Positions 1 to 33,977 of a stretch of 33,977 nt of DNA are shown here, piece by piece; position 1 is the stretch's first letter; each line of letters starts with the position of its first letter. The position numbers and the translations under genes were made by a program. The stretch is from contig JAAENP010000449.1 in the NCBI GenBank assembly GCA_024224155.1, positions 1-33,977 on the forward strand, read 5' to 3'. The stretch comes from a bacterium (GTDB lineage Bacteria; Acidobacteriota; Thermoanaerobaculia; Multivoradales; JAHEKO01). The notes below the pieces were generated by a model. The model saw only the letters and a program-made list of their open reading frames with translations. It searched no databases and was not told the origin of the DNA.

Positions 1-60
1 ACCGAAGTAGCGGATTACGACACCCACTTCGGGTCGCTCTGGTTCAGGCGCACCGGCTAA
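1..60 (+). CDS. C-terminal tail of an unidentified gene, cut by the window edge
   Basis: Frame 1 is open from the first base and stops at TAA (58-60), giving 19 residues that end in SLWFRRTG. It is followed by a strong palindrome and then a convergent gene, as expected for the 3' end of a real gene. The fragment is too short to assign a family, and it could be a chance open frame. Confidence 0.4.
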   Translation, partial: TEVADYDTHFGSLWFRRTG

Positions 61-67
61 GCGCTTC

Positions 68-133
68 GACGGCGGTCGGCAGACGAGTTCTCCAGGGGCC
101 GGCCCCTGGCGAATCGCTTGGCGAGCCGCCGTC
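68..133. terminator. Bidirectional terminator-like nested palindrome
   Basis: A perfect 18-base palindrome, CCAGGGGCCGGCCCCTGG, lies at 92-109. It sits inside a wider inverted repeat of GACGGCGG (68-75) and CCGCCGTC (126-133). It lies between the stop codon at 60 (plus) and the stop at 146 (minus), so it could terminate transcription from both sides. There is no clear T-tract, so the terminator role is inferred from position and symmetry. Confidence 0.5.
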
Positions 134-145
134 AACGCCCGGGCG

Positions 146-982
146 CTAGATTGTTACGCCCATGGGCTTTCGCAACAGAAACGCGAAGACGATGGTCAGG
201 ATGAAGAACGCCACCATCCAGTGCGTCCGCCAGCCGAAGAAGTTGACCTCGCGATCCGGATACGAGATCTCGACCGACTCGATGCCTTGCTCGGAGTCGA
301 ACGGCGCCTCCGCCGGATAGACCAGCTCCGCCACAAAGCCCTTGGCAACCCGATGCGGCGAAAGGCGTGTGATCTCGTCAACCACCCGCACCGACTTCTC
401 CAGCCGGTCGCCTTCGAAGGTAATCACCGGGCTGTAGTCACCCGGCTCCCGCGCACCGATTCGCCAGCTCATTTCGCGTAGCGCCGGCGCCCAGACCGGT
501 CCGGCTTCGGCTTCGAGCCCGGCGGGCAGCTCGAGGGCCGCTCGGGGCTTGCCCTCGACGGTCAACGCGTCCGCATCCTCGCTCAAGCGCACGGTCAGCA
601 GTACCGAGTCGCCCGGCTGCAGGCCCCTGTAGCCGTAGTGAAACTGGAGCTGCGCGACGATGAATACGAAGGGCACGATGATCCAAAGCAAGGGCGGCAA
701 CGAATGCCAGAGGTACTTGGCGTTGGCCTTGAGAATCTGTGTCTGAGCCCGAAAGATCGCCGGCAAGTTGTCATTGAACAGCCGGATCTCGAAGAGACCC
801 GCGTGAATCCGGCTCTTGACCGCGGCCAGCGCATTCTGGTTGGACGTGCGCTTGAAGACCCAAAGCATCCCGATCGCACAGATCAGCGAGACGAGCGTCA
901 GACCCGCCATTTCCGGCAGGCCGGAGAACGGCGCGAGCGCGGCGTCGAAGACCGCGCGCAGCGCTGAGTTGATCCAGGTCAT
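146..982 (-). CDS. Three-helix membrane protein, function unknown (possibly Oxa1/EMC3-like)
   Basis: This 278-residue protein has predicted membrane segments at about 25-44, 95-112 and 254-270. A basic, amphipathic cytoplasmic stretch (about 45-92, containing FRAQTQILKANAKY) joins the first two. A soluble domain of about 140 residues separates the second and third and probably faces the periplasm. The order of helix, charged linker, then a Pro/Trp-rich helix vaguely recalls the Oxa1/EMC3/DUF106 superfamily, but the large domain before the last helix is not typical, so no function is assigned. It is the last gene of a four-gene minus-strand cluster, 24 bases after the ribbon-helix-helix gene. 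It may be the membrane partner of the two phosphatase-like proteins. No good ribosome site precedes the ATG, so translational coupling is plausible. Confidence 0.75.
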   Translation of the reverse strand: MTWINSALRAVFDAALAPFSGLPEMAGLTLVSLICAIGMLWVFKRTSNQNALAAVKSRIHAGLFEIRLFNDNLPAIFRAQTQILKANAKYLWHSLPPLLWIIVPFVFIVAQLQFHYGYRGLQPGDSVLLTVRLSEDADALTVEGKPRAALELPAGLEAEAGPVWAPALREMSWRIGAREPGDYSPVITFEGDRLEKSVRVVDEITRLSPHRVAKGFVAELVYPAEAPFDSEQGIESVEISYPDREVNFFGWRTHWMVAFFILTIVFAFLLRKPMGVTI

Positions 983-1006
983 CGTCGGTCGGTCGTCGCG
1001 ACCAAG

Positions 1007-1201
1007 CTACGAAATGTAGCCCAGCCCCTGCAGGCGCTTCTTGATCTCCTCCTCCGAGCCGGCGTCTGCCAGCTTGGCGAGCTCCTTCTCGAGAGCGTGG
1101 GTGATGAACTCCTCGGGCGACGAGTAGCCGGCGATGTCCGCGTAGCGCTTGATCTTGGCCACCAGGTCCGAGTCCAACTTGACTTTGGTCGTTCCGAACA
1201 T
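1007..1201 (-). CDS. Small ribbon-helix-helix (CopG/Arc-like) protein
   Basis: A 64-residue protein begins MFGTTKVKLDSDLVAKIK. A short basic beta-like N-terminus, a helix, a turn at AGYSSPEEF and a second helix match the ribbon-helix-helix fold of CopG/Arc DNA-binding proteins. An acidic/basic tail follows. The start at 1201 is chosen because GGAG sits 8-11 bases upstream (ATAGGAGAACGACGT before the ATG); the same frame runs further upstream into the phosphatase gene, but without a comparable site. It lies 11 bases after the 654-residue phosphatase gene, so it is almost certainly co-transcribed. No toxin gene is adjacent, so an antitoxin role has no support. It may be an autoregulator of the cluster or a structural protein. 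Confidence 0.75.
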   Translation of the reverse strand: MFGTTKVKLDSDLVAKIKRYADIAGYSSPEEFITHALEKELAKLADAGSEEEIKKRLQGLGYIS

Positions 1202-1212
1202 ACGTCGTTCTC

Positions 1213-3177
1213 CTATCCGCCGGTGGCGGTCTCGGTCCAATCGATGCCGAACTCGGCCAGAACCGAACCGCCGAGCTCCTTCAGGGACTTCGCCGGCCGC
1301 GCCAGCTCGTCGGTGGTCAAGAGAATCCCCGGCACCTTGGTGTGGTCCATGCAGTGGTCTCCGCTCCACTCGGAATGATTGTCCGAAATGACTTCGTCGG
1401 TGAGATCACCGATCGCCGACTCGAACGAGCACCGCGTGCCTTTGTTGTAGCCGACCTGCAAATCCGGGCCGAGCCCCAGGTACTCGCCGGAGTAGGTGTC
1501 TTCCAGCTTGTACATCTTGGTCACCGCGGGCTCGCCCGTCTGGGGATCGATCTCGGCGAGGAGCTTCTCCGAGATCTCCGCGATCAAGGCGTCGCGCTCA
1601 GACGCGGGCACGATGCCGTTCGATTCGCGATCCGCGACGTTGATGAACAGACCATTCAAGCCGAGTCCGTAGGCGCGAGTACGGCTCCAGTCGACGTTCG
1701 AGTAGATGTTGGTGCCGCCGACCTTGGCCGGGTTCTTCAGAACCATGTAGTCGTTCTCGATCAGCCAGTTGTTCAAGTGAAACGCCCGACGCCAGCTCGA
1801 GAAGCCGTGATCGGACATCACGATGAGCTTGGCGTTCTCGGGCATGTTGTCGAGGGTGTAACCGACGATCTTGTCGAAGGCCTCGTAGATCCCCTCGACG
1901 ATTTTCAGATACTCAGGATCGCGCTCGGGGTCGTAGGCCGGGTGCGCCGGATCGGTCGCGCGAAACATCATGTGGCAGATCAGATCCAGGTTGCCGAAGT
2001 AGTAGAACAGCAGGCCGGCGTCGAAATCGTCGAGCACGTGCTCGTACTGTTTCAGGATCTCGTCGCCGGTGATCTTGGCCTGCGCCAGGAACTCTTCGCG
2101 GGTGAAGACGTCGCCGGTCAGGGTCTTGGTGTCTTCGGGCATGCCCTGGGTGTAGAAGCGGCCGGTCCGGCGCGCCAGCTCTTCAGCAAAGCTCGGCGGG
2201 GTCGAGATCGGGAATGCCGGGTTCATCGGATCGACCTGGAGAGGCGAAACATAGAGCTCGACCTCGGGCTTGAGGCTCCTCAAGTAGAACCGCCCCATCG
2301 CCGGCAGGGTCTGCGTGGGAATCATCTCGAACTCGATCGGCACCCAGTCGCTCCACTCGCCCACCGCCAGGATTCTTTCCTCATCGCCGACTACCAGCTT
2401 GGCGACCGGCGCCTCCGGGTCAACGTGAAGGGTGAAATCGGTCGACAGAGTCTGGCGACGGCGCAAATATATGTTCTCGGGCCCGTGCAGCCGTCCCTCG
2501 GCCCGGTTCTCCCAGAAATCGAGCGCGTAGATCGCACCGCCCGACATTTGACGCTCGTTGACGAAGATGTCCGAGGTGTAGAACGAGAACGTACCCGGCG
2601 TGCCGAGAATGTCCGGTGTTCCCATGCCCGACAGCTCTCTCGACGCCAAGCCCGAAGGCGGATAGTTGGCTGGGATCCGGTAGATGTGCGACTCGACTCC
2701 GTGCTCCTCGAGCAGCTCCCAGAACGGAGTTCCGTGGCGCAGGAGCTTGAATTCCGCACCTACGAGCGGGAACTTGTACTTGCCGACTTTGAGCGACTTT
2801 TCTTCGCCCTCGGTCCTAGAAGTCGACATGTAGGGCTGCATCGAATCCGGATCACGGTGAACGAAGTCGAAGATACCGTGGCCGCCCGAGTCCATACCGG
2901 TGATGAAGTTGGACCAGGCCACCGGGCTCTGAGGCGGCACCGCGGTGGCCAGCGGCCCGAAACCCCCGGTCTCCGCGACTCTCGAGAAGTTCGGCATCCG
3001 GCCTTCTTCCATCAGTCGCTGGGTGTAGAGGTAGTCCATGCCGTCGAACCCGAGAACGATCACCTGTTTTTCCGGTGGCTCGTTCTCGGAGCACGCGACG
3101 AGACCGATGCCCAAGATCAGCGCTGTTAGGAGCGCCGCTCGGCGGCTCGTCTTACCGATTCTTGTTTTCCTACTCAT
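1213..3177 (-). CDS. Alkaline-phosphatase-superfamily hydrolase, lipoprotein
   Basis: This 654-residue protein has a basic N-terminus, a hydrophobic stretch and the lipobox L-V-A-C29, so it is probably lipidated and faces the periplasm. Superfamily metal and nucleophile motifs are visible. VLGFDGMD is near residue 42. A nucleophile region with SPVAWSNFITG is followed by GHGIFDFVHRDP. MSDHGFSS supplies a later Asp-His pair, and SGDHCMDHTK a C-terminal His. This is the type I phosphodiesterase/nucleotide pyrophosphatase branch; the substrate cannot be read from the sequence. The ATG is preceded by AGAAGGAAG. It is a divergent paralogue of the gene just upstream (3245-5386), with the same motif order, so the pair may have arisen by duplication. 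It lies 67 bases downstream of that gene on the same strand. Confidence 0.88.
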   Translation of the reverse strand: MSRKTRIGKTSRRAALLTALILGIGLVACSENEPPEKQVIVLGFDGMDYLYTQRLMEEGRMPNFSRVAETGGFGPLATAVPPQSPVAWSNFITGMDSGGHGIFDFVHRDPDSMQPYMSTSRTEGEEKSLKVGKYKFPLVGAEFKLLRHGTPFWELLEEHGVESHIYRIPANYPPSGLASRELSGMGTPDILGTPGTFSFYTSDIFVNERQMSGGAIYALDFWENRAEGRLHGPENIYLRRRQTLSTDFTLHVDPEAPVAKLVVGDEERILAVGEWSDWVPIEFEMIPTQTLPAMGRFYLRSLKPEVELYVSPLQVDPMNPAFPISTPPSFAEELARRTGRFYTQGMPEDTKTLTGDVFTREEFLAQAKITGDEILKQYEHVLDDFDAGLLFYYFGNLDLICHMMFRATDPAHPAYDPERDPEYLKIVEGIYEAFDKIVGYTLDNMPENAKLIVMSDHGFSSWRRAFHLNNWLIENDYMVLKNPAKVGGTNIYSNVDWSRTRAYGLGLNGLFINVADRESNGIVPASERDALIAEISEKLLAEIDPQTGEPAVTKMYKLEDTYSGEYLGLGPDLQVGYNKGTRCSFESAIGDLTDEVISDNHSEWSGDHCMDHTKVPGILLTTDELARPAKSLKELGGSVLAEFGIDWTETATGG

Positions 3178-3244
3178 CTTCCTTCTCCGAGAGCTCCGCC
3201 TGGCTGGAGCTTCTCACCAGCATTCGCAATGAGACGCCGTCGGG

Positions 3245-5386
<2,142 letters not shown>

Positions 5387-5441
5387 AGGGGGTGGTTTCG
5401 GGCCCGTGGATCGGGATATCGTAAGTAGCCTGTTGCGGGAA

Positions 5442-5465
5442 TGCCGGCCCCTGGCAGAGCCGGCA
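5442..5465. promoter_or_regulatory. Inverted repeat in a divergent intergenic region
   Basis: TGCCGGC (5442-5448) and GCCGGCA (5459-5465) form a perfect 7-base inverted repeat with a 10-base spacer. It lies between the divergent starts at 5386 (minus) and 5506 (plus). The position fits an operator or a transcript hairpin. No -10/-35 pair was convincing on either side. Confidence 0.3.
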
Positions 5466-5505
5466 GGTCACCGCCAAATACTAACCCTTTTTTGTTTCTC
5501 AGCCA

Positions 5506-6132
5506 ATGAGTTCATTGCGATCCCTGTTTCGGAGGCTCGTTTACGGCAAGCCCATCGTGGTGGTTTCCGGCCTTCCCCGCTCGGGCACCTCCATGGCCAT
5601 GAAGATGCTCGAGGCCGGCGGCCTGCCGCTGGTCCAGGACGGTATCCGAACCGCCGACGAAGACAACCCGAAGGGCTACTACGAGGATGAGCGGGTCAAG
5701 AACCTCCACGGAATGGAAGACAAGAACTGGCTCAAGAACTCCCGGGGCAAAGGCATCAAGATCATCTCCAACCTGCTGCGGTCGTTGCCGGGATCCAACA
5801 ACTACAAGGTACTTTTCATCCGCCGCAACATCAGCGAGGTCCTCGCCTCCCAGGCCAAGATGCTCGACCGGCGCGGAGAGAATTCGGCGACCGATGACGA
5901 GCGTATGGCCGAGCTCTTCGCCAGCGACGTTTGGCGCGCCCAGTACCTGCTCAGGCGCCAACCGCACTTCGAGTGGATCGAAGTGGGCTACAGCGAAGTT
6001 CTCGCTTACCCGGAGGTAGAAGCCCGCCGGATGAAGGACTTCCTGGGCCTGGACCTGGCCGTCGACAAGATGGTCGAAGTCGTGGATCCGAATCTGTACC
6101 GCAATCGCGCGGCCGACCTCGAGCCGAGCTAG
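5506..6132 (+). CDS. Sulfotransferase-family protein
   Basis: This 208-residue protein has VVSGLPRSGTSMAMKML near its start. PRSGTS (24-29) is the 5'-phosphosulfate loop that binds PAPS in sulfotransferases. VLFIRRNISEVLASQ, near residue 105, resembles the 3'-phosphate-binding region (Arg followed by a Ser-containing helix). At about 208 residues it is shorter than many family members, but it reads through to a natural stop and has no signal peptide, so it is probably cytoplasmic. The acceptor is unknown. Many proteins with this P-loop are annotated only as sulfotransferase-like, so catalysis is inferred. The ATG lacks a good ribosome site. The next gene begins about 42 bases downstream. Confidence 0.8.
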   Translation: MSSLRSLFRRLVYGKPIVVVSGLPRSGTSMAMKMLEAGGLPLVQDGIRTADEDNPKGYYEDERVKNLHGMEDKNWLKNSRGKGIKIISNLLRSLPGSNNYKVLFIRRNISEVLASQAKMLDRRGENSATDDERMAELFASDVWRAQYLLRRQPHFEWIEVGYSEVLAYPEVEARRMKDFLGLDLAVDKMVEVVDPNLYRNRAADLEPS

Positions 6133-6174
6133 AAGCTGCCGGGCATGGGCTCACTGCCTGCGAAGGGAGACTTC

Positions 6175-7920
6175 ATGACCGGGCGCCTGATCCTGCTCGT
6201 CACCACGGTCGCGCTGGCCCTTGGCCTCACTACGGCGCTGAGGCCCCCGGCGGCCCTCGCTCGGGAAGCCTCCGCGGTCCGACTCGACCTCATGGTGGGT
6301 GGCGAGGCCCTGGCCCGCGCCCTGGGTCTCGTCGACCCCGGCGACGGCTCAGGCAGACTCTTCCTACCCCAACAAAGCGGTCAGATCCGAATCCTGGACA
6401 ACGGTGTCCTCTTGCCGACTGTCTTTCTCGACATTTCCGACCGGATCTCCTGCTGCGAGAGCGAGCGCGGCCTCGTCGGCCTGGAGTTCCATCCCCGGTT
6501 CAAGAGGAACGGCTATCTTTACGTCGTCTACGTCAGCAAGAAATCGAGAACCGTGGTTTCCCGGTTCTCGGTGTCGAACAACCGAAACGCCGCCGATCCT
6601 GCCTCCGAGGAAGAGATCATCCGCTGGAAGCAGCCGGACCTGCCTCACAACGGGGGCGCGATCGCTTTCGGCCCGGACGGCTACCTCTATCTCGGCTCGG
6701 GCGACGGCGGGACTCGGAACTCAGCTCAGGAGCTCGACAACTTGCTGGGCGCGATCCTGAGAATCGATGTCGACAGCGCATTTCCCTATGCGATTCCGGA
6801 AGACAACCCTTTCGTCGGCGATCCCGATGCGCGGGAGGAGGTCTGGGTGCACGGCCTGCGCAATCCCTGGCGCTTCTCCTTCGACCGCAAGACCGGCGAT
6901 CTGTTCATCGGCGACGTGGGCGCGCACCTCTGGGAAGAGGTCAGCTATCTGGCCGGCGGCAGCCCGGGAGGGGCCAACTACGGCTGGCCGATCAAAGAGG
7001 GCCCTCGATGCCTGCGGCGGGAAGAGGACTGTGCCGACGAGAGCCTGGTCGACCCGATCATCGCCTATCCTCACGACGACGACGAGCCCTGCGATTCGGT
7101 GACCGGCGGTTTCCTTTATCGGGGCCCGGCGGTCCCGACCCTGCCCGGTTTCTACATTTTCGGTGACTTTTGCCGCGGCGAGATCTGGGGCGCGCGTCAG
7201 AACCAGGCCGGCAACTGGGTGGTCAACCGCCTCCTCGACACCGACCGACTGATTACCTCCTTCGGGGAGGACGCGAACGGCAACCTCTACGTGGTGACTT
7301 TCCGTGAGGGCGTTTTTCGCCTCGTCGGCCAGAACCTCTTCGCCTCGGATTTCGAGTCCGGCGATACGCGCGGTTGGTCGCAGAGCCGCGGGAATGTAGT
7401 CGTGATCGGAAAGGGGCTCAAACGCTCGGGCGCGGCTCTCGAGATCAACGCCGGCAGCGTCAAGAGCTTCGTCCGCTCGAAGCATCCCTCGGCCGAGAAG
7501 ACGTTTCGCGTCGGCTTCGACCTCAACGTCAACAAGGTCAACCTGTCCGACGACACCGCCGAGATCTTCCGGCTGGCCAGCGGTACCCAGCGCGGGCACA
7601 TCCGGCTGGTTCTCGAACAGGACGGTAACCGCTACTGGCTCCACCTTCTGGCGCGTAACAACTCGGGAGCCTTCTTCTCGCTCGGACGCACCGGCGTTCC
7701 GCGCTCGCGCACCGTGCGCATCGAGCTCGACTGGATGGCGGCGAGCGGCCCCGGTGCAGGCGACGGCCAGGTCACCCTGTCCAAGAACGGCAAACCCAGG
7801 ATCTCGGCCGCGAACCTGGACAACGACCGACGCAAGATCGGTTCGGCCACGTTGGGTCTCCCCGCGGGCTCGGGCGGGGCCGGCACCTACCTTGTCGACA
7901 ACTACGTTTCGACTCCTTAG
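6175..7920 (+). CDS. Secreted PQQ-dependent sugar dehydrogenase homologue, copy 1
   Basis: This 581-residue protein starts at ATG 6175, preceded by GAAGGGAG; an in-frame ATG at 6145 lacks such a site. It has a signal peptide (about 1-29). The glucose/sorbosone dehydrogenase six-bladed propeller follows: ERGLVGLEFHP, then LPHNGGAIAFGPDG, whose His158 is in the position of the family's catalytic base, then YAIPEDNPFVG and GLRNPWRFSFD. Members oxidise aldoses with PQQ in the periplasm, but many homologues have no proven activity. A vicinal Cys pair (93-94) and further Cys in the propeller suggest disulfides. From about residue 385 a second module, starting FASDFESGDT, resembles a C-terminal lectin-like beta-sandwich. 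The next gene is a clear tandem paralogue. Confidence 0.86.
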   Translation: MTGRLILLVTTVALALGLTTALRPPAALAREASAVRLDLMVGGEALARALGLVDPGDGSGRLFLPQQSGQIRILDNGVLLPTVFLDISDRISCCESERGLVGLEFHPRFKRNGYLYVVYVSKKSRTVVSRFSVSNNRNAADPASEEEIIRWKQPDLPHNGGAIAFGPDGYLYLGSGDGGTRNSAQELDNLLGAILRIDVDSAFPYAIPEDNPFVGDPDAREEVWVHGLRNPWRFSFDRKTGDLFIGDVGAHLWEEVSYLAGGSPGGANYGWPIKEGPRCLRREEDCADESLVDPIIAYPHDDDEPCDSVTGGFLYRGPAVPTLPGFYIFGDFCRGEIWGARQNQAGNWVVNRLLDTDRLITSFGEDANGNLYVVTFREGVFRLVGQNLFASDFESGDTRGWSQSRGNVVVIGKGLKRSGAALEINAGSVKSFVRSKHPSAEKTFRVGFDLNVNKVNLSDDTAEIFRLASGTQRGHIRLVLEQDGNRYWLHLLARNNSGAFFSLGRTGVPRSRTVRIELDWMAASGPGAGDGQVTLSKNGKPRISAANLDNDRRKIGSATLGLPAGSGGAGTYLVDNYVSTP

Positions 7921-7944
7921 CCTGGATCGCCAAGAGGTATCAAG

Positions 7945-9705
7945 ATGACCCAGCGTACGATGCGTTTTCCAAAGCAACCTGCTCTGAAGCTACTGGCGTT
8001 CGCGGCCCTGGCGCTTCCCCCACTCGAGTTCCCCGTGGCCGCTCAAAACGCTCCAGCGGCGGGTATCCGTCTCGAGAAGATCCTGGACGGCGAGGCCATC
8101 GGTCGCGCTACGGGACTGGTCGATCCACTCGACGGAACCGATCGCCTGTTCATCGTCCAGCAGGCCGGCCAGATCGCGGTCCTCGAGAACGGAGTACTGC
8201 TTCCGAGGCTCTTTCTCGACCTGTCCAAGAAGATCACCTGCTGCGAAAACGAGCGCGGGCTCCTGGGCCTGGCCTTCCACCCCGATTACGAGAACAATGG
8301 CTTTTTCTATGTCGTCTACTCCGACAAGCAGTCCCGGACGGTTGTGGCACGTTTTTCGGTCTCCTCCGACCCGAACGTCGGCGACCGCTCTTCCGAAGAG
8401 CGAATCATCCGCTGGAACCAACCCGACCTGCCGCACAACGGAGGCGCAATCGCCTTCGGCCCCGACGGCCACCTCTACCTCGGCGCGGGCGACGGTGGGA
8501 CCCGGGAGACGGCGCAGGACCTCGAAAGCCTGCTCGGCTCGATCCTCAGAATCGACGTCGACAGCGCCTTCCCGTATGCGATTCCCGAGGACAACCCCTT
8601 CGTAGGCGACCCGAATGCCCGTGACGAGATCTGGGTCTACGGTCTGCGCAACCCCTGGCGGTTCTCCATCGATCATCGAACCGGCGATCTGTTCATCGGC
8701 GACGTAGGCGCGGCGCAGTACGAGGAGATCAACTATCAGCTCGGTAGCAGTGCGGGCGGAGAGAACTTCGGTTGGCCGATCAAAGAAGGGCCCCGATGCA
8801 TCTTGAGTGAAGACGCTTGCGCCGACGAGTCGCTGGTCGCGCCGATCATCAGCTACCCGCACAAGGCCGGCACCTGCAACTCGGTAACCGGCGGCTACCG
8901 CTACCGCGGGGCCAAGGTCCCGACCCTGCCGCGCTTCTACATCTTCGCCGATTTCTGCCGTGGCGACATGTGGGGTGCCCGCCGTAACGAGGCCGGGGCG
9001 TGGGTGGTCAACGAGCTTCTGCAGAGCGGTCTTCTGATCACCACATTCGCCGAGGACTCGAAGGGCAACCTGTTCTTTGTGCACTTTCGCGGTGACGTGT
9101 ATCGAGTTGTCGGCCAGTATCTGTTCGCCTCCGACTTCGAGTCGGGCGACACGCTCGGTTGGTCGCAGCGCCACGGCGGTATCAGCGTGGCTCCGGAGGG
9201 TCTCAAGCGCTCGAGCGCCGCCCTCGAGGTCGAGGCCGGGCGGGGCAAGAGCTTCGTGCGCTCGAAGCAGCCATCCGCCGAGAAGACCTTCCGCTTGGCC
9301 TTCGACCTCAACGTCAACAGGGTCAATCTGGCGAACGGCGCCGCCGAGATTCTGCGCCTGACCGGAAGCGGCAAGAAGGGGCATGTTCGGCTGACTCTCG
9401 AGCAAACCGGCGAGGCATACTTCCTGAACCTGCTGACACGGCAAGACACCGGGGGCTTCACCCAGAGCGGTCGCACCGTGGTGCCGCGGTCGAGAACCGT
9501 TCGAATCGACATCGACTGGATGGCGGCAAGCGCAGCGGGAGCGAACGACGGCCAGATCGAGGTCTTCAAGAACGGCAAGCGGCGCATCTTCACGGCCGAT
9601 CTGGACACCGACCGTCAGAAGGTCAGCTCGGTCACGCTGGGCTTCCCGGCCGGCTCGAGCGGCGCCGGCACGATTCTGATCGACAACTACGTCTCGACTC
9701 CCTGA
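7945..9705 (+). CDS. Secreted PQQ-dependent sugar dehydrogenase homologue, copy 2
   Basis: This 586-residue protein is a close tandem paralogue of the preceding gene over its whole length. It shares ERGLLGLAFHPDY, LPHNGGAIAFGPDG, YAIPEDNPFVGDP, YGLRNPWRFSID, the CC pair and the C-terminal FASDFESGDT module ending in DNYVSTP. A signal peptide is present (about 1-33). The gene begins 25 bases after the first copy, with AAGAGG ahead of the ATG, so the two form one operon. The copies differ mostly in the signal peptide and at scattered surface positions, which points to an older duplication rather than an assembly artefact. Probable role: periplasmic oxidation of a sugar or polyol; substrate unknown. 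It converges on ccmI with only 22 bases between stop codons. Confidence 0.86.
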   Translation: MTQRTMRFPKQPALKLLAFAALALPPLEFPVAAQNAPAAGIRLEKILDGEAIGRATGLVDPLDGTDRLFIVQQAGQIAVLENGVLLPRLFLDLSKKITCCENERGLLGLAFHPDYENNGFFYVVYSDKQSRTVVARFSVSSDPNVGDRSSEERIIRWNQPDLPHNGGAIAFGPDGHLYLGAGDGGTRETAQDLESLLGSILRIDVDSAFPYAIPEDNPFVGDPNARDEIWVYGLRNPWRFSIDHRTGDLFIGDVGAAQYEEINYQLGSSAGGENFGWPIKEGPRCILSEDACADESLVAPIISYPHKAGTCNSVTGGYRYRGAKVPTLPRFYIFADFCRGDMWGARRNEAGAWVVNELLQSGLLITTFAEDSKGNLFFVHFRGDVYRVVGQYLFASDFESGDTLGWSQRHGGISVAPEGLKRSSAALEVEAGRGKSFVRSKQPSAEKTFRLAFDLNVNRVNLANGAAEILRLTGSGKKGHVRLTLEQTGEAYFLNLLTRQDTGGFTQSGRTVVPRSRTVRIDIDWMAASAAGANDGQIEVFKNGKRRIFTADLDTDRQKVSSVTLGFPAGSSGAGTILIDNYVSTP

Positions 9706-9727
9706 CCCGGCTGATCCGCCGGTCCCG

Positions 9728-11038
9728 TCAGTCGAGAACGATCGTCACCAGGTCGCCCCGGCTCATCTCGGCCGAGCCTTCCAGGTCGTCCTCACCCCGG
9801 GTCGAAACGCTGCCGTCCTGGTCCAAGCGGACCGTCAAGAGCCCCGATTCCGGCAACTCTCCCTCCTCCGTCATCATCATGTCCTGCGCTCCGACGCTCA
9901 CCAGCATCGGAAAGGTCGGCTGATTGATGCGCCTGACGGCGATCGGAGGCCCGCCCGGTTGGGTTCGCAAAGACACGAACAGACTGCCGGTCTGCTGGAA
10001 CCCGGGAATCGTGTCAGCCTCGACGCGCACCCGATACTCACTCGGGGCCGTGATCCCGCCGGCCTGCGCGGATTCGCCCGGCGCGCCGGTGGCCGGGGGA
10101 TGCCCCGGCGGAAGCTCCTCGCGCCCCTCCGCCTCGAGCATTGCCAGCAGGTTTTCGATCTGGGGCTGGGGTCCGCCGATCTCGAGGGCCCGGTTCCAGA
10201 TCGCGGCCGCCCGATCTCGATTCCCCTGGCGCGCGAAAACCAGCCCCTGCACGGTCATGGCACGGACGTGATTCGGGAACAGCTCGAGAACTCGGTCGAG
10301 CTGAGCGAGCGCGGCATCGTCTTGCCCCATGGTCATGCGAACCACGCCCTGGACGTAGAGCGAATCGATATCGTCGGGCACTGCGGCCAGCACAGCCTCG
10401 GCCTGCTCGAAGGCCGGAACATACTGGTCGGTGTTGAGATAGAGCAGCGCCAGGCGCTTGCGGGCGCCAAGGTCGCCGGGCTCTGAGGAAAGCCGTTCCT
10501 GAAGCTGTGCGACCTCGGCCGCGACCTCCGGGGGCATGGGTCCCACCGGATGAGGCTGCTCGGCGGTCGGCCCGCCGCCACCCTGACCCGGCATCGGCTC
10601 TCTTTCGGTCGCGTCGCGCCCGGCCCAGAACACGAGCAGAGCGATCAGGGCCGCGGTAGCCCCCCCGTACGCGAAACCGGTCAGTAGGGTGCGCGCCTTG
10701 CTGTGAGGCGTGGCGACGCGGTCCGACTTCGCCGCGGCCTTCTCGTCGGCCGCGCTTTCCCGGGACTCTTCCGCATCCAGTCTCTGCAGGACCTTGGCAG
10801 CCTCCAACTCGAGACTTCGGCGTTCTTTCTCGTCAAGCTCCGCGCCCCGCAGCCGGGCATAGAGCTCGTCGCGGCGATGGCGCAGGTCCTCAACCTCGAG
10901 CGAGCTCTTGGCCGCCAGTGCTCGGGAGCTCTCCTCCACGGAAGCACTGGAGCTCGGCCGACGCCGAGTCAACCACCACCCCGCGGCCGCACCAAAGGCG
11001 AGGATCAAGACGCCCGGGACCCAGAGATCGGGACTCAT
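9728..11038 (-). CDS. ccmI: Cytochrome c maturation protein CcmI (TPR chaperone)
   Basis: This 436-residue protein has a membrane segment at the N-terminus (about 4-24), a coiled cytoplasmic stretch rich in Glu/Arg, and a second membrane segment (about 120-140). Tetratricopeptide repeats span about 170-300. The C-terminal domain contains GSLFVSLRTQPGGPPIAVRR, the beta-domain found in CcmI/CycH proteins. CcmI binds apocytochrome c and presents it to the CcmF/CcmH ligation complex. The start overlaps the ccmH stop as ATGA (11035-11038), so it is translationally coupled. It is the last gene of the operon and complete. It could instead be called a CcmH/NrfG-type TPR protein, but the domain order fits CcmI. 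Confidence 0.87.
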   Translation of the reverse strand: MSPDLWVPGVLILAFGAAAGWWLTRRRPSSSASVEESSRALAAKSSLEVEDLRHRRDELYARLRGAELDEKERRSLELEAAKVLQRLDAEESRESAADEKAAAKSDRVATPHSKARTLLTGFAYGGATAALIALLVFWAGRDATEREPMPGQGGGGPTAEQPHPVGPMPPEVAAEVAQLQERLSSEPGDLGARKRLALLYLNTDQYVPAFEQAEAVLAAVPDDIDSLYVQGVVRMTMGQDDAALAQLDRVLELFPNHVRAMTVQGLVFARQGNRDRAAAIWNRALEIGGPQPQIENLLAMLEAEGREELPPGHPPATGAPGESAQAGGITAPSEYRVRVEADTIPGFQQTGSLFVSLRTQPGGPPIAVRRINQPTFPMLVSVGAQDMMMTEEGELPESGLLTVRLDQDGSVSTRGEDDLEGSAEMSRGDLVTIVLD

Positions 11039-11613
11039 TCGTTCACCTCGCGCCGCACCCGCTCGGCATAGGACGCCAGTTCCGCCGGTATCTCGCCGCC
11101 GGGCTTCCGAGCGGTCGGCCGCTCACCCGCGGCTTCGGGGGCGAGCCGGGCGCGGCGGCGCATCCGGCCTGCGATTACCAGGGCTCCGGCCAGGAGCGCG
11201 CCGAAGGGCAGAATCCAGACCACCAGATTGAAGCCCTCGGGCTTCGGCGACAGCCGGATGAACTCGCCGTAGCTGCGCTCGAAGTAGGCCAGCACCTGGT
11301 CCTCGGTATAGCCCGAAGCCAGGAGATCCCTCGCCTCCTCGCGCATCGCAAGCGCGGAGGTCGTCGGCGAGTCCGCGACCGAAAGGCCCTGACACACCGG
11401 GCAGCGCATGAGGCGGGTGACCTCTTCGGTCAACCGATCGAGCTCGGGCCCGGCAAGTCGCTCGCCCAATGGCGCACCGATGAGATCTCTGGCCAGGCCG
11501 GCGGCCGCGGGCTCCTGCGCAGCTTCCTCGGGAGCCGACTGGGCCCCGGCCAGGGTCGAAACCATGATCAGCGACACGCCCCAGAGAGCCCAGAGCCTGC
11601 GAGCCACGCTCAC
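11035..11613 (-). CDS. ccmH: Cytochrome c maturation protein CcmH (thiol reductase)
   Basis: The mature part carries RLMRCPVCQGLSVADS, with the CXXC pair at residues 71 and 74 that reduces the heme-binding cysteines of apocytochrome c. A hydrophobic N-terminal signal and a second membrane segment (about 125-147) place this domain in the periplasm. The start is taken as GTG at 11613, which overlaps the ccmG stop as GTGA; another GTG two codons later is also possible. The same frame is open further upstream inside ccmG, but that is a shadow. Length is 192 residues, typical for a CcmH without the fused TPR part; that part is the separate ccmI gene here. Confidence 0.88.
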   Translation of the reverse strand: MSVARRLWALWGVSLIMVSTLAGAQSAPEEAAQEPAAAGLARDLIGAPLGERLAGPELDRLTEEVTRLMRCPVCQGLSVADSPTTSALAMREEARDLLASGYTEDQVLAYFERSYGEFIRLSPKPEGFNLVVWILPFGALLAGALVIAGRMRRRARLAPEAAGERPTARKPGGEIPAELASYAERVRREVNE

Positions 11614-12128
11614 AGCAACGGCCCCAGCAAGGCGTCCAGCTGGCGGGGACCCATCGCCCCGGTCACTTTTTCGACGATCTTGCCGTTTCGATCCAGGATG
11701 AAAGTTTCGGGCGCCCCGTAGACGCCGTAGGCAAGCGCCACCTTGCTTTCCGGATCCACGAGAGTCGAGCCCCAGTTGCCACGAAGTCTCATGAAGCGCT
11801 CGATCTTCTCTCTCTCGTCCTGGTAGATGATGCCGAGAAACTTGGCCCGGCCCTGGTAGCGACGCGCACCGTCCACGAGAACCGGATGCTCGACAACGCA
11901 CGGCTGACACCAGGTCGCCCAGAAGTTGATCAGGACCGGCTGGCCGCGGAGATCCGACAAGCTCACGGTCTCGCCGTCGAGATCCTCGAGCTCGAAGACC
12001 GGCGCCTGGGTCCCGATCAAGGGCGAGGGGATCGTTCTGGGATCGAAACGCAGCGAGACAGCCAGCACAACCAGCAGGGGCAGCGCCACGGCCGCCCCGA
12101 CCACGACGACCTTGCTGTTCAGTTTCAT
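11610..12128 (-). CDS. ccmG: Thioredoxin-like protein CcmG/DsbE
   Basis: This 172-residue protein has one N-terminal membrane anchor (about 7-25) and a TlpA-like thioredoxin domain. The active site is FWATWCQPCVVE (Cys74, Cys77). GVYGAPETF holds the cis-proline region, and the GAPET signature is typical of CcmG. It keeps CcmH and apocytochrome cysteines reduced in the periplasm, taking electrons from CcdA/DsbD, neither of which is in the window. The ATG at 12128 overlaps the ccmF stop as ATGA, with GGAG about ten bases upstream. Confidence 0.92.
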   Translation of the reverse strand: MKLNSKVVVVGAAVALPLLVVLAVSLRFDPRTIPSPLIGTQAPVFELEDLDGETVSLSDLRGQPVLINFWATWCQPCVVEHPVLVDGARRYQGRAKFLGIIYQDEREKIERFMRLRGNWGSTLVDPESKVALAYGVYGAPETFILDRNGKIVEKVTGAMGPRQLDALLGPLL

Positions 12129-14059
12129 GCCGGACTCCGCGAGCTCCGCGCGGCCAGCCCGCTCGCGAGACTCATGGCCGTCCCGATAACGATCACGAAA
12201 ACCCCGATCCAGATCCAGAGCACGGCCGGCGTGACGATGGCCCGCAGCCCGGCTCCGCCGTCTCCACCGACGCTCTGCAGGGTCAGATAGAGATCATGCG
12301 TCAAGGTCGTGCGAACGTCCGGCGTGCCGATCGGCTCTCGCATCGTTTCGTACTGATTCAGGGCGGGTTTCAGGGTGCCCAGCACGTTGCCGTTCTTCGC
12401 CACCTGCACCGTGGCTTGCTGGGAAGCCCGGTGCTCCTGCTGTTCGACGCCGACTCCCTGAAGCGTCAGCACATAGTCGCCCACCACGACGGTCTCACCC
12501 GGCCGTACGGTGGCTTCTTGAGACTCCTGGTAGGTGGCCGAGATGGCGATCGCGAGAAACGTCACGAGCAGGCCGAAGTGTGCAACGTAGCCGCCGATTA
12601 TCCGCGCCGCCTTCTTGTCGGTTCGCTTCTTCGAACGCAGCACCGGCTCCGCCCCCCTCTTGAGGGTGACCCATAGCGCGTACCCGGTCAGGGCGGCGGT
12701 CAGGAGCAGCGCCCACTCGCGCACGCCGAAGGCGAAGACGATAAACATCCCAGCGACAGCCGCCGGGATCGGCATGAGCAAGGCTCTACCGACTCCACCC
12801 TTGCGCGTCTTGCCCCATGGCAGAGCCGGTCCCATGCCGATCAAGAGCAGCAGCGCCAAGAACACCGGAATCGCCATTCGGTTGAAGTAGGGCTCTCCGA
12901 CACTCAGCTTCACGCCCCGTACCGCTTCGGCGACGATCGGAAACACCGTGCCAACCAGCACCGTGAACGTCAGGCTCACCAAGAGAAGATTGTTGACCAG
13001 AACCGCGCCCTCACGCGTCCAGAGCGATTCTTCCCTGGGCTCGGCGGCCAGCGTGTCGACGCGAAGCGCGAGCAAAACTACAACCGCCACCGTGCTCACT
13101 GCCAGAAAGCCCAGAAACAAGGGCCCGATCGGGCTCTGGGTGAATGAATGGACCGAGTTCACGACCCCCGAGCGAGTCAAGAACGTGCCCAGAATGGTCA
13201 GCAGGAACGTCACCATGACCAGCACCACGGTCCAGGCCTTGAGCGAGCCTCGCCTTTGCAGCACCAATGCCGAGTGCACCGCCGCAACCGCGGTCAGCCA
13301 GGGCAGAAAGGACGCGTTCTCGACCGGATCCCAGGCCCAGTAGCCTCCCCACCCCAATACCTCGTAGGACCACCACCCACCGAGCATGATTCCCAGGGAC
13401 AGAAACGCGGTCGGCACCAGCAGCCAGTTGCGGAGCGGCAGCAGCCAGGTCGGCCCCAGCTGGCCCCGTATGAGGGCAGCGACCGCCATCGCGAACGGGA
13501 CCGACATGCCCACGTAGCCCAGATAGAGCATCGGTGGATGGACGATCATCAGCGCGTGGTTCTGGAGCAGCGGGTTCGGACCCGGACCGTCTATCGGGAT
13601 CGGAGCCGGAGTCGCCCCGAACGGATTGGCCACGCCGGAGATCAAAAAGCTGAAGAACGCCCCGATCACGAACAAGGTCGCCAGCGTGTAGGCCAGGTAG
13701 TCTTCGTGCCCGCGCTTCTGCAGGACGGCGACGGCGACGATAAAGCATCCCAGGACGAACCCCCAGAAGAGGATCGAACCCTCGAGCGACGACCATAGCG
13801 AAACGATCGTGATGTGGAGCGGCGTCGCGCGAGAACCGACCTGCGCCACATACGAAACCGAGAAATCATGCGTCACCAGCGCGTATTCCATCGCCAGAGT
13901 CGCCAGCATCATGGCGCCGAAATAGACCCAGGCGAGGCGACGGACCAGTCGGAGCCCCTCGGCCGAGCGCCGAGCACCGGCCAGATAGCCGGCCGGAATG
14001 CCGACGGCACATGCCAGCAGGGAAATCAGGACCAGGATCTGGCCCAGTGTCGAGATCAA
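12125..14059 (-). CDS. ccmF: Heme lyase subunit CcmF
   Basis: This 644-residue polytopic membrane protein contains the Trp-rich WWD signature GWGGYWAWDPVENASFLPWL at about residues 235-255. A preceding SLWSSLEGSILFWGF and multiple hydrophobic helices (roughly 14-16) are also typical. The length is normal for the family. CcmF receives heme from holo-CcmE and ligates it to apocytochrome c with CcmH and CcmI. The start is read as TTG at 14059, overlapping the ccmE stop as TTGA, with GAGG about 12 bases upstream. A weak TTG start that depends on coupling is unusual within this operon but fits the four-base overlaps at other junctions. Confidence 0.93.
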   Translation of the reverse strand: MISTLGQILVLISLLACAVGIPAGYLAGARRSAEGLRLVRRLAWVYFGAMMLATLAMEYALVTHDFSVSYVAQVGSRATPLHITIVSLWSSLEGSILFWGFVLGCFIVAVAVLQKRGHEDYLAYTLATLFVIGAFFSFLISGVANPFGATPAPIPIDGPGPNPLLQNHALMIVHPPMLYLGYVGMSVPFAMAVAALIRGQLGPTWLLPLRNWLLVPTAFLSLGIMLGGWWSYEVLGWGGYWAWDPVENASFLPWLTAVAAVHSALVLQRRGSLKAWTVVLVMVTFLLTILGTFLTRSGVVNSVHSFTQSPIGPLFLGFLAVSTVAVVVLLALRVDTLAAEPREESLWTREGAVLVNNLLLVSLTFTVLVGTVFPIVAEAVRGVKLSVGEPYFNRMAIPVFLALLLLIGMGPALPWGKTRKGGVGRALLMPIPAAVAGMFIVFAFGVREWALLLTAALTGYALWVTLKRGAEPVLRSKKRTDKKAARIIGGYVAHFGLLVTFLAIAISATYQESQEATVRPGETVVVGDYVLTLQGVGVEQQEHRASQQATVQVAKNGNVLGTLKPALNQYETMREPIGTPDVRTTLTHDLYLTLQSVGGDGGAGLRAIVTPAVLWIWIGVFVIVIGTAMSLASGLAARSSRSPA

Positions 14060-14523
14060 GTGTCGTCGGCCTCGAACTGCATGCTCTTGGAGAGCTCTTC
14101 GATGGTGCGCTCGTCGACCTCGTGGGGCGGTTGGTACTGATTGTCATGTTTGACCATCAGCCGCTCGGTCACGAAGACACCGTCGGCTCCCATGCGGCCC
14201 TCGACCAGAACCCCGACGCCTTCACGAAACATCGCGGGTGGAACCGCGCGCGCGCGCACCGCGACCTGCGCGGTGCCGTCGGTTACGGCGAAATCGAGCT
14301 GCAGCCCGTCGTCGCCTCGGACGACGCTCCCGGGCACGACCAGGCCGCCCAGGCGTACCGTCGCACCTCGGGCTTCTTCGCCAGCGGCAGTCAGCTCGGA
14401 AGGACTCCAGTAGTAGACCAGGTTCTCGCCGACACCGCCGACCGCCAGAAAAATCAAAATGGCGGCGATAGCGGCGATCGCCAGCGCAAAGAACGCCTTG
14501 CGACGGGATGTATTACTCGCCAT
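14056..14523 (-). CDS. ccmE: Heme chaperone CcmE
   Basis: This 155-residue protein has an N-terminal membrane anchor (about 9-28) and a periplasmic OB-fold domain. VKHDNQYQPP near the C-terminus holds the His126/Tyr130 pair of the HxxxY motif: the His binds heme covalently and the Tyr is an axial ligand. The start is ATG 14523 because GGAAGGAGATTTC precedes it directly. An in-frame ATG eight codons earlier has no such site. It lies between ccmD and ccmF in the standard order, and its stop overlaps the ccmF start. Confidence 0.92.
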   Translation of the reverse strand: MASNTSRRKAFFALAIAAIAAILIFLAVGGVGENLVYYWSPSELTAAGEEARGATVRLGGLVVPGSVVRGDDGLQLDFAVTDGTAQVAVRARAVPPAMFREGVGVLVEGRMGADGVFVTERLMVKHDNQYQPPHEVDERTIEELSKSMQFEADDT

Positions 14524-14553
14524 GAAATCTCCTTCCAGCGCGCACAACGCCCG

Positions 14554-14700
14554 TCATGCGCCCTTTGCTCGTTTGTCGATCTTTCGCTGCCAGCTCGCCA
14601 GCCGCGCGATTGCCGCGGCCAGACCGATCGTGGTAATCGTATAGGCCGCGATCACGAACGGCCATCCGCCAATTATGACGCCTTCGGGTGCTTCAGGCAT
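14554..14700 (-). CDS. ccmD: Heme exporter protein CcmD, 48 residues
   Basis: This short gene was read directly from the minus strand. It begins MPEAPEGVIIGGWPFVIAAY, continues through a single hydrophobic helix, and ends with a basic tail (ASWQRKIDKRAKGA). That is the CcmD pattern: one membrane helix, cytoplasmic basic tail, 40-70 residues. CcmD joins CcmABC and helps release holo-CcmE. The ATG is preceded by GGAAGGAG and overlaps the end of ccmC by eight bases. Position between ccmC and ccmE strongly supports the call, which sequence similarity alone would not for so short a protein. Confidence 0.85.
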   Translation of the reverse strand: MPEAPEGVIIGGWPFVIAAYTITTIGLAAAIARLASWQRKIDKRAKGA

Positions 14701-15388
14701 TGGACTCTCCTTCCGCTCGTCCGGTCACGGGGCGCCGCTCCGGAGGGGTTTCGGTGCCTCGGGTCTTGCTTTCGATCCGCGCTCGCCAGGCAATGAGCCA
14801 GATCGCTATGAACAGCACCGCGAACGAGTTCATCCGAAGCGGCACGATCATGGCCGAGTGCACGGTCTCGGGGCTCGACTGGACCTGGTGCAGGCTCCGG
14901 AACCACCTGACGCAGAAGTAGACCAACGGCACGTCCACGTAGGCGACCACCGTGGCCACCGAAGTCCAGGTTGCCCGCCGCAGGGGTTCCTCGACGAATG
15001 CTCTCAGCGCGAGAATGCCGGCGAACAGCAAGAACATGATCAGCGACGTGGTCAGCCTCACGTCCCAGGTCCACCAGACACCCCAGGTCACCCGTCCCCA
15101 GAGCATGCCCTGGACCAGGAGCAGCCCCCCCAGAAGAACGGCGACTTCCAGAGCGCCGACGAGCCGGTCGTCCCACTTGTTCTTTCCGGTCCATAGGTAG
15201 GCGACCGCAAAAACCAGAGCGAAGGTCGCACACAGGAGGCCGACCCAAGCGCTGGGCAAGTGCACGTACATGATGCGCTGCACCTCGCCCATGTAACGTT
15301 CAGGAGGAGCCCAGAAAAGGCCCAGGTAGCTGCCCACCAGGAACAGCAGGACTCCGAACAAACCCATTCCAGTAACTATCTTTTTCAC
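14693..15388 (-). CDS. ccmC: Heme handling protein CcmC
   Basis: With GTG 15388 as start the protein has 231 residues and six predicted membrane helices. WGVWWTWDVRLTT is the WWD motif. Conserved histidines lie in periplasmic loops, in MYVHLPSAW and in the region of SLHQVQSSPETVHSA. CcmC presents heme and loads it onto CcmE. The GTG is chosen because GGAGAG lies 8-13 bases before it and it follows the ccmB stop (15408) cleanly. An in-frame ATG at 15442 would overlap ccmB and add an unrelated 18-residue extension. Confidence 0.9.
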   Translation of the reverse strand: MKKIVTGMGLFGVLLFLVGSYLGLFWAPPERYMGEVQRIMYVHLPSAWVGLLCATFALVFAVAYLWTGKNKWDDRLVGALEVAVLLGGLLLVQGMLWGRVTWGVWWTWDVRLTTSLIMFLLFAGILALRAFVEEPLRRATWTSVATVVAYVDVPLVYFCVRWFRSLHQVQSSPETVHSAMIVPLRMNSFAVLFIAIWLIAWRARIESKTRGTETPPERRPVTGRAEGESNA

Positions 15389-15407
15389 TATTTGGTCACT
15401 CTCCGGG

Positions 15408-16088
15408 TCACTCTTCAAGTGTACGTGAAAACAATACGCCACACAGTATCCAATAGATCAGGTCGAAGGCCGAAAGCAGGAGAATCCAGCCCTTGAGCTG
15501 GCTCATCGCGTCACCGCGCAGAATCAGATCAAAACTGCGAACGCCGGTCATCAGAATCGGCAGAGTCAACGGAAAGAGAAGAAGCGGCAGAATGACGTCG
15601 CGTCCGGTCACTCGAGAGGTCATCGAGGCGTAAAGGGTGCCGGGCGCGGCGATACCTGCCGAGGCGAGCAGCCAGAGCAAGATCAGCCCGAGCACATTGG
15701 CGCCGTCCAGCTCGAGCGAGAAGAAGATCGCGGTCAGCGGCAGCAGGATGGGGCCCAGCAGGATCAGGAGGATGGTATTGGCAATCGCCTTGCCATAGTA
15801 GATGGCGACCGGATCGACCGGCAGAAGCAGAAGGCCTTCCAGCGCACGATCTTCGGCCTCGAGTCGAAAACTCTCCTCGAGCGAGAGAATCGAGCTCAGC
15901 AGCAGCGCCACGATCAGGAATCCGGCCGCGGCCGAGACTCCGACCTCCCCGTCAGCGGCGACCGCGAACGAGAACAGAACCAGAGCGACCATCCCGAACA
16001 GCGCCACCGCCAGGGTCCGCGTGCGGCCTCGCCAGCCCAGGAGAAGGTCCTTGCGGACTACATAGAGGGTCTGCTGCAGGGCACTCAT
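15408..16088 (-). CDS. ccmB: Heme exporter permease CcmB
   Basis: This 226-residue protein starts MSALQQTLYVVRKDLLLGWR and has six hydrophobic helices. LEESFRLEAEDRALEGLLLLPVDP matches the cytoplasmic loop signature of CcmB (Glu-rich stretch, then LLLxPxxP). It is the permease partner of CcmA in the CcmABCD complex that uses ATP to release holo-CcmE. ATG 16088 overlaps the ccmA stop as ATGA. The frame stays open upstream inside ccmA, but no homologous sequence is seen there. Confidence 0.92.
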   Translation of the reverse strand: MSALQQTLYVVRKDLLLGWRGRTRTLAVALFGMVALVLFSFAVAADGEVGVSAAAGFLIVALLLSSILSLEESFRLEAEDRALEGLLLLPVDPVAIYYGKAIANTILLILLGPILLPLTAIFFSLELDGANVLGLILLWLLASAGIAAPGTLYASMTSRVTGRDVILPLLLFPLTLPILMTGVRSFDLILRGDAMSQLKGWILLLSAFDLIYWILCGVLFSRTLEE

Positions 16089-16780
16089 CGGGGCAGCTCC
16101 ATGTCGCCCACGGCGCCCTGCCAGATGACCTGGCCCTGATCCACGCGAATCGCGCGATTGCATAGCGGTATGGCCCGCTGGGGGTCGTGCGAGGCGACGA
16201 TGAGGGTGGCACCGCATTCACGCAGACGCGCGAGGGTGCCCAGAAGCCAGTTGCGGCCGGTCTCGTCGAGCGCTGAAAACGGCTCATCGAGCAGAACAAC
16301 CTTGGGGTTCTCCAGGTGGAGGCGGCTGATGCTCAGTCTCTTGCGCATGCCGGCCGAAAACCCGTTGACCCGGGTATCGCGGTCCTTCGACAGTCCCGCC
16401 TCTCGGAGGAGAGCCTCGAGGTCCCTGACGGATTTGTGGCCGCCATCGAGCCGGTTCCAAAACTCCAGCGTCTCGAACGGCGTCAGCGCCTCGTAGAGGT
16501 TGCCCTGGTGTCCCACCAGGCTCAGCAGGGAGCGGGCGCCGCTACCGGGGTCCTGAGGGGAAGCCCCGAAAATCTCGACCGTGCCCAGTGTCGGCAAAAG
16601 GAGCCCGGCAAGAAGCCTCAACAGAGTCGACTTGCCCGAACCGTTGTCGCCCACGACCAGCAACCCCTCACCGGCCCCGACCTCGAGATCGACGTGCGCC
16701 AAGGCCCATTTGTGCCCGAAGCGCTTGCCGAGCCCTGAGGTCCGTACGCTGGGGGGTGTCGTGTCGGCTGCTGTGGTCAT
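16085..16780 (-). CDS. ccmA: ABC transporter ATPase CcmA
   Basis: The ATPase has Walker A GDNGSGKST (44-52), the signature-region sequence GFSAGMRKRLSISR, Walker B VVLLDEPFSALD, and a switch His in IVASHD. It is 231 residues from ATG 16780, the usual CcmA size. It powers release of heme-loaded CcmE with CcmB, CcmC and CcmD. An upstream in-frame GTG at 16837 would add 19 residues of low-similarity sequence; it has a purine-rich GAGGGAGG, but directly adjacent to the codon. The ATG is preferred, with some doubt. It is the first gene of the ccm operon, with 193 bases back to the receptor gene. Confidence 0.9.
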   Translation of the reverse strand: MTTAADTTPPSVRTSGLGKRFGHKWALAHVDLEVGAGEGLLVVGDNGSGKSTLLRLLAGLLLPTLGTVEIFGASPQDPGSGARSLLSLVGHQGNLYEALTPFETLEFWNRLDGGHKSVRDLEALLREAGLSKDRDTRVNGFSAGMRKRLSISRLHLENPKVVLLDEPFSALDETGRNWLLGTLARLRECGATLIVASHDPQRAIPLCNRAIRVDQGQVIWQGAVGDMELPR

Positions 16781-16896
16781 TCTCTTGAGGCCCTCGAACG
16801 GCAGGGAGACGGTATCCCGTGGCGACGCCGATGTCACCCTCCCTCGAGGTGGCGCGAAGCCCTATTCGGCATGTCGGGGTCTGCCTATCCGTATGC

Positions 16897-16915
16897 AAGA
16901 CGGTCGATCCGTCTT
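16897..16915. promoter_or_regulatory. Perfect inverted repeat upstream of ccmA
   Basis: AAGACGG (16897-16903), spacer TCGAT and CCGTCTT (16909-16915) form a perfect 7-base inverted repeat. It lies between the receptor gene stop and ccmA on the minus strand. It may be an operator for the ccm promoter or part of a double terminator with the G/C hairpin next to it. No confident -35/-10 pair was found. Confidence 0.35.
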
Positions 16916-16931
16916 CGCACACATAGAGGAA

Positions 16932-16949
16932 GGGGGGCCGGAGCCCCCC
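16932..16949 (-). terminator. G/C-rich terminator-like hairpin after the TonB receptor gene
   Basis: GGGGGGC (16932-16938), loop CGGA and GCCCCCC (16943-16949) form a 7-base stem about 25 bases downstream of the receptor stop. On the minus strand the stem is followed by a pyrimidine run, TTCCTCT, which is a weak T-tract. It probably separates the receptor unit from the ccm operon, at least partly. Confidence 0.5.
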
Positions 16950-16973
16950 CCCCGACGACGACATGAACAGGTC

Positions 16974-19286
16974 CTAGTACCTGAGCCGGTAGGTCAGGGT
17001 CGCGTTCCTCGTCGGCTGAGGCCGGAAGAAGGTGGCGTTGGAGAACTCCGCGTAGAGCTCGTCGGTCAGGTTGTCCAGAATCAGACCCAGCTCGTGCTGG
17101 CCCGCCGAGCCCGACTTGAAGGTCCAGCCACCGCTCAGGCTGTGGACCGAGAACGAGGGCAGAATCTCGCCCACCGGAGGAATCGGCTCGCCCGGATCCA
17201 GGTTGGCCCGTTCGTCGCCATTGTGGCGGAACCGATACTCGAGCCAGTAGTCGCTGCCCGCCGGCACCCAGCGTGTGTAGAAGTTGAGCTTGTCGGTAAC
17301 GGTATCGCCGGTCGGCGGATTGGTGCTGTCGCGGCGCTCGCCATCGAGATGAGTGAAGTTTCCGCCCACGAACCAGCTGTCGTTGGGTCGCACGTCAACT
17401 CGCAGCTCGAGGCCTTCGTATCGCAGGCGATCGATGTTGCGCTGCTGGACCACAAAGCGAACACCGGTGTCTCGAATCTCGTCCTGCGTGGCCTGCGGAA
17501 GCGTGGCGATCTCGGCCGGGCTGAAGAAGTACTGAATGACGCCGTCGTTGATGTCGTTGCGAAACGCGAACAGCTCGACCAGTGCTTTCTTGTTGCGGAA
17601 CTTGATGCCGAAATCGATGTTGTCGCTCTCCTCAGAGGTCAGATCCGGGTTGAGGACTTGAAACCCCGAGCCTTCGGGCGTCAGCCCGTTGAACAGGCGC
17701 TCGACGATGTTGGGAGCCCGGAAGGCCGAAGCGTACGAAGCCGACACCCGCCACTGATCCGACAACCGGTAGATGAAGTTCAGCGCTCCGACCAGACTGT
17801 CGTCCTCGAAATTCAGGCCGGAGACGTCCCAGTCCGGGGTCGGATTCGCTTGGGTCTCGACCGTTTGGTAGCGAGCCCCCAAGGTCACGGTGGCACGATC
17901 CGCCAACGCCAGCTCACCCTGCGCGAACAGCCCCAGGCTTTCATTCTCGGCATTGGGCGCATTCGCTATCTCGTCGATCAACACATCCTGGACTTCGAAC
18001 GGCGGCCCCGGAAAACGAATCGTGGTCGTGGTCACCGAACGGTCGGTGTTGACGGAATCATCGGTCCACCACTCGAGGCCGTAGGTCACGAGATGCTTGT
18101 CGTTGACCGCCTTGATGGTCTCGGCCCGCAACCCGTAGCTCTCGAGGTTGGTGAGGTTCTGAGTGTCGGCCTCGACGCTCGAATCCGGGAAGCCCGGAAC
18201 GGGAGCGATCGGGCCGATGTTGATATCGATGTCATTGGCGAGCTCGCGCTCGTTGTCTTGGAAGTAGGTCTGCACCTCGATGGAGTCCGCGATGGTCGTG
18301 TCGAGCGCGGAGCCCTGGTAGCCGAAGGTAAACCGATCGAAGTCCTGAAACGGGTACATGATCCGGATGCGGAAGTCCTCCTCGTCCCCGAGGAGATCCG
18401 GCTCGACGAAACCGAACCCGCTGTTCTTGGCGCGGTAGCGGTTCCAGCGCGCGAAGAACTCCTGGCTGTCGGTCAGGGCTCTGGAGAAGACCGCGAAAAC
18501 GCTGTTGTCCTCGAGGCCGGTGTCGATGACGTCCACGTCGGCGGCGAGATCGATCTCACCGTAGCTTCCGCTCGGCGCCTCATAGTCACTGGCGTCTCGA
18601 ATCGAGCCCCCAAGCCGGAACGAGTTGCGGTCGGACTGGCGCATGAGCGATGCCTCCAGGCGAGTCGCATCCCCAGCCGAGCCGTAGCGCGCCACCACCG
18701 AGCCGGCCATGCCGCCGCCGCCGGACAACAGCGGTCTCTTGGTGAGCAGGTTGAGGACACCACCTATAGCGTCGCTGCCGTAGAGAACCGAGGCCGGGCC
18801 TCGGACCACCTCGACCGTCTCCACGCTCTCGAGGTCCACGAGCGCCGGGATCTCACCGAAATCCGTCTGGCGCCGGGCGTTATTCATGCGTAGGCCGTTC
18901 TCCAGAAAGAGAACGCGCAGGCCGCGCTGTCCGCGAATAACCGGACGCGACTGATTCGGGCCAACGCCGTTGACGTCCACACCGGGCTCGAAACGCAGCA
19001 GGTCCGACGCGTTGGCAGGCGCCTCGCGTTCGATCCGCTCACGAGTCAGCACCGTCACCGGGGTCGCGATCTCGAAGGACTCGGATTCGGTTCCGGTGGC
19101 GGTTACCGTCGTTTCGCCCCTGAAGTAGCCCCGAGTGATCTCCTCGGAGCCATTGGCTTCGGCCGCGTCTGCATCCACCGCCGCCTGGGCCGCGCCCAGA
19201 GCGACCGAAAGACCCGCAACCAAAAGAATGGCAGCCAGGAAGGCGCTCATGTGGCGCCTGCTGTACACAATTACTTTCCTTCTCAT
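16974..19286 (-). CDS. TonB-dependent outer-membrane receptor, heme/hemoglobin-receptor-like boxes
   Basis: This 770-residue protein has a signal peptide (about 1-35) and a TonB-box-like region with ETTVTATG. The plug domain carries RPVIRGQRGLRVLFLENG and VETVEVVRGPASVLYGSDAIGG. A 22-strand-type barrel follows, ending in the aromatic LTYRLRY. The barrel contains FRAP (near residue 519) and NPDL (near 545), boxes prominent in heme and hemoglobin receptors. The His often found between them in heme receptors is absent here (the interval reads NIVERLFNGLTPEGSGFQVL), so the ligand is uncertain. It lies upstream of the ccm operon on the same strand, 12 bases after a membrane-protein gene. A siderophore or other metal complex is the main alternative ligand. 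Confidence 0.88.
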   Translation of the reverse strand: MRRKVIVYSRRHMSAFLAAILLVAGLSVALGAAQAAVDADAAEANGSEEITRGYFRGETTVTATGTESESFEIATPVTVLTRERIEREAPANASDLLRFEPGVDVNGVGPNQSRPVIRGQRGLRVLFLENGLRMNNARRQTDFGEIPALVDLESVETVEVVRGPASVLYGSDAIGGVLNLLTKRPLLSGGGGMAGSVVARYGSAGDATRLEASLMRQSDRNSFRLGGSIRDASDYEAPSGSYGEIDLAADVDVIDTGLEDNSVFAVFSRALTDSQEFFARWNRYRAKNSGFGFVEPDLLGDEEDFRIRIMYPFQDFDRFTFGYQGSALDTTIADSIEVQTYFQDNERELANDIDINIGPIAPVPGFPDSSVEADTQNLTNLESYGLRAETIKAVNDKHLVTYGLEWWTDDSVNTDRSVTTTTIRFPGPPFEVQDVLIDEIANAPNAENESLGLFAQGELALADRATVTLGARYQTVETQANPTPDWDVSGLNFEDDSLVGALNFIYRLSDQWRVSASYASAFRAPNIVERLFNGLTPEGSGFQVLNPDLTSEESDNIDFGIKFRNKKALVELFAFRNDINDGVIQYFFSPAEIATLPQATQDEIRDTGVRFVVQQRNIDRLRYEGLELRVDVRPNDSWFVGGNFTHLDGERRDSTNPPTGDTVTDKLNFYTRWVPAGSDYWLEYRFRHNGDERANLDPGEPIPPVGEILPSFSVHSLSGGWTFKSGSAGQHELGLILDNLTDELYAEFSNATFFRPQPTRNATLTYRLRY

Positions 19287-19298
19287 TTCAAGAACCTT

Positions 19299-20033
19299 TC
19301 AACTAGCGCCTTGGGCTACCGGTTGCAGAACGGCCTTCTTCGACACGTTCAACCGGTACCCGGCGTAAATCAGAAGTAGACCCGTCAACTCGGTTACGTA
19401 GAGCACCTCCACATAGCCGGCGCGCGTCATGGCCCCACCAATGCCTGGCAGGATCGCGCCCACGGCGATCAGGATATTGCCCACGTAACGGTGACGGAGA
19501 TTCGGGCTGGCTCGGAAGCGCATCGCCGAGACGATCGCGCCGCCCACGAGAAACAGCACCGCATAGAGATTGAAGAACGGGCTGATCGCCCGAATCCAGG
19601 TCCACTCGATGACTCGGCCGGAGAGCCGGTGAGGCTCGGCCAGGCCGATGTCGAGAGGAGTAAGAAAAACCAGCACTGAAGCGATGGCGATCAAGCTGCA
19701 CACGATCCAGGCCGACCAGTCGGCGAAACGGCGCTTCATCAAGAGATAGATCGAGCCCTGCGCCAGGGGGTAGCCACCCAGAAAGGCGCCCGCGACATAC
19801 CAGAAGCGGAACACCAGCGGCTGCCAGCCGACGAAAGACGTGAGTGCCTCGGTGAGCGTGCCGACACCGTAGGTCGCCATGCCGATACCCCACCACAGGA
19901 GATGCGGGCCGCCACCCTTCTGCCGATAGCGAGCGAAAAGCTCCCAGCAAAACCATACGGCGCAGACGGTCGTCAGAGCCGGCAAGCGCAGCACCAGCAG
20001 GTGAAGGGTGGAATCGATTTCGGGTCCGGGCAT
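19299..20033 (-). CDS. Polytopic membrane protein, about seven helices, unknown function
   Basis: From ATG 20033 (preceded by AAAGAGGAAG) the protein has 244 residues, beginning MPGPEIDSTLHLLVLRLPAL. An upstream in-frame ATG at 20099 would add a very basic 22-residue leader and cannot be excluded. About seven hydrophobic segments alternate with short loops. GIGMATYGVGTLTEALTSF and SPNLRHRYVGNILIAVGA are the most distinctive loops. I recognise no enzymatic motif and no heme-binding His pair. The layout recalls stand-alone 7TM sensor-type domains, but nothing proves that. It sits 12 bases before the TonB receptor gene, so the two are surely co-transcribed, perhaps in uptake or sensing of the same ligand. 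Confidence 0.7.
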   Translation of the reverse strand: MPGPEIDSTLHLLVLRLPALTTVCAVWFCWELFARYRQKGGGPHLLWWGIGMATYGVGTLTEALTSFVGWQPLVFRFWYVAGAFLGGYPLAQGSIYLLMKRRFADWSAWIVCSLIAIASVLVFLTPLDIGLAEPHRLSGRVIEWTWIRAISPFFNLYAVLFLVGGAIVSAMRFRASPNLRHRYVGNILIAVGAILPGIGGAMTRAGYVEVLYVTELTGLLLIYAGYRLNVSKKAVLQPVAQGAS

Positions 20034-20150
20034 CTTCCTCTTTGGCTCCGATTGGATCTTCGTCTTGACGCGCTTCGACGCCGATCGGCGCTCACGCATC
20101 GCCTTGCCCCGTGATCAACACGGAGCTCGCGCATCAGAATGCAGGGAAGA

Positions 20151-20639
20151 TCAGGCGGGCGGCGCCCGGGCTGCCGAGGCACTCAGCGGGCGCGATACCG
20201 GCCGCGGAGCGCTCCATGCCCGGTGGAAACCGAAACGTTCGGGTACCGAGCTGGCTCTGGAGGCGAGAAACCCGGCCAGGAGCGCAAGAGCGCCGGCCAG
20301 CAGACCGAACCCCATCGGGACCGTGTCCGTAACCGGAACCGCGTTGAGAACTCCGACGAATCCGGGGCCGCCCGGCAGAGCGACAATGCCGTGCATCAGC
20401 GCAACGACAATCCAGAAAGCCGCCGCGGGGCGACCGCGCAAGATGCTTACACCTCGGCGATGGAGTGCGCCGACGACCGCGAGCAACCCGAATGCGACCA
20501 GCCATTGAGCAACGACCAAGGGCCTGAGCAGGGTCCCGTCGGCGACTCGGCGAAACAGGACGGCAACGTGCAGAACCGCAAGCGATACAGCTCCCGCAAT
20601 GACGACCAGACGTCCGAGTCGTTGACTTAGGCCTCTCAC
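20151..20639 (-). CDS. Small four-helix membrane protein, unknown
   Basis: This 162-residue frame starts at GTG 20639 and has four hydrophobic segments (about 11-29, 38-60, 75-92, 107-126) and a basic, Ala/Pro-rich tail. The regular alternation of hydrophobic helices with charged turns argues that it is coding. No ribosome site precedes the GTG, and the first codons use A/T-ending forms unlike the neighbours, so the true start may be further in. It is on the same strand as the 7-helix protein and the TonB receptor and may head that operon. No family recognised. Confidence 0.5.
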   Translation of the reverse strand: MRGLSQRLGRLVVIAGAVSLAVLHVAVLFRRVADGTLLRPLVVAQWLVAFGLLAVVGALHRRGVSILRGRPAAAFWIVVALMHGIVALPGGPGFVGVLNAVPVTDTVPMGFGLLAGALALLAGFLASRASSVPERFGFHRAWSAPRPVSRPLSASAARAPPA

Positions 20640-20703
20640 TGGCGGCTAGGTTATGCGTCGTACTAACATTTGACAAGCACGCACGGCTAGGTCGGAAACT
20701 CGT

Positions 20704-20783
20704 CCGGGGTTAGTCGAAAAACTACCCCGGGGGGTAGGCAGAAAGCTGCGCGAATCACGCGCGGCGCTTCTCAGCACCGAAGC
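20704..20783 (+). promoter_or_regulatory. Three-hairpin leader upstream of the terC-like gene
   Basis: Three stems follow in series. Stem 1: CCGGGG (20704-20709) and TAGT (20711-20714) pair with ACTA (20721-20724) and CCCCGG (20725-20730), with loop CGAAAA and one bulged T. Stem 2: GCTGCGCG (20745-20752) with CGCGCGGC (20758-20765), loop AATCA and one G-T pair. Stem 3: GCTTC (20766-20770) with GAAGC (20779-20783). The ribosome site AGGGAGG follows at once. The array suggests a structured 5' UTR, possibly metal- or pH-responsive as for other TerC-family genes, but I cannot match a known riboswitch consensus. Confidence 0.45.
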
Positions 20784-20795
20784 AGGGAGGAAGCA

Positions 20796-21548
20796 ATGGA
20801 GTGGTTGTTCGAGCCGGAAGCCTGGATCGCACTGGTCACGCTGACCGCGCTCGAGATCGTACTGGGTGTCGACAACATCATCTTTATCTCGATCCTGACC
20901 GGCAAGCTCCCCCTCGAGCAGCGCGGCAAGGGGCGCACCCTGGGCCTCGCCGCCGCCATGGGTATGAGGATCCTGCTGCTGTTCTCGCTGGCGTGGGTCA
21001 TCCGATTGACCGAGCCGGTTTTCGCTGTGTTCGGGCAGGGCGTCTCGGGGCGTGATCTCATCCTCCTGATCGGCGGGCTCTTCTTGCTTGCCAAGGCCAC
21101 ACACGAGATCCACCAGAAGCTCGAGGGCGTCGAAGGCGAGAAATCCGCAGCCGCGGCTGCCTCCTTCGGGTCGGTGATCTTCCAGATCATGCTGCTCGAC
21201 ATCGTCTTCTCACTCGACTCGGTGATCACCGCGGTTGGGATGGCCAAGCGCATCGAGGTGATGGTCGCCGCCGTGGTCATCGCCGTCGGTGTGATGATGG
21301 TGTTCGCCAAGGCCATCGCCGATTTTGTCGAGGGGCATCCGACCGTCAAGATGCTCGCACTGAGCTTTCTCTTGCTGATCGGCACCGCATTGGTCGCCGA
21401 CGGACTCCATTTCCACATCCCCAAGGGCTACATCTATTTCGCCATGGGTTTTTCGGTGTTCGTCGAGATGCTGAACTTGAGGCTCAAGAAGGTTCGGGGC
21501 AAGCCGGTGAACTTGCGAGAGCCGTACGTGGAAGAGAAGACCGCGTAG
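20796..21548 (+). CDS. TerC-family integral membrane protein (putative metal exporter)
   Basis: This 250-residue protein has about seven to eight helices. The two inverted-repeat halves carry the acidic signatures ALEIVLGVDNIIF (Glu20, Asp26) and LDIVFSLDSVITAVGM (Asp134, Asp140), typical of the TerC/Alx/YkoY group. These proteins are linked to manganese export and metallation of secreted enzymes; the tellurite link is historical. The ATG follows an excellent ribosome site (GCAGGGAGGAAGCA). It stands alone on the plus strand, with a hairpin-rich leader upstream and a strong palindrome downstream, so it is probably monocistronic. The exact ion cannot be told from sequence. Confidence 0.9.
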   Translation: MEWLFEPEAWIALVTLTALEIVLGVDNIIFISILTGKLPLEQRGKGRTLGLAAAMGMRILLLFSLAWVIRLTEPVFAVFGQGVSGRDLILLIGGLFLLAKATHEIHQKLEGVEGEKSAAAAASFGSVIFQIMLLDIVFSLDSVITAVGMAKRIEVMVAAVVIAVGVMMVFAKAIADFVEGHPTVKMLALSFLLLIGTALVADGLHFHIPKGYIYFAMGFSVFVEMLNLRLKKVRGKPVNLREPYVEEKTA

Positions 21549-21663
21549 CACGCCAGAGCCGCCGCGTGAGGATCTGCCGCCCGGGCTTGGTCGGTCCAGG
21601 GACACCTTGGCCTGAAAGTCACGGAACCGGCCGCTACTGAGCAATCTAGGCAAAGTGCGAGAA

Positions 21664-21698
21664 GCGTGAGGACCAATGCCGGACGGCAGTCCTCACGC
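21664..21698. terminator. Long perfect hairpin between convergent genes
   Basis: GCGTGAGGAC (21664-21673) and GTCCTCACGC (21689-21698) form a perfect 10-base stem. A second stem, TGCC/GGCA, closes within its 15-base loop. It lies between the TerC-family stop (21548) and the dipeptidase stop (21807). The symmetry suits bidirectional termination. No T-run is obvious on either strand. The remaining bases of this 258-base gap show no supported gene. Confidence 0.55.
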
Positions 21699-21806
21699 GA
21701 TGGCCCGTCGGACCGCACAAGCCGAAAGGCCTCGCGCGAGCGGGGTCGGAGCCGGTGCCGGAACGTCCAGGCAAAGGCGCCCCAGACCTGAGCCGGTGTC
21801 GCGTCC

Positions 21807-23033
21807 TTAGACCGATGCGGTCTCGGCGCCGGCTTCCACCGCGCGCCATACCCGCATCAGGTTTTCGCCGCAGATCTTGCGAATGTCGTCTTCCGAGTGT
21901 CCCCGTTCGAGAAGTGCCCGAATCAGATTCGGAAACTGGGAAACATCCTTCAACCCCTCGGGCAGCGTCGGCCCCACGCCGTCGAAGTCTGAGCCCAGCC
22001 CGACGTGGTCTATTCCCGCGATCTCGATCACGTGCTCGATGTGATCGACCACGTCGCCCAGATCCGCCAGCGGCATCGGGTTGGTCTTGCGGTACTCCTT
22101 CATCCACTCTTCCATCTCGGGCCCATCCGAATCCAGGCCGTTCTCCTCGGCGTAGGTCTCGGCGGCCGCCCAGGTGGCAAGCCCTATCCGGTTCGCTTCC
22201 TCGGTCAGAAACGTCGAGCCGAAGTTGATCTGGATCACGCCGCCGTGCTCGGCCAGCTTGACGATCAACTCGTCGCTCATATTGCGCTCGAAACCCGGGG
22301 TGAACTTGCGCGCCGAAGAATGCGAAGCGATCACGGGTATCGCGCTCAGCTCCAGCACCTGTTCGGCGGCCGCATCCGAAAGGTGTGACACGTCGATCAT
22401 GACGCCGAGCCGGTTCATCCCGCTCACAACCTCCCGGCCGAAAGGGCTCAGTCCATCCCATTTCTTCTCTTTGGCGTAGGAGGAATCGCTGATGTGGTTG
22501 TTCTCGGAGTGCGTCAAGGTGATGTAGCGAATGCCGCGATCGTAGAAGTGGCGTAGGTTGTCCAGATCGCCCTCGATCGGTTCGCCGTTCTCCATACCGA
22601 GAGCCAAGCCCAAGACGCCATCTCCGATCCCGGTGATGGCCTCCGTATCCCGCACGACCCGAAACTTGTCCGGCCAGCGCTTTTCGAAACCCTCGACCAT
22701 GTCTATGAGGCTGTCCGCGTGATCCTTGGCGCCTCCGCTCTCCTGGAAGTCGGCCGGAACATAGATCGACATAAAGGCGACATTCAGACCGCCGGCGATG
22801 GCGCGGGGGTGGTCGAAATCGCCGCCCTCCGTGCGTTGCGAAATGTCTTCATCGCCGCCCTCGGCCAGCCGATAGGGCACGTCGATGTGGGTATCCACGA
22901 GCAGGAACTCGCGGGCCAGCTCCTCAGCTCGATCGCTCATGTCCTCCGACGTTTCCTCACGAGAATCGAAACTGCAACCGAGCCCCAGGAGTCCCGAAAA
23001 GCCGAGAAAGGCGCACACGGACTTCCGCAGCAT
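21807..23033 (-). CDS. Membrane dipeptidase (peptidase family M19), exported
   Basis: The protein is 408 residues from ATG 23033, preceded by AGGG; an earlier in-frame start at 23075 would place charged residues ahead of the signal. The N-terminus MLRKSVCAFLGFSGLLGLGC looks like a lipoprotein signal with an imperfect lipobox (G-L-G-C20). Zinc and catalytic motifs of renal-dipeptidase homologues follow in order: VDTHIDVP (HxD), LGMENGEPI (bridging Glu), MIDVSHLSD, PVIASHSSARKF (His ligands) and GLGSDFDGV. The family cleaves dipeptides, including D-amino-acid-containing ones. The protein probably works at the outer surface of the inner membrane or in the periplasm. It is monocistronic, with the 486-base gap upstream. 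Confidence 0.9.
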   Translation of the reverse strand: MLRKSVCAFLGFSGLLGLGCSFDSREETSEDMSDRAEELAREFLLVDTHIDVPYRLAEGGDEDISQRTEGGDFDHPRAIAGGLNVAFMSIYVPADFQESGGAKDHADSLIDMVEGFEKRWPDKFRVVRDTEAITGIGDGVLGLALGMENGEPIEGDLDNLRHFYDRGIRYITLTHSENNHISDSSYAKEKKWDGLSPFGREVVSGMNRLGVMIDVSHLSDAAAEQVLELSAIPVIASHSSARKFTPGFERNMSDELIVKLAEHGGVIQINFGSTFLTEEANRIGLATWAAAETYAEENGLDSDGPEMEEWMKEYRKTNPMPLADLGDVVDHIEHVIEIAGIDHVGLGSDFDGVGPTLPEGLKDVSQFPNLIRALLERGHSEDDIRKICGENLMRVWRAVEAGAETASV

Positions 23034-23437
23034 GCGGGCGACCCTATCACCGGGTCGAAGAACGAGGCCGGCCACGAAGACATGCGCTTTTCTTCAGGTA
23101 TTACAAAGACATGGGCGGCATGCACCACCATGAATAACTTTGCGTTCCCCAGGCGGACTCAGGTAGAGTACTCGAAGCCGGACAGCGAATTCCGGCTCTA
23201 CTTTATGGTGCCAAACGGGAGGTTCCGCCCACCAAAACCATTTCCCATCCCTCTCGTCAGAGAGAGAAGCTCAACCACGCATTGATTCATCTAACCTTAC
23301 TTCCCTTCTCACAAGGGTAGACCAGATGTTTCAGCCAACCGGGAACGGGACCTCCCGGCACCACCCTTCGCGATCAACCAGCATCTACTAGTATTTCCGC
23401 TGAGCCCTTTTTTCTGACAAGGAATTAGGAAAAACCT

Positions 23438-23464
23438 CGGGGACACCAACGAATGGTGTCCCCG
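23438..23464. repeat. REP-like perfect hairpin, possible IS200/Y1-transposase recognition relic
   Basis: CGGGGACACC (23438-23447), spacer AACGAAT and GGTGTCCCCG (23455-23464) form a perfect 10-base stem. Dyads with GGGGACACC...GGTGTCCCC resemble the REP-like hairpins used by Y1 (REP-associated tyrosine) transposases in many environmental genomes. That link comes from memory of such elements. No transposase gene is nearby, and only one copy was found in the window. Confidence 0.4.
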
Positions 23465-23494
23465 GTCGCTCAGTCACCATCTCGCTGGTGGACG

Positions 23495-23500
23495 TATACT
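23495..23500 (+). promoter_or_regulatory. Possible -10 element for sufT
   Basis: TATACT at 23495-23500 is a good -10 match, 20 bases ahead of the sufT ATG. No good -35 lies at 16-18 bases spacing. The ribosome site that follows (GGAGGA, 23511-23516) is half of a small palindrome, TCCTCCAGGAGGA, which could mask it in the transcript. Confidence 0.3.
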
Positions 23501-23519
23501 CCCTCCTCCAGGAGGACGG

Positions 23520-24059
23520 ATGTCGCACGAACGCACCACAATCGCCCGCGAGGTCCCGGCCATCCAGATCCCGGATGGAATCGATGTGATGATTCCGGAG
23601 GGTGAGCAAGTCTGGATCACCCAGGAGCTCGGCGGCAGCTTCACCGTGATGACCGATCGCGGGGCGATGTTCCGCATTGACGAGAAGAACGCCGACGCTA
23701 TAGGCAAGGAGCCGCCCAAGGACCACAGCGCCGAGCTCCGGGAGGGCTCGCTCGAAGATCGCGTCTGGGCCCAGATGAAGAAGTGCTACGACCCCGAGAT
23801 CCCGGTCAATATCGTCGACCTGGGCCTGGTCTACGACTGCCAGCTACACGACAAAGGATCGGATCGCTTCTATGTCACCATCAAGATGACGCTGACCGCG
23901 CCCGGCTGCGGCATGGGTCCGGTTCTGGCCGCCGATGTAAAGAACCGTATCGAGGACCTCCCCGAGGTCGATCTGGTCGACGTCGAGGTCGTGCTCGATC
24001 CACCCTGGAATCAGAACATGATGACCGAGGCGGCGAAGCTCCAGCTCGGGTTCATGTAA
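23520..24059 (+). CDS. sufT: SufT, DUF59/MIP18-type Fe-S cluster maturation protein
   Basis: This 179-residue protein has an N-terminal extension (about 1-75) characteristic of SufT, followed by a MIP18/DUF59 domain. Signatures are CYDPEIPVNIVDLGLVY, LTAPGCGMGP (with the conserved Cys at 130) and the C-terminal DPPWNQNMMTEAAKLQLGF. SufT proteins help mature or repair Fe-S proteins and are usually beside sufBCDS; here no other suf gene is in the window. The ATG is preceded by GGAGGA at a good distance. The gene is alone between divergent and convergent neighbours, so it is probably monocistronic. Confidence 0.9.
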   Translation: MSHERTTIAREVPAIQIPDGIDVMIPEGEQVWITQELGGSFTVMTDRGAMFRIDEKNADAIGKEPPKDHSAELREGSLEDRVWAQMKKCYDPEIPVNIVDLGLVYDCQLHDKGSDRFYVTIKMTLTAPGCGMGPVLAADVKNRIEDLPEVDLVDVEVVLDPPWNQNMMTEAAKLQLGFM

Positions 24060-24097
24060 GGATAGCCGCCAGCCTTCGGTTGTAAAGGGAGGTACGC

Positions 24098-24145
24098 GGC
24101 CGGCCCTTCACCCACAGCGCCGACTGGGCGGCTGGAAGGCCGGCC
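24098..24145. terminator. Bidirectional terminator-like inverted repeat
   Basis: GGCCGGCC (24098-24105) followed by C and TTC (24107-24109) pairs with GAA (24135-24137) and GGCCGGCC (24138-24145), leaving one bulged C. A smaller stem (GCGCC with GGGCG) sits in the loop. It lies between the convergent sufT and E1 stop codons. Termination is inferred from position. Confidence 0.5.
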
Positions 24146-24158
24146 AATCAGGAGGCGG

Positions 24159-26591
24159 CTACCGAATTTCGGGATACCGCGCCGGATCCGATCGGTGCAT
24201 CAGATCGTAGACCGCGTGGAAGATCTGCTCGCGATTGGGCTTGGTGAAGTAGTCGCCGTCGGAGCCGTAGGGCGGCCGGTGGGCCTTGGCGCTGATGGTG
24301 AGCGGCTCGGCGTCGAGCCACTGAAAGGCCTCCTGCTCCACCAGGACCTTCTGCATCATGTAGGCGGTGGCGCCGCCCGGGACGTCCTCGTCGACAAAGA
24401 CGACGCGACTGGTTTTCTTGATCGACTCGAGAATGCGGGATTCGCCGTCGAACGGAAGCAGAGTCTGGGCGTCCACAACCTCGACCTCGGTGCCGGTGGT
24501 CGCCAGAAGATCGGCCGCCGCGAGCGCAATCTTGCAGCAGGCGCCGTAGGTCACGAGGGTAACGTCCGAACCCTCGCGGAGGACCTGCGGAACACCCAAC
24601 GGCACCGTGAACTCACCGATATTGGTGGGCATCGGCTCCTTGGCCCGATAGGCGTTCAATACCTCGACCACCACCGCCGGATCGTCGGACTGGAGCAAGG
24701 TGTTGTACATGCCCGCGGCCTGGGTCATGTTGCGCGGCACACACAGGTACATGCCCCGAATCAGGTTGAGGATGCCGCCCATCTCTGAGCCCGAATGCCA
24801 GACGCCCTCGAGGCGGTGGCCGCGGGTTCGGACGATGACCGGAGCGCACTGCCCTCCCCGGGTGCGCCAGCGCAGCGTCGCCAGATCGTCCGACATGATC
24901 TGAAGCGCGTAGAGCAGATAGTCCAGGTACTGGATCTCGGCGATCGGCCGGATGCCGCGCATCGCGAGACCGATGGCCTGGCCGAGAATCGTGGCCTCAC
25001 GGATGCCCGTGTCCGACACTCGCAGCTCGCCGTACTTCTCTTGGAGGCCGGACATGCCCTGGTTGACGTCGCCGAGCCGACCGACATCCTCGCCGAAGGC
25101 GACGAGATTGGGATACCGCTCGAGAGCCCGGTCGAAGCAAGCGTTCAGAATCTCGAAGCCGCGCAGACTTTCCGGAGTGGCTTCTGAACCGGACTCGTAT
25201 TCCGCGGGGACCACGGCAACCGCCAGAGCCGATGCCGCCGTGCCGCTGTGGAGGTGGGAGCCATAGCGCTCGTGGTTGACGTCGAGCTGCTGCCGCTGCC
25301 ACTGGGCGAGCTCATCGCGCTCCGGGAGGCTTTCGTCACGAGTCAGGATCAGCAGCTCGGTCGCCGCCGACATCAACTCGCGCCGCAGAGCGTGAGGCAG
25401 GCGATCCAGCCGGCGCTCGACCGCGCGAATCTCGTCGGTGTGGCGCGAAGTGCTCGCCAGCTGTGAAACCCGGGAATCGAAAACCTGCCGGTCGATGTCG
25501 ACCGAGGCCCGGAACTTCTCCCAGGCGGAGCGCTGGCCTTCTCGAACCGAGCTCTTCTCTTCCTCCTCAACGTCCGCCAACTCCCGTTCATTGGCAAACC
25601 CTTGCGCGATCATCCACAGCCTCATCTGTCGGATGCAGTCGAACTCCTCTTCCCAGGCAAGTCGCTCGGCCGACTTATAGCGTTCGTGGCTGCCCGAGGT
25701 CGAATGTCCCTGAGGTTGGGTCATCTCGCGCACGTGCACGATCGCGGGCACATGCTCGAGTCGGACGATCTCGGCCGCATTGAGATACGTCTCACAGAGG
25801 CCGGGATAGTCCCAGCCCTTGGCCGTATAGATGTCGAAACCGGCGTCTTCGCCCGGTGCTCTCCGGAAGCCGCGCAACAGCTCGGTCATGTCGCCCTTGG
25901 TGACCTGGTACTCGTTGGGCACCGAGATGCCGTAGCCGTCGTCCCAGATCGAGAGCAGCATAGGCGCCCGGAGCACACCGGCGGCGTTGATCGACTCCCA
26001 GAAAATACCCTCGGCGCAGGTCGCGTTGCCAATCGTGCCGACAGCAATCTCGTTGCCGTTCTCGGAAAACCCCGAGAGATCCGAAAGACCCCCGAGCTGG
26101 CGGTAAAGACGTGAGGCGTAGGCCAGACCCACCAATCGCGGCATCTGTGATCCGGTCGGCGAAGCGTCGGCCGAGGACTGAACCTCTGCGAGGAGGTTCT
26201 TCCAACTACCTTGGCCATCCAGAAAGTGGGTCGCGAAATGGGCGGTCATCTGCCGGCCGGCGGAGCACGGCTCGCGCTCCGGATCCGGATCGGCATAGAG
26301 CTGAGCGAAGAGCTCCTCCACGCTCAGAAGACCCAGAGCCATGAGCAGGGTCTGATCGCGGTAGTAGCCGGAGCGGATATCTCCGGGCCGGCAGGCCCGC
26401 GCCAGCGCCAGCTGGGCCACCTCTTTGCCGTCACCGAAGATGCCGAACTTCGCCTTGCCGCTGAACACCTCGCGCCGCCCGAGCAAGCTCGCCTCCCGAC
26501 TCCGACAGGCAATGCGGTAGTCCCGAAGAATGCTCTCGTGGGTGAACTGAGCCGCCGAACCCTCCGGCCGGGTGTCGATGCCTTCGACCAC
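24159..26591 (-). CDS. Fused 2-oxoacid dehydrogenase E1 alpha/beta (thiamine diphosphate enzyme)
   Basis: This 810-residue protein joins an E1 alpha-like part (about 15-370) to an E1 beta-like part (about 485-800) through a charged helical linker. The alpha part has GNATCAEGIFWESINAAGV (188-206) and SIWDDGYGIS (214-223) at the thiamine diphosphate site; the beta part has VAFGEDVGRLGDV, DTGIREATILGQAIGLAMRG and FVDEDVPGGA. Fused E1 of this layout is known in Bacteroidetes and relatives and decarboxylates branched-chain or similar 2-oxoacids before transfer to a lipoyl E2. No E2 or E3 gene is in the window. The usual GDG/GDA Mg-binding motif reads GNA, an Asp-to-Asn change. The start is GTG 26591, ten bases after the lpxC stop, so both are likely co-transcribed. 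Confidence 0.87.
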   Translation of the reverse strand: MVEGIDTRPEGSAAQFTHESILRDYRIACRSREASLLGRREVFSGKAKFGIFGDGKEVAQLALARACRPGDIRSGYYRDQTLLMALGLLSVEELFAQLYADPDPEREPCSAGRQMTAHFATHFLDGQGSWKNLLAEVQSSADASPTGSQMPRLVGLAYASRLYRQLGGLSDLSGFSENGNEIAVGTIGNATCAEGIFWESINAAGVLRAPMLLSIWDDGYGISVPNEYQVTKGDMTELLRGFRRAPGEDAGFDIYTAKGWDYPGLCETYLNAAEIVRLEHVPAIVHVREMTQPQGHSTSGSHERYKSAERLAWEEEFDCIRQMRLWMIAQGFANERELADVEEEEKSSVREGQRSAWEKFRASVDIDRQVFDSRVSQLASTSRHTDEIRAVERRLDRLPHALRRELMSAATELLILTRDESLPERDELAQWQRQQLDVNHERYGSHLHSGTAASALAVAVVPAEYESGSEATPESLRGFEILNACFDRALERYPNLVAFGEDVGRLGDVNQGMSGLQEKYGELRVSDTGIREATILGQAIGLAMRGIRPIAEIQYLDYLLYALQIMSDDLATLRWRTRGGQCAPVIVRTRGHRLEGVWHSGSEMGGILNLIRGMYLCVPRNMTQAAGMYNTLLQSDDPAVVVEVLNAYRAKEPMPTNIGEFTVPLGVPQVLREGSDVTLVTYGACCKIALAAADLLATTGTEVEVVDAQTLLPFDGESRILESIKKTSRVVFVDEDVPGGATAYMMQKVLVEQEAFQWLDAEPLTISAKAHRPPYGSDGDYFTKPNREQIFHAVYDLMHRSDPARYPEIR

Positions 26592-26600
26592 GCCAGCAGC

Positions 26601-27899
26601 CTATGCGTTGTCTTCCAGGATCTTGCGCAGGATCGCGATGTTGTCGCGATGCCCGGTCAGGCTGGCGGTGACCTTGCCTCGCATCGGGTAGCCGAGCAGG
26701 TAGAGATCGCCGATCACGTCCAGGATCTTGTGGCGTACGAACTCGTCCGGGAATCGCAGGTCGGTGTTGATGATGTCGTCCTCGCCGACCAGGATGCAGT
26801 TGTCCAGACGGCCGCCGGTGCCGAGCCCCAATTCGTTCATCATGTCGAGGTCCTTGACGAAGCCGAAGGTTCGCGCCGGAGCGATCTCACCGACGTAGCT
26901 CGCCGGCTTCAACGGACCGTACTGGTAGCTCTGTCGACCAACCGGCGGAGGATAGTCGAGTAGGTAGGATACCCCGAACTCGTCCGCGGGCTCGAGCGTC
27001 AGGCTCTGCTCGCCGCTGCCGCTCACCCGATACTCACGATCGATGACGATCTCCTTGCGCGGCTCATCCTGATCGACGACGCCCACTTCGGCCAGGGTCT
27101 TGCAGAACTCGATGGCCGAGCCGTCGAGCACCGGAAGCTCACCATGCACCTTGACCAAGGCGTTGGTCACGCCGTAGGCATGGCACGCCGAAAGAAAGTG
27201 CTCGACCGTCTTGATGCCGACGCCTTCGGTCTCCAGCGTGGTTGCGTAGGAAGTCTCGGCGACAACGCCGACAAAGCCCGGAACGTGCGTATTCGTCGGT
27301 AGCGTCAGGAAGTGAATGCCGGAGTTCGGGGGCAACGGCTGAATCACCATCCCGGTCCGGAAGCCGGAATGCAAGCCCAGGCCGTAGAGGACGGTGCTCT
27401 GGGCGATGGTTCTCTGGGGAATCTCCGAAGCCCGGAGTAAGGGTACCTCCGGTGGTTTGAACTCGAAATCGGCGGCAAGCCGATCTTCCGACCGGACCGC
27501 CGACGCCAGGAGCGGCCCGCTAACGGACACATTGCGGCGGTAGGCGATGGCGCCTTGGACGCTATCTACCGCCTGGCTGTAGGAGAGCGGCTTCTCGACG
27601 TAGTCGAAGGCCCCCATCTTGAGCGCCTTGACCGCCGTCGAGGTCGTGCCGTGTCCCGACATCATGATCACCGCCGCCGTCGGGTCACTCTCACGCAGCG
27701 CCTGCAGCGTTTCCAGCCCATCCCGGTCCGGGAGCCAAATGTCGAGGAAGACGACGTCGGGCTTCCGGTCCCGATAGAGCTCGAGCGCCTCTTCTCCGCT
27801 CTCGGTGCAAAGGGTGTCGAAGCCCTCGTCCGAAAGCACCCCGGACAGGGCCGTGAGGATGCCCGGCTCGTCGTCGACGATGAGTACTAGCTCGCTCAT
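26601..27899 (-). CDS. lpxC: Response-regulator receiver domain fused to LpxC deacetylase
   Basis: This 432-residue protein starts at ATG 27899 (TTGAGGG upstream). Residues 1-120 form an NtrC-type receiver: acidic DDE at 9-11, phosphoacceptor Asp53 in VVFLDIWLP, Ser81 in MMSGHG and Lys103 in VEKPL, all present. After a linker (about 121-160), residues 161-432 are LpxC, which removes acetate from UDP-3-O-acyl-GlcNAc, the committed step of lipid A synthesis. LpxC signatures are GLGLHSG, TVEHFLSA (Glu233, His234), LPVLDGSA, and HKILDVIGD (His390, Asp394) with catalytic His417 in LTGHRDN. The His-Asp and Asp-His spacings (4 and 23) equal those of E. coli LpxC. Catalysis is expected to be intact. 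The receiver suggests phosphorelay control; no histidine kinase is in the window. Confidence 0.92.
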   Translation of the reverse strand: MSELVLIVDDEPGILTALSGVLSDEGFDTLCTESGEEALELYRDRKPDVVFLDIWLPDRDGLETLQALRESDPTAAVIMMSGHGTTSTAVKALKMGAFDYVEKPLSYSQAVDSVQGAIAYRRNVSVSGPLLASAVRSEDRLAADFEFKPPEVPLLRASEIPQRTIAQSTVLYGLGLHSGFRTGMVIQPLPPNSGIHFLTLPTNTHVPGFVGVVAETSYATTLETEGVGIKTVEHFLSACHAYGVTNALVKVHGELPVLDGSAIEFCKTLAEVGVVDQDEPRKEIVIDREYRVSGSGEQSLTLEPADEFGVSYLLDYPPPVGRQSYQYGPLKPASYVGEIAPARTFGFVKDLDMMNELGLGTGGRLDNCILVGEDDIINTDLRFPDEFVRHKILDVIGDLYLLGYPMRGKVTASLTGHRDNIAILRKILEDNA

Positions 27900-27912
27900 A
27901 TAGCCCTCAAGA

Positions 27913-27958
27913 GTACCCCAACTTGCGTCGTCGTGACGCACGCGGCATAGTCGGGTAC
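27913..27958. promoter_or_regulatory. Nested inverted repeats in a 60-bp divergent promoter region
   Basis: TGCGTC (27924-27929), spacer GTCGT and GACGCA (27935-27940) form a perfect dyad. It is enclosed by an outer dyad of GTACCC (27913-27918) and GGGTAC (27953-27958). Both lie between the receiver-LpxC start (27899, minus) and the MoaD-BNR start (27960, plus). This fits an operator for a dimeric regulator controlling both genes. No -10/-35 boxes were clear. Confidence 0.4.
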
Positions 27959-27959
27959 C

Positions 27960-29324
27960 GTGCCGGTAATCATCCTACCGACGCCTCTCACGAGTCGTGC
28001 TGCGGGTCGAGATCGCATCGCAGCGACCGGCTCGACCGTCGGTGAATGCCTGCTGGCCCTGGAGCGCGACTACCCGGGCCTCAAGGGCTGGGTCCTGGAC
28101 GACCGCGGCCGCATTCGCCGGCACGTCAACGTGTTCGTGGGCGACACCAAGGCGACTCTGGATCGAACGTTGGCGGCCGAAGAGGAGATCTACGTAATTC
28201 AGGCTATTTCCGGAGGGGGTGCCGATCTGGAAGAAACCGGTGAAGTTCTGGTCGGAACCAAGAAGGGGCTGATTGTCCTGCGCGGTCCCCGCGGGCGCGG
28301 CATGGAGACCGTCAGCCGCCAGTTCCCCGGCCAGGTGGTCGAATACGCGACGCGCGATCCGAGAACCGGTCTCTACTACGCCTCGGTTACGCACGGCCAG
28401 TTCGGTCCCCATGTCTACCTCGCCGAGGATCCCGTCGGAGAGTGGGAGCAGGCGGACGGACCGGTATTCCCGGAAGGCACCGACGCGTCGGTGAACCGGG
28501 TCTGGGTGATCAAGCCGGGCGTCGAGGAGGGCGTGCTATGGGCGGGCGTGGCGCCGGCCGCGCTTTTCAAGAGCGAGGACTCCGGGCGCACTTGGGAGCT
28601 CAACCGGGGTCTCTGGGATCACCCGACACGACCCGACTGGGAAGGCGGCCTCGGCGGACTCTGCCTCCATTCGATTTGCCAGTGGCCCGACGACGCGCAG
28701 CGGCTCACGCTGGCGATCTCGGCCGTCGGCGTTTGGCAGACCGAAGACGGCGGCGAAAGCTGGTCACGATACTCGGAGGGCCTTGTCCCCCGCTACCTTC
28801 CCGAGGAAGCTCGGGTCGACACGCTCATGCACTGCGTTCACAAGCTCGAGCAGTCGCCCGTCGAGCCCGACACCTTCTACATGCAGTTTCACGGCGGTGT
28901 CTATCGCTCCGATGACGCCGGGCACAGCTGGCAGGACATTGCTGGGCTCCAAGCCCAGGGAAACGGCCGCGGCCTCCCCGCGGATTTCGGCTTTCCGATT
29001 GTGGTCGACCCCAGAGACCCGAACCGTGCCTACGTGATTCCGCTGGTAGCCGACGTCGACAGGGTCACCCCGGAGGGCGGAGTCCGCGTTTTCGAGACCC
29101 GCGACCGCGGCGCCAGCTGGCAGCCGAAGACCCAGGGCCTGCCGCAGCAAGACGCCTACCTGACCGTTCTCCGCCAAGCCTTTTGTCATGACGGCGGCGA
29201 CCCGCTGGGCCTGTACTTCGGAGCCGAGTCCGGCACCGTCTTCGGATCGCGCGACGGCGGCGAGACCCGGTCCGCGGTCGCCGAGAATCTGCCACCGATC
29301 GGCTCGGTTCGAGCGTCCCAGTAA
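27960..29324 (+). CDS. MoaD/ThiS-like ubiquitin fold fused to an Asp-box (BNR) beta-propeller
   Basis: This 454-residue protein begins at GTG 27960. Residues 1-87 look like a MoaD/ThiS-family sulfur carrier: a GSTVGECLLALERDYPGL segment, RRHVNVFVGDT, then EEIYVIQAISGGG, in which the carrier's normally terminal Gly-Gly is buried at 85-87. The chain continues in frame into EVLVGTKKGLIVL and a propeller with five Asp boxes: SEDSGRTW (205), TEDGGESW (261), SDDAGHSW (317), TRDRGASW (380) and SRDGGETR (430). Asp-box propellers include sialidases and many non-enzymatic proteins. No signal peptide is seen, so it is probably cytoplasmic. Separate adjacent genes for the two domains occur in other bacteria; here they are fused. 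Next gene follows after six bases. Confidence 0.82.
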   Translation: MPVIILPTPLTSRAAGRDRIAATGSTVGECLLALERDYPGLKGWVLDDRGRIRRHVNVFVGDTKATLDRTLAAEEEIYVIQAISGGGADLEETGEVLVGTKKGLIVLRGPRGRGMETVSRQFPGQVVEYATRDPRTGLYYASVTHGQFGPHVYLAEDPVGEWEQADGPVFPEGTDASVNRVWVIKPGVEEGVLWAGVAPAALFKSEDSGRTWELNRGLWDHPTRPDWEGGLGGLCLHSICQWPDDAQRLTLAISAVGVWQTEDGGESWSRYSEGLVPRYLPEEARVDTLMHCVHKLEQSPVEPDTFYMQFHGGVYRSDDAGHSWQDIAGLQAQGNGRGLPADFGFPIVVDPRDPNRAYVIPLVADVDRVTPEGGVRVFETRDRGASWQPKTQGLPQQDAYLTVLRQAFCHDGGDPLGLYFGAESGTVFGSRDGGETRSAVAENLPPIGSVRASQ

Positions 29325-29330
29325 AACTCG

Positions 29331-31199
29331 GTGTCTGATCGACTCGATCTTCTACTGCCCGGTCCGCAGACGATTCGCACGCGCGAGGGTCTCATCCAGG
29401 CGAGGCAATTCCATTTCGCCACCGACAGGCTACCCGCGGCGCTAGTCCGGCCGGCGATGGACTACCTCATCGACCGCTGTGGCGCACTGCCGGCCGGCGA
29501 GAGTCCGTCGGAAAGCTCCGCGCTCGAGATCCGGCTCGATCTGGTCGAGAGCCTCCCAGGGGAAGGCTACGAGCTCGAAATCGAGCCGGTCGGCGTTCGG
29601 ATCGCGGCCTCGGGGCGCCGCGGGCTGTTCTACGGAGCCGTCACTCTGCGCCAGTGGCTTTCTCTTCACGATTGGGCCGGCGAAGGAGCCTCGGTCCCGG
29701 CCGTGGCGATTCGAGACCGGCCCGATTTCGCGCGCCGCGGAGTGCTGCTCGATATCAGCCGCAACAAGGTGCCCAAGATGGAGTCGCTCTTGCGGCTCGT
29801 GGACCTACTGGCAGAGCTCAAATACAACGAGCTCCAGCTCTACATGGAGCACACCTTCGCGTATCCGGGGCACGCGGCGGTCTGGAGGGACGCAAGTCCT
29901 CTGACTGCCGAAGACGTCCAGCAACTGGACGGCTACTGCCGCCTGCGCTGCGTCGAGCTGGTGCCGAATCAGAACAGCTTCGGGCATTTCCACCGCTGGC
30001 TGACCCACGCGCGCTACCGCGACCTCGCCGAGTGTCCCGAAGGGGTCCAACATGCCTTCAGTGACGAGGTCGAACCGTTCAGCCTCTGCCCAACCGATCC
30101 CGCGAGCGTGGATCTGCTGCGCGACCTCTACGGCAAGCTCCTGCCGAATTTCACCAGCGGTCGGTTTCACGTCGGTTTCGACGAGACCTTCGAGATCGGC
30201 CGGGGCCGATCGAGACGGGCCTGCACAGAGAACGGGCTCGACCGCGTGTATCTCCAATTCCTGGAGTCCGTGCGCGGGCTCGCAGCCGAGCACAACCGGC
30301 GGGTTCAGATCTGGGCCGACATGCTGATCGAGCATCGCGCGCTCCTACCCATGATCCCCGACGACGTCATCCTCTGCGAGTGGGGCTACGAGGCGGGGCA
30401 CCCGTTTCGCGAGGACAGCGCTTTGCTCGCAGCCACCGACTGCGAAGTCTACGTCTGCCCCGGCACGAGCAGCTGGTCCAGCTTCGCCGGGAGGGGAAGA
30501 AACGCGCTGATCAACCTGACCGAGGCGGCGGCCGCGGGGGTTGCCACCGGCGCGGCCGGCTATCTGGTGACCGACTGGGGCGATCGCGGCCACCTGCAGC
30601 CTCTTTCTGCCAGCTATCTCGGCTTCGCCGCCGGAGCTGCCTTTGCCTGGCACCGAACCGAAGCCAAGCGACGCGACGCGGGTGATTGGGCTCGGGCAAT
30701 CGATCGGTGGCTGCTCGACTCGCCGGGCTGCGGCCTGGGCGAGGCGGCGCTCGATCTTGCGGATGCCTACACCCTAACGGGTGCAACGCAGAAGAACGGA
30801 ACCGCGTTCTTTCATCTGCTGATGTCGCCCGATGACGGCCTCGAGAATCCTCGCTATCGAGGCCTCTCTCGGGAAGGACTGGCCAAAGCGCGCCGGACGA
30901 TCCGTAGTGCGGCCGCCAAAGCCGCCCGCGCCGACACCCAGAGCATCGAGGGGCGCCGGACCCGCAGCGAGCTCAACTGGGTCGCCGACACACTCCAGCT
31001 AGCGTGCGCGGTCGGCGAGGCTCGGCTCGACTCACCGTTCTCCGACCTGACCGGCTTTCCGACCGAGACTCGCACCACTCTCGCGGCCCAGTGCGCCGAG
31101 CTCGCGGATCGCCGGGCCGAGCTGTGGCCCGAGCGCAACCGCCCAGGCGGACTCGACGACTCGTTGCACCTGTTCAAGCGTCTGGCTCGGCGGCTCTAG
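29331..31199 (+). CDS. Glycoside hydrolase family 20-like protein (beta-N-acetylhexosaminidase type)
   Basis: This 622-residue protein starts at GTG 29331, six bases after the preceding stop, without a good ribosome site (probably coupled). Residues about 1-128 resemble the GH20b N-terminal domain (GYELEIEPVGVRIAASGRRGLFYG). The (beta/alpha)8 domain begins at RRGVLLDISRNKVP. FHVGFDETFEIG holds the catalytic Asp284-Glu285 pair of substrate-assisted GH20 catalysis, and LVPNQNSFGHF precedes it. A helical C-terminal part (about 480-622) is extra. No signal peptide is present, unlike many GH20 enzymes, so the substrate is likely an imported or recycled amino-sugar compound. HVGFDE differs from the common H-x-G-G-D-E by Phe for Gly. 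Activity is inferred. Confidence 0.85.
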   Translation: MSDRLDLLLPGPQTIRTREGLIQARQFHFATDRLPAALVRPAMDYLIDRCGALPAGESPSESSALEIRLDLVESLPGEGYELEIEPVGVRIAASGRRGLFYGAVTLRQWLSLHDWAGEGASVPAVAIRDRPDFARRGVLLDISRNKVPKMESLLRLVDLLAELKYNELQLYMEHTFAYPGHAAVWRDASPLTAEDVQQLDGYCRLRCVELVPNQNSFGHFHRWLTHARYRDLAECPEGVQHAFSDEVEPFSLCPTDPASVDLLRDLYGKLLPNFTSGRFHVGFDETFEIGRGRSRRACTENGLDRVYLQFLESVRGLAAEHNRRVQIWADMLIEHRALLPMIPDDVILCEWGYEAGHPFREDSALLAATDCEVYVCPGTSSWSSFAGRGRNALINLTEAAAAGVATGAAGYLVTDWGDRGHLQPLSASYLGFAAGAAFAWHRTEAKRRDAGDWARAIDRWLLDSPGCGLGEAALDLADAYTLTGATQKNGTAFFHLLMSPDDGLENPRYRGLSREGLAKARRTIRSAAAKAARADTQSIEGRRTRSELNWVADTLQLACAVGEARLDSPFSDLTGFPTETRTTLAAQCAELADRRAELWPERNRPGGLDDSLHLFKRLARRL

Positions 31200-31202
31200 C
31201 CG

Positions 31203-31220
31203 CGGCAAAGGTCGTTGCCG
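31203..31220. terminator. Short hairpin between convergent genes
   Basis: CGGCAA (31203-31208), loop AGGTCG and TTGCCG (31215-31220) form a perfect 6-base stem directly after the GH20-like stop (31199). It lies ahead of the convergent M20 peptidase stop (31248). The position fits a terminator; a T-tract is missing. Confidence 0.45.
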
Positions 31221-31247
31221 GGTGGCCCAGCGAGCGGCTGGAACCCG

Positions 31248-32591
31248 TCACCGCCGTCGACGCGCCAGCCTGAGCATCAGCACCGCGGCCCGCTGCACCT
31301 GCATGGGCAAGGTTGACAGATCGGCGACCTCGTCGACCGTGTGCCCCCCCTCCCCCATCAAGCCGACGCCGTCCAGTGCCATCTCCACGTACTCGGCCGC
31401 AAAGGAGACGTCCGCCGCCCCCGCGTTGCGAGGATTGACCGCCTGCACCGGGCCGTAGCCGAGATCGCGGCTGACTTCGTCATAGAGAGCCAGCAGGCGC
31501 CGGTTACCGTCGCTGGCTCCCATCGGCGGATAAGAAGGCGAAAAGGTCAGCTCGGTCTGGGCGTGCGGCAGGTTGTGGGCCACGATCTCGCGCATCCGCC
31601 GGGTCGCTCGCTCGTACTGAGCCGGCGAAGTGGCCCGGAGGTCACCGGTCACCACGGCATGCTCGGCAATGACGTTGTTCTTGCCGAAAGCCCCGCCTCG
31701 AGCCTCGCCGGCATCGAACTCGACGTCGGTGCCGCCCAGGATGACTCCCGGATTGCAAGTGAGGTTCTCTTCACTCCGAAGATCTTCTCGAAAAGCCGTG
31801 AGAATTCGCGCCGCCTCGTAGATCGCGCCCGCACCGACCTTCGGTTGGAAGATCTGCGACGAATGAGCGGGCTTCGCTTTGACGGTCAGCGTCCAGCTGC
31901 CCGATCCGCGCCGCGAGATCACGGCGGTTTCCGGGTCGCCGTCACCGTCCTCGAAGCCGATCGCGACGTCCGCGACCTTGGCGGAATCGACGAGTACCGC
32001 TCGCGCGGCCTCGAGTGGCCGGCCCGAGCGCTCCTCGTCGCCGGTCATCACGACCGTTACGTCCACTTCGTCGAGCGCTCCGATCGCTTCGAGCGCCCGC
32101 AAGGCTTGAATCAGGACCACGTCGCCGCCCTTCATGTCCGTCGTGCCCGGACCGCTGGCTCGGTTGCCGTCCAAAAGCTCGTAACTCTGAAACGGGCTAT
32201 CCTGCTCGAAGACGGTGTCTAGGTGGCCGATCAGGAGGAAGTGGATCCGCTCGACGCCGCGGTTATCCGGCGGTTGGGCCGACTGCCGGACGGACCAGCG
32301 GGCGATCAGATGGCCGGCTCGGCCGAACGAGACGCCGTCGAGCCACTCGGTCTGGAAACCCAGATCCTCGAGCTCGGCCGCGAAGATCTCACCCACCTCG
32401 CGCACACCCGCAAAGTTCATCGTGCCGCTATTGATGTCGACCACGCGCTCGAGAAGCTCGAGCGCCTCGCCGTTGTGCGTTTCGATCCAAGCGACGATCT
32501 CTTGTTCCTCGCGAGAGAGCTCGGCGACCCCGGGAGCTGCAACGAGGACCGACAGAGCGATGAGAAGCCACCGGCGCAGACGCGGGAGCAT
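31248..32591 (-). CDS. Exported M20-family metallopeptidase (glutamate carboxypeptidase-like)
   Basis: The protein is 447 residues from ATG 32591 (CTGAGGGGC upstream), with a signal peptide (about 1-23, MLPRLRRWLLIALSVLVAAP). Two-zinc M20A motifs are in place: IGHLDTV (His123, Asp125), GTTDMKGGD (bridging Asp152) and TGDEERSG (catalytic Glu186, metal Glu187). A dimerisation domain with KPAHSS follows. The order and spacing resemble carboxypeptidase G2-type enzymes, which release C-terminal glutamate, but M20 substrate range is wide. It is periplasmic or secreted. It starts 10 bases after the PilZ-protein stop, so both form an operon, although no functional link is obvious. An upstream in-frame start inside the PilZ gene is rejected. 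Confidence 0.88.
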   Translation of the reverse strand: MLPRLRRWLLIALSVLVAAPGVAELSREEQEIVAWIETHNGEALELLERVVDINSGTMNFAGVREVGEIFAAELEDLGFQTEWLDGVSFGRAGHLIARWSVRQSAQPPDNRGVERIHFLLIGHLDTVFEQDSPFQSYELLDGNRASGPGTTDMKGGDVVLIQALRALEAIGALDEVDVTVVMTGDEERSGRPLEAARAVLVDSAKVADVAIGFEDGDGDPETAVISRRGSGSWTLTVKAKPAHSSQIFQPKVGAGAIYEAARILTAFREDLRSEENLTCNPGVILGGTDVEFDAGEARGGAFGKNNVIAEHAVVTGDLRATSPAQYERATRRMREIVAHNLPHAQTELTFSPSYPPMGASDGNRRLLALYDEVSRDLGYGPVQAVNPRNAGAADVSFAAEYVEMALDGVGLMGEGGHTVDEVADLSTLPMQVQRAAVLMLRLARRRR

Positions 32592-32601
32592 CCGTCGCCC
32601 C

Positions 32602-33294
32602 TCAGGCCAAGGCCCGGGCCAAACTGTGCTCGAGGTACTCGTGAAGCCGCTCGGCCGCCTCGTTGTCGAGTCGCGTAAACGCGATGCCCAACCCGTGCAC
32701 CCCACCACGACCGGCTTCCGCGTGGCGCACGACCCTGCCGCTCACCCGGATCGCGCCGGTTCTCTCCGGCAAGCTCAACTCGAGATCGACTTCGCTGCCC
32801 ACCGGAATCCGGTTCTTCGTCCGGATCAGCACGCCCGCCTCGGAGAGGTTCTCGGTCTGTGCCAGTCGATCAACCCCGGCTTCTCCGACCTTCACCTGCA
32901 TCCTCACCATCAGCCGCTTCGGCCGCTCGGGCCAGCTCTGGAGGTGGGCCGCGACCCGCGCTCGAAAGCTGGCTGGCTCGCCGCAGCTGATCACCGGAGC
33001 GCGATCACCGACGGACTCGAGCAATTCGGTGAGCGCCGCCTCGTCGCTCACGATCACGACATCGGGATCACCGGAGGCCTTTTCTCGAACCTCGGCGATG
33101 AACTCGGCGATCGAAGCGTCCGCCAGCGGATGCTCCACGAGCACCAACTCGAGCGGGAAGGTGGCGATCAGCGACAGGGCGTCTTGGGGATCCCGAACAA
33201 CCTGGACCTCAACCGCCGATTCGTTGAACAGATCTTCGAGCTGTTCCAGAATCTTGCCTTCGCCGCCTACGGCGATGATCTTTTGCCTTTCCAC
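32602..33294 (-). CDS. Pseudo-receiver plus PilZ domain protein (c-di-GMP effector)
   Basis: This 230-residue protein starts at GTG 33294. Residues 1-118 fold like a response-regulator receiver (IIAVGGEGKILEQLEDLF...), but the phosphoacceptor position reads Glu54 (LVLVEHPLAD) and the acidic pair near the start is missing, so it is probably not phosphorylated. Residues about 122-225 are a PilZ domain: RLMVR (127-131, the RxxxR motif) and NLSEAG (149-154, the [D/N]xSxxG motif) are both intact, so c-di-GMP binding is likely. Such proteins often act in motility, adhesion or regulated secretion. It is upstream of the M20 peptidase in the same unit. Confidence 0.82.
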   Translation of the reverse strand: MERQKIIAVGGEGKILEQLEDLFNESAVEVQVVRDPQDALSLIATFPLELVLVEHPLADASIAEFIAEVREKASGDPDVVIVSDEAALTELLESVGDRAPVISCGEPASFRARVAAHLQSWPERPKRLMVRMQVKVGEAGVDRLAQTENLSEAGVLIRTKNRIPVGSEVDLELSLPERTGAIRVSGRVVRHAEAGRGGVHGLGIAFTRLDNEAAERLHEYLEHSLARALA

Positions 33295-33410
33295 GGATCG
33301 AGCAGTCCTTCGGGCGCTCTCGGACCGTCCGGCAGCCCGACGGCCGACTCCGAAGAGAACAGTACCAAAACTTTCGCCGGGAACCGCTCACCGTTGCGCG
33401 AGGATTTGCT

Positions 33411-33977
33411 CTACAGCCGATCCGAGTACATCGCCTTGTAGTGCCGGTACCAATCGCTCTGGAAGCGCTCTTCGGGGTCGTACTCGAGTTTGTGCTTCAG
33501 AAACTCGAGCAGTTGCGGGTAGCAGTCGTCAACTTGCTCGCGCGTGGCCCAACGGGGGTAGGTGAGGAAGTAGCTGCCGCCCCACTTTCTCGCCAGGTCG
33601 ATCAGGGTTCGGAACTGCATGCGAGCGCGCGCGATCCCCTCCGGCGAATGCTCTACGAAAACCGTCTGCGGTTCGCGACTCGACACCGGCCACGAGATCC
33701 TCGATCGAGAGCATTTCGACGACTCGCTCGAGCTTGCGCCGCTTCGAGAGCCGGAGCCGAATCGAATTCACGACGCCGAACAGTCCGTAGCCTCCAACCG
33801 CGAGCTGGAAGAGCTCGGTATTCTCGGTGCGGCTGCACGTCCGGAGCTCGCCGCCCGCATCGATCAGGGTGAACGACTCGATGTCGCCGACGAGCGGCGC
33901 CAGCGTCAGCCCGCGCCCGTGAACGTTGGCGGCCAGCGCTCCGCCCAAGGAAAGTCGGTCGGCGCCGGTCTGCTTCT
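33411..33977 (-). pseudogene. FAD-binding oxidoreductase, internally deleted and frameshifted, cut by window edge
   Basis: Reading the minus strand from the right edge, one frame encodes part of an FAD-binding (PCMH/GlcD-like) domain: LSLGGALAANVHGRG, then LAVGGYGLFGVVNSIRLRL. It ends in recognisable sequence near LVAGVESRT. From about 33690 the homologous sequence continues in another frame as VFVEHSPEGIARARMQFRTL, GGSYFLTYPRWATREQ and FQSDWYRHYKAMY, the C-terminal end of the same oxidoreductase type, to TAG at 33411. The middle, roughly 200 residues in the family as I remember it, is missing. A deletion with frameshift explains this best; an assembly error at about 33680-33690 would look the same. 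The N-terminal part lies outside the window. Confidence 0.75.

Follow-up and report, generated by a model that had tools for sequence, protein, structure and literature searches.

Receiver and LpxC domains on one chain

The window, that is, the whole stretch of 33,977 nucleotides analyzed here, encodes on its minus strand a protein in which a response-regulator receiver (REC) is followed by the deacetylase LpxC. The features discussed below are the following:

26601..27899, minus strand: REC-LpxC fusion gene (ATG at 27899, stop codon 26601-26603, 432 aa; translation and Pfam)
27561..27887, minus strand: receiver assigned to the NtrX type, aa 5-113 (Pfam PF00072, NCBIfam scores, receiver tree)
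27741-27743, minus strand: codon of the phospho-acceptor Asp53
27417..27560, minus strand: inter-domain linker, aa 114-161 (AlphaFold2 model)
26616..27416, minus strand: LpxC deacetylase domain, aa 162-428 (Pfam PF03331, matches to PDB LpxC structures)
24159..26591, minus strand: fused E1 alpha/beta 2-oxoacid dehydrogenase, co-directional and 9 bp downstream of the REC-LpxC gene

Translation of the frame 27899..26601 gave one uninterrupted chain of 432 residues, with a Response_reg match at residues 5-113 (Pfam, E = 5.6e-30) and an LpxC match at residues 162-428 that covers positions 1-267 of the 268-position profile (E = 4.5e-80). The full-length LpxC profile PF03331 was passed with 269 bits against a cut-off of 27 and the NCBIfam LpxC equivalog TIGR00325 with 229 bits against 187, and LpxC structures in the PDB match the domain at E of about 1e-50. 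The original prediction that the receiver residues and the catalytic and zinc residues of LpxC are all intact on this chain was borne out: D9, D10, E11, D53, S81 and K103, together with E233, H234, H390, D394 and H417, are present at the predicted positions, with Glu233 and His417 as catalytic residues and His234, His390 and Asp394 as zinc ligands of an LpxC domain whose C-terminal tail is short. The genome (5.7 Mb, 96.6% complete) has no PF03331 match besides REC-LpxC and also encodes LpxB; lipid A synthesis in the source organism therefore presumably rests on this protein.

The downstream gene carries the E1 alpha and beta parts of the 2-oxoacid dehydrogenase on one 810-aa chain. The order REC-LpxC then dehydrogenase is repeated in one genome of the same genus (G001, locus L188), and the dehydrogenase gene is probably a local neighbor outside the REC-LpxC system. 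Elsewhere in the window, the product of a divergent gene at 27960-29324 has a ThiS-like domain (ubiquitin fold) at its N-terminus and, on the same chain, weak matches to BNR/sortilin-like repeats. The PilZ-domain protein encoded at 32602-33294 has an N-terminal part of ~120 residues that looks receiver-like by eye, with no Pfam receiver match, and is possibly a degenerate receiver.

A conserved family with one likely origin

A search for receiver and LpxC domains on one chain, as the original prediction had proposed, revealed that the fusion occurs repeatedly in its own order of Acidobacteriota and turns up in several other phyla as well. REC-LpxC aligns end to end in 15 genomes that represent several of the order's families, and 36 of the 60 order genomes (its own and 59 others) encode an LpxC frame that exceeds the length of LpxC by itself; the frames that were inspected are REC-LpxC and the remainder of the 36 were called by frame length. 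Ordinary standalone LpxC is found in 14 order genomes, all of families f3 and f8. Among 199 Acidobacteriota genomes sampled across the phylum, full-length matches to the fusion occur in its own order and in family f38 (G152 and G194). The nearest named records are likewise from Acidobacteriota, mostly labeled Thermoanaerobaculia, Thermoanaerobaculales or Holophagae, and fusion records from outside this phylum are labeled Deltaproteobacteria, Syntrophobacterales, Desulfopila, Desulfoprunum and Nitrospirae.

Across 34 aligned fusions from several phyla, D9, D10, D53, S81 and K103 of the receiver and E233, H234, H390, K391, D394, D398 and H417 of LpxC are invariant (34/34), at a mean column identity of 63%. 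This is the conservation pattern of a receiver that is phosphorylated and an enzyme that is active, and the receiver has therefore, by this measure, been kept in working order.

In a tree of 95 LpxC domains (quick method, unrooted), a branch with SH-aLRT support of 99 has all 40 fused domains on the same side, for which the simplest reading is that the fused LpxC lineage arose once and then spread vertically or horizontally; separate fusion events in each phylum are unsupported by this topology. The receivers alone did not resolve a single fusion clade, and enforcing one was not rejected (AU p 0.376). Standalone LpxCs of order-mates group among those of other Acidobacteriota, so that the native lpxC appears to have been displaced in the fusion genomes. 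Two contigs with a standalone LpxC in genomes of fusion-bearing families (L016 on G005:C34 and L014 on G029:C740) are likely contamination or relict copies. A divergent REC-LpxC subclade from Nitrospirae, Desulfopila and Desulfoprunum (L045, L046 and L055) shares its genomes with a second, standalone LpxC and may have a different role.

The receiver is of the NtrX type

The original prediction regarded the receiver as a two-component input. It is indeed intact and, by its conservation, phosphorylatable, but it is NtrX-type rather than generic. The best response-regulator equivalog for it is NtrX, at 102.6 bits, a score well under the whole-protein cut-off, as only the receiver part matches. 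In the receiver tree, the fusions, true NtrX and a third group, represented in the source genome by a regulator on contig C356, fall together (bootstrap/SH-aLRT 88/94), to the exclusion of most of the other sigma-54 regulators in this genome. Comparison of receiver consensus sequences covered helix alpha-1, the beta3-alpha3 loop and alpha-4; the kinase-contact helix alpha-1 of the fusions and the loop that follows their phospho-accepting Asp (DIWLPDRDGL) resemble those of NtrX, unlike those of the C356-type paralog. On these grounds we assign the receiver of REC-LpxC to the NtrX type.

The C356 regulator (L177:6894-8342, G000:C356) is an orphan NtrX-like sigma-54 response regulator, encoded between nusA/infB and pyrE as judged by sequence inspection. 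It shares 47-52% identity with true NtrX and is kept in the source genome and in all 11 order-mates tested. C356-type regulators occur in fusion and standalone genomes alike, which identifies them, by gene content, as a separate, vertically inherited paralog of NtrX. We considered whether this regulator is the missing NtrX and rejected the idea, as order-mates with NtrX have an ortholog of C356 as well, and the two regulators group in distinct clades. Locus L054 was likewise rejected as a split fusion: the small receiver encoded beside its lpxC is a stand-alone, unrelated REC that branches elsewhere in the receiver tree.

Intermediates link NtrX to REC-LpxC

The protein in the window has, according to Pfam, neither the sigma-54 AAA+ domain with its GAFTGA and Walker motifs nor a Fis-type C-terminal helix-turn-helix (HTH), in place of which it carries LpxC. 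A longer form, REC-AAA-LpxC, was found in Desulfomonile, Nitrospirae and Nitrospinaceae:

L049:6549-8840: REC, decayed sigma-54 AAA+, LpxC
L051:6711-8831: REC, decayed sigma-54 AAA+, LpxC
L052:6813-8834: REC, decayed sigma-54 AAA+, LpxC
L053:6681-8816: REC, decayed sigma-54 AAA+, LpxC

In these four proteins, an NtrX-type receiver precedes an AAA+ region that is still recognizable as that of a sigma-54 activator, with Walker A partly kept and the GAFTGA loop and the Walker B acid lost, and LpxC sits where the Fis-type DNA-binding domain would be. Their domain order identifies them as NtrX proteins whose DNA-binding domain gave way to LpxC. The short form would thus descend from an NtrX-type regulator in which LpxC took the place of the C-terminal DNA-binding domain, after which the AAA+ domain decayed and disappeared.

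NtrY as the candidate kinase

Standalone order-mates share the arrangement smpB-lpxC-DUF4390-ntrY-ntrX-(yqeY)-selB (L178, L179 and L180; L181 as far as ntrX). The corresponding locus of fusion genomes reads smpB-DUF4390-ntrY-yqeY-selB (L144, L145, L149, L150, L155 and L156; L154 as far as yqeY), with gaps of tens of bases at the former ntrX site, and in L143, also from a fusion genome, selB directly follows ntrY. From this comparison, smpB-lpxC-DUF4390-ntrY-ntrX-yqeY-selB is reconstructed as the ancestral order. Similar lpxC-DUF4390-ntrY-ntrX clusters are present in one record each from Rokubacteria and Desulfobacterales (cluster coordinates L178:3544-8861, L180:5490-13551, L106:7992-13188 for Rokubacteria and L054:3612-8977 for Desulfobacterales). 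That this cluster is conserved in several phyla points to a widespread tie between NtrYX and the control of lipid A, with DUF4390 as a member of the same pathway.

NtrX orthologs, defined by 63% identity or more to NtrX of family f8, were detected in all 14 standalone genomes versus 3 of the 36 fusion genomes with an LpxC frame of sufficient length for the call (Fisher p 7e-10, uncorrected for shared ancestry). In two f8 genomes (L152 and L153), NtrX lies on another contig. The three exceptions, all of family f6 (G030, G037 and G043), retain an NtrX ortholog apart from ntrY, which marks the replacement of NtrX by the fusion as incomplete in some genomes. NtrY is retained in 55 of 59 relatives, in a single copy each, with its phospho-accepting motif AHEIKNP intact. 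The NtrY of the source genome (G000:C63:360-2531) is full-length, with NtrY_N, HAMP, PAS, HisKA and HATPase domains; its contig ends just beyond the gene, and its orphan status was read from the genus-mates G001 and G002.

Further evidence comes from other genomes. In two deltaproteobacterial records (L042 and L043), ntrY lies immediately upstream of REC-lpxC, at the position of ntrX, an arrangement not seen in the source genome or its order. G064 and G069, which have a second, standalone LpxC, retain an adjacent ntrY-ntrX pair, and fusion genomes with a sole LpxC, including Desulfomonile and Nitrospinaceae, have NtrY without NtrX nearby. Gene order, the loss of ntrX with ntrY kept, and these three observations make it most likely that the fusion took over the place of NtrX as the partner of NtrY. 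The original prediction saw no kinase nearby and expected an orphan kinase elsewhere; the former is right for the window, but a candidate kinase can be given a name, as NtrY has lost ntrX and adjoins the fusion in L042 and L043.

C-terminal tail and linker

In 44 fusion frames, some from overlapping loci, 12-22 residues follow the catalytic His, whereas the tail of 78 standalone LpxC frames has a median length of 43 aa and falls below 31 in only five. The fusions have therefore, on this comparison, gained a receiver and lost the long C-terminal tail. In E. coli, FtsH degrades LpxC by way of the enzyme's C-terminus, where the tail carries a degron; this regulation was reportedly treated by Fuhrer in 2006, a work cited in PMC3333781.

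The span between the REC and LpxC HMM matches measures 21-50 aa in the 44 fusion frames. An AlphaFold2 model of REC-LpxC (mean pLDDT 86, pTM 0.74) has two well-formed domains connected by a linker composed of the final part of REC's last helix, a disordered segment (aa 126-143, pLDDT <50) and a short helix. With its disordered linker, the model does not establish an inter-domain contact; structure prediction, proposed as a check on whether the receiver touches the LpxC active site, thus delivered the two domains but, at a pTM of 0.74, left their contacts undecided.

Proposed mechanism and alternative explanations

We consider it likely, though far from assured, that REC-LpxC is an NtrX-derived response regulator with LpxC as its output, driven by NtrY and setting deacetylase activity in cis. 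NtrY, a membrane kinase, would sense a signal and phosphorylate Asp53 of REC-LpxC, and the receiver, on a flexible linker of about 40 residues, would then alter LpxC output in cis. In CheB, the N-terminal receiver restrains the linked C-terminal enzyme until it is phosphorylated, and a sign of this kind is the most likely one here, with the unphosphorylated receiver restraining LpxC and phosphorylation relieving the restraint; the opposite sign is possible. The kinase would thus probably control LpxC directly and not via gene expression. Of the idea that a phosphorylatable domain controls LpxC in cis, two-component input stands as the best reading, and the type of receiver and the kinase have been revised. 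The evolutionary case for REC-LpxC, built on comparative genomics, is strong, and we think it somewhat more probable than the reverse that such proteins form a response regulator class with the committed enzyme of lipid A synthesis as output, kinase-controlled in cis, with the DNA-binding half of NtrX replaced, present in multiple phyla and often the sole LpxC. Caution is due in choosing the best explanation because the orphan NtrX-like paralog (G000:C356) could also accept phosphate from NtrY.

The most serious competitor, which we rate as improbable but well worth weighing, is that the receiver governs how much LpxC there is or where it sits, and not how fast it turns over substrate: phosphorylation would decide whether a protease can reach it or a membrane partner recruits it, and the receiver would so replace the lost tail. 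The missing tail makes a substitute level control plausible, the modeled linker is flexible and the FtsH precedent in E. coli is apt; against this, no degron or adaptor was found, the tail is not a degron in every LpxC, and a few standalone LpxCs are also short-tailed. Information might also flow in reverse, with the LpxC part sensing UDP-acyl-GlcNAc and the receiver serving as a phosphate sink or feedback on NtrY, which would mainly drive the C356 regulator. Receivers act as phosphate sinks in other systems, and the retention of the C356 regulator in all genomes tested, together with its identity to NtrX, favors this reading. The same regulator is, however, a separate vertical paralog that also accompanies NtrX in standalone genomes, and it is the fusion that matches NtrX in alpha-1 and loop residues, from which C356 departs; we therefore hold reverse flow to be distinctly unlikely.

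That the receiver has no present role in signaling and survives as a relic, structural or evolutionary, is very improbable, as constancy of its five key residues in 34 fusions at 63% mean column identity would not be expected of a relic. Least credible is an assembly or frameshift artefact that joined two genes. The original prediction had held that separate genes in relatives would imply a sequence error, and neighboring genomes do carry lpxC and, apart from it, ntrY and ntrX; this arrangement turns out to be the ancestral order and not a sign of error. Occurrences of the same fusion in dozens of independent assemblies, across the order and other phyla, refute the artefact and mark the fusion as a real derived form. 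Control of LpxC by NtrY through the receiver in cis thus remains our preferred reading.

Significance and comparison with known systems

LpxC, which commits the cell to lipid A, is essential in many Gram-negative bacteria and serves there as a target for antibiotics. To our knowledge, its control is mainly by proteolysis; here, control appears to be built into the protein via a two-component receiver for which a candidate kinase, NtrY, can be named. The fusion would shift the NtrYX-lpxC link from transcription to the enzyme itself and would turn a transcription factor into an enzyme, with the NtrX receiver kept, the AAA+ domain decayed and the DNA-binding domain swapped for an enzyme that is encoded in the same cluster in other genomes. 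It makes testable the setting of lipid A synthesis by kinase signaling without transcription, and for annotation, REC-LpxC proteins would count as both LpxC and response regulators.

Links of this kind between NtrYX and lpxC have precedents. In Rhodobacter sphaeroides, lpxC mRNA rises 8.8-fold when NtrYX is lost, an effect that the authors consider indirect (PMC7240162). The regulator DVU2934 of Desulfovibrio vulgaris, which may or may not be an NtrX, has lpxC as its single DNA target, and in S. fumaroxidans lpxC lies directly upstream of the operon of the DVU2934 ortholog (PMC3333781). No account of a receiver-LpxC protein was found in the open literature, most subscription papers lying outside the search, and none of the NCBIfam models matched spans the combination. 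LpxC as a response-regulator output thus appears undescribed, whereas enzymatic response regulators themselves are known.

Among known systems, NtrX shares with the window protein its receiver sequence and place in the receiver tree; NtrY is kept in fusion genomes, lpxC, ntrY and ntrX stood together in the ancestral cluster, and the intermediates hold a decayed NtrX AAA+ domain. REC-LpxC differs in lacking the sigma-54 AAA+ and Fis-type DNA-binding domains and in having an enzyme as output. Compared with ordinary LpxC (PF03331, TIGR00325), it has the full-length domain with all catalytic and zinc residues, but adds an N-terminal receiver and linker, lacks the long tail and falls in its own clade. 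LpxC-FabZ is likewise an LpxC fused to another domain on one chain, although the partner there is a second metabolic enzyme; its model NF009667 matches the window protein over the LpxC part only (187.7 bits versus a cut-off of 465). The closest mechanistic precedent is CheB, which, like other enzymatic response regulators, shares the architecture of N-terminal receiver, linker and C-terminal enzyme, with receiver control of catalysis as the working model for REC-LpxC; the enzyme domains are unrelated, and the output here is a lipid A biosynthetic enzyme rather than a signaling enzyme.
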